Assembly (NCBI GenBank): GCA_001972305.1
Contig: BDDD01001510.1
Coordinates: 1 to 64,000, forward strand
Direction of reading: 5' to 3'
DNA: 64,000 nt
Source of the DNA: Cephalotus follicularis
Lineage: Eukaryota; Streptophyta; Magnoliopsida; Oxalidales; Cephalotaceae
This document shows, in pieces, positions 1 through 64,000 of this stretch. Both the position numbers and the translations under genes were made by a program. The notes beneath the pieces were generated by a model. It was not told the DNA's origin. It saw nothing but the letters and a program-made list of their open reading frames with translations, and searched no databases. How positions within the stretch are numbered: the first letter of the stretch is position 1; each line of letters begins with the position of its first letter.

Positions 1-329
1 TGAGTGAGTTCTAGCTCTTGGAGTTTGCTGGAAGATTTACCTGTTGTACCTGAAGCTTGGAGAAGATCAAAGGGAATCTACTCAAGCTTGTACCGGCAAA
101 GAACGAAGGAGCCAACACCCATTGGTATAACCTTTGGTCCCTCTCTTCTTCTTGCCATGTTTGTGTGTCACCATTGGTTGCAATGGTGACACCTATTCAA
201 TTCTGTTGATGTTGTGGTGATCCATGGGATCTGTGGGCGTGCCTATATGGACTTGTTTATGTTATATAGGGTGCTTTTCCGTTGCATGATTGATTATTTA
301 AAATTTTTATTCTATACTCTTACACCCTA
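1..329. other. Unassigned flank of the G0 gag remnant
   Basis: No coding sequence is recognisable here. Minus-strand gag similarity stops near 330 and what follows toward position 1 does not continue it, so the gag of G0 is either truncated or interrupted here. The AT-rich stretch at about 290-325 and the hairpin at 165-192 look like LTR or untranslated sequence from another element. A 61-codon plus-strand frame at 4-189 has no recognisable domain and is not called as a gene. Confidence 0.4.
165..192. repeat. 12-bp perfect hairpin with GTTG loop
   Basis: The arm GTGTCACCATTG (165-176) is exactly complementary to CAATGGTGACAC (181-192) across the loop GTTG. Nothing around it identifies the parent element. 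A 12-bp perfect stem is notable in sequence as decayed as its surroundings, but a single copy gives no covariation support. Confidence 0.6.
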
Positions 330-883
330 TGTCCTTTTTTGGCACCGAAGTCAGCATACCCGATTCTATCACATAGGAGTCGAGGAACTCTGTCTGAAGC
401 CTCTCCCATGTAGCATCGAGTCCAACTGACTCCCACTTCGCCTTGACCATCTCCCACCAGTGGGTGGCCTCTCCCCCCAGTCGGTACACGACAAACTTCA
501 ATTTCTGAGTGTCGGTACATTCCATTACTTCAAAGATCTTCTCTAGGTCTTGAAGCCATCTTCCAGCAATCGTGGCATCAAGTTCTCCTCGGAAACTAGG
601 TGAGTTCTGTCTCATAAACCTTTCGATGTCCCTCCCAAACTGACTACTATCCTCTCCCGGGCAGCGATCGGGAGCTCTATGTTGCGGTCGAGCTTGCGCA
701 TACTACTGGCGCATCTCCTCCGTATTAGCCATATTGAAGGCCATCTGTTGTTGGAAGTAATCCGCAATCCGGGTGATCGGGTTCCTATAAACTTGAGGAA
801 CATTCACTCCTTGCGGCATATCCGCTTCCTCAGGGGCATTGGCTCAAACAGCTCTAGCCCTACCACGTGTTCTCCTTCGATCC
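330..883 (-). pseudogene. Ty3/gypsy gag (element G0), broken
   Basis: Gag is the capsid polyprotein of LTR retrotransposons and packages the element RNA in cytoplasmic particles. Reading minus from an ATG at 883, the frame opens with an Arg-rich start (MDRRRTRGRARAV), meets TGA near 844 and TAG near 710, and continues in the same frame into the 102-codon stretch that starts at 615. That stretch shows the conserved gag core: RWLQDLEKIFEVMECTD, then a VYRLGGEATHWWEMV segment. This is the pattern of Del/Tekay-type chromoviruses. The remnant is about 185 codons against several hundred in intact copies, because the zinc knuckle and pol are missing. The PBS (982-993) and the LTR start (997) lie just upstream in the correct order. 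Confidence 0.85.
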
Positions 884-981
884 ATTTGTTCCTATAAGAA
901 GGATGACGGTTAGTCACGACTTTAGGAAAACAATTTATTGATTGCCAAGGAAAGTATCCTAGTTAAGCATATATGGAATAT

Positions 982-993
982 GCTCTGATACCA
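982..993 (-). other. tRNA-iMet primer binding site of G0
   Basis: Read on the minus strand this is TGGTATCAGAGC, the usual plant primer site complementary to the initiator methionine tRNA 3' end. It starts three bases after the LTR terminus at 997, so the LTR at 997-3540 is the 5' LTR and G0 runs toward lower coordinates. Confidence 0.92.
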
Positions 994-2197
994 CGTTGTC
1001 ACACCCCCGTTTTCCCATAGAGACAACATATAAAGCGGTAAGGCAATCAACATAATATATAATCTAGCTCATGCAATTTTACCAATAAATAAATTTCTCG
1101 ATAGCGGAAGCATTCATGTAAAAGCTGAATTTAAACATACATCACGCATCCCATACTACGTGGTTCCCAACAGGTTTATATATAAACCCTCATTATTGTC
1201 GATCGCCCAAAACAGAGCGTGATAATATAGTACAAGATAAAATAAATCATGTTACAATAATCCAACTAGCATGACCAATGTTCATTAATCCAGTACATAA
1301 AAAAATAAGAGAGATAACTAAGTCTTGTCTTTAAGTCTCCATGCATGCTCCATATCATATCCACTCCATCAATCTGTTACAGTAGGGGGTTAGCCTTTGT
1401 CCTCACTCGGCTAAGTAGAAAAGTTTATGTATACAGTTCAAGGTCAAAGGTAATGCGTATCATGAATGAATGCATAGTGATGCAGTATGACATGTAATTT
1501 TCACAATAATTATATCTCCGTATGTACATATAAAAATATATGTATGTTCACAGTACAAGTATAACCTCATAAGCTATATCAACTCAAGCAGTAAGTATGT
1601 CCCAAAAGGAACCAGACAAACAAGTCATCATAACCGTCGCCACCTCCTGGCCCCAACGTCATGCACTCTTACTCCATCCCCGTTTGCGAACGGTTTGGAC
1701 CAAGTCCTCCGTATGTTGCTTAGCACGGTGGCTAAACCAACAGCAAGTTACTAGCACAGCGGCTGAGTAATCAACAGGCACAAGCATTGCATAGTATAAG
1801 TCAAGCAATAAATTATAAATTACTTGATTAAATATATTTGTTTAAAATATATTACTCCGTTCACAAGTTGTGCTAAGTTATAAAACTTGAAACAATATAT
1901 TTCATTGTGTAACCAATCCTTTAAAACATTTCTCCATCTTTGGGGATACTTCCCCAGTCATTTCGAAAATATATAAAATCATATGTTGACAAATATACAT
2001 TTACGTACAGTAATGATTATAATAATAATGCAAGCTTTTCAGAATGGTAAACACTTTTTAGAAATCAACCATAATGCAATTCACAGTACAGTAGCAGTTC
2101 AAATGCAGGGCAAACATATGCTCAGAATGCACCTGGGGTTGTTGGTAATTAACCTAGGTCTATCACTTTCTCTAAGGGTTCAATTTCTGTAGTAACA

Positions 2198-2388
2198 GTC
2201 GACTGTTTTTTCATAACAGCCGGCTGGATCCTTGAGTCAGTCGACTGTTCCTTCCCAACAGTCGGCTTGTTCATCACGAGCATTCGGCAGTCGACTGTTT
2301 TGGGTAAAAACGCATGCGCAGTCGACTGTTCTTACATGACAGTCGATTGGATGTTCGAGTAGTCGACTGTTTTACTTAAACAGTCGGC
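2198..2388. repeat. 21-nt-spaced GTCGAC palindrome array in the G0 LTR
   Basis: Nine cores (GTCGAC, GTCGGC, GTCGAT or GCCGGC) start at 2198, 2219, 2240, 2261, 2290, 2321, 2342, 2362 and 2383. Six of the eight steps are 20-21 nt; the others are 29 and 31. The usual arms make the palindrome AACAGTCGACTGTT. The spacer between palindromes is not conserved, so this is a motif array rather than an ordinary tandem duplication. The sequence is non-coding. Confidence 0.85.
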
Positions 2389-3231
2389 TGTTCTGGGCTG
2401 GACAGTGCCAGCGATTCACTACTAATCCATTCTACAAACTATTGGAACGTATCCACACGTGTTCAAACCTCAGAATATCATCAGTAATCATACACTGGTT
2501 TAAAACACAACTCAATTCATGCATTATTCTCCGTTTTCATCATCATTCAAATGACATCCAAACATGGCATTGCATAAAAACCAACCAAAACTCCATCCAA
2601 AACTCAGTGTGCATGTTAGGTTATTTATTAACTTTAACCACAACATTAACACAGAAATCCACAGCCAAACAACTACACCATTCATTTATAACATCATTAC
2701 TCTTAAACTCAAATTGCATACATAGAATTCTCTACCATTTACCCTACCTTTGATTTCAAGTTAGAAATCGGAAGTCCACCTCTTTGTGTCTCCTTTCCAG
2801 TATCTTTGAGCCTCCCAGTAGCTCCAACTCCAAGCCCAGTTGCTCCAAGGATAGCACAACAGCTCCCACCCGAGCTCCAAGCTTCAACAAAGGAGAATCC
2901 TCTCAAATTTTCACTATGTTCTCTCTCAATATCTCTGGTTCTTTGGTCTTTCAGTATCTGCACGAGAGCGGTGAGGGGAGACATTTTATGCAGAGACTTT
3001 TCTCTTCCCTCCCCCTAGCTCCCTCACATGGCACTAAATGCCATCCTCCCTTCTAACACTTGCATGCACACACACATGTCATTCCACCCCTTCCCCTCAG
3101 TTTCTGCAGGTTCTAGTAGTCATGTGCATGGCATACACGTTTCATCTATCATCAGATGGCGCCTGCAAGATGCCTTATCAGTGGCTGCATGTGATCTCGT
3201 CACATGCAAATAAAACAGAGCACGATCCAGT

Positions 3232-3380
3232 CAGCTGCATTTCCCTGGCAGTCGGCTGTTCGCCTGGCAGTCTGTTGCCAAGTGTCACGACAGTTGGCCA
3301 GTTGACTAGTTCATCCCACCAGTCGACTGCTCCCACTCGCAGTCAGCCAGTCGGCTGGTCTGTTGTGCCAGTCGACTGCC
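3232..3380. repeat. Second, looser GTCGAC array in the G0 LTR
   Basis: About eight CAGTCGACTG-type motifs lie here, several degraded (CAGTCAGCTG, CAGTCGGCTG, CAGTTGGCCAG, CCAGTCGACTGC). The spacing is less regular than in the array at 2198-2388. Both arrays of this LTR use the same CA..TG arms. Confidence 0.7.
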
Positions 3381-3540
3381 TCCCGTATAGTTATCAAGTA
3401 ATCACACTTATAAGTATATAATCGACTTAATATCAACATCAACATCATCAAATTCGAAAAAACCATCATTTTATTAATTTCCACAAATGAAGTACATTTA
3501 CATTGTGAAATCATAATACATGAAATTTCTGGACGTTACA

Positions 3541-3935
3541 GTTTTTGTGCTCTCTCTTAGTGTCTTCTCTCCTCTCTCTCATATACAATCAAGAGTTGAA
3601 GGTTTGGGAAACCTGGTTTTAGAAATTAAAGCTTGGTGTGGATACCTTAGAGGCTTTCTATACTTGGAAGCTAGAATCGTTTTTCAAAGGTTCAACAAGT
3701 AGCTGTGCTTTTGAAAGCAAGAAGACTCAAAGGAAGAAGGAAGGAGCTGCTCCAATCATATGAGTAATTCTGCCTGCTCCTCCCCATTGTTTTATATATA
3801 ACTATAGATGTGTACTCAAAAGATCCTGGAAACGAACAATATGGCTTGATATTCATGAGATGATTACACAATATATGTTTTAGGGTTTTATGCATATAGA
3901 TATTTTATTGCTTAAATCGTCATAAGGTTCCAACA
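3541..3935 (+). repeat. 3' portion of the copia Z 5' LTR
   Basis: Sequence between the end of the G0 LTR and the Z primer site ends in GTTCCAACA at 3935, a typical CA terminus, and is followed by AAA and the primer site. The beginning of the LTR lies on the other side of G0, outside the window. A TATA-like TATATATAA occurs at about 3791. Confidence 0.75.
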
Positions 3936-3938
3936 AAA

Positions 3939-3950
3939 TGGTATCAGAGT
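3939..3950 (+). other. tRNA-iMet primer binding site of copia Z
   Basis: TGGTATCAGAGT lies three bases after the LTR end, differing from the G0 and copia B sites only in the last base. It fixes the plus orientation of Z. Confidence 0.9.
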
Positions 3951-4080
3951 CAGATTTGATGCATATATATAGTTATAAACATGTTTGTTGAAGATATGCT
4001 TGAATTGTTTAGGTTTAATCTGTGAGACGGAAGCATGGGATGCAAATTGGCGATTAGAATTTTTTTGTAGTCGCGAAAGC

Positions 4081-4364
4081 GTCCACGCCTTCATGAAAAG
4101 CGTCGACGCCTATGCGCGATACCACTGCAGGAATTGCATGAAGACGCGTAATGCATCGACGCATTTGAGAAAAGCATCGACGCTTAGGTGCTAAAGCGCG
4201 GACGCTTTTGAGAAAAGTGTCGACCCTTATGCGTTAAAACTGCGTCTTCACTTGAGTAAGGCGTCGACACCTACGCGTAAAATGATCGATGCTTTTGAGA
4301 GAAGCGTCAACGCTTATGTGCACAAAGGAACGCAAGCGTCGACGCTTTGTGCAAAAGCGTCGAC
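4081..4364. repeat. 21/22-nt GTCGAC array in the copia Z leader
   Basis: Cores of the type GTCGAC, ATCGAC, GTCAAC or GTCCAC start at about 4081, 4102, 4155, 4176, 4198, 4219, 4263, 4285, 4306, 4338 and 4359. Successive steps are 21, 53, 21, 22, 21, 44, 22, 21, 32 and 21 nt, so most are one or two units of 21-22. The arms differ from those in G0: they form AAGCGTCGACGCTT-like palindromes. The array lies in the leader, after the primer site and before gag, so it was part of the genomic RNA. Confidence 0.85.
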
Positions 4365-4909
4365 GGTTTTGCGTTAGTATTACAGGAAAAAGAGTTTTTC
4401 CAATTTACCTAATCAATTGTCTATGGTTTTAGAATTATATCTATCAAGTTTATTTGTTGATTCAATGAGATTGAATATGCATGATGGTATGGCTATGGAC
4501 TTGACCTAGTTTTATCTTATTTTATTCAAGTATTGAGTGTATGTTTTTATTTCATATTTTTCGGGTTGTAATATTTTAGAGACTTGTATGTCTCTCTTCT
4601 CCCTCCTAATTTATATATGTAATTCTTCTTCACCTCCTTGTAACTCCCCTTGACTTATTTCAAGGTTTCTATAGTTTATAGTTGGTTTATGTAATTAAAG
4701 TGCGAGCGTCACAGCGGAAGAAATTTTAAGGAGGACGAAGATATTAATAGACCCATGCGTGTATGAGAGCGAATGTATGATTGTAATAACATACCTAGGA
4801 ATGAGACCAGCAACTTGTTTCAGAGTCAGACAAGTTGTAGTAGTAAAATCCATAACCTGCCATTAGTTGTTAATAGTATGTATGTGATGCATGTCAAAAT
4901 TCTACTTTT

Positions 4910-4951
4910 GAGGTTCCAACGGCCTCCCCCTTAGAGGTTCCAACGACCTCT
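4910..4951 (+). repeat. Two hairpins with invariant TCCAACG loop
   Basis: GAGGT-TCCAACG-GCCTC (4910-4926) and AGAGGT-TCCAACG-ACCTCT (4933-4951) share the 7-nt loop. The inner stem pair changes from T-G to T-A and so keeps pairing. They sit in the Z leader about 200 nt before the larger hairpin set. Confidence 0.65.
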
Positions 4952-4996
4952 CCATATTATGACATCTACCTATAATTTGATTAATAAAGGTTTGGC

Positions 4997-4997
<1 letters not shown>

Positions 4998-5027
<30 letters not shown>
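4998..5027. repeat. (AAT)10 microsatellite
   Basis: Ten uninterrupted AAT units lie in the copia Z leader. Simple-sequence repeat; no function is implied. Confidence 0.95.
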
Positions 5028-5030
<3 letters not shown>

Positions 5031-5126
5031 ATTTCTATTATTATTCCTCAATTATATCATGATATCAAGTTAAAGCACAACAGGCACAAGAGAGTGTTTG
5101 GTCGTTGCCTTCTGCCATTACAACTG

Positions 5127-5474
5127 ATATAGATGCTTTTGGAAATTGTGAGTGTTTTGGCCCCCATCAAGGCTTACCTTTTCTAGGAACATCTATATGA
5201 GTTGAACATGAGATATACATACAGATGAATTGTGAAAGTGAATGTTTTGGCCCCCGTCAAGATTCACATTCATTGATTCATTGTGTGTTGGATGGTAGGT
5301 TAAACTTGACTACAATGCATATGGCGTTTTGGCCCCCGTCAAGGTCATATGTAGACTAGAGGAAAAACCGATGATCGGGAATCATGCTATTGTATAGTTG
5401 GTAAGAGTTTGCCTAACTACAAGTTTCAGTATAGCATTTTGGCCCCCGTCAAGGTTATACTGAATATGTTGTAG
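5127..5474 (+). repeat. Four covarying hairpins with invariant GGCCCCC loop
   Basis: Four hairpins share a loop of consensus TTTTGGCCCCCRTCAAG but have different stems. (1) GTGAG 5148-5152 pairs with CTTAC 5173-5177 inside an outer stem ATATAGATG 5127-5135 / CATCTATAT 5190-5198. (2) GTGAAT 5238-5243 with ATTCAC 5262-5267; outer ATGAAT 5225-5230 / ATTCAT 5268-5273. (3) CATATGGC 5318-5325 with GTCATATG 5344-5351. (4) TTCAGTATAGC 5425-5435 with GTTATACTGAA 5454-5464; outer CTACAA 5417-5422 / TTGTAG 5469-5474. G-T wobbles occur in stems 1, 3 and 4. The block lies between the primer site and gag, where LTR-element RNAs usually carry packaging and dimerisation signals; that role is inference. Confidence 0.88.
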
Positions 5475-5686
5475 GACACTAATCCCTACTAGAAAATGAG
5501 ATCCATGAGACTTGGATTGTTATTTCTCGTCTTCCACAATATTTAAGGGTTATGGGATTCGCGCAAAACAGTGGGAGCTTGAGAGGAAAAACACCTAAAA
5601 GATTAAAGACAAAATCTTTATGGTTATAAACATTTAAATTGAATTTATCTGAATATTGTCTTTATTTTATATCTGTAGAAATCGCA

Positions 5687-6565
5687 ATGACAAATCCCCT
5701 TACTGTAATACTTGAGAAGAATCAGTTGATAGGTCCATATTATATGGACTGGCTACAGAATGTCAGAATAGTTCTGAATTTCGATGACATAGAGCATGTC
5801 CTAGAGGCCCCTATGCCAGCACTGCCTGCTGAAGGTGCCTCAACCGAAGATCGTGCCATTTGTAAGAAATGGGTGGCTGATGAAAAGAAAGTCAGAAGAT
5901 ACCTAATGACATCGATGAGCAATGCCCTACAAATCCAGCATAAATCGATGCGAGATTCTAGGGAAATTCTCCTATATCTCCACGAGTTATACGGAGAGAC
6001 TAGTAGGAATGCTCGGTTCTAGCTCACCGCTGAGCTGTATGGCACTAAAATGGCTGAAGGATCTTCTGTTCATGATCATGTGCTTAATATGATCAATGCA
6101 ATTGAATGTCTTGTTGATCTTGGCATCATTCAAGATGCTGAATTAAGCACTAATCTGATCCTTCATTTCACTTCGACCTTCCTTCTCTGGTTTCATCAAC
6201 AATTCTAACATGAATAAGATATCAGCTACTATGGCTGACCTTCTAAACATGCTGAGGGAAGATGAAATGAACATGAATAGGGATAAGGCGCCAATCATGA
6301 TGGTAGGATCATCCCGTAGGCCCAAGAGGAAGGGCAAGTCAAACCATGTGAAGGGAACAAGTGGGACAATACCACCACGATTGACATCTTTCAAACCAGC
6401 GAGAGACATACCACATAATCAGACAAACCAGCAAGCTATTGCTGCGCCGGACACTGTCGCAAGAGTAGCAACTACTGAGGAATCTGCCTCAGAAGCTCCC
6501 GCTAAGGGAGCGTGCTTCCACTGTGGGAAGCTATGAAATTAGAAAAGGAAATGTGTGACATTCCT
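5687..6565 (+). pseudogene. Copia Z gag with zinc knuckle, broken
   Basis: The chosen start is the ATG at 5687 (MTNPLTVILEKNQLIGP), directly after a splice-acceptor-like TATCTGTAG. The copia gag domain (UBN2 / gag-polypeptide type) follows: an LIGPYYMDWLQNVRIVL segment, a WVADEKKVRRYLM segment and an ELYGE motif. A TAG at 6020 breaks the frame, the same frame resumes (ELYGTKMAEG) and stops again at about 6206. The frame then shifts by one to NKISATMADLLNMLREDE. The CCHC knuckle begins CFHCGKL at about 6512 but meets TGA; a second stop lies inside before KRKC. Role: coat protein and RNA binding in the virus-like particle. Compare copia A gag at 10680. Confidence 0.85.
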
Positions 6566-6589
6566 TCGATCAATTGGTAAAGGTATGCC

Positions 6590-6860
6590 CTATTTGTCTT
6601 ATATAGAGGTGAATATGAATATTTCTGATTCATCTTTCTGGATTTTAGACAGCGGATGTGGTACTCACATATGTTCTAATTTATAGGCCCTCACGAACCG
6701 AAGAAACCTTGAGAAGGGTGAGGGAGTTCTACGGCTTGCGGATGGTTCCATTGTTGAAGCCATAGCTATAGGATCGGTTTATATTTTGCTGCCTTCGGGC
6801 AAGAGTTTAGAACTCAAACATTGTGTTTATTCACCACACATTTTGTGAAATATTATTTCT
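6590..6860 (+). pseudogene. Copia Z aspartic protease remnant
   Basis: The retropepsin of copia elements releases gag and pol products from the polyprotein. The catalytic signature reads FWILDSGCGTHICSN, with Asp-Ser-Gly at 6647-6655, in the expected context for the copia family. A stop follows at about 6685, then GVLRLADGSIVEAIAIGS and an ELKHCVYSPHIL segment (the usual LKNVLYVP-like strand) ending in another stop. The active-site triad itself is kept, but the frame is not. Confidence 0.8.
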
Positions 6861-6929
6861 ATTCTAGCATTAGATGCTGAAGGTTTTCATATTATTTTTA
6901 AAGACAAGTGTAGTTCTATTTTATTTAAT

Positions 6930-7765
6930 AATATGATTTATGCAAAATGTTTTCTTCATGATAGATTATATATATTGAGTAAACATGAGACTGTTTTCAA
7001 TATGCCAAAAGACCATAAAACAAAGAGAGATGAATTTAATCAATCCTACCTATGGCATTGCAGACTTGGTCATATAAGTGAGAAAAGAGTCCGTAGGTTG
7101 ATCTTGGATGGATAGTTTAATTTCTCAATGTATCAACCGCTTACAACTTGTGAACCCTATCTTAAAGGTAAAATGACCAAATCTCCCTTCACAGAGAAAG
7201 GGGAAAGGACCCCAGAACTGTTAGGTCTAGTACATACTGATGTATGTGGACCAATGACAATTGATGCCTGAGGTGGATATTCCTACTTCATAACCTTTAC
7301 GGATAATCATTCTCATTTTGGTTATTTGTACCTTATACGGCACAAATCTGAAGCCTTTGAAAAGTTTAAGGAATTCAGACATGAAGTAGAAAAGTAGACT
7401 GGTAAAAGTCTGAAAACTCTTGGATCAGAAAGGAGAAATCGTACCTTGCTTGACATGGTGCGTAGAATGATGAGTGATGCTGGACTTCCACTGTCTTTAT
7501 GGGGTTATGCTTTAGAGACTGTTGTTCTCTTATTGAATAGGACTCCAACGAAATCTGCTCCTAAGACCCCATATGAGATATGGAACAGGAAGAAACCCAA
7601 TCTTAGTTACCTAATAACATGGGCCTGCTCTGCATATGTCAAGCAGGCAGTAGCAGATAAATTGGAATCACGGTCCATTAAATGTAAAGTTGTGAGATAT
7701 CCTAAAGAAACACGAGGATATTATTTCTATTATCCACCTGACAACAAAGTGTTTGTAGCCTGACA
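6930..7765 (+). pseudogene. Copia Z GAG-pre-integrase and integrase, with internal deletion
   Basis: The pre-integrase zinc region reads YLWHCRLGHISEKRV (about 7047-7095) with its two histidines; a cysteine pair partner follows in TCEPYLKGKMTKSPF. The integrase core begins LVHTDVCGPM (first catalytic Asp at about 7240). Stops interrupt at about 7114, 7270 and 7396. At about 7425-7440 the sequence jumps from [11 protein letters not shown] to [15 protein letters not shown], so the segment that normally holds the second catalytic Asp (the SDRGGEY region) is gone. The C-terminal part ([19 protein letters not shown], then TRGYYFYYP) is readable to 7763. Integrase inserts the cDNA into host chromatin; this copy cannot. 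Confidence 0.85.
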
Positions 7766-7989
7766 TGCTACTTTTCTTGAGAAGGACTTCCTGTCTGAAG
7801 ACAGAAGTGGGAGTGTGATAGATTTAGATGAATGATCTAAAGAACCACAAGTTGAGGGCCTATCCAATCCTGTTCAAATTAATGTTCCAGAAATGCCGGA
7901 TACCACAGATACATAACCTCTGCATAAAACTACCCGATTACCAAGGGAACCTGAGAGATACTATGGTAGTTTTCTCATTGAAGGTACCC

Positions 7990-8590
7990 AAGAGGTCATG
8001 AATGATGATCCGGTAAGCTACAAAGAAGCCATATGCGATATAGACTCAGAGAAACGGCTTAAAGCCATGAATTCTGAAATGGAATCCATGTACTCCAACA
8101 AAGTTTGGGATCTAGTGGATGCACCCGAAGGGGTTAAACCCTTAGGATGCAAATGGATTTTAAAAAGGAATCTTGGAGACGATGGAAATCTGAAGACCTT
8201 TAAAGCTAGGCTCATAGCCAAATGTTACAATCAACGGGAAAGGATTGATTATGAGGAAACTTTCTCTCCCATAGCCATGCTTAAATCCATTTGGATTTTA
8301 CTTGGTATAGCTGCACATTTTGACTATGAAATATGACAAATGGATGTGAAAACTTCTTTTCTCAATGGAAACATTGATGAAGATATTTATATGACTCAAC
8401 TTGAGGGTTTCATATCCACTGGTGAGGACCAGAAAGTGTGCAAGCTTCAGAAGTCCATTTATGGACTGAAGCAAGCTTCGAGTAGTTGGAACATCCGATT
8501 CAATGAGACAATCAAAGAGTTTGATTTCATTAAGAATCGAGATGAACCATGTGTGTATAAAAAGGTTAGTGGGTGCTCAGTGACTTTTCT
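7990..8590 (+). pseudogene. Copia Z reverse transcriptase N-terminal half, cut by LTR H
   Basis: The copia RT (RVT_2 family) is recognisable from RLKAMNSEMESMYSNKVW, VDAPEGVKPLGCKWI, FKARLIAKCYNQRE and YEETFSPIAMLKSI, then DVKTSFLNGNIDEDIYMTQ and a KLQKSIYGLKQAS segment. A TGA at 8334 falls where the tryptophan of EIWQMDVK would be. The frame ends at CSVTFL, exactly where LTR H begins (8591), just before the catalytic YVDD box. The rest of this RT is not found in the window. Confidence 0.88.
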
Positions 8591-9537
8591 TGTAACGCCC
8601 GAGATTTTTATATGTTGTAGTTTCATGATGTAAATGTACTATTATTGTGGAAACTAATAAAATGATGGATTTCCTGACTTTGATGATGTTTTCCAAACTC
8701 TAATCATATTGATTTTGGAATACGAATGTTAAAGAAATGTTAAAAGAGCAACTTGAAGTAAAACGGCACAGTTTTGGAGAAAAATGCGTCGACGCCTTTT
8801 GAACGCATCGATGCCTTTGAAACAAAGAGACGCACGTGAATGCATGTGCATGCACGTCGACGCCTATGAATAGCGTCGACGTCTTTCAGTTAAAACTCTA
8901 TAAGCATCGACGCCTGCATGCAAACGTTGACGCTTAGTGACAAATGACAGACATGTTCTTCTATTGACAGAATAACGTGCAAGAGGACAACTTATGGTCA
9001 CTTTGCAGGAGCCTTGGGGCACGGAAAATATGTGTTGAGCATGCTGGCATGTTACCAGGCATGCAGGTGCTAGAAGAGAAGAGATGGCATGACACTTGGG
9101 TGTGCATGCAGGCTGAGAGACAGCCTTCATCACCTGCTCCTGCAAAGGAAAAGAGACAAAGCTGAGAAAGAGAGAAAAATGGGAAAATGTAATTTGTGAG
9201 ATGCATGCAACAGACAAGTGAAGAAGGGGAGAGTTTCCATAGCATAATTGCTCCTCTTCTCCCCACTGGTTCGGCTAAAAACACCTGAGTGTGAACAAGG
9301 AAAGAGGTTCCACCATTGTTGAGCATTTTCGAGCTTGGAACTTGAAGCTTGTGGGCTAGTAGCAACGAGACGATCCTTGGAGCAGCAATGGCCGGTTCTA
9401 GGACTTAAAGAGGTGGATTTTCTAGTTCCTAACTTGGAACAAAGAGGTAGGGGAAGCCATAATCGTAATTTTGACCTTAATATTCATGCATGGAAAATGG
9501 TCTTTGTGCATAGTTTCCATGGTTATTGAACTAATTT
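8591..9537 (+). mobile_element. Gypsy LTR H, 5' part, inserted in copia Z
   Basis: It starts TGTAACGCCCGAG at 8591, disrupting the Z RT frame. The first 110 bp align well with the 5' end of the G0 LTR. It is only about 0.95 kb against 2.5 kb for the related G0 LTR, so the 3' part is missing at about 9537, where unrelated LTR sequence begins. It carries a GTCGAC array (8788-8931). No coding potential is recognised; the overlapping short frames at 8864-9365 have no family signature. The right edge is approximate. Confidence 0.7.
8788..8931. repeat. GTCGAC array in LTR H
   Basis: Cores start at 8788, 8807, 8856, 8875, 8906 and 8926 (GTCGAC, ATCGAT, ATCGAC, GTTGAC), with short steps of 19-20 nt and longer ones of 49 and 31. 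The arms resemble GCGTCGACGCC, like the copia Z leader and unlike the G0 LTR that H otherwise resembles. Confidence 0.75.
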
Positions 9538-10512
9538 TGATCACTGGATCAATGCCATCAAACTGTCTCAGGCATTTTACTTATTAGCGTTAACGTCTAA
9601 CAATGCATATTGACCCACAGGTAATATGAATTTTCCTTGAACCATAAAATGTAGGTACGTGCATGTTTAATCTTTCCATCGTCAATGCTCTAATTAAACC
9701 TAGGGCATGGATTACGTTAAACCCCATTAGCATAATTTATCGGTACCATGATATAATGTCATTGGCCCTACATATTAGAGGTGCCCCTCTAACATGAACC
9801 AGTGATATATGAACACTTCCTTCATACCACTGATCTTACCTTGGCCAGGGCTTTTCGGCTAATGACCAATCAATATGAGCATTTATCCCTTTTACTCGTA
9901 GCGATGGATCCAATCTTGCTCACTCACCTATATCTTCCATAAACCTACAATACCCAACCAATGCTCATATACTCCCTGCGGTTAGGAGACACATGTGAGC
10001 ATTATCAAAGCATAACATCTTATGCACATGATACAAGTGGTAGCTCATGTCTAAGGACCACTGTTACACTGCTGCTATCAGGAATGTCCATTTGACGTAG
10101 AGTAAAAATTCTATACGGGCATTCCTTCTTGCGAGTCAACTTCAGTGAACTCATTCACCCACGTGTATTGCCCTTGTCTCCACAAAATGACTTATGAGAT
10201 CAGTCACCCTCTAAACGAGCTGGCATACTACGTGCTGGTCTCATTGGATTAAGCATGCCCTGAGTATTTAATCCTACGACCAGGAAGATTCAAGAATAAA
10301 GCTTACCAAGGTTCCAATTCTCACTTCTTGATCTCATCAAGAATTTGGTCCTCAAACTTTAATCTCAGGACATTCAACTGTAAATTCATGCATTAATACA
10401 GTAAATGAACTCATAGCCATTGATAACAAATCATTCATTTTATTGAATATCATTAAAGACAAGTTTACATATTACAAGATATGGCAACTGCGTGCAGGAC
10501 ATATCTCTAACA
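9538..10512 (-). mobile_element. Angela-like copia LTR, probably solo
   Basis: On the minus strand it begins TGTTAGAGATATGTCC at 10512, a start characteristic of Angela-type copia LTRs (TGTTRGARATATGYCC-like), followed by an AT-rich polyadenylation-type stretch. The boundary with copia A is sharp: from 10513 the sequence matches the leaders of copias B and C. The left end is uncertain; TGATCACTGG at about 9538 is a candidate terminus, but no matching TSD was found. No gag or pol accompanies it. Confidence 0.55.
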
Positions 10513-10679
10513 CTTGGAGCCTCTCGAATTCCACATGGAGGTGTGTGATACAATTAGAATAGTGGGAGGATCCATAAACACTAAAGACCAAGTGTTATGG
10601 TTATAACATAGAATTGGAATAATCTGCTAATATTTTCTATTTGTTTCCTCTTATAGGTTATTAGATATATATTCTGTTT
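10513..10679 (+). other. Leader fragment of copia A with splice-acceptor-like end
   Basis: The stretch TCTCGAATTCCACATGGAGG and what follows (GTGGGAGG, CAAGTGTTATGGTTAT) is shared, on the opposite strand, with copia B at about 26380-26540 and copia C at about 56070-56230. A pyrimidine tract then TTATAG-GTT at about 10650-10660 precedes the gag start in A and B alike, suggesting that the leader may be spliced. Confidence 0.6.
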
Positions 10680-11385
10680 ATGGAAATCAGCATAGCGATA
10701 GCACGCGTCTTGGAGACGAATAAGCTAGAAGGTCCTAACTTTCTAGACTGTCAGCGTAACTTGCGCTTCAGTCTCACGAGCATGAAAATTGCTCATGTTA
10801 TGATCGAGAGCCCCCTTGGACTTGGTTCAAACCCATCCGAAGAGCACAAGGTCAAGGTGGCCAAATGGTTTGAGGATGATGAGCAAGCTCGATGCTTTGC
10901 CATTGCAGGCATGGTGCCAAAATTGCAAAGCCAACATGAGCATCTTGAAACCTTAGGTGCCTTACTTTTACGATTTAAGGAGTTATATGGGGCACGGTCT
11001 AGGACCGCTAGGTTCAACTTGTCTCGTCAGCTCTGTTGGATGAAAATGCCCGAGGGAGAATCAGTCTATCAGAATGGGCTGAAGATCATTGATCTGATTG
11101 AGCAGTTGGCTCAGTTTGATCTTATCATGGACAATGATTTTTACATTGACCTTATACTCTCGTCCCTCCCTCAGTCATTCTCCATATTCATAAAAAATTT
11201 CCACATGAATAAGCTGGAATGTACTCTCCTAGAGCTAATGGAAATGCTTCTGATAGCTGAGAGAGACATGGACCATGGGTAGTCGAAGTCGAATGTGATG
11301 CTTCTCCCTACTTCCTCTAGGACAACCCCTAGGAGGGGCGGATCCAAAAGATCCAAGTCCAAGTGCAAGGCGCCCATGAAGAAGA
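10680..11385 (+). pseudogene. Copia A gag, 200 codons open, truncated by copia C
   Basis: The best-preserved copia gag in the window, open from 10680 to 11282. It begins MEISIAIARVLETNKLEGPNF, followed by the conserved LDCQRNLRFSLTSMK, a WFEDDEQARCFAIAGM segment and FKELYGARSRTARFNLSRQL, all typical of the UBN2-type gag domain. After a TAG at 11280 the basic linker continues (SRTTPRRGGSKRSKSKCK) and should lead to the zinc knuckle, but copia C starts at 11386. The frame is plus, opposite to C. Everything 3' of this point lies beyond C, outside the window. Confidence 0.85.
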
Positions 11386-13011
11386 TGTTGGGAAACCTGC
11401 TAGGGTTCCCAGTGGATTTTGGTCCAAGGATGCTATGCGGAAAAATTTTAATTTTTCAAAACTACCAAGACTCCAAGTCAAGGATTAACTAGCATCCTAT
11501 ATCCAAAATAAATGTCCTAGGATCTCCATTTAGAATTCAATCGAACCAATTCAATTAGTCAAGCATGCATAAACAAAACCGAATACAATTCGGTATAAAC
11601 ATAGTGATTGGAATGATACCATCATTTGGAGGCTCCAACATCTTTGCCGCTACAAGCTTGAAGCAGCCTCTTTATGACGGCATACATTGTTCATCACCAG
11701 ACCTCCGGCCAGGCTACTTTCGGCCTACAAATCCGTCGATCTACATGCTGGTGTCGGAGAATCGCCAATAATTGCTATGGATCGCATAGTCACAGCCGAC
11801 AGTGAGCCCAACTCACTGAGTTGACTCACTCGGCAACGACCACTCCGGACAAGACATGGCAGGGGCCATAAAATCTCTTATCCGTTTGTCTCTGCTCGAG
11901 ACTCGTTGTGACTCATTACTGAGTCATCTCACCGGAGCTCGAGTCATATTGCTCAAGCTCTGGTCACACCACCGCCACATGTTAAATCATCCAATCTATT
12001 CATTGCTACCAAATACCCACCGTGAGTCACCCCACAACGCCTAGTCACAGCCTTCACCATGCCGAACTAGCTGAGTTGACTCAGCCGGCAAAAATGACAC
12101 CAAAACAACACCGATCTGAACGGACAACGCCTAAACTAACATCAATATAGGTAGAGCTAATGTGAGCTCCAACTATAGAGACTACCACTGGCAAAGAGAA
12201 CTCGACAATGACGACAAAGCTCCAAACTTTGCCATCAGGGAGAAAGGAAGAGGAAGAGAAGGAGAAAGAAGAGAAGGAGAAGACATACGAACTATGGTGA
12301 ACCGCTCAACATATCACTCCCTGTCCGCCGGTGCCTCCAAGCCGCTACCACTTCTCTCTTTCTCTTTTTCAATTTCGTACACCATAGCCTTCACACGCCC
12401 ATTCTCTCTTTTTAATTTCGTGTGTTATATCTCCTCTTGAAAAAACGCGTCTTACGTTTCATTAAAACGGCTGGCGCTTTTAGCGCCAGTATTTCTCTTT
12501 TCTTCTTAATGTGTTGTCCACAAATTACGCATACACACACACACACATCAGTCTTATCCTCCCCATATTTAACTTCTATTCATATATTAATCAGGCATCC
12601 AGTGGGATAAGATACAAGCGACCAAATCCATGTGGCGCCAAGTGTCCCACTAATGTTCGATTAATATATACTAGTTAAACAACTAGTTTTACCACCAAGT
12701 GACATGTGTCTAACACATATCACTTTTTGATAATAAGGCATGATCTGAAAGTCCAGATCAAAATCGTTAACATTGGTAAATTACCACAGCGCTCCAACGC
12801 ACAGGTAAAATCACCGTAAATAGTCCTCAACTATTTTAACAACCCTAATGTCATGTTCAAAATATTTTGGGTGTGGAAATTAATCCAAATTAATTTCCCA
12901 TATCATACATCTGTTTTTGATTCACCCGGTACTTTTCCCTGTCGACGGTTACAGTGTACTATAATCCCCCATCATCTCGGCTCGTCTGTGTCCTATGGTA
13001 AGGATACGTGT
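11386..13011 (-). repeat. Copia C 3' LTR, first piece
   Basis: It starts TGTTGGGAAACCTG, related to the B LTR ends at 20135 and 27837, and interrupts the copia A gag linker. Similarity to the B LTR continues through CCAAGACTCCAAGTCAAGG, GAGTTGACTC palindromes (11810-12080), a GA-rich stretch (12230-12290) and the region of 12700-13010. An (AC)7 run lies at 12533-12546. It is interrupted at 13012 by T with TSD CGTGT. Removing T rejoins GGATACGTGT to CAACCATAG, which lines up with GGATAAATGTCACCCCTAGG of the B LTR. Confidence 0.8.
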
Positions 13012-13401
13012 TGTTCACGTAAAAAGAATGTTTTAAAATTTATAGCCGCAAGTGCACGGATCATGTAGTAACGGGTCGAACGTAGAGAAATGTAAACTAG
13101 TTATAATTTATCAAACCTAGGCGAAGTATACCAAATTTGAGATAAACTATTAAAAACTACTCCTAATTATGGCAAAATAATAAACTAATTGAAAACAGGA
13201 AAGAAATAAATAAAATAAAATAAAGGACTAAAATAAAACAATAGAAAATAACACGTGCAATTAAAACTAATTAAAACAATAAATAAAACTAAAGAAAATA
13301 TAATTAAAAAGCGGTTTAGGGTTTAGAAACTCACCGTAGATTGTATTGAACAATTTCCATGTAATGGAATGATCATACCTTGGTAATCAACGCAGCTAGG
13401 T

Positions 13402-14739
13402 CTATACGGAGTGTGGCGGTGAAAGCATAGTTTGAACAATATAAACATTATCCCAAAAGGATGTCCACCAATAAAAATCATGAATACCTGCCTGAAAAAA
13501 CTTAAACACACAATATGAGAAAACAATTTTATCAATATAAGCATTGTCCCAATAAGATTGCCACCAATAAAAATAATGTGGAGAACACGAATTATCATGG
13601 CCAAGCAACCAATCACACATATGGTCCATACGAATGCACACCCTCCATCCAAATTGATCTTTAGTAAAGAAAAAGTTATTTTCGAGGATGGTGTGAGGGT
13701 GGAATGGTGTGCTAAGCTTGTGCGTGAAATGGGACCGATCGTCCCAGTGAACTTCAAAAATTGAATCAACGTCCCCATCGTCCAACCAACTTAATATCTC
13801 CTTTTGTGTGGCCTCCAATTCCTCGAACTCTCTCAAGCATTCCATGAAGTTGTTCTCAAAGTCTTCGTCAAAGTACGTTTGGTCAGGCGTAGCGAGTTTA
13901 TGTGTGTAATGGGATAGATGATCCCATTCACTATCCGACGTTGGCTCATTGAGCTTACTTTCTAACCATGCTAATGCTTCCTCATTTTCTAGCCACATCA
14001 ATCTATCCTTTTGTTTAGCTTCCTTTATCTCGAATTCCCTCTTGAAATTGCGATCAAAGTCAATATTCAAATACGAATCAATGGTATCAGGAATCGAGTG
14101 AATCACGTAGACATCATCAAAGTCAGATTGACGCTTTCCCAAATGAAAGATGTTAAAGTCCATTGACGACTTTCCAAAACTCAACTTCATGAGACCATTT
14201 CGGCAATTAATCAATGCATTACTCGTGGCTAAGAATGGTCTACCAAGGATAACTGGGATTTGGTCTTTTATATTCACAACAGGTTGGGTATCTAATACGA
14301 CAAAGTCGACAGAAAAGAAAAACTCACCAACCTTTATCAAAACATCCTCAATCTTCCCTTTTGGTACTTTTTCCGACCTATCAGCTAATTGCAAAGTCGT
14401 ATTGGTCGGGAGCAACTCTCCTAAACCTAGTTGCTGAAAAACTTCCGAAGGTAACAAATTCACACTTGCTCCTAAATCGAGCAAGGCATGATCGATATTG
14501 GTGTTACCAATCACACAAGAGATTGTCGGGAAGCCAGGATCTTTATACTTTCGCATCGTGGGTTGCGAAAACATTGCACTAATATTGGCTGTCAAGAAAG
14601 CCTTTTTCGGAGTCTGAAGGATCCTCTTTTTCGTGCATAAGTCTTTTAGGACTTTTGCGTAAGAGGGCACCTGCTCTATGGCTTCCAGCAATGGGATATT
14701 GATTTGAACTTGCTTAAATGTATTGATGATCTTTTCCAT
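13402..14739 (-). CDS. Athila/Tat-like pre-protease and aspartic protease, 445 codons intact
   Basis: The longest open frame in the window. The first 40 residues carry the conserved pre-protease helix (LLEAIEQVPSYAKVLKDLC) found upstream of protease in Athila/Tat gypsy elements. The retropepsin-like domain follows: SCVIGNTNIDHALLDLGASV, with DLGAS as the active-site DxGA motif at about residues 87-91, then NLLPSEVFQQLGLGEL and DQIPVILGRPFLATSNALIN. After about residue 215 the sequence becomes acidic and has an internal near-duplication (HLSHYTHKLATP / DRSHFTHKLSTP), ending in two copies of a YWWxSxWDNxYI motif. No RT follows. Protease would process gag. It is unclear whether the C-terminal third was ever protein or is an open stretch of untranslated DNA. 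Confidence 0.75.
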   Translation of the reverse strand: MEKIINTFKQVQINIPLLEAIEQVPSYAKVLKDLCTKKRILQTPKKAFLTANISAMFSQPTMRKYKDPGFPTISCVIGNTNIDHALLDLGASVNLLPSEVFQQLGLGELLPTNTTLQLADRSEKVPKGKIEDVLIKVGEFFFSVDFVVLDTQPVVNIKDQIPVILGRPFLATSNALINCRNGLMKLSFGKSSMDFNIFHLGKRQSDFDDVYVIHSIPDTIDSYLNIDFDRNFKREFEIKEAKQKDRLMWLENEEALAWLESKLNEPTSDSEWDHLSHYTHKLATPDQTYFDEDFENNFMECLREFEELEATQKEILSWLDDGDVDSIFEVHWDDRSHFTHKLSTPFHPHTILENNFFFTKDQFGWRVCIRMDHMCDWLLGHDNSCSPHYFYWWQSYWDNAYIDKIVFSYCVFKFFQAGIHDFYWWTSFWDNVYIVQTMLSPPHSV

Positions 14740-14838
14740 TGCTGGGGCTTTCTTATTTTTCTCTAATCTTTTCGGAAAAGGAACTGGGGGATCAAATGAA
14801 CGCTTTGGTATTTCTATTATTTGTTCCTTTTCCTCTTA

Positions 14839-15569
14839 TTCTTTCTCTTCCCTAACTTCTTCTTGCACATTCAAATTTGTTGGTTGCACAAAGGAGTCAA
14901 CCAACTGTTCTTTTGATTTGTCATGCACAACTAACTCAACCAACTCCTCGTTTGAATTTTTAATTTTATCCGTTGGTTGGTACTCACTTCCACTTCGCAA
15001 GACAAATGCTTGGTCGGATGGGCCGGAAGAAGATGAGCATTGCGGATTAGATTGCGGTTGGATACGATCGGGCTGAATCATATTCATCCTAGGATTCGGT
15101 TCGGGTTGATGCAGAGGAAGACGTCGACTTCTTCTTGAAAGGCGTCGACTTCTTTGTGTAAAAATCGCGACTTTGCTGAGATGCGAGTGAAAGGCGTCGA
15201 CTTCTTCTTGAAAGACGTCGACTTCTTTTGCTCCAAAAGTTAAAGGATAATTTTACTCAAAGACATCGATCCCATTGTTGAAAAACGTCGATCTGCATGA
15301 AAGGCGTCGAATCCTTTATAAAAAGAAATCGACTTCTTTTTCTTAGCTCGTTGAAGATTGTTGCATTTTCCAGAAAAGACATCGACTTCTTCATGAAAGA
15401 CATCGACTTCTTTTATTGAACCCAGAAAAAACATTGATGTAGATGAAAGGAGTCGATGCTTTAGCTCCAACCCAGAAAAGGCGTCGATGCTTAATGAAAG
15501 TAGTCGACTTCTTTTGACTGTTTTCTGCAGAATTTGGCATTTCTTCAATCTTTTCACTTTAAACTCCAA
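14839..15569 (-). pseudogene. Upstream gag-like frame of element T, through the GTCGAC array
   Basis: A single TAA at 14836-14838 separates this from the protease ORF in the same frame. Directly upstream is a gag-tail-like segment with SSSSGPSDQAFVLRSGSEYQ, where the LRSG motif is typical of the gag end of Athila/Tat elements. Further upstream the frame is open through the 21-nt array to about 15250. A 109-codon frame (start 15569, MEFKVKRLKKCQILQ) covers the rest in another phase, so there is one frameshift. Array translation gives heptads such as EVDVFHE / EEVDAFH, since 21 nt is seven codons. A normal gag capsid core is not recognisable. Confidence 0.5.
15123..15508. repeat. 21-nt GTCGAC array in element T, in an open frame
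   Basis: Cores (GTCGAC, ATCGAC, ATCGAT, GTCGAT) start at 15123, 15144, 15196, 15217, 15265, 15287, 15306, 15328, 15381, 15402, 15452, 15483 and 15503, mostly 19-22 nt apart when neighbours are intact. The arms approach AAGAAGTCGACTTCTT, a third arm type. This is the only array here that overlaps a plausible reading frame. Confidence 0.8.
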
Positions 15570-15716
15570 TTTTGCACACTTTTGGGTAGTATTCTTGCAC
15601 TTTGGCGATTAAACACTTGTACCTGAAAATCATTTAAACACAACCAAAGTAGTCTATTCCAAGCATAAAAATATCACAAATAATGCATTAAAATCAACAC
15701 ATTTTTATGCTAAACA

Positions 15717-15861
15717 CGTGTCAACCATAGTTTTGCCCGGTGCTAATATATTTGTAAACTCATTACGACTATTGGTGGACCTTTTCGGAAACCCCGTTTC
15801 CAGTCCCTGTTACATGCGCATGTATTTTCAAGTCTGTAATGAATACAGAAAGCATAAAGCC
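15717..15861 (-). repeat. Copia C 3' LTR, second piece
   Basis: A short LTR stretch between T and F. Its sequence (TTTTCGGAAACCCCGTTTCC, ACTCATTACGACTATTGG) parallels the B LTR at about 21935-21990 (GCACTAAGACAATAGG, CCTGGAAACC). It ends AAGCC at 15861, the left TSD copy of solo LTR F; the LTR resumes at 49972. Confidence 0.75.
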
Positions 15862-17618
15862 TGACATGCCCCGTTACCAACAACGCCCGGGGAGACTGCC
15901 GTGTCAGGAGGAAGGATCCACTACCCAGATCCTTAACCTCAAACACCGAAATTCCAACACAAAAACCTAACTTCTAAGCTATGAGATCAGACGTGGAAAC
16001 ACGTCGCAGAGGACGGATATGCGAACTCCCCATACGACCACGTACTCTAAGGCATTAAAACAAAACAACGCCCGAGCATAGGATAACAACAACGTATGAC
16101 TAAGCCTGAAGTCTGAGATCAACTCTAAAATCCGAGAACAAACGCCTTGCAGAGGACAATGACTCGAGGTCCCCCAAACGCCCAAGGAACACTAAGGGGC
16201 TGGGACCACACAACGCCTGAGCACCCAAAAGGTCAGCGTAAGGTCAGACATCAAAACATCTCAAGGGACTTCGTTGGTCGCAGAAGGCCAGGCAAAACTA
16301 CAAAAAGATTAACTATCACTTAACGTCTGCCACCCACGCCTGAGGACGCCTTACGTCCGAGGACACTTCATGTCCGAGGACAAGGGTTCCTACCAACTAC
16401 ACTACCCTCACCTAGGGACTTGGTTTGCTAAAGGCCGATGAGATCTAGCCTTTGCCAAGGAAGGCTTACTGGGTCCTCTGACATCTTGTCTAACTTGGCA
16501 ACACGGGATTTCCACTATAGGGAACATAAGCAACATCATAAAACATCCCAAGGATCTCACATACTTCACCAGGCATAAAAATCAAAATGCCGAGCATCCC
16601 CAAGCAAACGAAAACATATAAGACCATAGGTGGAAATACATTAAAGGTTGTCATCAATTACAGGGCTTAAGGATTCCTAAGAATAAAATGAAGAATCCAT
16701 ACAAAAACCCCCAGGATTCCCCAAAATGCATGAAGGTCCAAAATGGCCAAGGAGCCATCCTAAGGTTCTTGCGCCAACGTCTACCTCTTCCAAAACGCGC
16801 CTTCACTCGGTGGATCTCAAGAACTCTGAACCCTCACTTCCTCTGCACAAAAACTAAAAGGGGATTAGTCTAATTGACTAGTGAGTGAGAGCAAGGAAAT
16901 TTACCCGAGCACACCACGACCTCCGGGTGTTAAACGATCAACTCATGCCCTGCCCCAACTGGGCCGAGGACACAACATATAACATTGCTCAATAAAACAA
17001 CTAAAGAGGTGAATATGCATAGATCAAGAGTATAAGATAACAAGGAGAAATAACGTCAGAGTAACACTTGATGACTAATCTCAATGAAAGAAAATAATAA
17101 CAACAATGATATAAAACATGTCAAGGAACCATACATCAGAGGATCCATTAAGATCAAGACTCTGAGGATTCACAAATGATCAGAGGACTACTGGTACTGT
17201 ATCAATCACATGCACACATGCCACACATTCATACACACATAATACTCACACATTTCCACTGCTGGAACCACCTCGGTCAACACAAGTAATAACTCTGCTG
17301 GAACCACATCAGCGAGGTCATGGGCTACAGGATTGTATACATCCCTCATACGCATATAGATACCCACTTCCGGAGCACCGTATGAACATCGATGGAAGGG
17401 CTGCGCAAGCACTCCTTCATCGGCAATCACACGTTGGGTGTACCAAACTACATGAACCTCGATCGAGGGGCTACGCAAGCCCTCCCTCATCGACAATAAC
17501 GTAATTCCAAGTACTACATCACATGAACCTCAATCGAGGGGGGACCTCCCTCATCGACAATCATGTAACGCAACATCAACCAAGGGGCCCGCAAATCACC
17601 GCTCAGCTCCACCCTTGT
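15862..17618 (-). repeat. Solo LTR F, left half
   Basis: Non-coding LTR sequence with runs such as ACGCCTGAGGACGCC and CGTCCGAGGACACTTCATG, and three inverted units at 17385-17560. Short frames at 16688-16873 and 17206-17496 show no domain. It ends at the left copy of the CTTGT duplication (17614-17618). Confidence 0.7.
17385..17560. repeat. Three inverted units of CGAT..GAGGG / CCCTC..ATCG type
   Basis: Three successive units have the plan AC(C/A)TCGAT-GAGGG-centre-CCTCCCTCATCG. The middle one pairs GAGGGGCT with AGCCCTC around ACGCA. Centres and arms differ between units, so each can fold on itself. Unit length shortens from left to right. Confidence 0.6.
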
Positions 17619-17937
17619 TGTAATACCCTATTTTTCCATACATATTTTTTACGGGCTTTTTCTCTGTTTTGATAAGTAGTTTGTCTACTTTATGTTGGGT
17701 TACGGTTCGGGCTGACTGATACTAGCCTTGACCATGGATATGTTAATATGTGTATGTGTTTTGGTAAGATTTAGGTTATTATATATAAACAAATAAATTT
17801 TATTATATATACTTGTTGACGATTAAGTCTCAATCCTTGTTTTGATGATAACATATTTGCATCTAACTAAGTTGATTGATGTGCAAGGAATTACAAGTTG
17901 AATATCAAAGTCTAAATGCCATCTGCAGAAAAAGAAG

Positions 17938-18259
17938 TCGACTCCTTTCCTAAAGCATCGACTCCTTTTGTAACAGAATTAACTGCAAGGAAAGCATCTA
18001 CCTCCCAGTTATTGCATCGACGTCCGTACCAAAAGAAGTCGACCACTTCCAGAAGACGTCGACTACATTCAAGAAGACATCGACTACTTCCAGGAAAACA
18101 TCGACGCATTCAGTCATTTTTGGAACAGAAGCTACTGTCCTAAAAATGCACCCAAAGACATCGATCCTCAGAGAAAGACATCGACGTCCAAGAGAAAGAC
18201 ATCGACGCCTTTATTTAGAGATCGACGACATTTTCTTGATACCCAGAAAAAGCATCGAC
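17938..18259. repeat. GTCGAC/ATCGAC array in solo LTR S
   Basis: Cores start at about 17938, 17957, 18016, 18038, 18058, 18079, 18100, 18160, 18180, 18201, 18221 and 18254. Adjacent steps are mostly 19-22 nt. The arms are of AAGACATCGAC and GAAGTCGACTACTTC type. The array runs into the assembly gap, so its full length is unknown. Confidence 0.8.
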
Positions 18260-18267
18260 TACATGGA

Positions 18268-18292
18268 NNNNNNNNNNNNNNNNNNNNNNNNN
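18268..18292. other. Assembly gap, 25 N
   Basis: A run of 25 undetermined bases inside solo LTR S, right at the end of the repeat array. Collapse of repeat units at this point is possible. Confidence 0.99.
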
Positions 18293-18424
18293 ACCACTCT
18301 AAATTTCGGAGAAGTTTTTCTTTCCTTATCTCTTTAAATTTAAAGTTTTTAAATTTCCGCATATTCCTCAATATTCAATTCACCCCCCCTCTTGTATATT
18401 GCAAGAGTGTTTTATTTCAATACT

Positions 18425-19374
18425 TTTAAAACCTTTTTAAAAGAAAATCTTCTATTTTTATTTCCCTTTATTCTTTTCTTTCCCTCTCCCTCTCAAACAC
18501 CTTCACCCGTATCTCCCTCTCTCCAATCTTTCTCTCCCGCATATCTCTCCCTCTTTCCTTCTTCTCTCCCTAAAAATCTCCCTCTTTTCCTTATCCAAAC
18601 CGATTTTTGTTTCCTTAATCCTTATCTTACCCGATTTGCTTCCTCTTTCCTATTTAAGTTTGGTAATGCCACCGTTTCTACCATCTCTTCCTTTTTGTTG
18701 GTGGCTGCCGAACCTGCCATTGTGAACTCATTGTGTTCTCTGTGTTTTTGCTTCATCAATCAGGTTTTTTTATCCATGGTTAAGTGTAGAAGTTGTTTAT
18801 TTGGTATGTATAGAAATGGCAGACTTTGAATTTTTTGTCTTATTCGTTTTCCTTTTTGGACAGCCATTGAACAGCTTTGATTTTGGTGTCTCTACAACGG
18901 TTGTTGGCATCCATCAGGTTGGTTTCCTCTGTATTTATGTCATGGTAATTAATCTTGATTTGTATGCCATCTGATTCTTGCATATAGGCTGTGAGAGTAT
19001 AATTAGTTTTGGTTCCTGTCACTTTATGCTCTATCTATTGTTCTAAGTCTATTAGCAAGCCTGTAGGCATCTTGAAAGCGTTATGCAATCTAGTTTTAAT
19101 GTATGACAATGGTAACTTGACAGAAAATTTGATTAGGAATATATATGCAATGGTTAGAATACACCACTCATCTTAAGTTAACCACTATCAATGTATCTCT
19201 TTTGAATTCAGTGCTATGTTACAGTTTTAAATGCCATATAGAGTCCTTTTAAAGGTTAGTGGCCTTCTGGTTTTGAGCAAACCAAGTTTTGGCAGCAAGA
19301 TTGCACAAAACTGTCATAGTTTACTATTCTGTAGCCCAGAACAGTCGGCTGTTTTGCTTTGAGTAGTCGGCTGT
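18425..19374 (+). repeat. Solo LTR G, middle part
   Basis: It has a pyrimidine-rich stretch (CTTTCCCTCTCCCTCTC at about 18478 onward) matching, in reverse, the purine-rich part of fragment X at about 29730-29800. The 145-codon frame at 18392-18829 translates this low-complexity tract and is not a gene. The end of the piece (19344, 19366) holds the first two cores of the GTCGAC array, which resumes at 47351 after E1. Confidence 0.7.
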
Positions 19375-19478
19375 TGTAATGACCCGAATTTTCCATTAAA
19401 GATATTAATTATGGAAAGATGATTGCTGTTATGTAATTGGCAAATATTTCAAGGGACCCGTAGTATGACCCTACGCTC

Positions 19479-19555
19479 GGGGGGTTCGGGGGTTCCATTC
19501 CCCGGTGAGCGGACGGGGGGTCCCGCTACCCGGACAGCGAGCAGGGGCTCAGGGG
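19479..19555 (+). repeat. G-run cluster with quadruplex potential in the E1 LTR
   Basis: Runs of 6, 5, 6, 4 and 4 G occur at 19479, 19488, 19515, 19543 and 19552 on the LTR sense strand. The same cluster is in the 3' LTR at about 37387-37465. The loop between the second and third runs is long (about 22 nt), so folding as one quadruplex is possible but unproven. Confidence 0.5.
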
Positions 19556-19617
19556 CAACGCCCCCGGAAGCAAATTTAAATTGGTTATTGCTTTGGACTG
19601 GAAATTCTGGCTTAAGC

Positions 19618-19832
19618 GCCGACGGTTCCAGGTAAAGAGTCCACACTTTGGAGGCAACCGACGACGCTCCAAATTTAAGCGTTGATGCTTCGAGATAAAG
19701 TATTGAGGTTGACCTGGACGAGACTTAAAGTGGCGACGCTTTGTAGGAAAGCGTCAGCGGTTTAGTCGGGATAGAAGTTGGAGAACACAGAATAAGCCCG
19801 TGACCGGCGACGCTTAGGGATAAAGAGTCGAC
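19618..19832. repeat. Degenerate GTCGAC array in the E1 LTR
   Basis: Cores such as GCCGAC 19618, GTCCAC 19639, GTTGAT 19681, GTTGAC 19709, GGCGAC 19732, GTCAGC 19753, GGCGAC 19806 and GTCGAC 19827 are about 20-23 nt apart or small multiples. The arms are of AAGC..GCTT type. In the 3' LTR the array is at 37520-37680 and continues at about 44840-44875. Confidence 0.7.
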
Positions 19833-20134
19833 GCTTTGCCCTTTGTCAGGTGTAGAATTCTAGCTTTTTATCCCGTTTCAGAGGATTTAAATGGATTGTG
19901 GGACACGTGTAAGGCGAGGGAATGAAGACTTACATTTTTCTGCTGGAAAGGGGCAGGTGGCATCATTAGATTGGATTGAATTAATCACATGGGCAACTAG
20001 GAGGCAAACTCACATGGGTGAGGTCATGGATGACACCATGCAAGCTTGGACTCCAAGTTTCTCTCTCTCTTTATATATGGGTGCATTCTCAGCTGATGAA
20101 GGTTTGCTTTCTGCTTAGATTAGAGAGGAGGATG

Positions 20135-22778
20135 TGTTGGAAACCTGGCAAGGGTTCCTGGTTGATTTGGTCCTAGGACGCAAGTGTGTATAATTTTAAT
20201 TTTTCAAAAACACCAAGACTGAAAGTCATGGTCCACACTTACATCTTAGTACCAAATTAAAAAGCCTAGGATCTCCGTTTAATTAAGAAGCGAACTAAAA
20301 ACAAGAACAAGCATGCACAAAAGATAAACCGAACACACGTCGGTAAAGATAAAAGTAAGAGTGAAGCAATCATACCAACGTTGGAGGCTCCACCACTTTG
20401 CCGTAACACGCTTGCAGTAGCAAATGCTGGTCACTGGTAACATCGCCGGTTTTCGGACAGTCCACGTTTGGTCCGATCTTGACAGCAACGGGCTCAAAAA
20501 AATCTGCTCAACCCTAATCTGGAGGAGACATGCCCGTAACAGGGCCAGAACACGGCGGCCAGAGGCGGCGACTCGCTGAGTTCGGACTCAGTGAGTCTTG
20601 GTCAACTCACCATTGACCGACTTTGACATATGAGGATGCCAACACCATGATGAACACACCGTGGCCGAGACTCGGCAAGACTCGGCCAGGAAAGCAGAGA
20701 ACGGCTAGCGGCGAGTCACGGGGTTGACTCGCCGTTCATCGTCAGTGGCCGCCAAGCCAGCAAACGGCTCAGCGACACAAGCCCGACTCCCCTCGACCCA
20801 AGACGCACTGTGACTCAGTGAGGAACGCCAAGTCACAGCAGCCCGACGCGTCAACTCTCCCAGTTGACTCACCAAATGCAAAACGTCCAGAAAACGACCG
20901 GCAAACGTAAGACAAAGATCAAAATGGATAGAGCCATTGATTGGATCCACCCACTGTGATCAACGGCGGTGGAAGTGACGCCAGGAGCAAGAAATGGCCA
21001 AAAGACACAAACGGCCGAGAGGGAGAAAATGAGGAGAAGAAGGGAGAAAACGGGAGAGAGAAGGGAGAAGGCTTACTAGGGATGGTCGCTCGCCTTCTCA
21101 CGGCCTCTGGCGCAAAGGGCCGGTCTCTCCTCTGGCCAGAACGTGCCCGTGCGCGCCAGACGCCTTGTGCGTCTCTCCTCTGCCCAAAACGCACGAGTCA
21201 TGCGTTATAAGATGAAGAAAAGGGAGAGATGGGAGAGAGTATGAGAGAGATTGAGAGAGAGATTTTAAAAAATCATTTTTGACTTAAATATTTTTAGACT
21301 TAATTAAAATTAAGTCTCCCTCTCTTATTTCTCTTTTGTCCTTTAATTAAAATCTCTTTCAATTTTAATTTTGTTTCTCATACATGTTTAATAATTCTCT
21401 CAATTAATTAAACATGTTTCTCTCTTTAATGATTTAATTAAAGTCTCTCACTTTAAATAATTAAAGACCCTCTCTTTAATTAATTTAATTAAAATTAAAT
21501 CATGCTTCAGCTTCAAATCTCTTATATATCAAGATGACAATTAGCAGAACGAAAAACAATTTACTAATGTCAAAAAAATATATACTAGTTAAAAACTAGA
21601 TTTACCACCAAGCGAGCATGTGTTCAGCATGTGTCACTTTTCCAATAATCAGGCGGGACCCGAAAGCCCGGTGAAATTCCAATACGATGATAAATTTCTC
21701 AGAACATCCCTAAGTTCTGGTACGAATGTCCATCTAATAGTCCCGGTGTGATCTATAATCACCCCCGGATCCGCGGACCAAAAAGTACCACGTCTATCAT
21801 TCGTTAATCGGTTCCCCAGTACTTTATCATTGTCATCAGTTTGCGTGCCGCGTATCATTCGTCATCTTGGCTCCGACCGCGGACTAGATTTTGGATAAAT
21901 GTCACCCCTAGGAAAAAACCGTGATAACTATAATTGTATGAACGCACTAAGACAATAGGAGATATCCCTGGAAACCTCTTGTTCCCAATCTCCCAGTGCC
22001 TGGCCAGGAATTTAAGTCTTCAACGGTCACAGATGTTATAGAGCCTATAACCCTCAACACGGGTGTGACGATCCCATCTTGCACACTCGCCCACACATCT
22101 CAATGTAGCTCCCACAAGTCCCAAAGACAACCCTTTTGCCAGTATGTGGCTAGCGCTGGGGAAGGCAGAAATCAAAGCCAAGTAGTTACTACACAACGTA
22201 TGTCAGCCGCTCAGGTCTAACGATACAACATAAATCACGTATGATCTACTAGTCACCTTTGACTAAGCACTGCCGCGACAATAGGAACTCTATTGACAGA
22301 GGTGTTGACTCTCCAAATAGATAACCTATGGTGGGTCGGTTCAGTGTCGTGCCTCTGCACGCACCCCGCATGAACTTTAGGATAAAACCCAAATGGCAAT
22401 GAGATGATCCATCCTCCTTTACCATTCGGAGCAAGCATAACACGACAAGTCTTTGCGGTTCATCAATTGCTCTAAGAAAGTGAACCTATGACTTGGAACT
22501 TTTGTCACAAGGGAGTAAGTATCTCATTCTCATAACCTCTCAGGCACGAGATCCAACCCTTTACGGACAGGGTACTATATGTGTATTCTGTTGACATGGT
22601 GATCAACTGATCCATAGAGACGGTATGGGATAATACATATAGCCAGATGCCAATCTTTATTGAAAATGCACAATAAAACATGAATGGAACTAAGAATGTA
22701 CGATTCAAGAGCTTGTCATATGCTGAGAACATATGCCTGTAGCCTCCTCGTGGCTTGCAGGGACACCCTAATCTAACA
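20135..22778 (-). repeat. Copia B 3' LTR (2644 bp)
   Basis: Left end TGTTGGAAACCTGG, right end CTAATCTAACA, so TG..CA on the minus strand. It contains GAGTC/GACTC palindromes (20570-20880), a GA-rich tract (21015-21075) and a CCAG..CTGG hairpin at 22138-22158. Short frames here (for example 20919-21210) are translations of these tracts. Confidence 0.9.
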
Positions 22779-22796
22779 ATCTCCCACTTGGCCCTC
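22779..22796 (-). other. Copia B polypurine tract
   Basis: On the minus strand GGGCCAAGTGGGAGAT directly precedes the 3' LTR start TGTTAG. The tract AAGTGGGAGAT before TGTTRG is the usual plus-strand primer of Angela-type copia elements. Confidence 0.88.
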
Positions 22797-22799
22797 AAG

Positions 22800-25400
22800 C
22801 CACGAAGACCACTAGCCTAAGCATATCGCACTCTAGCACTGCTCATGGCCTTGGTCAGTGGGTCTGTTAAGTTTGCTTCTTGCGTGACTCTCTCTATGGT
22901 GACATCTACTCTCATGATGTCTCCTATATTTCCTCAATAATATCTCTTTTGAGATGTTATATTCATCTATGATCTCCACGATCAAATGATACCATTGCTG
23001 TATATGTTTGGGCGGTAATGAGACCCGGGTTCCATGGTTTGTGCAAAGCCCCATCGTCATCCCTATGCTACACAACTGGACAACGATGGAAGGAACCTCA
23101 TAAAGTTCCACAATGAACATCCGCAGCCAAACCAGCTACCATAACCGGTATAACTGGTTGCACATACTTTTATTCTCTAGTGAAGTCTGCAGTCCTTGAT
23201 TGCCAAAAACTCCTCCCACTCACACAGCACTTCCATTCAGGATCAACACATATCCTAAAATGAATTTGTGATCATTCATATCACAATTGAAACTATAGTT
23301 AACGCAACTCTTATGTCTCAATTTACTATATTCTCCATGTGTCAAGAAATAATCCTGAGTCTTTCACAGGCATTATATCCTCTTGACTATGTCCCTATTT
23401 CTCTTACAGGGACTGGACTGAAATCGTCTAGCCAGACCCTTAGGCATATCGACATTAGGCTTAGTACTAAGTATGGCATACATCATGGAGCCTATTGCCA
23501 AAGCATAAGGTTGCCTATTCATGCGTGTCCTCTCCTCATAAGTCTTAAAAGACGTCCTCTTGGAAAGGAGAGTTCCTTGGCTAATTGGCAGTAAGCCATA
23601 TTTGGAATTCGTTCCATACCATTTCAGCACTCTGCTGATGTACTGGCTTTGGAAAATTCCAAACAATCTACTTGATCTACTCTTTAGATCTTCATTCTCT
23701 AAAACGTAGAAAGCCCTTCCCAAATCCTTTACGGAGAAGTTCTTGCTTAACTGCACTTCAACATACCTACAACATCCTCTATGTGTAGTACGTCTTCTAC
23801 ATACAGTGTCAAGAAAGTGACTTCTAGGTTATCCTGTTTCCGGTAGACATAAGGCTTATCCATATATTTGATAAAATCAAAATGGATATTTCAGCTATGG
23901 GATGCTTGCTTAAGGTCATAGACCTTTGGATCTTGCACCTCTTGTGCAAATGCTCCTCGGATGTAAACTCCTCGGGTTTGGGACATAAAGATAGTCACTC
24001 TTGCAGACTGGCTTGACATCCATTTGTCATAGCTCATTATCACAATGAGCCGCAAAAGCAAGCATAATCCAAATGGACTAAAGCATTGCAACTGGTGAGA
24101 AAGTTCTCAGTATACAGACCTCTTGTCTTAGTGTATATCCTTTCGCGACCAATTGCCCTTTAAAGGTTTCAACCTTTACCATTAACGCCAATCTTCCTCT
24201 TGACGATTTACTTAGCATCAGATAGGGTTTTAAGCCTTCGGGTGCGTATACCAAGTCCCTCACTTGGTAGGCGTATATGGAGTTCTTTTCGGATTTCATG
24301 ATCTCTTATCATGTCCTGGAATTAGTGCTCTTCACTACTTCCTTGTAGCTGACAGGCTCATCATCACGCTGACGTTAGGTTCGTCAGTGCCTTAATGAGA
24401 AAAACCTTATTTCTCAGGCGTTGTCAAAAACCTTGCCTGATCTCCTCTCTAGAGGAGTGCCTTGCAAAGACTCTTTCTCAGATTGGGATCCTTTCCCATT
24501 AATGTCTTTAAAGGATAAAACCTCTAGTTCCTTATCATCCTATGGGTTTCTACCTGGTGGAAACTCTCTTTGTTTCACCTAACTCCCACTGCTTCATGCA
24601 ATCGGGTATTCCTTCTCTAGGAATTTTGTAGTACGCGAAACAAAACCATATTTGCTCGCAGGGATGGTGGAAGTAATATCCTAAACACATCTTAGAATAT
24701 TCCACAAACCGGCAATGTCTTTAGAAGGTTTTCGCCTTCTTATATAAACTGGCAGCCTTAACCCTCAAACGGTTTATGCTGGGTTTCCTCCATTTATGAT
24801 CTCCATGATCATATGATATCCTCTCGATATCGGAGGGAACGGATTTCAAAAGAATCCGGATTAGGATATGCTCTGCCAACTGCAGTGCATTACCTAGAAA
24901 AAGATTTTGGAAGATGTATAAAAGACATAATGGACCTTACCATTAGCTACTTCTTGTCATAAATCCATGAATCTTTCGTAGGATTTTAGACTTGTGTTCC
25001 TCCTGAAACACTTACCCAAACCGAGATAAAACACCGGTGATGGTATTGAAGTAGTGAAAACCTCCATTTGCATTGACCGATATTGGTTCACTACCGTCAG
25101 TGTGGACTTAACCTAATATGTCCACTGTCCTTTCTCAACACTCGGAGAAAGGAGATTTGGTCATCACACCAATCAAACATGGTGCACACGATGGAAATGA
25201 CCACATGTCCTGGATGTCCAATAGTCCATCCTTAACCATTGTGTTTATCTAGCATCTCTAGGATGACCAAATCAACAATGCAATAAGTATGAAGGATTTA
25301 TATCATTTCTCTCACAGTCTTTTATTAATTTGTTCCTTTGAATTGTTAATATATTGTTACAGTAATTGTATAAAACGTAGATCTCTTTAGTCCACGTGCC
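22800..25400 (-). pseudogene. Copia B pol remnant: integrase, RT, RNase H
   Basis: Degenerate but in the right order on the minus strand. The integrase zinc-end region LIGVMTKSPFSEC lies at about 25145-25180. An integrase C-terminal segment (GYYFHHPCEQ) is at about 24650. RT begins near 24299 (SIYAYQVRDLVYAPEGLKP, then VETFKGQLVAKGY and FSPVAML). The catalytic box reads LYVEDVLHIEDVV at about 23800, where the second Asp pair is Glu-Asp. The RT end follows at 23756-23373 (FSVKDLGRAFYVLENEDLKS, NRQPYALAIGSMMYAILSTK). The RNase H tail reads VTQEANLTDPLTKAM at about 22890-22845. Stops and frameshifts are frequent throughout. Confidence 0.85.
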
Positions 25401-25799
25401 TCTTGCACTAACTAGAACATTGAAATGTATAAGACTAAGAATTTATACCATAAAATTTGAGCTTCCAACTCATCTTATACATATATCACATAGAAAAAAA
25501 ATTCCATACAATGTTCTTTATATACAGAGATCAAATCTTTATTACATAACCATTTACAAAAATATACAATTCATAAAAGCCAACTGCATAGATGTGAATC
25601 CTCGATGCATCACCATGGCACCAGTCCATAGCTTTACCAGTTCTCTTAGCAGTCTAGCGTCTCTCAGCCTCCTGCAAAGAGTTACAAATGTTACTCTCAC
25701 AATCTCAGCCAACTACTCAAATTGAACTTACATTGTAAACTAGATAAAACATGAAAGTACCTAACCATAAGGTATTTTCTGCTTTGGACTATAGGAACA

Positions 25800-26310
25800 T
25801 ATTATAATCTCTTCCATTTGCCTTAGCTTGCCACGATGGAAGTAGGCAAACTCCATATAAAACTTTTGATCCTTTCTAGAATGGAATCCCTTTACACTAA
25901 CTGCCTCTTCCTTGGGTTTTCACCCTTGGAACTTAGATTCACTTGATCTATCTCCCCTTGAGATTATTCAAGTAGGAAATCGAGACATCACAAACGATCA
26001 TGACCTCTCTTGGTCAAAATCTACCTTTACAGTCGTCGACTGGGTGCCATACAACTCCTCGAATTGTGTAAGCATGACACACTAGGTCTGTGAGTGCATA
26101 ACCCTATCATGCGGAATTGTGGCAACATGCCAACAATTGATAGGGTACGAGCTCGATAATCGTCGTCCCAGCATAAAGCCCCTATGGCCTTGTGATGGTC
26201 GGATACATCTTTCACTAGCTCGGGATTATCTCAGTCATGACATGAGCGACTCTTATGATCGTGAGAATGTTACGTTAAACGCGTTTCCATTCATTGAAAT
26301 ACGGATGTTC
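25800..26310 (-). pseudogene. Copia B gag remnant
   Basis: The gag region corresponds to copia A gag at 10680. It starts near an ATG at about 26299 that stops after a few codons. A readable piece at 26215-26027 includes ALCWDDDYRARTLSIVGM, which matches WFEDDEQARCFAIAGM of A. A zinc-knuckle trace (AYFHRGKL) occurs at about 25840. Too broken to make protein. Confidence 0.75.
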
Positions 26311-27822
26311 AAGTTTAGGATTGTTAAACGTGTTTAAAGTTAGTTTGTGTTGTTTGCCAATTTGAGTATATAATCAAGTATGTAAAAACTAGCAACCTAT
26401 AAGAGGAAAAAAGAAGAAGAGAATATTAACAGATCATTCCATTTATGTTATTACCGTAATCCTTGGTCTTTTGTAATTATAGCTTCTCCCACTATTCTAA
26501 TCGTATCCCACACCTCCATGTGGAATTCGAGAAGCCTTATGCCTCCTAATGGAGATCAGAATCTATCTCTCTTTATCATGACCCCAGCAGTGTGCATGAA
26601 CTGCCACAATATAAAGATAGTTAGACACGAGTGCCCAATTACATTAGGACCTCTTGCCCTCAGTGTAAGATCCGATACAAGTTCCGGCCTCACTACCCAT
26701 ACAATCCACAATCGTGTGTTGTGCCAATAGTATGAACTCGGTATAAGTCCGAACCCATAATTCTCAAAGAAATGAACCCGTTTTGATACCCGCCCGTGTG
26801 CGTGCCAACGGTACCGAAACATGGCTGCTTCTTTCCAGTAATCCCTTAGTACTGAAATTGAACAGAAATGGTCATACAGAGAACCTTTGCCTTGTGCAGT
26901 GCTATCCCAAATATATCCACACCATTCAACGAAAATTATGGAAGGCCAATGATGGGACAACCTTATGTCCCACCGCTTAAGAACTTATTATTTAACAAGT
27001 TGAAGGAATTTGGTATCATCAAATTTTATATATTACCATGCTGTTAATTAGATTGATTTTATCGTCCAATCCAATTGAGCGGCTTAGCATGCTTGACGTG
27101 TTTGGATTGTTTGCAACAAGAAAACATCCATCTCATGCAACCTATTTCCCACTTAGAAATAAATATGGCATGGCCAGGGACTAAATCTATGAGTGATCAC
27201 ACATACCAATGTAACCACTCGATCTCCTAGGTGAACTATTTAAAACTACTTTGTTATAAAATGCACCACGCATACATGGCCTTCACTTGGTCTTGTAACT
27301 TCCTTTATCTTCCTCTACAAGCTCCTTTGTTATTCTTCTCTTCTTTGTTTACAAAAAGAAATTTCTCAAAATAAATTTTAAAAATAAAGAACAGAATACA
27401 AATGGGAGGGAGAGAGCGAATAATACAAATAAGGAATCAATGGTGCTCACAGGCAACCAAATTACAGACCAAATAAAAGCACAAGTTAACAAAGTAAATT
27501 AAACCATCCACAAAAGAAATCAAAAGCTAGGTCCAGTCCCATAACCAACCATCATGCATAAGACATTTAAAATCTACATCCACTATAAACTTTAAAAAAA
27601 CACAAGTAATTTCAATTTCCGATGGCCAATCGAAATAATTTCACAAGTGCACCGACACTCCAATAAACCTCCCACTAGATTATTTAAAACCTAGTTTCCC
27701 GAAAAAAAATTATTTTATAAAACAACCATGGGAAGGGAATTAAACCAGAATTTCAGGTACTTTAATTATTCCAAAATAGCCACCAAAACCAAAATTAAAG
27801 TACAATTGAAATTAAACGGATC
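26311..27822 (-). other. Copia B leader
   Basis: Untranslated region between the primer site and gag. It shares the TCTCGAATTCCACATGGAGG block (about 26515) with copia A and the CCCACTAGATT-A-TTAAAACCTAGTT block (about 27670) with copia C. A pyrimidine tract and TTATAG-GTT precede gag at about 26398-26425, as in copia A. A 134-codon frame at 26556-26960 has no gag or pol similarity and is rejected as a gene. Confidence 0.75.
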
Positions 27823-27834
27823 GCTCTGATACCA
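27823..27834 (-). other. tRNA-iMet primer binding site of copia B
   Basis: TGGTATCAGAGC on the minus strand, two bases after the 5' LTR terminus CCAACA at 27837. Unmutated. Confidence 0.93.
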
Positions 27835-28435
27835 CTTGTTGGAAACCTGGCAAGGGTTCCTGGTCTATTTGGTCCTAGGACGGAAGTGTGTATAATTTTA
27901 ATTTTACAAAAACACCAAGAATGAAAGTCATGGTCCACACTTACATCTTAGTACCAAATTAAAAAGCCTAGGATCTCCGTTTAATTTGCAAGCGAACTAA
28001 AAACAAGAACAAGCATGCACAAAAGATAAACCGAACACACGTCGGTAAAGATAAAAGTAAGAGTGAAGCAATACACCAACGTTGGAGGCTCCACCACTTT
28101 GCCGCTACACGTTTGCAGTAGCAAATGCCGGTCACCGGTAACATTGCCAGTTTTCGGACAGTCCACGTTTGGTCTGATCTTGACACCAACAGACTCGAAA
28201 AAATCTGCTCAACCCGAATCTGAAGGAGACACGCCCGGAACCGGGCCGGAACACGGCGGCCAGAGGCGGCGACTCACTGAGTTCGGACTCAGTGAGTCTC
28301 GGTCAACTTGCCATTGACCGGCCTTGACATATGAGGATGCCAACACCACGATGAACACACCGGTGGCCGAGACTCGGCGAGACTCGGCCAGGAAAGCAGA
28401 GAACGGCTGGCGGCGAGTCACGGGGTTAACTCGCC

Positions 28436-30160
28436 ATATCATAGTAAAAATCATTACATAGCATCAACTCATTTATTTTCCACTATAAAGAGATGATCGT
28501 ATCATATTTCTTAACATATCATATCATAAGAATAAAGTCAAGAATCATTAAATTCGCAAAATGTCAATTGACTTTTATTTTCAAAATCGTATCGAATCAT
28601 AAAACATAGCCAAGTTCATAAAAAGTGAAACGAGATAGTTCCAATAAAAATCAGATAGCCAAAGAAAGATAGAATCCGTACCTTAAGCGATCACAACAAA
28701 GATAGACGAATTGATCAACAATTTTAAAAGTCCCTCGAAGCACAAAAATCTAAGAGATGCAATATCATACATATGACGATTCAAAAATCACTTCCAATCA
28801 TCAAACAGTAATTTACCAGTGTCAAAAACATACTCCAAATCATTACAAAATCAAACGGATAACAAGACTTTAAACCAAAAAATTTATAGGACAGAACCAA
28901 CCGACTGTTACAAAATCCTGTCGACTGTTCAAAGGTGGCAGTCGACTGTATGGCATAGGCAGCTGATTACTCAAACTGGGTTGAATCCAGTCGACTGTGA
29001 CATGGGTCCAGTCGACTGTGCAAGACAACCAGTCGACTATTTTACCAGGCAGTCGACTGCTCAAAGTCTAATAGTCGACTGTTTAAATGGACAGCCGACT
29101 GTTCTGCTCGACAGAATCGCAAAACACAGCAGTTCCTATGCAATTTTTGTGTCAAACTTCCAATATTACTATACTAGATGATCTTAAACACTTACATAGG
29201 ACTTATGTGACTTAATACTTGCATTTAAACACCCAGAATCAAGAAGTTCATGCAATTGGTGATCATGTTTTATAGAGATAATTTTCCAATTCATTGTATA
29301 CTTAATTCCATTACCAAATTTCTGTCAAACACCAATTATTATTTTCAGAACCTGTTTTCTACCATTACAAGACACTTCATGACTTCTAACAATCTTAGAA
29401 ACATTAACCAAACATACATGACAGGGATTAAAAATAAAACACACTAGCAACCTATATGCAATAGAATTCGGCTGACATTAAACTAAATTTCATTGTTAAA
29501 CCACCACAACTGAGGAAAAACTAACCTGGTATGATGATCAAAGGAGAACAAAACATATTCTAATCTTGCAGGTTCGGTTCTAGGCACAATGATCAGTAGA
29601 GGCATAAATGGTGCATGATAGTATACATATACAATATGGGAAAGGCAATTTAGGTCATGGTAAGCTAAAAAGGAATCCAAAATCTGATATAATGTGGAAA
29701 AAGGGCAGAATTTCGGGATTGAAGGAGAGAAAAGAAGGCAAGAATCGGTTTTGTGAGGGAAGAGAGAAAAACGTATGGGAGAGGGAGAGGAGAATTAGAA
29801 AGTAAATAGGTTTTAAAATAGAAAAAGGGATTTATTTCCCAAAATACTATAATTTGCCATAATACATTATTTCATTTCCAATTTAAAACACTTTTGCCAT
29901 ATTAATAATAAAACTGATTTAATAATTATACAAAATATAATTCAATTAATTTTACTTATTCATGTACGTAGTCCAACCAATATTTCACAGCCCAAATTTA
30001 ACGTCTTTAAGCCTAAAACATAAAAGCCCAAATTAAAATTATATCATATAGCCCAAAACACAAGAGCCCATAAATTAAAATAGGCCAACATAATATAACA
30101 AAGCGAAATAAAATCAAATAAAAATCCGAAAATAAGCATTCGAATAAACGGGGTATTACA
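28436..30160 (-). mobile_element. Fragment X: truncated gypsy LTR of the G family
   Basis: On the minus strand it begins TGTAATACCCCG at 30160, the start type of LTR G (TGTAATACCC at 17619), and shares its CT-rich block. The other end (28436) has no TG terminus and no target-site duplication, and 637 bp of the host LTR are missing beside it. It is therefore a truncated LTR placed by insertion plus deletion or by recombination. It holds a well-kept GTCGAC array. No coding region. Confidence 0.75.
28900..29099. repeat. 21-nt GTCGAC array in fragment X
   Basis: Cores start at about 28900, 28920, 28941, 28961 (degraded), 28990, 29011, 29032, 29052, 29074 and 29094. Nine of the steps are 20-22 nt apart from one of 29. 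The arms are CA..TG (CAGTCGACTGT), matching the G0 LTR. One of the most regular arrays in the window. Confidence 0.87.
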
Positions 30161-32194
30161 GTTTCTCATACATGTTTATTAATTCTCTCAATTAATTAAA
30201 CATGATTCTCTCTTTAATGATTTCATTAAAGTCTCTCACTTTAAATAATTAAAGACCCTCTCTTTAATTAATTTAATTAAAATTAAATCATGCTCCGGCT
30301 TCAAATCTCTTATATATGAAGATGACAATTAGTAGAATGAAAAACAAACCAGTAATGTCAAAAAAAATATATACTAGTTAAAAACTAGATTTACCACCAA
30401 GCGAGCATGTGTGCAGCATGCGTCACTTTTCCAATAATCAGACGGGACCCGAAAGCCCGGTGGAATTCAGATACGATGATAAATTTCTCAGAACATCCCT
30501 AAGTTCTAGTACAACTATCCAGCTAATAGTCCCGGTGTGATCTATAATCACCCCCGGATCCGCGAACCAAAAAGTACCACGTCTATCATTCGTTAACTGG
30601 TTCCCTCGTACTTTATCACTGTCATTGGTTTGCGTGCAGTGTATCATTCGTCATCTTGGCTCTGACTGCGGACTAGGGTTTGGATAAATGTCACCCCTAG
30701 GAAAAAACCGCGATAACTATAATTCTATGAACGCACTAAGACTATGGGAGATATCCCCGAAAACCTCTTGTTCTCAATCTCCCAGTGCCTGGCCAGGACT
30801 TTAAGTCTTCAACGGTCACAGATGTTATAGAGCCTATAACCCTCAACACGGGTGTGACGATCCCATCTTGCGCACTTGTCCACACATCTCAATGCAGCTT
30901 CCACAAGGCCCAAAGACAACCCTTTTGCCAGCACGTGACTAGTGCTGGGGAAGGTGGAAATCAAAGCCAAGTAGTTACTACACAACGTATGTCAACCGCT
31001 CAGGTCTAACGATACAACGTAAATCATGTATGATCTACTAGTCACCTTTGACTAAGCACTGCCACGACAATAGGAACTCTATTGACAGAGGTGTTGACTC
31101 TCCAAATACATAACCTATGGTGGGTCGGTTTAGTGTCGTGCCTCTACACGCACCCCGCATCAACTTGAGGATAAAACCAAAATGGCAATGAGATGATCCA
31201 TCCTCCTTTGCCATTCGGAGCAAGCATAACATTGCAAGTCTTTGCGGTTCATCAATTGCCCTAAGAAAGTGAACCTATGACTTGGAACTTTTGTCACAAG
31301 GGAGTAAGGATTTCATTCTCATAACCTCTCAGGCATGAGATCCAACCATTTATGGACATGGTGCTCTATGTGTATGCTATTCACATGGTGATCAACTGAT
31401 CCATAGAGACGGTATGTGATAATACATATAGCTAGATGCTAATCTTTACTGAAAATGCACGATAAAACCTGAATGGAACTAAGAATGTACGATTCTAGAG
31501 TGTGTCGTATGCTGAGAACATATGTCTGCAGGCTCCTTGTGGCTTGCAGGGAAACCCTAATCTAACAGGATTCTTGGGAGAGCAGAAGAGGAGGAGATCA
31601 AAGTGAGGTAAGGAAATTCTATACCCATTTATGTCAAAGCTTCCCCTGTTTAACTTCAAAATTATACAGCAGATTGTTTTATTCATATCTTACTCGTTTC
31701 TAGATGAAATTTCAAATTCTTGAATGTTTTCAAAACCTTAAGATGTCTGATTTAACTGTTATGTTTTATGCATCTCAAAATTCTTTCTAATTCTTTATGA
31801 AAAGTCCTGTTTGCTTCTACTGCTCAGGTCCTGTTTTCAAAAGGAAACTGCAACTTTAAAAATTCATTGCAGCTTCGTTCCTCAATGGAATTTTATGATT
31901 TTTATCTCTATGAATTCATTGAGATGTCTACTTTAACTTTGATAATTTAATTTTTCCAGGAAAGAGTTTATTTCTATATGAAATATCTATTTTAGAAAAG
32001 TTATACAAAGTTGTTTTATAAATGTTTTTGAGTTAATTACTCAAAGTGATGAGAAATGTTTTATGGTTGTGAAATGAAATGAAATGAATATTTCTACATG
32101 AGAAACCAGTTTTAGAAATGTTTTATAATGATGTTTTATGAATGCTTCGATCGGATCATTCAAGGTATTAAGGAAAATTTTATGAAATGATTTT

Positions 32195-32546
32195 ATGAAT
32201 GCATTTGAGCTAACTACTCATATGACGAGAAATGTTTTATGAATGCATTTGAGTTAAGTACTCAAATGAAGATAAATGTTTTATGAATGCACTTGGGTTA
32301 AGTACTTAAATGAAGAGAAATGTTTTATGAATGCGTTTGAGTTAAATACTCAAATGAAGAGAAATATTTTATGAATGCATTTGAGTTAACTACTCAAATG
32401 AAGATAATTGTTTTATGAATGCATTTGAATTAACTACTCAAATGAAGAGAAATGTTTTATGAATGCATTTGAGTTAATTACTCGAATGAAGAGAAATGTG
32501 TTATGAATGCTTTGAGCTGGTCACTCAAAGTATTAAGAAATGTTTT
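32195..32546 (+). repeat. Eight 44-bp hairpin units in the E1 5' LTR
   Basis: Units start at 32195, 32239, 32283, 32327, 32371, 32415, 32459 and 32503, exactly 44 bp apart. The core CATTTGAGT-TAACT-ACTCAAATG is a 9-bp stem with a 5-nt loop; the linker is GAAGAGAAATGTTTTATGAA-like. Loop bases vary (TAACT, TAAGT, TAAAT), and the last unit uses CTTTGAG / CTCAAAG with a longer loop. A related single unit (TTTGAGT / ACTCAAA) lies about 180 bp upstream. Confidence 0.9.
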
Positions 32547-32575
32547 ATGAAATGAATTTATAACATGAACAACTA

Positions 32576-32649
32576 CTGGATTGCGATCCAGTAATGATTA
32601 ATCTAGTAAAAGATTAATGAATGAACCACCCTTAGATTGCGATCCAAGG
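32576..32649 (+). repeat. Two TGCG-loop hairpins in the E1 5' LTR
   Basis: CTGGAT-TGCG-ATCCAG (32576-32591) and CCTTAGAT-TGCG-ATCCAAGG (32630-32649) share the loop and inner stem but have different outer arms. The 3' LTR copies are at 46157-46172 and 46211-46230; the latter is a perfect 8-bp stem (CCTTGGAT / ATCCAAGG). Between them ATTAATCT and AGATTAAT form a further inverted pair. Confidence 0.75.
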
Positions 32650-33819
32650 GGAATGGAGCGAGATGCTCAATGTTAATGGAGCCGAGCGTGCTCACGGACA
32701 TGTATGTGATGTAAGGATAGTAATCGGGGAGTGCACAATGCCCCCGTGAAGCGGTGTGAAAGGGTTCATTAGAGGTTCACGACCATTAAGTTTTATGAAA
32801 TGTTCTGTTTCATGAGATATGAACAGAAAAAAAAAAAGGTTTTAAAGATGTTTTGTTTATGAATGTGAAGAAAACGATTTTACTGATGTTTTCAAGTATG
32901 GTTGTTATACAAGCCAAAAGAACGTATGTTTGGAAAATATTTTTGATTGTTTTCAAGTAGGTTGGTGTTATACACCAGAAAATGCATGATTTTGGAAATG
33001 TTCTCATTTTATGAAAACTATCAGAAACAATGGATTTTGACAGTGAAATGTGTTAGTTTTATAAAACCAGAAGAAGATTTTTAACGATATTTTAAAGTGA
33101 ATGAACTAGAAATGTTTTGATAAAGATTATAAAAAACAACGGATTTCAATGACGTTTTATGACTAAGATCCTAACTGGGCTATTTGAGCTCACTCCTTTC
33201 AATGTCTTGTTCTCAAACAAATCTTCTAGGAAACGTTGAACGTGAAGTTGCGAGCTTTAGAGGAAGTTCACAAAAGAAGTGTAAGGAAAGGAAGTACGAT
33301 ATCCTATGAAGTTATGTTTTAATGTCATGTGTTAATGTTTTCCGCCATGTAACATTTTATGATAAACGATGTGTATATGTTAAAATAAGGAAATGAATGC
33401 TATAGGTTATGATGTTTCTATGTAAGATGATGATATCAAAAGTTATTGAGCATACTTGAGAGTATGAGAAATTAATGGTAATGGTGAGTATATGATTGTT
33501 TTATGATGTAATAAGTTTATGTTTTTCCACTGTGTAAGGTTATATGCTAAGTGATGTACAAATGCAAAGGTATTAGAAACGATCATGATGATGAGAATAT
33601 GACATTTTGAACTTGGTGTTCAAAGATTTGAACCTATGTGATCATATGAAGTTATTGAGTAATAATGCTAGGTTTTAAATGTAAGTTAAGATTAAATGAT
33701 TAATGGATCGTTAAATGATTAAACGATTTGATGGTTAATGGTTCACCCCACGTAACGCACCGATTTCTCGAGGCTCTCTTTGAGCATAAAGTGGACTCGG
33801 GTCGGGGGCGTTACAGAAA

Positions 33820-33831
33820 TGATATCAGAGA
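33820..33831 (+). other. E1 primer binding site, mutated
   Basis: TGATATCAGAGA lies four bases after the LTR end; one G to A change inside the conserved TGGTATCAGAG and a different last base. Confidence 0.85.
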
Positions 33832-34386
33832 GTTGATTTTGTTATATTTAAGGATATGAGATGTGTGAATATATTTTCCGATCTGATTTCTTTAGATGTC
33901 ATTAAAGATTGAGTCAGATCATTTGGAGACTAGTATAAGATTTAACATCTGGGAATCAGAAACTTGCGAAGAGAGAATTTGTACTCGCATATGTCCAATA
34001 GAAGAAGTGTATAGATAGAAGTTAGCAAGAAAGAATGAATGCTTTAGAGAAGCCAAGTTAAGTATGAAAGTCCTTTTGAGGTATATATGGTGAATGAATG
34101 GGATAAGAGAAAATGTGCTAATGATGATAAAGCGTATCTGAGAAGAGATACCCAATGATGACGAGTCTAGCGATGAAGACTAGAATATTTGTGAAGGAGC
34201 TTTATGTAAGAAATGAATAGTGAATGTAAGATATGTGCAAGGAAGTGTAGATGTTAGTTCCTTGGAAGGATTTGAGTAGAATTGTCTACGGTTAAGGGCT
34301 AACTCATAAGTTAAAGAGACGACCGACTTAAGACGAAGTCACGATCAAAGAAGGAACGTATCGGTCAACAAAGAAGAACCGTTTGC

Positions 34387-34900
34387 GTGGCAACATCCGA
34401 AAACCTTTTCGGAGTGACAGATCCTTTGGAGACCGAAGTATGGATCCAAGGAAATGAAAAGATCTTCAGAGCGATGGATTGTACCGATTGTCAGAAGGAA
34501 GAGTTTCCGTTTGACAAGATAGAAGGAGAAGCATATCAATGGTGGGACATGATCAAGATCATGAAGACACGTTGGGAGTTAGATGCAATGACGTGGGAAG
34601 TGTTTAAGGAAATATTTACGGACAAATATTTTCCTCAGTCGATGAAGGATAAGATGGAAGAGGTCTTTCTTCGTTTTGAAGAATGTCAGTCCGAATCAAT
34701 AGCACTGTATGAGGCGAAGTTGCGAGGTTGTCTCGATATGCGGCTCACATGGTGTCAACGGAGCAAAGAAGAACGAATAGGTTTCGCAAGGGTTTGGAAC
34801 CCAATGTTCAAAGGTTGTTGATAGCATAGGATCCACAAACGTACAAAGCGGTGTTGATGGATGCAATAATCCAAAATACCAACAAAAGCGAAAGGACCAA
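34387..34900 (+). pseudogene. E1 gag remnant (Del/Tekay-like)
   Basis: Open for 144 codons from 34387. The core reads EVWIQGNEKIFRAMDCTD, then EGEAYQWWDMIK and a FKEIFTDKYFPQSMKDKM segment, which is the retrotransposon gag domain. It is close to the broken gag of E2 (42834-42430, minus) and more distantly related to G0 gag. A stop at 34819 ends it. The 5' leader at 33920-34140 also matches E2 at about 43380-43100. No zinc knuckle is recognised, and the protease that should follow is largely missing, since RT starts only about 420 bp further on. Confidence 0.85.
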
Positions 34901-35244
34901 GGACAAGGAAAGATGAAGGTAGGTGAATCCTCTATCTACAGCAGCAAGAAAGGAAGGTCTAATAGAGAAAGAGAGAATGGAGTTCTATAACTCTGAGCAT
35001 CAGTTAGAACATACGTCATGATAACTGAGGATGTGGATGATTCTAATGACGTTGAGATAGGCATGGATTGAATTTCGGTGAATCATGCAAATGTTGATTG
35101 GTATTGCAAGAAGGATAAGTCTCGATAACCAATCAATCGGAGTTTGGTTACCAGAGCGCAAAAGTCAGTAAACCCCTAAATTTCATATCAGCAATCCAAG
35201 CTGGATGATTGTTGAAAAGCGATTCTGAAGGTTACCTTGCTTAG

Positions 35245-35900
35245 GTGGTGAACACTAAGGAAGAAAGGATGAAGATGGAAGATGTTCACGTGGTTAAGGA
35301 TTTTATGGATGTGTTTCCTGAAGATATACCGAACATACTACTTGATCAAGAGATAGAGTTTGCAATGGACTTAGTACCTAAAATGACTCCAGTTTCAAAG
35401 AGTCCTTATCGTATGGTACATACTGAGTTAAAAAGGATGGAAGAATCATTTGCAAGAGCTTTGGATAAAGGACTTATCCGACCAAGTGTATCACCATGGG
35501 GTGCACCGGTGTGGTGTGTAAAGGAGAAATACGGGACAATGAGACTCTGTACCGATCGCTAAGGATCGACGATCTGTTTGATCAGCTTAAGAATACTTAA
35601 GGATCGACCTTCGATCAGGTTATCATCAAGTAAAGGTCAAGAGGTGGGATGTACCGAAAACTACTATTCGGACAAGATACGGACACCTCGAGTTTTGGTA
35701 ATGTCATTTGGATTGACAAATACTCCAGCCCTTTTCATGGATTTGGCGAATAAAGTATTCAGCATATTGTTGGACCAGTTCGAGGTAGTTTTTAGTGATG
35801 GTATTTTGGTATACTCCAAAAGTCAAGCGGAGTATGAAGAGCTTTTGACCAATGTGCTGCAAACTTTTAGGAGGGATGTATGATGAGTCCAGCAAGTGCC
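35245..35900 (+). pseudogene. E1 reverse transcriptase remnant
   Basis: It begins in the protease-RT linker with DVHVVKDFMDVFPEDIPNIL, then EFAMDLVPKMTPVSKSPYRM and IRPSVSPWGAPVW, all characteristic of Del/Tekay-type gypsy RT. A stop and deletion follow at about 35560, with only traces of the IDDLFDQL and SGYHQ segments in other frames. It then resumes FGLTNTPALFMDLANKVF. The catalytic box, normally FIDDILVYS, reads VVFSDGILVYSK at about 35785-35820: the Asp pair is lost. Not functional. Confidence 0.88.
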
Positions 35901-37205
35901 AATTTTGGATGAAGAAGGTACCTTTCTTAAGTCACTGGATGTCACGAGAAGGCATTTCAATGGACCATGATAAGACTATGACAATAAAAGAATAGTAAAG
36001 ACCAATGTTGGAACCAGAAATATGAAGTTTTCTTGGATTGATAAGCTACTACCGAAGGTTCGTTGAAAGTTTCTCTCGCATTGCAAACCCTCATTCAAGG
36101 GTGACACGGAAGAATGTTAAGTTCGAATGGTCTGATCAATGCGAAGAGAGTTTCTTGGAGTCTCAAGGATTATGAGTGTACCATCCAGGAAAAGAGAACG
36201 TTTTGACGGATGTTTTGAGCCAGAGGAGCATAAAAGTTTTGACACCAATGATTATCATACAAGAGAAGTTATTAAGGGATTTCCAAAGATTGAACTTGGA
36301 AGTTAGAAAGCAAGGACGAATAGCTTTCTTATCTTAAGTTGTAGTTTGACTGCCTTTAGTTGAACTAACGAATCAAGTAGTGTTAGTCTGATGATCCGAA
36401 GCTTAAAGAAGACAACGCATAGAGGTGTTGAATGTCTATATGTCGGGAGAAAGCGAACGTCGTGGTAGCTGCTTTAAGTCACGAGAGCATGGGAAAGTTG
36501 GCAACAATGAGTTCCATACAAGAGGAGTTATTAAGGTATTTCAAAAGGTTGAGTTTGGGACTTAAAAGGTAAAGAGAAGAAGATTAATTATGTCAAGTCA
36601 TATTTCAACCATCTTTAGTGAAAAGAGTTAAGCTGCATCAAGTTGATGATTCGGATGCTCAAGGAGATAGCGGACAGAGATGTTGAACGCTTATGTATGG
36701 GAAGAAGAAAGAGGAAGGAAATTGTTGGAAACAAAAAAGGTACAAATTATAATTGGGAAAGTAAAGAAGCATCTTCTAGCAGCCCAAAGTGAATAAAAGA
36801 GTTATGCGGATAAGTGAAGAAAGGAGTTACAATTGGAAGTGAGAGATCTTGTTTTTCTTAAAGGTTTTGCCTTAGAAAGGAGTAAAGAGATTTGGCAAAA
36901 AGGGAAAGCTTAATCAGTAATATATTGGACCATTGGAGATTTTGGAAAGAATCGGAAAGGTTTTATATAGGTTTGTATTGCTACCAAGTCTCTCTCACGT
37001 CCATGATGTGTTTCATATAGTCAACCCCTATCATGTTATGAGAGCTGAAACAATACAAGTACATGAGAAGTGGTCATACAATGAGCAACCGGTGAGAGTT
37101 TTGGATCAAAAGAACAAGTTTTACGGAACACAACTTTTCTGTTTGGAAAAATGTTATGGAGAAATAATGAAGTCTACGAAGCCACTTGGAAATTGGAGGA
37201 AGTAA
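35901..37205 (+). pseudogene. E1 RNase H / integrase remnant
   Basis: The middle part (35901-36900) is too decayed to assign motif by motif. At 36933-37205 the integrase C-terminal region is open: EILERIGKVLYRFVLLPSLS, HVHDVFHIVNPYHV, then NEQPVRVLDQKNK. It corresponds to the segment before the chromodomain-like tail of Del/Tekay elements. The catalytic integrase core was not recognised. Confidence 0.75.
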
Positions 37206-37271
37206 CGAGACATGAATACCGTCTTCTTTTGAGTATAATGTATAGCAAATTTTGAGGAAAATTTTTTTTGT

Positions 37272-37284
37272 AAGGAGGGTAGAT
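37272..37284 (+). other. E1 polypurine tract
   Basis: AAGGAGGGTAGAT directly precedes the 3' LTR start TGTAATGACC at 37285, in the usual position for plus-strand priming. Confidence 0.85.
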
Positions 37285-37706
37285 TGTAATGACCCGAATT
37301 TTCCATTGAAGATATTAATTATGGAAAGATGATTGCTTTTATGTAATTGGCAAATATTTCAAGGGACTCGTAGTATGACCCTACGCTCGGGGGGTTTGGG
37401 GGTTCCGCTCCCCTGTGAGCGGACGGGGGGTCCCGCTGCCTGGACAGCGGGCAGGGGCTCAGGGGCAGTGCCCAAAGAAGAAAGTTTAAATTGGTTGTTG
37501 CTTTGGACTGGAAATTCTGGATTAAGCGCCGACGGTTCCAGGTAAAGAGTCGACGCTTTGGAGGCAACTGACAACGCTCCAAATGTAAGCTTCGACGCTT
37601 CGAGATCAAGTATTGAGGTTGACCTGGACGAGACTTAAAGCGGCGACGCTTTGTAGGAAAGTGTCAGCGCTTTAGTCAGGATAAAAGTTGGAGAACTCAG
37701 AATAAG
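37285..37706 (+). repeat. E1 3' LTR, first piece
   Basis: Near-identical to 19375-19800, including the G-run cluster and the GTCGAC array. It is interrupted by E2 at 37707 after the duplication ATAAG (37702-37706). Overlapping short frames on both strands are not genes. Confidence 0.9.
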
Positions 37707-40508
37707 TGTAACGTCCCCGATCCGAGCTCACTCTATGCTCAAAGCGAGCTACGGGGGTCGAGTGCGTTACTTGGGGTGAACCATTAACCATCAAATCGTT
37801 TAATCATTTAACGATCTGTTAACCTTGAACCATTTAAACCATCACTATGATTTATCATATTCTATAATATCAAAACATCAAAATATATTTATAACTTTAA
37901 ACACTAAACTTCACAGGATCTGATTCATGATACTCCATAATCATTTAATCAATTACGATCTAGCATGTTCAATAACTTCATGGGATACTTTTACATCTTT
38001 TAAGATCATACTCATAATAATTTCATAATGACAATCCCTTCGGATACCTTACAATTGATCATAACTTAACATATTACACAGCGAAAATATAAACTTATAG
38101 CTTTGAAAGCAACATACAAAACATCATAGCATAACATACTTCTTTTTCAACACTTCTTTTATGAACTTCCTCTAAAGCTCTTAATTCCACCTTCGATCAT
38201 TTCCTGGAAATTTTAAGTTGAAAACAAACATTGAAAGGAGTGAGCTCAAACAGCCCAGTAAGAATCATAGTCATAAAACGTTATTAAAATCCATAGTTTT
38301 TGACAATCTTTATCAAAACGTTTACAAATCATACCTTTCAAAACATCGTTGAAAACCATCTTTTAGTTTTATAAAACCAGAACATTTTACTATCAAAATA
38401 CACTTAACTGGTAACTTTCGTAAAATCAGAACATTTCCAAAATCATACATTTTTTGGAATATAGCCTAACCATACTTAAAACAAACATCATTTAAAATCC
38501 TTTTCTGGTATAACTACCAACACATTTCACATTCATTCTTTTCTGTTCATATCTAATGAAACAGAACATTTCATTTTCTTTTTCTGACCATATCTCATGA
38601 ATCAGAGCATTTCATAAATAACAGAGGGGTTGTATAAACTTAAATAACCCAATTGAACCTGTCACCGGGGCAAGGTGCACATCCTTGATCACCAACTTAC
38701 ACCACATGCATGTCCGTGAGCACTCTCCACTCATAACATTAATCTTTTACTAGATTAATCCTCCCTGGATCGCAATCTAGTAGTTGTTCATCTCAGTTCG
38801 TTGTATTTTCTCATTTTGTAAAAACATTTCATAAAACATTTCTTAATACTCTGAGTGGTCAGCTCAAAGCATTCATAAAATAAATTCGTACAACCTTTGT
38901 AAAACCGAGTTTACATATAGCAACGTAAAACAGTAAAATCATAAAATCATAAATTTCATAACGAAGAATAAACAAATAATTTTATCAAGAAATTGATAGA
39001 ATTTCAGAATATATAAAGCATGATAAGAAAATTTAAGTATTAACATTAAGAATATCAGAAAATACAACATTTCGAAAATAAATGGAATAGAATTCTTTGG
39101 CGAAAGTAAAATTTTTCCTTACACCCATAAAATACTCTGGAAAGGTGATCAGGATTCCTTACCTTGTTTTGATCTCCTTCTCTCCCATGATTCATCCTAG
39201 CCAATACTCAACAGAACTAACCCCAACAGTAAAAACCAACACAACAATATATACGATTCAGTCCAAAATAAACATGCATAGCATTTATCAACTACAAAAA
39301 TGCACGCTAAATGTTCCTAAACATGTCATTGAACTCACCTATTAACCATAGCAACTGTACAATTGAACCGCAATTTCACTTCCGAACATTTTGAAGTTGT
39401 TTCCGATTATCGATCATCACTTCCCTTCATAGTCGAACCAAATTACCAACTCACTCACTGCACACAATACATTTCTATTACGATCAACGCAGTCACCGGA
39501 GCGCTGGCTAAATTCGGCATTTCCGGTCGACTCACCCAACTTGTGAAACACCCATAAACAGGTTCCACATTAAACGGTCTACTCAAAACCGTTCAAAACT
39601 CGCCGTGAATTGGCACCGAACACCATGTCACCGGCGCCAGCGAGTTGTGACTCTCTGAGTCAACTTGCTGGACCTCAACAGGTCGGATCACCACCCAAAA
39701 ACATCACACAACACCTGGTCAACACATCCATGCCCTTGACTCGCCAAGACTCGGCGCCAAACGCGCGATCTTGGGCGGCCGTGAGTCAACTCGCTGAGTC
39801 GACTCAGTCAACACATCCCGGCCGAGAAACGCCTCAACGACGGTCAAAATGGATAAAGCGGGCCTCCATATGAAAACCCACTCCATCCGCGGCGCCAATG
39901 GCGCCGGAAAACGCACGGAGAAGCGGCGACAGTGGCAGGGAAGATGAAGAAAAGAAGAAAAAGAGAAGAGGAAAGGAGGAGTTACCTTCGGCCAGTGCGC
40001 CTGGGTGGTCCGCCGTCCTTTCCCGGTCACGTGGCTGCCTCTAGCGTCGTCCCTGGTGCCCTCTCTCCCTCTCTCTCCTCCTGTCTATCCCGGCCTCTCC
40101 CTCTCTCTCTGCTGCATCTTCATTTTAACGGGCGCGTAATGCGTCCATGTCCCTCTCCCTCTTCCTTTAATATTTCTGCTTCCCCTTTAGTATTTACTGA
40201 CAAAATACTAAGATCTGGGTCCCGATTATTCCGCAAATTGTGACAGAAATTATCCAAACGGCAACCAAAATAATCTTAAAAATAATGCGAACATAGGACC
40301 TTACCATCGTGCATTAAAATAGACTTTATTATTCGTTTTGAACATCATAATTGCGGCTTCAAATACGAAATGCCTTGGAACATTTCCTTATCATCCCCCT
40401 TTCAAAACTCGAACTTATAAAAGGGAAAACATCATCAAATTCGAGAATTTCACTATTCTCATTAATTCTGTAATAAGATTTCATTTTATGAAAAACTCGG
40501 GTGTTACA
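37707..40508 (-). repeat. E2 3' LTR (2802 bp)
   Basis: The left part (37707 to about 39150) matches the last 2 kb of the E1 LTR in reverse, with one rather than eight copies of the CTTTGAG hairpin (at about 38855-38875). The right part is different: GAGTC palindromes including CTGAGTCGACTCAG (about 39800), a GA-rich tract (39935-39980) and a CT-rich tract (40060-40110), a layout like that of the copia B and C LTRs. It ends CTCGGGTGTTACA at 40508. Confidence 0.88.
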
Positions 40509-40527
40509 TTCTCCCCTCCTTAAAAAA
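40509..40527 (-). other. E2 polypurine tract
   Basis: On the minus strand TTTTTTAAGGAGGGGAGAA immediately precedes the LTR start TGTAACACCC. This places the 3' LTR at 37707-40508. Confidence 0.85.
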
Positions 40528-42429
40528 ATCTCGTCCCGAGATTTCCTACTCGTAGAATTCTAACTCATCTGCATCAATCAATTCATAATCATACGATCCA
40601 TAACCATATGGTTTATGACTGCATAATCCGTAACCGTACAGTCTGTATCCGTATCACTCAGGCTCCAAGATCTCAGCATGATACCTATTATTATTTCAAA
40701 ACTCCAAATAACTCCAATTATTACTTTATTCAGTTAATCACTTTCAATCTCCCAACCAGTAAGGATTTTACACTGGTATATCTAGCATAGTTCCATATAA
40801 TCCAATCAATCATACCCAAAAATGCTATAAAACCTTAAACAATCATACCCTATCAGCTGAATAATCAAATGAATACATTCTAAATCGTATAATCTCCCGA
40901 AATTTGGGCATGTAGTATTTGTTTATCGGACTATCCCACCTGTAGAGAAAAACACATTTATATATCTACACTCCCGAAGGAGGAACCGGCAGTTTATAAA
41001 TGGGCTCTACCCTCAGTAGACAACAACTCAATAGAATTACATCATTATAGAACCTCAAGTGATGAATCCATCCAAAATCATATTCTTAAGATTTCTCAAA
41101 ATTTGGGCATGAAGTATTCGTTTATCAGACTCCATGCCACCTGATAAACCACAGTTTATATGCTTGGGGATCAACCCTCATATCTACTCACAATCTATAT
41201 GTTGGGGGCTCATCCCACACCATACTACATCATAACCAAATCAAATATATCATACACCAATCAACTTATGCACTTCCACATGCCGGAAGGTCTAATACAT
41301 GAACACACATTTATATTCCAGCACTGTCACAAGCCAACATGTCATATAATGTACGTATACTATTCATCTACATCAACTAACTAATACAAACATAAATCAA
41401 AAGAATGTAGATCCTTACCCTGCACTCGGAATGTCTAATCACTGACGCGTCCACCTGAACCTGAACTTGAACCTGACCCACTTCATTACAATGAAACAGG
41501 TCAGCAGCTAATGACAGTATACAATATACATAAGCAATGAACGTGTGCATAGGTGTAACAGACATATATATAATGTCAATCATATGAAATGTGTACATGG
41601 CTTAAGAAATGTGAAGAATGTCATTTCATATCCTTATAAGTCCTAACATAATTCTTCATCAGCAACTCCACCATATACCATCATCCGGGGCCTATTGTCC
41701 CGTATCAACCCACAACCATGCTATATCATTTACATTTCATATCCGTTTACGGTCTATAGCTCCATGTCCATTTACAATCTATATCTGTCTAGTACTTTAA
41801 CATCTAGTGATTGACTAAATATATATGCTATCCCATACCAGCATATATAAACAGTTAACTGTCCTATCAGTTCATTCACAATCTAGTTCGAGCATCCTTG
41901 CAATGCCCATCCATAACCAACTATACACCATCCATTCACATTCTATCTCCATCAACCTCTATTCGATACAGAAGCTATTCAGACAACACTTATGCCTTCC
42001 TGCCCATTCGATCGATCGCTTAGCCAATTCGGCTTACTCGGTCGGTCACTTAGCAGTTATACAGTTCATAGTTCTCACTATCACTTCATTTGGTATAATC
42101 CCATAGGATTTTGGAAGGTCTGCCTTCCGGGCAAGTCTAGACTACTTGGCATCCTTAGGCACCACTTCAGAGGTTCAAACACTAACCTGATCTCAAACGG
42201 AATCAAATCCACACAAAACCGAGCAGTTTCACTGAGACGGGGCTATTGGCGTCAACACCATCCTTATTGTAACAGTCTACACAAGTTCGGTAAGTGTAGG
42301 GCCAATCCAACCAATTAATGGCACTTCTAATCAGCAACAATACAATTACTCAACAATCCTTGAATGTTGGGTTTTAAACTCTCGCAAAACCTATTCGTTC
42401 TTCTTTGTTCCGTCAACAATATGTGAGTA
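40528..42429 (-). other. E2 interior without recognisable pol
   Basis: About 1.9 kb between the gag remnant and the 3' LTR. I find no protease, RT, RNase H or integrase motif on either strand. Short frames at 40608, 41160, 41618 and 41992 lack signatures. It may be highly decayed pol or replacement sequence. The repeated Arg/Tyr-free spacer words (CCATAACCATATGG, CCGTAACCGTACAG near 40600) are small local repeats. Confidence 0.55.
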
Positions 42430-42834
42430 GCGTTTCGAGACAGCCTCGCAAAATTTGCATCGTATCGAGCTACCGATTTTGACTTACCTTGTTCCAATCG
42501 AAGGGAAATCTTCTTCCATTTTGTCCTTCATCATCTGAGGAAAATATTTGTCCATAAATATTTCCTTAAACCTTTCCCACATCATCGGTTCTAACTCCTG
42601 ACGTGTTTTCGTCCTCTCGATCATGTTCTACCATTGATTCGCTTATCCTTCTAGCTTGTAAATCGAAAGCTCTACCTGTTGACGATCCGTGCAATTCAAG
42701 GTTCTGAAGATCTTTTCGTTTCCTTGAATCCATGCTTCCGCTTTCATAAGATCTACTTCCCCCGAAAACATCTTCGGATTTGCCTCGCAAACTATTATGG
42801 GGCTGACCTTTCTGGCAAGGTGCTTGATGGTCAT
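42430..42834 (-). pseudogene. E2 gag remnant
   Basis: Minus frames from 42834 give a GEVDLMKAEAWIQGNEKIF segment with RTLNCTDRQQVELSIYKLEG, followed after a stop by the KTRQELEPMMWERFKEIF-like segment. It parallels E1 gag at 34387 nearly residue for residue, but with stops and a frameshift. Confidence 0.8.
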
Positions 42835-43439
42835 TACCGTTGTTTTTAGTAATAACTCAAGCCAATCGATTCAACACTGCGTTTAGAGAATTATCTTCTT
42901 TATCCTCTTATGCATTCCCGTTCCGTGTTTGACCACGATCTCTTCTTGCTTCAACCATCTCTTTAACTTATGAGTCAACCCTTAACCTTAGGCAGTTCTA
43001 CTTAATACCTTACAGGGAAACTAACATCTACACTTCTTTACACATATCCTACATATTATACCCCAAGTTCCTTCGTTGTCATTTCAATCTTCATTGCTAG
43101 ACTCATCGACATCGGGTATCTTCTCTCATACACGCCTTATCAATATCGGCAAGTTTTCTCTAACTTCTCGTATAACTATTCCATTCATTCCCCATATAAA
43201 CCTCAAAAGAACATTCATACTTAACTTAGCTTGTCTAAAGCATTCAACATTTCTTGCTAACTTCTGTCTATACATTTCTTCCATTCGACATATGCGCGTA
43301 TAAAATTCTCTCTTCACAAGTTTCTAATTCCTAGATATCAAATCTTGTAGTAGTCTCCAAATGATCTGACTCAATCTTTGATGACATCTACAGAAATCAG
43401 ATCAACAATATCTCCACGTTTTTTATATCCTCAAAATAT

Positions 43440-43522
43440 ACCAATATTCAACTCTCTGATACCATCACTGGTATCAACATTAATCACAATGCTAGTCACC
43501 AAAATCTCTCAAATACCATTCT
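43440..43522 (-). other. E2 primer site region with a displaced second site
   Basis: On the minus strand the sequence just after the 5' LTR reads ATGGTATTTGAGAG, a mutated primer site (positions about 43507-43520). About 60 bp further in is an intact TGGTATCAGAGAG (about 43453-43465), with another GATACCAGT half beside it. The region between looks like a short duplication of the primer site. Confidence 0.6.
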
Positions 43523-44825
43523 TGTAACGCCCCCGATCCGAGCTCACTCTATGCTCAAAGCGAGCTACTGGGTCAGGTACGTTACGTGGGGTGAACCATT
43601 AACCATGAAATCGTTTAATCATTTAACGATCTGTTAACCTTCAACAATTTAAACCATCACTATGATTTATCATATTCTATAATCTCAAAACATCAAAATA
43701 TATTTACAACTTTAAACACTAAACTTCACAGGATCTGATTCATGATACTCCATAATCATTTAATCAATTACGATCTAGCATGTTCAATAACTTCACGGGA
43801 TACTTTTACATATTTTAACATCATACTCATAATACTTTCATAATGACAATCCCTTCGGATACCTTAAAATTGATCATAACTTAACATATTACACAGCGAA
43901 AATATAAACTTATAGCTCTAAAAGCAACGTACAAAACATCATAGCATAACATAATTCTTTTTCAACACTTATTTTACAAACTTCCTCTAAAGCTCTTAAT
44001 TCCACCTCTTTTTCACTGAGTCAACTCGCTGGACCTCAACAGGTCTGATCACCACCCAAAAACAACACAGAATCACATGGTCAACACATCCCTGCCCTTG
44101 ACTCGCCAAGAATCAGCGCCAAACGCGCGTTCTTGGGCGGCCGTGAGTCGACTCGCTGACTCGACTAAGTCAACACATCCCGGCCGAGAAACGCCTCAAC
44201 GACGGTCGAAATGGATAGAGCGGCCCCCCTAGAGGAAAACCCACTCCATTTGTGACTCCAACGGTGCCGAAAAATGCGCGGAGAAGCGGCGACAGTGGCG
44301 GGGAAGAAGAAGAAAAGAAGAAAAAGAGAATAGGAAAGGAGGAGTTACCTTCGGCCAGTGCACATGGGTGGTCCCGTGGCTACCTCCGGCGTCGTCCCCG
44401 GTGCCCTCTCTCCATCTCTCTCCCGCTGTCTCTCACGGCCTCTCCCTCTCTCTCAGCTGCGTCTTCATTTGCACGGGCGCGTAATGCGCCAGTGTCCCTC
44501 TTTCTCTTCCTTTAATATTTCTGCCTCCTCTTTAGTATTTACTAGCAAAATACTAAGATCTGGGTCCCGATTATTCCGCAAATTGTGACAGAAATTATCC
44601 AAACGACAACCAAAATAATCGTAAAAATAATGCGAACATAGGACCTTACCATCGCGCATGAAAATAAACTTTATTAGCCATTTTGAACATCATGGAACAT
44701 TTCCTTATGATTCCTCTTTCAAAACTCGAACTTATAAAAGGGAAAACATCATCAAATTCGAGAATTTCACTATTCTCATTAATTTCATAATAAGATTTCA
44801 TTTTACGAAAAACTCGGGTGTTACA
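43523..44825 (-). repeat. E2 5' LTR, internally deleted (1303 bp)
   Basis: It starts TGTAACGCCCCCG at 43523 and ends GGTGTTACA at 44825, matching both ends of the left LTR. At about 44008 it jumps from CTCTTAATTCCACC to CACTGAGTCAACTCGCTGG; the left LTR has about 1.5 kb between these points (38195 to 39655). Frames at 44252-44659 are translations of GA- and CT-rich tracts. Confidence 0.88.
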
Positions 44826-44830
44826 ATAAG

Positions 44831-47334
44831 CTCGTGACCGGCGACGCTTAGGGATAAAGAGACGACGCTTTGCCCTGTGTCAGGTGCAGAATTCTAGCTT
44901 TTTTATCTCGTTTCGGAGGATTTAAATGGATTGTGGGACACGTGTCAAGAAAGGGGATGAAGACTTATGTTTTTCTATTGGAAAGGGGCAGGTGGCATCA
45001 TTGGATTGGATTTAATTAATCACATGGGCAACTAGGAGGCAAACTCACATGGGTGAGGTCATGGATGACACCATGCAAGCTTCGCCTCCAAGTTTCTCTC
45101 TCTCTTTATATATGGGTGCATTCTCAGCTGATGAAGGGTTGCTTTCTACTGAGATTGGCAGAGAAGAAGAGGAGGAGATCACAGTGAGGTAAGGAAATTA
45201 TATACTCATTTATGTCAAAGCTTCCTCTGTTTTACTTCAAAATTATGCAGCAGATTGTTTTATTCATGTCTTACTCGTTTCTAGATAAAAATTTAAATGG
45301 TTGAATGTTTTGAAAACCTTAAGATATCTACTTTAACTGTTATCTTTTATGCATCTCGAACTTCTGTCAAATTCGTGATGAAAATCCCCGTTTGGTTCTA
45401 CTGCTCAGGTCCTGTTTTCAAAAGGAAACTGCAACTTTAAAAATTCATTGCAGCTTCGTTCCTAAATGGAATTTAATGATTTTTATCTCTATGAATTCGT
45501 TGAGATGTCTACTTTAACTTTTATTCTTTAATTTTTCCAGGAAAGAGTTTATTTCTATATGAAATATCTATTTTAGAAATGTTATGCAAAGCTGTTTTAT
45601 AAATGTTTTTGAGTTAATTACTCAAAGTGATGAGAAATGTTTTATGTTTGTGAAATGAAATGAAATGAATGCTTCTACATGATAAACCAGTTTTAGAAAT
45701 GTTTTACAATGATGTTTTATGAATGCTTTGATCTTATCACTCAAGGTATTAAGGAAAATTGTATGAAATGATTTTATGAATGCATTTGAGCTAACTACTC
45801 AAATGAAGAACAATGTTTTATGAATGCATTTGAGTTAAGTACTCAAATGAAGAGAAATGTTTTATGAATGCATTTGAGTTAAGTACTCAAATGAAGAGAA
45901 ATGTTTTATGAATGCATTTGAGTTAAATACTCAAATGAAGAGAAATTTTTTATGAATGCATTTGAGTCAACTACTCAAATGAAGATAATTGTTTTATGAA
46001 TGCATTTGAGTTGACTACTCAAATGAAGAGAAATGTTTGATGAATGCATTTGAGTTAATTACTCGAATGAAGAGAAATGTGTTATGAATGCTTTGAGCTG
46101 GTCACTCAAAGTATTAAGAAATGTTTTATGAAATGAATTTATGACATGAACAACTACTAGATTGCGATCCAGTAAGGATTAATCTAGTAAAAGATTAATG
46201 AATGAACCACCCTTGGATTGCGATCCAAGGGGAATGGAGCGATATGCTCAATGTTAATGGAGCCGACCGTGCTCAAAGACATGCATGTGATGTAAGGATA
46301 GTAATCGGGGAGTGCACAATGCCCCGGTGAAGCGGTGTGAAAGGGTTCATTAGAGGTTTACGACCATTAAGTTTTATGAAATGTTCTGTTTCATGAGATA
46401 TGAACAGGAAAAAAAAAGGTTTTAAAGATGTTTTGTTTATGAATGTGAAGAAAACGATTTTACTGATGTTTTCAAGTATGTCAGTGTTATACACCAGAAA
46501 ATGCATGATTTTGGAAATGTTCTCATTTTATGAAAACTATCAGAAACAATGGATTTTGACAGTGAAATGTGCTAGTTTTATAAAACCAGAAGAAGATTTT
46601 TAACGATATTTTAAAGTGTATGAACTAGAAACGTTTTGATAAAGATTATAAAAAATAACGGATTTCAATGACGTTTTATGACTAAGATCCTTACTGGTCT
46701 ATTTGAGCTCACTCATTTCAATGTCTTGTTTTCAAACAAATCTTCCAGGAAATGTTGAACGTGAAGTTGCAAGCTTTAGAGGAAGTTCACAAAAGAAGTG
46801 TAAGGAAAGGAAGTATGATATGCTATGAAGTTATGTTTTAATGTCATGTGTTAATGTTTTCCGCCATGTAACATTTTATGATAAATGATGTGTATATGTT
46901 AAAACAAGGAAATGAATGCTATAGGTTATGATGTTTCTATGTAAGATGATGATATCAAAAGTTATTGAACATACTTGAGAGTATGGGAAATTAATGGTAA
47001 TGGTGAGTATATGATTGTTTTATGATGTAATAAGTTTATGTTTTTTCACTGTGTAAGGTTATATGCTAAGTGATGTACAAATGCAAAGGTATTAGAAACG
47101 ATCATGGTAATGAGAATATGACATTTTGAACTTGGTGTTCAAAGATGTAAACATATGTGATCCTGTGAAGTTATTGAGTAATAATGTTAGGTTTTAAATC
47201 TAAGTTAAGATTAAATGATTAATGGATCTTTAAATGATTAAACGATTTGATGGTTAATGGTTCACCCCACGTAACGCACCAATTCCTCGAGGCTCGCTTT
47301 GAGCATAAAGTGGACTCGGGTCGGGGGCGTTACA
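44831..47334 (+). repeat. E1 3' LTR, second piece
   Basis: It continues the E1 LTR after E2 (CTCGTGACCGGCGACGC matching 19797) and ends GGGGGCGTTACA at 47334. It contains the 44-bp hairpin array (45776-46127) and the TGCG-loop hairpins. Where copia B sits in the 5' copy, this LTR is continuous (about 45145), which confirms the B insertion point. Confidence 0.9.
45776..46127 (+). repeat. Eight 44-bp hairpin units in the E1 3' LTR
   Basis: Units start at 45776, 45820, 45864, 45908, 45952, 45996, 46040 and 46084, the same number and period as in the 5' LTR, so the array predates insertion. Most units keep the perfect CATTTGAGT / ACTCAAATG stem. Confidence 0.9.
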
Positions 47335-47339
47335 ACTAT

Positions 47340-48864
47340 CTTGTGCAACAGTCACCTGTTTTGTGTTGAGTAGTCCACTGGACCCCTGTCACAGTCGACT
47401 GTCTGTAGTTCAGTTTGTGTAGTTGACTGGCCCTGATGTGTAGTCGATTTCCACCCTTCGACAATCGACTGGTGCCCTGTATTAGTCGGCTGGATTGTCC
47501 TGTGAAATCCTGTATTCATATTCTATTATCCGTTTGTTCATTTGTTGAACCTGGGTCGTTTCTAAACACCGTTATAATTCTTATTTATACCCATGATGAT
47601 TTTCAGATTCTTATATGAATGTTTTATATATTATATAGATTTTTGTTCTACGTGGGACTATTAGAATTAATCGGTATATCCGTAAGATATTCTGTGATCG
47701 CATAAGGTATAGATATTTCTCTTCTTGGACATCTGATTTTGTCGAAATAAATCCAGTTTTATGAATATGTCCCTTTCGATTTATGACTCTGTTATGTTTT
47801 GGATTTTGAAGATAAAGTCACTTGATATTTTATGAGTTAAATATTTCTGACTTTATAAATTCAGCTATGATATGTTTACGAGGTGTTATGAAATCACCTC
47901 TTTATTGTGAAATTAAATGAGTTGATTTTTCCGTTTATGAAAGCATGTTGTTATATCGTTTGATAATGAATTATGAATATGTTTTGGAAAACCGTCTCTT
48001 ATGTGTTTTAAATTGATTATGATAAAATCAATGTTTTGAAATGGTGAAATACTGAGCTTTTTGTACCCACCTATGGGGCGTACCATAGGCATGTCGTAGG
48101 CCTGGCGCGGGGACATGACGCTTTCCGTAACGGTGTGATTAGTTTACGACGTCTCTCTGTGATATCCTTGGATAGGATTTGTGATAGACGCGTATGGATT
48201 GATCCTAGTTATATGCAATATGATATGTTATGATATGAGAATTGTTTGTGTAGTGCCGTACACTTCAATTCTATTGGCATGTGGATGTCGTGAATCCCTT
48301 GCTCTATGTGTTTCTAATATGTGATATGTTGTGATGCTCAGTTATGGAACCTTATGTTTTGAAAAGGTATGCTTATGTTTTTTCAAGTTATGAATTTGGT
48401 TATTACGAAAATGTTGAGGCAATTTATAAAGTATGTTTAAATTTATTTTGCTTAAGATCTCTGTTTTGAAGTAACTTTGAAATCTTACTGCTTTTAATTA
48501 TCATTTAATGTTTTTACCTTCTTTAATCGTACTGAGGTTTGCTCAGCCACGTTTTGTTTTCCATGCGGCAGGTTATCAGGAGCACCGGGGCAATGTGTGA
48601 AGAGAGTGTTCACTTAAGTTGAGGATCATCTAGGAGTTTGATCCTACTATGCTATGATGTCTTATGGTCATGTTGGGACTAGTTTTATGAATAATTTGAT
48701 AGTTACAGATTATGACATTTGGTTTATGTTTAAGTTTCCAGACTATGTTTAGATATCAGTTATGTTTAGACTATCACGTTTCAATAAAGATGAGCTTTAT
48801 TATGCTGTTATATTTTGTTATGTTATATGTCCTGTAAGGGCTCCCACAGTTCGGGGGTGTTATA
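47340..48864 (+). repeat. Solo LTR G, right part
   Basis: It carries the rest of the GTCGAC array, then AT-rich LTR sequence, a CCTATGG / CCATAGG hairpin at about 48069-48089 and the terminus GGGGGTGTTATA. No coding frame has a recognisable domain. Confidence 0.8.
47351..47490. repeat. 21-nt GTCGAC array in solo LTR G
   Basis: Cores start at 47351, 47373, 47394, 47422, 47443, 47464 and 47485 (GTCACC, GTCCAC, GTCGAC, GTTGAC, GTCGAT, ATCGAC, GTCGGC), with steps of 21-22 nt except one of 28. Two further cores at 19344 and 19366 lie left of E1. After removing E1 and one flank copy, the step from 19366 to 47351 is about 20 nt. Confidence 0.85.
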
Positions 48865-48869
48865 CTTGT

Positions 48870-49971
48870 TGAAATGACAGAGGAGAACTTTGACCCAGAG
48901 GTGAGGGAATCACCACTCAGACCTTCTTTAGTCGGCAATCTTGTGTCCGAGCACTCGGCATAGTCTGACCAAGGAAGTAGCAGATCCATCGACTGCCCCC
49001 ACACACATTTCGTTATAGACCGATGAAATGAGCAGATCTAGGTAATGGAACCCAGGCACAGCCACACCCAATAGCTCTATCATAGACAATAGAACTCCTG
49101 AATGGAATGGGGATCGAACGCCACACTCCACTTCAGCCACATGAGTCTCATAAATCCGAGCATACCAGTAACCAGCATTTGAGAACAACACATGATATCA
49201 GGAAGCATGAAATACTACAATAACAAAGGGAAACACATCAACCCAGCTATAGAGCATCTCTGCTCGAAAAATAGTATCAATCATGCAATAACGAACAAGA
49301 CAACAGGAGAAAGGATCTTGGTCAAAGATAATATCATGGAAAAGGCATATTAAACATTAAGACTCTCAGTATCAATTGATAAAAAGGAAAGATCCCACTC
49401 ACTGTATTGTAAGACTTCAGACTAGCTTCCTTGCTGTGGGGCGCCTGGATCTTCTTCTACAAGATCAAGATACAACAAACTTAGCTACATCCATCAACAC
49501 ATCTCTGAGAAACATTCATGAACACTCACAAGAATAAGAACCATAACAAGGTCCTTCCTCGGCCTCACATACCGTTACTCTACCATCGAAACGTCATACC
49601 GCTAAGTACCGAGGAGAACACTCACCTTGCTATCATGTAGATGGCGAGAATGTCCAAACCTCAGAAAACGAACAACGCTTCAGGGAAAACGAAGAAGAAA
49701 GGAAGGAAACTCATAGGCAAAACACCTTCTCCAACTTGAACTGACAGAATTGGGCAACCTCACCTGCCATAGTCGAAAGTGTCAACTGCCAAACTTCCTC
49801 CACACACTTCACATGTCCCAAGGCCATTTATCAACAAAATATCTCCTTTACACATAACTTACGACATTGGGCCTTACCCAACACAAGCCCAACCGAACCA
49901 ACCAAAGGAAAAAGAAAAATTTCTCCACGACCCAAATGCTAATTTGTCCAAAATTAACACGGGTCATTACA
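48870..49971 (-). repeat. Solo LTR F, right half
   Basis: LTR sequence ending ACGGGTCATTACA at 49971, the minus-strand start TGTAATGACCCG. Short frames (48774-49191, 49779-50133) have no domains. After it, copia C LTR resumes at the flank AATCC. Confidence 0.75.
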
Positions 49972-50680
49972 AATCCTATCACCCTCACTACAGGAGTGAC
50001 GATTCCATCTTGCGCACTCATATATATTCATGCATATTTGGTAAGCCCCAAAGACCGCCTATTTTCCAGCCCCGCGAGAGGACTGGGTAGGGCAGAGATC
50101 AAAGCCAAACTTCCTCTACATAACATAGAGTAGGAGCTCACGTCTAAGGATCAGACAGGTCCTCTCAGTTCCAGCTAGGCACTAAGTGCCTATACACTAC
50201 CTCCGCGAATAGGAATAGCTACTGACACGAGATCAGCGGCCATCCAAGTAACATACCTATGGTGGGTCAAGTTTAGTGTACATGCTCCCAGCACGCACCC
50301 TGCATTAGCTCTAGGGTTCCCCCCAAATGGCTATCAGATTCTCCACCCTCCAACCCGCGGGAGTGAGCATAACGCAACAAGTCTAACCGGTTCACTTATG
50401 CCCTATATAAATGAACCTACAACTTGGAACAGTTTAGTCACAGGGAATAAGAGAGTCGTTCTCATAGCCCCTGGCTCAACATCCAAACCTTGATGTGACT
50501 GGGAACCATATGTGTAAGCAAATTAAACTACTTCAATGATGTGATAAAACACATACGGCTTGCCAATATAAATAAAATATGCACATATGTCACATAAATG
50601 GGATTAAGACTGTTTCACCCCAGAGATAATAATGGCTACACCCAGCCACTTTGTGGCTTGACGGGTCACCATCTCCAAAA
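49972..50680 (-). repeat. Copia C 3' LTR, third piece
   Basis: It continues the LTR with GGAGTGACGATTCCATCTTG, parallel to GGTGTGACGATCCCATCTTG of copia B, and the conserved ATCAAAGCCAA and CTATGGTGGGTC blocks. It ends at 50680 as ATCTCCAAAA, where B ends ATCTAACA, so the CA terminus has mutated. Confidence 0.8.
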
Positions 50681-50696
50681 ATCTCCCACTTGGCCC
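50681..50696 (-). other. Copia C polypurine tract
   Basis: Minus-strand GGGCCAAGTGGGAGAT, the same tract as in copia B at 22779, beside the 3' LTR. Confidence 0.85.
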
Positions 50697-51749
50697 TCAA
50701 GCCACAAGGACAAAAAATCGAGTCCATTGCCCTACGATGATTCCCGAAAATTAAGTTGCCCAAAGTTTGGGATCTGCTATGTTCACCTCTAAGGTGAAAC
50801 TCTCAAGTAATTAGTCTCCCCTAACCATGATCCCTTGGATTAAAAGATAGAGCTGCTAAATGTGTTTGGATCGTAAGTTAGACTGGGGTTCCTTGGCCTG
50901 TGCATTGGTCTTCATCGTAGTCGCACTGCTGGACTATTGACGGATGGAGCAACCCTAAGTTCTTCCAAGAACTACTGCATCCTTGCACCATCTTATGCAG
51001 CAACTTTCGCAATGCATATGGATTTAGCCACAGAATCCACCATGAATTCCTATTGTGAGCTCTAATAGCTCTTTTCACCTCATATAGTGTATAAACTTAT
51101 CTCGAAACTATTTATGATTATCCCCATCAGAAATAAAAGTGAAGTCTATTAAGACCTCCAATTACAATAAACTCTCTCCATCATAATACAAGAAGACATC
51201 CTTTGTGCCTCCAAGGTACATCAAGATTCTCTTGACTATATCCTAGTGTTCCACACGAGGATTGGATTGATAGCTGCTTGTCACAAGCAAGATATCAGGC
51301 TTAGTACGCAACATGGTATACATGACCGATCCTTCAGCCTCGCTTAATGGATCTGGTCCATGTATGTTATCCCAGAACACCTCTAGAAGGGAATTGAATT
51401 CAATATGGAATTTTCCAAGTTGAATTATTTCAGCACTACGCTGAAGTACTAGCTTTGGGAAAGCTAAAACAACCTATTGGATCTTCCCCAAAGATCTCCA
51501 TAGGTGGTTTCTCCTAAATCCATGATGGAGAAATTCCCAGCATTATAAACCAATGAATCACACACCTACGATGTTTATAATCGACAGGATATAACTCCAG
51601 GTACATAACCTAGAATTTCTGTTAGGCCCAGTTTTAAATTTGGTAGACACATGGTTTATTCACATTCTTAAAGAAGTCAAATGATCTGACTACTTTCTTA
51701 GAACCGATAATACAACTATCAGATGCTTGCTTAAGGTCATAACGACCTT
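50697..51749 (-). pseudogene. Copia C RNase H and RT C-terminal end
   Basis: On the minus strand the RT tail reads GSVMYTMLRTKPDI (about 51330-51290), then SYQSNPRVEH, DIVKRILMYLGGTKDVF (about 51240-51190), the usual junction of copia RT and RNase H. An RNase H trace NAQAKEP appears at about 50910-50885. Frames are broken throughout. The RT upstream is separated by solo LTR L. Confidence 0.8.
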
Positions 51750-51754
51750 ACGAG

Positions 51755-54218
51755 TGTTAGAATTGGCTCAAAAGGCATTGAATCAATTCAGCACATCAGG
51801 GTTTGATAACAAAACTTTTTGGTGGATTAAATCCCCAAGCAATGAGATACCATAAATTCTAAGTCCAGAATTGTCTCAATTAGGCCAAGGATCACTAATT
51901 AAGCATTTAATTGAACCATACAAATATTCTAAACAACTAGAGAGTTCGGGTTTGAGCTAGGATTACACTAACCATAACAAAGCCTCACAAAACATATGGA
52001 TTAGGGTCACACACAAAAACCCTAACTCCATTGGTTATAAACCCGAACCCTAGACAAAATCAAATTGTTAGGGTTTTCTAGGGTAGCATTCGGGTTTGGC
52101 AGGGTAGTATTAGGGTTTGGCTAGGGTATGAAACCCTAGCTTGAACCCGATGCTATTCTCTCCAACAACCAACACAAAACAATATAGTAAGATGATAGGA
52201 AAGCATTACCTAATTCGTTGCCCACCTCCACTTTTGGTGAGTGCCTCCAACCTTTGAATAAACCGTGATGTTTTCACCAAAGATCCTCCCCATGGTGGTG
52301 GCTACAATTCTTATGAAAGGATGGAGTCTATATGTGTTTATTCCTACAAATAATAATGACATAAAGTAAAGATCAATTGCAACTAACAAGCAATGTCCAC
52401 CTATTGTGATTAAGGATGGTAAAAGAAGATTGATTTGTTGTATTATCTTCAAGAACTTAAAGTTCTTTCAAGGTCCTCCAATGGTGGACAATGATACGAC
52501 AAGAAGAAGAAGAGAAGAGGAAGTGAGAGCTTGTATTCTTACGGGTGAGACAAAAAACAATAATGAGAAGTTGTTATGTCGTTTTGTGTGTTAGCCAAGT
52601 CTTATAAAGCCTAAGAATTTTCAAAGGCTTCTCTTTCAAGCCAAGACTTAACTAAATATCTATCCCATTTTGACACAAAGGGCTGGCCATTCCAAGGCAA
52701 AAAATTCGACAAAGAGTTTGGGCCACACATGCCAAAACTTAGTCCATAATGTATACGGAATACAAAGTTGAATTAGACAACTTTGGTAGGCTATTTGGTA
52801 AGCATTGGGCCGGCCTATACTTAAGCCTTCTAGAGACTCAATTTCGGCCCCAAAATTGGATGTTAATCCATTCCCAATTCATCACATAGACTAAGAGCTC
52901 CCTCTCCCAACAATTCCCAATGCACTTGTTAGTTCAACAAACAACCTTCGCACGAAACAATCTATTATGGTGATGCTTGAACTCACTTCTAAGAAAGCGA
53001 TACAAATTCAGCAAATAGAATGCTCACTAGCAAAGTAACATCTCTCAGATGGTAATATTTCACTAAATGACATGTCTCCCACATGTCAACCTGTACCAAA
53101 TAACAGGCGGGACCCGAAAGTCAGGTTGGTTCCTGGTATAATGATATATTTCCCAAAACATCCCAGGGTTATGGTACGACCATCCTAATAGTCCTAGACT
53201 ATCCATATGGCCCTGGTGTGATCTCCAATCACCCACGGATCCGTGTACACCATGTCTATCATTTGTTAGCTAGTTAAACATGTACTTTACTAACAATCAT
53301 CGGTGTATGTGTCATGTGTCCCTCATCATCCTTGGCTCTGACCACGGACTAGGGTTTGGATTAATGTCACCCCTAGGTAATATCGCGATAGTTATAAATT
53401 TATGAATACATTGAGACTATCGGCATAGCTCCCTGGAAACTCTTTTTCCAGTCTACCTACACCTGGCCAGGATTTAAGTCATCAACAAACATAAATACTA
53501 TAGAGCTTGTCACCCCTCAATACAGGTGTGACGATCCCATATTATGCACTCGCCCATACATCTCAATACGGCTTCCACAAGGTCGAAAGACAAACCTTTT
53601 TCCAGCACGTGGCTAGTGCTGGGGAAGCTAGAAATCAAAGCCAAGTGGTTACTACACAATGCGTGCCAGCTGCTCAGGTCTAAGGATACAATATAAATGA
53701 CGTATGATCTACTAGTCACCTTTGACTATAGACTACCGAGAATATAGGAACCCTATTGATAAATGTATTGGCATTCCAAATAGGTATCCTATGGTGGGTC
53801 AGTTCAGTGTCATGCTCTCTAGCATGCACCCCGCATTGGCTTTAGGGTAAACCCAAATGTCAATGAGATGATCCATCCCCCACACGCAAGAGGGCAAGCA
53901 TAATACGGCAAGTCTTTATGGTTCCTCAATTTCCCTAAGAAAGTGAACCTATGACTTGGAACGTTTTGTCAGAAGGGGGCAAGGATCTAATTCTCAGAAC
54001 CTCCCAGGCATGAGATCCAATCCCTTTATCGATAGGGCGCTAGATGTGTATTCAGTTGACTTGGTGATCAACTGATCTGTGTCAATGGTTTTGGATAATA
54101 CATATACCCTTGCAATTTTTTAATATAATATGCACATAAAACATGTATAGAATTAAGAGTGTATAAATCAAGAGTGTATAACCACCTCGTGGTACGCAGG
54201 GACACCCCTAATCTAGCA
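51755..54218 (-). mobile_element. Solo copia LTR L inside copia C pol
   Basis: Ends TGTTAGAATTGG (51755) and CTAATCTAGCA (54218), flanked by exact ACGAG copies at 51750-51754 and 54219-54223. The right two thirds (from about 53020) match the D and B LTRs (GACATGTG-type block, GGCGGGACCCGAAAG, CCAGCACGTGGCTAGTGCTGG hairpin at 53602-53622). The left part differs. No purine tract or primer site adjoins it, so it is a solo LTR. A repeated AGGGTTTGGCTAGGGT-type stretch lies at about 52075-52125. Confidence 0.88.
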
Positions 54219-54223
54219 ACGAG

Positions 54224-55700
54224 TGCAAAACTCGTTTGAAGTAAATCCCTTGGATTAAGCCATCCATTTACCCAATGTCATAACCATGACGAGTGGCAAT
54301 AGCAAGCAAAATCCTAATGAATTTGAGCACAACTATTAGTAAGAAGGTTTGCAGTATAATTGACACTATGTCGTGTACACCCCTTTGTAACTAATTTCAT
54401 TAAGAATGTCTCAATATTCTGTTTAGGATTTCATGGCACTTAGCCAAGCCTTGAATTCAGTGCCTTTCACTGTATTCTAATAGCTGGCAGGCTTGTCATG
54501 CTTGATGACACTAGATTTATCAATGCCCTTGATGAGAAAACCATATCTCTCAAGTACTGATAAAATCATGCCTGAATTCCTTACCAGAGGAGTGCTTGAC
54601 TGAGATTCAATATCAAGTTAAGATATAATCTCAAATGTGTCTATAGAGGATTCAACCTCCAATTCCTTTAAATCCTACGTGGTTTCTATCTGTGGCAACT
54701 CCTATAGTTCAAGTATACTCCAACTGCTTTCTTGGAGAGGGAGCTCCCTCCATAGGAACATAGTATGTAACAAATACCTTGTATTTGTCGGGACGATAGA
54801 AATAGTATCCATCCATTTCTTGAGAACACTCCACAAATTGACAGCGGTCTAACCGCGCCTCTAGCTTATTAGGCTCCAGCCTATTTATGCAAGCCAGACA
54901 ATCCTAAACCTCTCTCTAGGTTGGGTTTCCTCTTTATCTATACTTCGTATAGAATATAGGGCAGGGATCTTAAAGGAATCTGGTTTAGGGCACATGTCGC
55001 TGCTTGTAGCTCATAACCCAAAATACGAGAAATAAGGAAATTAATAAAAGACAATATCGACCTGATGCTGTCCATCAAGGCTCAAGGTCCAGTTCCTCCT
55101 TTCGGACACACCATTAGCATACAATGTTCCTGGAAAGGTCTATCATAGAGTATTCCATTATCTCTAAGATATTCTTGGAATTTACCAGATAGGTATTTGC
55201 CTCCTCGATCCAATCAAAGTTTTTCAACAGGCTTATTTGTCAGCTTCGTTTTATCTTTCACGAGTTCTTTGCTAAATTGTTAAACATTTTGTTCAAACCC
55301 TATGGACCATTAACAATAATCCCATTATACACCCAAACATTATTAGACAACAAAGAACAATCATTGTTCTCAAAATTGAGCTCTAAGCCCATTTTGTATA
55401 AGTGAGTAAACACTTATAATGTTTCTAATTGAGCTTAGTATATAACCACAAGGTGCAAGTATTAGCACAAAAAATTTAAATGCAAACAATTCATAAATCA
55501 TATAGCTTATGCCGTGATCCTCGATCCAACGCAAAGCTGTAGATCCACTTCTTTATCAGCTCTCAGCTGTGTAGTACCTCCAAGGTCTTGAGGCACCTTA
55601 CTAAAGTGAATCAGTAGAATTGGAAGCAATGAACTCCTGTTATTCCCTTTTCCAGGGCTCCTTCGTGTCATAGAAGAATTTTTGGTCCTCCAAATATTTT
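54224..55700 (-). pseudogene. Copia C RT N-terminal part and integrase remnant
   Basis: Minus-strand LKFIRILLAIATRHGYDIG (about 54340-54275) matches the RT segment LKSIRILLAIAAHYDYEIW of copia elements, and precedes the catalytic box that lies on the other side of L. Further right the sequence parallels copia B and D pol (the CTCTCAAGYACTG block near 54550, TCTAGGTTGGGTTTCCTC near 54920) but no frame stays open. Integrase motifs are not individually readable. Confidence 0.65.
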
Positions 55701-56160
55701 CTCTTTAAAAAATTTCCCTTATGCTAATTGAGCTCCCAGCTCAATTAAATCATCCATTCTCATCCTAAAGTGTCGTTGAGATTAGTTGAACCTCATAGAT
55801 GCAATCTATACGCCATACAACTCTTAGAGAAGTATGCATGAGAGGTTCTCCATATTCTCATGCTAACGCTGTAGTCAAGCTTCATGCCTAGTACTGTAAG
55901 ACACCATGCCTTCTCAATGGCATCGTGCCACTTGACCATCCTGGTCAAGTCGTTAGATGAGGTATCGGTACCTAGTACCCATTGCCTGCATAGCGAACGT
56001 TTGCCAAATTGAGAAAATTTGGCCCTTTGAGTTATTGGTCTCAAGAATGAGGGTGAAAATAGCCATAGCTAACAACATAAGATAAGGAAACTAAAAACAA
56101 GAGAAAGCATCTATTCCAGATTTTATGTGACTACCATAACACTTGGTCTTTAGTGTTTAT
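55701..56160 (-). pseudogene. Copia C gag remnant
   Basis: The readable piece 56044-55793 includes MVKWHDAIEKAWCLTVLGMK, equivalent to VAKWFEDDEQARCFAIAGMV of copia A gag. The ELYGV motif appears in a second frame at about 55815. It starts downstream of the shared leader block at 56160-56230. Confidence 0.75.
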
Positions 56161-57866
56161 AGTTCCTCCCACTATTATAATCATATTCCACACTCCCATG
56201 TGGAATTTGGGAGATCCAACTCTTAGTGGGGATTGGAATCCAACTCAATATATTATGGCCTCAGCTTTAGCATGACAAACCATAATACCCAAGATGGGTA
56301 GGCTCACTCACCAATTTACACTGCGTAGGGTTCCACCCTCGACATGTAAGATCCAATCTTAGATTCGACCTACCGGCTCAGTATGGTCTCCACATTAGCT
56401 CGACAAATCATTAGAGCCAACATAAATCCACACGTTTTGATACCCAAACATTTACATGTCCAAGTGCCAAACCATTGCGATCTCCTTACAGTGCCCAACA
56501 CTGACATTGACATGACATCTGACAGACTACAGACCTCAGCTTTAGCATGACCTCCCACAATCTATCCATGCCACTCAACGAGAACCGTGGAAGGCCTCGT
56601 CGGGTCACTAACTTGTGGCCCTAGAGTTAAGACTTATTATTTGTAATCTGGAGGAATTTGGGTCTCATATTTTAATATTACCAGCCCTTATTAATTGATT
56701 GTTATCTTCACCAGTTCCAATTAATTACGGCTGAGCATGCTTCACATGTTTAAACAATCGATCTCATGCAACCTATGTCCAACATAGAAAAAAAATGGCT
56801 AGGCTAGGGACTAAAACTATAAGTGATCACACGAGCCAATGTGATCACTTGGTCTCCTAGGTGAACTATTTAATTCTACTTTATTACAAAATGCACCATG
56901 CATTCATGGCCTTCATTGGTCTTGTAATTTTCTTCATCTTCCTCTTCCTCTTCTTCCTTTAGTTACAAAAAGAAATTTCCAAAAATACATTTGAATTTAA
57001 AGAATAAGAATACAAATTAGAGGGAGAACAGATCCTATCCTAGAGAGGAATTAAAAGATAAAAAATATGGTGCATGCATGCAACCTTATCACAAACCAAT
57101 AAACCATTAAAGTAATAAATAAAATTAAACATCCACGAAAGAAAATAAAATCTAGGTCAAGTCCCTTAGCCTACCATCATGTATAAGACATTCAAAAATT
57201 ATATCTAATATAAACTTCGAATAAACACAAATAACTTCAATTTCTGATGGCTAATCAAAATAATTTTAACAAGTGCGCCGATGTTTTAGTAAAACTCCCA
57301 CTAGATTAATTAAAACCTAGTTCCCCTTCGTTTAATGAAATTAATTTTACTTTTCTAAACTTTTCAAAAACAATGTTCGTGCGCATATGCACCCCGTGCC
57401 TGCGCGAGCGCTACGTGCCCCGCACTTGTGCACGATGTGTTTTGCACGTGCGTTATGTACATTATGTACTTGAACTATGCATCTTGGTGTGACAAGTTTC
57501 TATCCAGAATGCACATCTTCCATGCTTGTACACTTGTCGCTCTGCAGGCAGCAGAAATACTGTTGCCCGCCAGCTTGACACCAGGTAAATTTCCTGCAGG
57601 AAACTATGTGCAGAAAAATTTTGAACACGTTACTCGTAACACCATGTAAATCAGTATGTTGACCTTCCAAGGCCATGTTAGTGATCCGTAACTGTACTTA
57701 GGAGTCTGTTTTTCTATCCACTACAAAACAGCCGAAAGTACACGCTTCTGGACCCAAAAATAGTCCACTAGTCGGTCTACTGCACTAGTTCGCAAATTAG
57801 GTCCAACCAACACACAAACACATTTCACAATCCAATAGCACATTTATAAAACAACCAAGTGAGGGA
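56161..57866 (-). other. Copia C leader, cut by copia D
   Basis: Shared with copia B: the block around 56190-56215, GTGATCACTTGGTCTCCTAGG (about 56840; 27225 in B), CACTAGATTAATTAAAACC (about 57299) and TTATAAAACAACCAAG (about 57845; 27715 in B). Between 57355 and 57840 there is about 480 bp absent from B, of unknown origin, beginning with a GC-rich alternating stretch of CGTGC/GCACG words. The leader ends GGGAATTA at 57870, where copia D begins, before the C primer site is reached. Confidence 0.7.
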
Positions 57867-57871
57867 ATTAG

Positions 57872-58753
57872 TGTTGGGAACCCCCAAACCATGGAGGCAA
57901 CGGAGGCTCTAAGTGCAGCGGAAGCGATAACAAACTCAATCATGGGCATTGGGTGTATAGGGTGATCAATTTTAATTTTCAATCAAATGATTGATCCCCA
58001 AGTAATGGGTTACCCTACCCGATGTGCACAATTGTCCCAATAAGTCGAGGAACCCTACTAGAGCATGTAGCCAAACCAACCAACTGATCCAAGCATAAGG
58101 GAGAAACGGGTTTGGAGTAAGAGTTGTCGTAAACTCTCACTATGGTCATAAGAAATTGCACTAAGGGAACACACACAATCCCTAAGCAATTGACCCACAA
58201 ACCCGAACCAAAAGCAATCCCTAACCCTAAGGAATCGCAACGGTTCATCCACCAAAACAAAGGGGGTTCAGCAAGGGTAGGCATACCCAAGCCACAACCT
58301 GAAGCACACACGCTATGACCCATAGCATGACACTGACAACAAAAACCTCATACTCATTCATCATGGGTGTGGCTAGGGTTGGTAAACCCTAGCCCCATTC
58401 TGAATTAACAAAGAGGGAGACAAGAAATTGGTTACCTTAAGTGATGGCTCCTTCCTTCAAGAGCTCCCTCATCACTTTAATTGCAAAACTCCATTAAAGC
58501 TCCATGCTCCAAGCTCCTCATTGATCCACGCACAAGGAAGATGATGATGGAGGTTTGAGTGTTAATTCTACACTATAAAATCCATAGATAAAGATGAGAT
58601 TAAAGGAACAAATCATCTCTACCTATATAGAGCTTTGAGGGGTGAAAGAATGGCTGAAAATGGTAGAAAAATGGCACCAGGCGATATAGGCGTCAATGCC
58701 TAACCGATGCCGTCGACACGTATGTTCTGCAGGTCGAAGAGAGAAGACGACCA

Positions 58754-58789
<36 letters not shown>

Positions 58790-60555
58790 TTGCATGTTAA
58801 GGAAGCTTCTCTCAAGCTTTATATACTATCCTCTAGAAGTCAATGCCTAACGATGGCGTCGACTCTTCCACTCTTGGCATCGACGCAATGCTCTTCATAC
58901 CGTCAACACGTAAAGTCCCTGGTTTCCATAATGTCAACGTAATGATCTCCATGGCATCGACGGGATGTATCCACCTATCATGGCGTCGACGCCTACCGAT
59001 GGCGTTGACGCATAAGAACGGATGAGACTTACAATCTCTTCCTGTCTCGGTGTCAACGCATGCTCTTCATGCTGTTGACGTCTAGGGGCTCAGTCATGGC
59101 ATCAACGCATGCTCTCCATGGTGTCAATGCCTAAAGGCACTGGAATCCATGGCGTCGATAGATACTCTCTATGGTGTCGATGACCAAGACAAGGATGAGA
59201 AAATTCTCTTCAATGTACAAGTTCAACCCTTTGCTTGGAGATTTCATCGTGGCAATGCATGGACCTAAATCCAGCATATGAAATACTCACTAGCAAAGCA
59301 ACATCCTCTTGATGTTTTCCTTTCACTAAATGACATGTGTCTCTCACACGTGTCAACAAGTTCAAAGCAAGGCAGGACCCGAAAACCCCAGTCAATATCT
59401 GGTATGCTATAAGTTTCTAAGAACATCCCGTGTTCTGGTACGACCATCCTAATAGTCCTCTCGACCATTCACAAGATGGTCTCGGTGTGAACTCTTATCA
59501 CCCCCGGATCCGTGTATTACCACGTCTATCAGTCTATAATCAGATACCCAGAGCTTTAAATCCATCTTCGATATATGTGTCATCTAACCCTCATCACTTT
59601 AGACTTCGACCACGGACAAGGGTGTGGATTAAATGTCCACCCAAGAAATACCGCGACCATATAAATCTGTGAACACATTGTGACTTCGGCGGACCTCCCT
59701 GGAATCACCCTAGATCCAGTCTGCCTACACCTGGCTAGGATTTCAGTGAGTATTACTAAAGATCATATAGTGTAATTCATCAATCACTACGGGTGTGATG
59801 ATTCCATATTATGAACTGTGCCCACACGTCTCAATGCAGCGTCCACATGATCCAACGACAACCCTTTTGCCAGCACCTGGCTAGTGCTGGGGAAGGCAAA
59901 AATCAAAGTCATGCAGTCACTACACAACGCATGCCAGCCGCTCAGGTCTAAGGATACAATGTAGGCTAAGACCTACTAGTCACCATAGAGTATAAACTAC
60001 CAAAAACAATAGGGATCCTATCGACAAGGGTAATGTCCATCCAGATAGGTCACCTACGGTGGGTCGGTTCAGTGTCATGCTCTCTAGCACGCACCCCGCA
60101 TCAGCTTTAGTGCCATCCAAACGGCAATGAGGGAAGCCGTCCTCTATACGAGGGAGCAAGCATAATACGGCAAGTCTTTGCAGCTCATCAATTGCCCATA
60201 AAGCGAACCTATGACTTGGAACTTTTGTCTGAAGGGACTAAGGACCTCATTCTCATTACCTCTCTAGGCATGAGATCCAACCCCTCGGTGACAGGGCTCT
60301 ATATGGGTACTCAGTTCACATGGTGATCAAACTGATTCACTTTTTACGGTTTGGGATATTACATATAGCAGGTTTGCCATTGTGAATATATATACACAAT
60401 TGAACATAGTCGGAGCTCAGAATGTAGGATAAGCGTGTAAAGTACATACATGCAGCCAACCATAGGCTTTCATGGATTATTCCAACTAAGGAATGTATCA
60501 TATATGCACACCCATTTAGCCACCTTATGGCTTGTAGGGACACCTAACTCAACCA
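57872..60555 (-). mobile_element. Copia D 3' LTR (2684 bp)
   Basis: Starts TGTTGGGAACCCCC at 57872 and ends CTAACTCAACCA at 60555, followed by a purine tract, so it is the 3' LTR of a minus-strand copia extending to the right. The right half aligns with LTR L and the B LTR (GACATGTGTCTCTCACAC, CCAGCACCTGGCTAGTGCTGG hairpin at about 59871). The left half has its own GTCGAC array and an (AG)14 run (58757-58784). Left flank ATTAG; the other copy would be outside the window. Confidence 0.85.
58692..59190. repeat. GTCGAC array in the copia D LTR
   Basis: Cores GTCAAT, GTCGAC, ATCGAC, GTCAAC and GTTGAC start at about 58692, 58712, 58839, 58858, 58879, 58902, 58933, 58956, 58985 and 59004, continuing to about 59190. 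Close steps are 19-23 nt. The arms are of ATGGCGTCGACGCC type, a fourth arm class. Many cores have GTTGAC or GTCAAC, the expected products of methyl-CpG decay. Confidence 0.75.
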
Positions 60556-60571
60556 ATATCCCACTTGTCCC
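60556..60571 (-). other. Copia D polypurine tract
   Basis: Minus-strand GGGACAAGTGGGATAT beside the 3' LTR, one or two changes from the tract in B and C. Confidence 0.8.
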
Positions 60572-63110
60572 TAAATCCATGAAGACCTTACAGCCTAAGC
60601 TTATCGTATGTATATGACCCTTTCAAGTACCGAATAGCTAAAGGCATTGGTCAGTGGGTCTGCTAAGTTTGCTACCTTCACAAATCTCTAAATAAATCAC
60701 ATTTCTCTGTATTATGATTTCCATGATCATATGATCGAATTGATCATGTGATACCATCGCTATTTAAAATGATGGAGCGGTAATGAGACCGCAGTTTCTG
60801 GGTTAGTGCAAAACCCTCCATCATCATCACAGTTACCAAAACCGGATTAACAACGGGTTGGAACCACTAGAAGTTCACCATAGAACTTCCGCATCAAAAA
60901 CAACTACTTCAATGCGGTATACTAGGTCATGACGTACTCAAATTGCACCAAGGAATTTTTTCAGCATCCTTTGCCTTTAACTCTTGCATCTCTTATAGCA
61001 CCTATGTTCAGGTTATTAAAAATATCCTTAAACCTTTTCGTGATCATCCAAATCACTTTTAAACTATAGAGATCCCATAACTCATAAGTTTCAAATTTCA
61101 CCATATTCTCCATATGTCAAGTAGGGATCCTAAGCTCTCCTCAGTTTTACCATTATCCCTATTGACAATTTCCAAAGCCTATCATTGGAAACAGGACTGA
61201 AATCGACAAGCCATTCTGTCGAGCATATCTGACATCAGGCTCAGTATAAGGTATGACATACATGACGGAGTCCACAGCCCATGCAAATTACTATTTATGT
61301 GTGTCCTCTCCTCAATGTCTACAAAGACATCCTTTCGGAGAGAAGAATTCCATGGCCAATTGGTAGTAGGCCATATGAATGGAATCCTTTTCGCCATACC
61401 AGATAAGCTCCTTGCTGATGTACTGGCTTTGGGAAAGCCCAAGCAATCTACTCGATCTACTCTTTAGATCTTTAATATCTAAAACGTAGAAAGCCTCTCC
61501 CAAATTCTTGATAGAGAAATTCTTGGTTGATTGTACTTACATGAACTATACCATGTTAATGTACTTTAACTAAGACAGTGATATCTCGGATATCCTATAT
61601 CGGGTAGACATAAGGCACTTCTACACCAAAAGAGGTTACAGCTATGGGATGCTTGGTTAAAGTCAACCATAGATCTTTATAGCTTGCATTATCTTGATGG
61701 ACTTAAGCATATGCGATTTTCTAGAAAGTATAGTCAACCTCTCATTTCATTCTATACCCTTTCAGTGCTAATCGCGCTTTAAAGGTTTCGACCTGTTCCA
61801 TTTACGCCTATCTTCTCCTTGAAGATATTCATGCATCCAATGGGTAACCACCCTTAGGAGCATCAACCAAGTTCCACATCTGGTTGGTGTATATGGTATC
61901 AATTTTGGGTATTATGGCTCCATGCCATGTCCTAGAATCAGTGTCCTTCACTGGTCCTTGTAGCTGATAGGCTTGTCATCCCATTATGACATAAGTTTTG
62001 TCAGTGCTATCATCGAGAAACCCTATCTCTCAAGCGCTGTAAAAAACTTTGCCTATTATCCTCCATTGAGGATTGCCTTAACTGAGATTTCATCTCAGAT
62101 TTGGGATCCCTTCCCAAATTATGTCTTAAGAGGATTCAACCCCTAATTCCTTATCGTCCTTTGGTTTTTCACCAGGTAGTAACTTCCTTAGTTACACCTT
62201 AACTCCCACTATTTCTGGTAATCAGGTATTCCCTCCTTGGGAATATACAATACGCGACACAAAACTTTTGTTAGCTGGGAAATGCATAACAAAAACTTTT
62301 GTTTGCTAGGATGGTGAAATGATATCATAAGATCTTATTAAGATATCCCATAAACTGGTAATGATCCATTCATTCCTCCAACTTAGAAGGTTTCCGCCTT
62401 CTTATACAAGCTGGACAACCTTTAACCCTCTTGATTTTGGCTGGATTTCCTCCATGTATGATCTCCTTGATCATATGATATCCTCATGATATCAAAGGGG
62501 ATGGATTTTAAGGAATCCGGATTTGGATATGCATTGCCCTATGCAATGCATAACCCAGAAGGAGATAGGAACTTGTATTAAAGATATCATGGACTGGACC
62601 TTTTCCACAAAGTCCATGTACTCTATACGGATATTTCATTCCCATATACAGGAGATGTCCATTTAGAGAGAAAATTCCCATTATCTCTCAAAATCTTTTA
62701 TTGTATGTTTCTTATCGAATTGTTGATGCAATGGTTAAAACTTAGATCCTTTTCGGTCCACGTGCTCCTTACACTAACTAGAATATTGTTATGCATGAGA
62801 GTAAAGAATTTAACCATAAATTCAAGCTCCTTGCTTATCTCATACAACAGAAAAAAAAGTTTCTATCAATATTCTTTATGTAAAAGGATTCAGTTTTAAT
62901 ATATGCAATAATATACAATTCATTACTCTTATGCAACGGTGTGAATCTCCTGATTCAACACCAAGGCGTATATCCGCAGCTTCAATAGCTCTTTGCTGTC
63001 TAGCCTCTCTTAGCTCCTTGCATAGAGATATCAATGTTAGTGTCATAACCCGAGTTCCATACTCAAGTTCAACTTACATTGTAAACTAGTAAGTAAAAAT
63101 GAAAGTATCT
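60572..63110 (-). pseudogene. Copia D pol remnant
   Basis: Minus order: RT start NQMWNLVDAPKG (about 61890-61850) and VETFKARLALKGY (about 61795-61755). The RT end is at 61503-61312 (MGEAFYVLDIKDLKSRSSRL, then LGLSQSQYIS), with a trace of the GFPKAS-frame beyond. RNase H end reads VKVANLADPLTNAF (about 60680-60640). Integrase lies between about 62000 and 62700 but is recognised mainly by similarity to the copia B sequence at the same place (the GGCTGGATTTCCTCC and TGATCATATGATATCCTC blocks near 62440). Multiple stops and frameshifts. Confidence 0.8.
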
Positions 63111-63421
63111 TACATCGAGGTACCTTCACCTATGGATTTAAGGAACATATATAGTTTTCCTTTTTAATGAATTGTCTCCCACAGCAAGCATTCTCCTTGT
63201 GATCCTTTTATTAATGGCATCCTGATGCATTCCTTGTGCATTACCCCTTTTATCTTATAAGGCTCCTTGCCTTTGGAACATGATCCCATGATCTATCCCT
63301 CTCGGATGTTGTCCCATAAAAAGATAAAAGTACGAGCATGGCTGATTTAGTCCTACCATAGACCAAATCTGCCTCTTTCAGAGCCAAGCAACTCTCTCAC
63401 TTGTGTAAGGATGACCCTTAA
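63111..63421 (-). pseudogene. Copia D gag end with zinc-knuckle trace, cut at 63422
   Basis: Minus-strand sequence near 63200-63140 gives ECLLWETIH then KGKLYM, which lines up with the CFHCGKxGHWKRNC knuckle after a few substitutions. The rest of gag lies beyond the LTR at 63422, outside the window. Confidence 0.5.
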
Positions 63422-64000
63422 TGTCACACCCCGTTTCACAACAACATATAAAGGTGGTGGCAATTAACATATAAATCCGGCTTATGCAAAATACCATAAA
63501 ATTAAAACTTTCCATATCCATTAACAACTTGCGGAAGCATATAATATAAGCCGAATCATAACGCAACATGCATCCCATACTACATGCTACAACAGTAAAC
63601 ATCATCACAGTTAACTGCCCTTAACGGAGCGTGAACAATATTCACTATTACAACCATTCATTTATTACAATGATCCATAAACATTCCTCAAAAGTAAACA
63701 ACGTAAAACTTCACTTTGCTCCTCGGAGCCCAACGGTAACCAACGGCTGCATCAACCTGAAACACACTGAAATTGTAGGGGGTTAGCCTTTGTCCTCACT
63801 CGGCAAAACCATAAAAGTGATCTAGGGTCAAGGATAAAACATGTCATGACATGAATGTACAATGATGCAGTACATACTATATCTCGATGCATATATATAT
63901 ATATATATAACACTCCATTTCCCAAGTAAATTATGCTTCATAAAATACTTGCAACAATACATTTTCCTTCAAACATTTCAAGTAATTTATGGATATAAAT
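63422..64000 (-). mobile_element. G0-family gypsy LTR, partial, inserted in copia D
   Basis: Starts TGTCACACCCCGTTTC at 63422 and aligns with the G0 LTR from 997 (CAACATATAAAG, GGCAATCAACATA-like, GGGGTTAGCCTTTGTCCTCA). No primer site lies to its left, so it is either the 3' LTR of a minus-strand element reaching beyond the window or a solo LTR. Left flank CTTAA (63417-63421). An (AT)n run lies at 63891-63909. Confidence 0.85.

Follow-up and report, generated by a model that had tools for sequence, protein, structure and literature searches.

What does the untranslated leader of a plant retrotransposon do with one short sequence repeated four times, each copy enclosed in a stem of its own? 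The question is raised by the window, the whole stretch of 64,000 nucleotides analysed here from the Cephalotus follicularis genome (1.58 Gb in 9,746 contigs), where such an array lies between the primer site and gag of a Ty1-copia element. To our knowledge, the way in which plant LTR retrotransposons choose RNA for their particles is hardly understood.

Four hairpins in the leader of a degraded copia element

The host of the array, element 1, is a degraded Ty1-copia copy that covers about 3.9–8.6 kb of the window, with an RVT_2 match at 7917–8336, and, judged by eye, is apparently interrupted from about 8.6 kb onwards. Its leader measures about 1.75 kb from primer site to gag and contains the array (Table 1). 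The identity of the primer site rests on its position, because such matches are no more numerous in the whole window than chance allows; a match with at most two mismatches lies 1127–1313 nt ahead of hairpin 1 in 23 of the 43 array loci for which 1300 nt or more of upstream sequence is available, with overlapping loci of the same element counted separately. A Pfam search of the gag pieces of element 1 from the window gave no match. The open gag frame of a relative (L085) contains Retrotran_gag_2 (PF14223) and a CCHC zinc knuckle, and PF14223 is found again in a second gag of the window, at 10665–11282; together with RVT_2, these assign the hosts to Ty1-copia. Dense CpG-rich short repeats of the type AAGCGTCGACGCTT occupy 4074–4373 in the leader of element 1 and recur at about 8780–8960. 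Elsewhere in the window, tandem repeats of about 44 bp (32184–32559 and 45765–46140) lie within a long pair, 31574–33815 and 45155–47334, about 94–96% identical, which are probably two copies of one element.

Table 1. Landmarks of the element 1 leader and the two further arrays found in the window
Feature	Position	Strand	Remarks
Primer binding site TGGTATCAGAGT, start of element 1 leader	3939–3950	+	One mismatch to TGGTATCAGAGC
Hairpin 1	5127–5198	+	Motif 5155–5171; outer stem 5127–5135 with 5190–5198
Hairpin 2	5224–5282	+	Motif 5245–5261
Hairpin 3	5310–5359	+	Motif 5327–5343; 10-bp stem adjoining the motif
Hairpin 4	5419–5472	+	Motif 5437–5453; 11-bp stem and outer ACAA/TTGT stem
Conserved block directly 3′ of hairpin 4	5475–5494	+	Homologous to GATTCCGATCCCCACTAGGA after hairpin C of family 2
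3′ splice-site-like tract CTTTATTTTATATCTGTAG, just ahead of the gag start codon	5660–5678	+	Lead only; final AG kept in 22/28 family-1 loci
gag N-terminal part, element 1 (degraded copy)	5687–6022	+	Stop at 6020–6022
Family-2 homologous array W27m	26540–26925	−	Tips CACAA/CACAC/CACAC/CACAC; aligned in A1
Family-2 homologous array W56m	56220–56600	−	Tips TAAA/TAAA/TAAT/TAAA; aligned in A1

The motif TTTTGGCCCCCRTCAAG has four exact matches on the plus strand and no fifth in the window at up to three mismatches; shuffles gave a mean of 0.26 matches, and four or more in none of 100. Exact matches and predicted folds thus confirm the central claim of the first-pass annotation, namely that four motif copies stand between primer site and gag, every one enclosed by a separate stem. 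Several of its details had to be revised. The copies start 90, 82 and 110 nt apart, instead of the 80–107 nt given at first. The stems, put at 5, 6, 8 and 11 bp, do all pair, and their uninterrupted lengths come to 6, 6, 10 and 11 bp when a stem must start no more than 1 nt from the motif and G-U is allowed; shuffled flanks matched these lengths in 567, 752, 2 and 2 of 20,000 trials for hairpins 1–4, the product of the fractions being about 1e-11. An outer stem, expected in at least three hairpins, is long in hairpins 1 and 2, 4 bp in hairpin 4 and merely 3 bp in hairpin 3. That the stems share no sequence holds for four of the six hairpin pairs, whose flanks are no more alike than composition predicts (identity over 60 nt ranges from 0.13 to 0.42 across all pairs, against a predicted 0.27), and fails for the mildly similar pairs of hairpins 1 and 2 (0.42) and 3 and 4 (0.37), both of which reach 0.50 over the inner 24 nt. 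Nor is the motif an open 17-nt loop: in hairpins 2–4, UUGGC and GUCAA are predicted to pair beneath a CCCC tetraloop, while hairpin 1, with A at motif position 12, is predicted to fold differently at the tip. The tip sequence is CCCC in all four.

Selection on stems and tip across family-1 copies

Genome-wide, exact copies of the motif number 3,399 (1,678 + 1,721), against four of the reversed motif. Loci were also picked by a gag piece instead of the motif (13,055 first-look candidates, of which 150 were scored and the best 30, including the window copy, cut out), and at least three recognisable motifs lie upstream of gag in 28 of these best 30, the exceptions being L066 and L078, a proportion that may not hold for the whole group as the 30 are close relatives of the window copy. 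In all, 67 distinct family-1 arrays have four recognisable hairpins, spaced exactly 90/82/110 in 41 of them; two motif-chosen loci, L015 and L026, have a single motif each. A separate family bearing the exact motif between unrelated flanks was sought with a pattern (Y at −3, R at +2) that would catch about a quarter of such flanks, and the one place found is a family-1 copy with a replaced flank. Beyond the source genome, four single exact matches in viral contigs and single occurrences of a 15-mer in at least 119 bacterial or archaeal stretches are taken as chance.

Because most copies are dead and decay freely, and because changes shared between copies have probably passed through replicating elements, the stems were judged by variants common to many copies. 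All nine stem variants present in at least six of the 67 copies keep a standard pair, each being a change between G-U and Watson–Crick, compared with 27 of 135 cells for rare variants in three copies or fewer (p = 2e-6) and 19 of 38 when only single transitions are considered (p = 0.005); the nine may lie on few subfamily branches, with independence not assured, and the comparison was designed after the stem cells had been seen. It omits the −2/+1 pair of all four hairpins, since 30 loci had been picked for a pyrimidine there (in this pair, hairpin 1 has six broken TT cells and hairpin 4 has 16 TG cells that still pair), as well as the mostly unpaired −8/+7 of hairpins 1 and 2 and variants in four or five copies. 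The first-pass annotation had named unpaired stems in other copies as the observation to look for against it. Dead copies do break their stems; the shared variants do not, and its claim that the stems are kept as stems while their sequence changes stands. So does its claim that the tip is kept as sequence: in 26 family-1 loci chosen by gag, shared variants fall in 0 of 60 non-CpG motif columns and in 18 of 240 flank columns (p = 0.016), and only C11 and G12, a CpG, vary within the motif. As no other part of the motif has shared variants, its R most likely reflects decay of this CpG (CCCCCG to CCCCCA), with G ancestral.

The predicted fold of positions 5100–5490 has an energy of −131.6 kcal/mol (z −5.9). 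A folding z-score on its own is no proof of function: further 350-nt tiles of element 1 also beat their shuffles (z −4.1 at 8140–8489, −3.9 at 5690–6039, −3.7 at 3940–4289 and −3.3 at 6390–6739), and the tile with hairpin 4 alone (5340–5689, z −0.5) does not. The family-1 array gives z −4.76 on the sense strand and −0.74 on the antisense strand, and four arrays of the second family described below give −2.5 to −4.0 and −0.1 to −1.2, respectively. An Rfam search of window positions 3800–6000 returned nothing above the curated score; of five matches below it, none falls on the array's sense strand. Pairing kept through G-U and good folding on the sense strand only argue for RNA, not DNA, as the acting form. 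Repeats working at the DNA level, either as transcription-factor sites in the leader or as cruciforms, have a precedent in the Drosophila copia untranslated leader, for which an enhancer region with binding sites is announced in a title cited by PMC2829016, but neither G-U steps that preserve pairing nor sense-only folding would be expected from them, and this explanation appears extremely improbable. The leader of family 1 carries a genuine array of RNA hairpins that is under selection.

A homologous array with different tips in a second family

The second copia gag of the window (10665–11282) is 35% identical to that of element 1 over 105 residues. A first-look search with it gave 20,485 candidates and 150 were scored; the leaders of 23 relatives (L092–L114) were read. 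A readable array is present in 20 of the 23 (L099, L108 and L112, without a readable full array, were left out), and two more lie on the minus strand of the window; family 2 thus denotes 20 arrays close to the second gag plus two in the window, 22 rows in alignment A1, all from one genome, so the subfamilies below are not many independent lineages. The second gag itself seems to have lost its array: in the window stretch 10460–10690, homology to family-2 leaders begins at about 10510–10520, past the array.

The four family-2 hairpins, A, I, B and C, have apices 91–96, 80–82 and 121–128 nt apart (about 92/81/124, against 90/82/110 in family 1), with exceptions in L102 (I–B 73), L113 (A–I 44) and W56m (I–B 55). 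Hairpin C lies 32–34 nt before GATTCCGATCCCCACTAGGA, and hairpin 4 of family 1 lies 30 nt before a homologous block that reads GACACYGATCCCCACTCGGA in many copies; because both families have this block and the spacing is alike, the two arrays are taken as homologous, with I corresponding to hairpin 2. The block GATTCCGATCCCCACTAGGA is found at 12,728 places in the genome at up to three mismatches (reversed control, 39), and this copia group therefore probably accounts for a considerable part of the genome. A primer site precedes the array by about 1.2 kb in L094 and the window copy and was not found in the stretch read of L092 and L093. Several family-2 leaders (e.g. L095, L096 and L105) have an extra hairpin, AAGCGGTRGGGCAC..GTGTCCYATCGTT, upstream of hairpin A, with a loop that by eye is unlike the tips.

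The stems of A, I and C covary. Their pairs are formed in 96.3% of 890 cells, against 35–48% for slid partners, in a structure that is the consensus fold of the same alignment and so favoured over the slid controls. Double changes occur in 13 of 41 pairs (6.7 in shuffles) and 56 cells (18.6), and the covariation score is 0.365 (0.235), values attained in 0 of 500 shuffles each, although relatedness of the rows may by itself lift such values above those of shuffles. Stem B is absent from the consensus fold and was realigned as A2 on 14 of the 22 rows, where 80.6% of 175 cells pair (25–51% when slid) and double-change cells number 14 against 6.6 (0/500), with double-change pairs at 6 against 4.2 (58/500) and further pair types at 12 against 11.7 (287/500); support for B is less strong than for A, I and C.

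The tips differ from those of family 1 and between subfamilies. In the order A/I/B/C and with boundaries cut by eye, they read CCACC/CTCC/CCACC/CCACC in the L094 group, CACAC/CACA/CACAC/CACAC in L106, L107 and L109 (L106 and L107 each have CACAT in a single hairpin), CTCAG/CCCC/CTCAG/CTCAG in L093, TACA/TCAC/TACA/TACA in L104, TACA/TCCC/TACA/TACA in L113, TACA/TCC/TACT/TACA in L103, GATA/GACA/GACA/GACA in L105 and GATA/GACA/GATA/GACA in L097. Discordance is found at hairpin C in L092, L101 and L110 (CCACAG) and in L114 (GACACAG), where A and B have CTCAG, at C again in L095 (GATA/GACA/GACA/TACA), and clearly in L111 (GAAA/GACA/CAACG/GACA). In fixed windows, the longest common substring of A, B and C is 6.4–6.9 nt within an element and 4.3–4.4 nt between subfamilies. 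By permutation, their concordance is matched in 0, 0 and 1 of 20,000 trials with rows clustered at 90, 85 and 80% identity, the clusters being built from sequence outside the tips, whereas those of a first version had been chosen by eye after the tips were seen; at 75%, all rows form one cluster and the test says nothing. Hairpin I, with family 1 left out, has no significant concordance with A, B and C (longest common substring; 4464, 4112 and 3730 per 20,000).

Across the genome, the tip strings of three subfamilies have 144, 88 and 423 occurrences, and their reversed controls none. Among the matches listed, pairs counted by eye number 11 for CCCACC, 124–125 nt apart (of 100 matches), 11 for CACACGG, 123–125 nt apart (of 88), and five for CTAAAG, 296–306 nt apart (of 100), distances as expected for two hairpins of one element. 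A partner for the tips within the leader was also considered: GCGGTRGGG, upstream of hairpin A, looks complementary to CCCACCGC in one subfamily and, by eye, does not follow the tip elsewhere, so that the resemblance is taken as coincidence. A second copia family with the same architecture and with different tips that largely match within each element is new here.

Matching tips could in principle arise with no reader at all. Reverse transcription switches templates readily, and template switching or gene conversion might homogenise the tips of purely structural hairpins; in the L094 group, B matches C over stretches of up to about 20 nt (L098 has TTGTCATGCCCACCGCTGAG). The stems beside the tips, however, are not homogenised and co-vary (of the six flank comparisons in family 1, four give no more identity than chance), and patches of about 4–20 nt limited to the apex are hard to obtain by conversion without selection, which makes concerted evolution alone quite improbable.

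Like-with-like pairing would also make the tips of an element match. A dimerisation signal, in which the tips of two RNA copies form kissing loops, gains from the several identical loops, suited to multi-point contact, and from self-complementary tips: GGCC in family 1, CATG or CAGCTG in some family-2 arrays and CTCAG, which self-pairs at four of five positions. The first-pass annotation had drawn attention to GGCC in this role, and as a general principle it does not hold up, as GGCC falls within the predicted stem at the apex and is missing from the C/A-rich apical loops of most family-2 arrays. Self-pairing is impossible for the loops CCCC, CCACC, CACAC, TACA and TAAA, and in five of six classes isolated tips co-fold at best within one SD of their shuffles, the exception being CTCAG (−13.4 against −6.8 ± 3.4). 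Self-complementary loops are thus no general feature, CTCAG excepted, and dimerisation is improbable as the common role of the array, even if loop–loop contact may take place in family-2 arrays with CATG, CAGCTG or CTCAG tips.

A possible reader of the tips and comparison with known systems

The tip sequence is conserved within a family, so that something probably reads it; the tips change together, so that the reader probably sees several of them; and since tips differ between families yet are mostly alike in the hairpins of one element, the element itself most likely encodes the partner. We therefore infer that a large plant lineage of Ty1-copia elements has a cis-acting RNA array in its unspliced leader, in which four hairpins at nearly fixed spacing would display a short apical sequence, the same in four (family 1) or three (family 2), to a trans-acting partner that reads it multivalently. 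The candidate reader, and the simplest one to vary from family to family, is Gag, which has a CCHC knuckle; each family's Gag would select genomic RNA of its own kind out of thousands of related transcripts. Like a retroviral Psi, the array is a structured RNA lying between primer site and gag, and its hairpins repeat a short sequence at the apex (all four in family 1, and A, B and C but not I in family 2). That it is a multivalent recognition signal for a family-specific partner, most likely Gag, and serves Psi-like packaging, has in our estimation an even chance of being right. Among the roles named in the first-pass annotation, packaging or binding of Gag stays the most probable.

The same leader has features that bear on splicing and translation. 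The window copy has 52 ATGs ahead of gag, and in family 1 the tract before gag reads TTTATTTTATATCTG(C/T)AG, ending in TGCAG or TGTAG, with the final AG lost in six of the 28 loci shown; from this acceptor-like tract, the leader may be an intron. At the corresponding position, the family-2 leaders W27m and L093 have TTTCCTCTTATAG and TTTCCTCTTAATAG before GTTGCT. If the tract is used, gag mRNA would lose the array by splicing and genomic RNA would keep it; the tract, with its AG kept in most loci, and the many leader ATGs make a spliced gag mRNA without the array plausible. A leader so rich in ATGs and with such a tract also calls for an export or translation device, and the array may instead be read by a host RNA-binding protein or an export, splicing or translation factor, with tips drifting as families specialise on other host readers or escape repression. 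A precedent is the structured leader of cauliflower mosaic virus, which recruits TREX export factors according to the accessible text of a 2025 review. A single host factor, however, should keep one motif, and within this one genome the tips switch together from subfamily to subfamily; a host reader is accordingly unlikely.

Recognition by the element's own Gag could be carried a step further, to a code of self-identity in which each copia family bears one tip on several hairpins, read by its own Gag, tips and Gag changing together, and co-resident families thereby avoid cross-packaging. We offer this extension tentatively and would put it somewhat short of even. If it is true, we know of no earlier case in plant retrotransposons of a multivalent RNA recognition array specific to the family. 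The site is short, present in several copies per RNA and exchanged naturally from one family to another, so that specificity is directly testable; the concerted change of tips along with covarying stems is an unusually clean case of RNA co-evolution and could help to classify copia families.

A literature search for the motif strings found no paper containing them, and among the papers on copia leaders, packaging, dimerisation and hairpins within its reach, subscription papers lying mostly outside, none describes this array; in the main text of the 2025 review mentioned above, which treats the plant LTR retrotransposon life cycle, 'dimeriz', 'stem-loop' and 'hairpin' do not occur. Related arrangements can still be named. 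Sireviruses, also plant copia elements, likewise have conserved motifs that recur in their non-coding regions; as far as the text available describes them, these are not leader hairpins but DNA palindromes, mostly with a CGG-CCG signature, in the 3′ LTR and at the env side (PMC2829016). Fungal GalEa copia elements, which have no primer site, possess a Conserved Hairpin Site, a single hairpin directly after the 5′ LTR that resembles the array as a conserved hairpin in a copia leader; in the portion available, its stem is reported as conserved and its loop as the least conserved part, the opposite of the array pattern (PMC5445492). The barley element BARE2, also a plant Ty1-copia, is described as having conserved dimerisation and packaging signals, and BARE2 RNA enters BARE1 particles (PMC3735527); the word 'hairpin' is absent from the main text of that paper. 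The retroviral dimer initiation site is a leader hairpin too, and the family-1 motif contains GGCC, but that site is a palindromic kissing loop, while most array loops are not self-complementary and each leader has four hairpins. MLV has two GACG hairpins. GACG-tetraloop leader hairpins of alpha- and gammaretroviruses, with a conserved short loop linked, in the text consulted, to packaging and dimer stability, are the nearest known case (PMC516450). No homology to them is claimed for the array. The gammaretroviral GACG tetraloop is absent among its tips (CCCC, CCACC, CACAC, CTCAG, TACA, GACA/GATA and TAAA), and it differs further in its four hairpins, its plant copia host and the concerted change of its tips.
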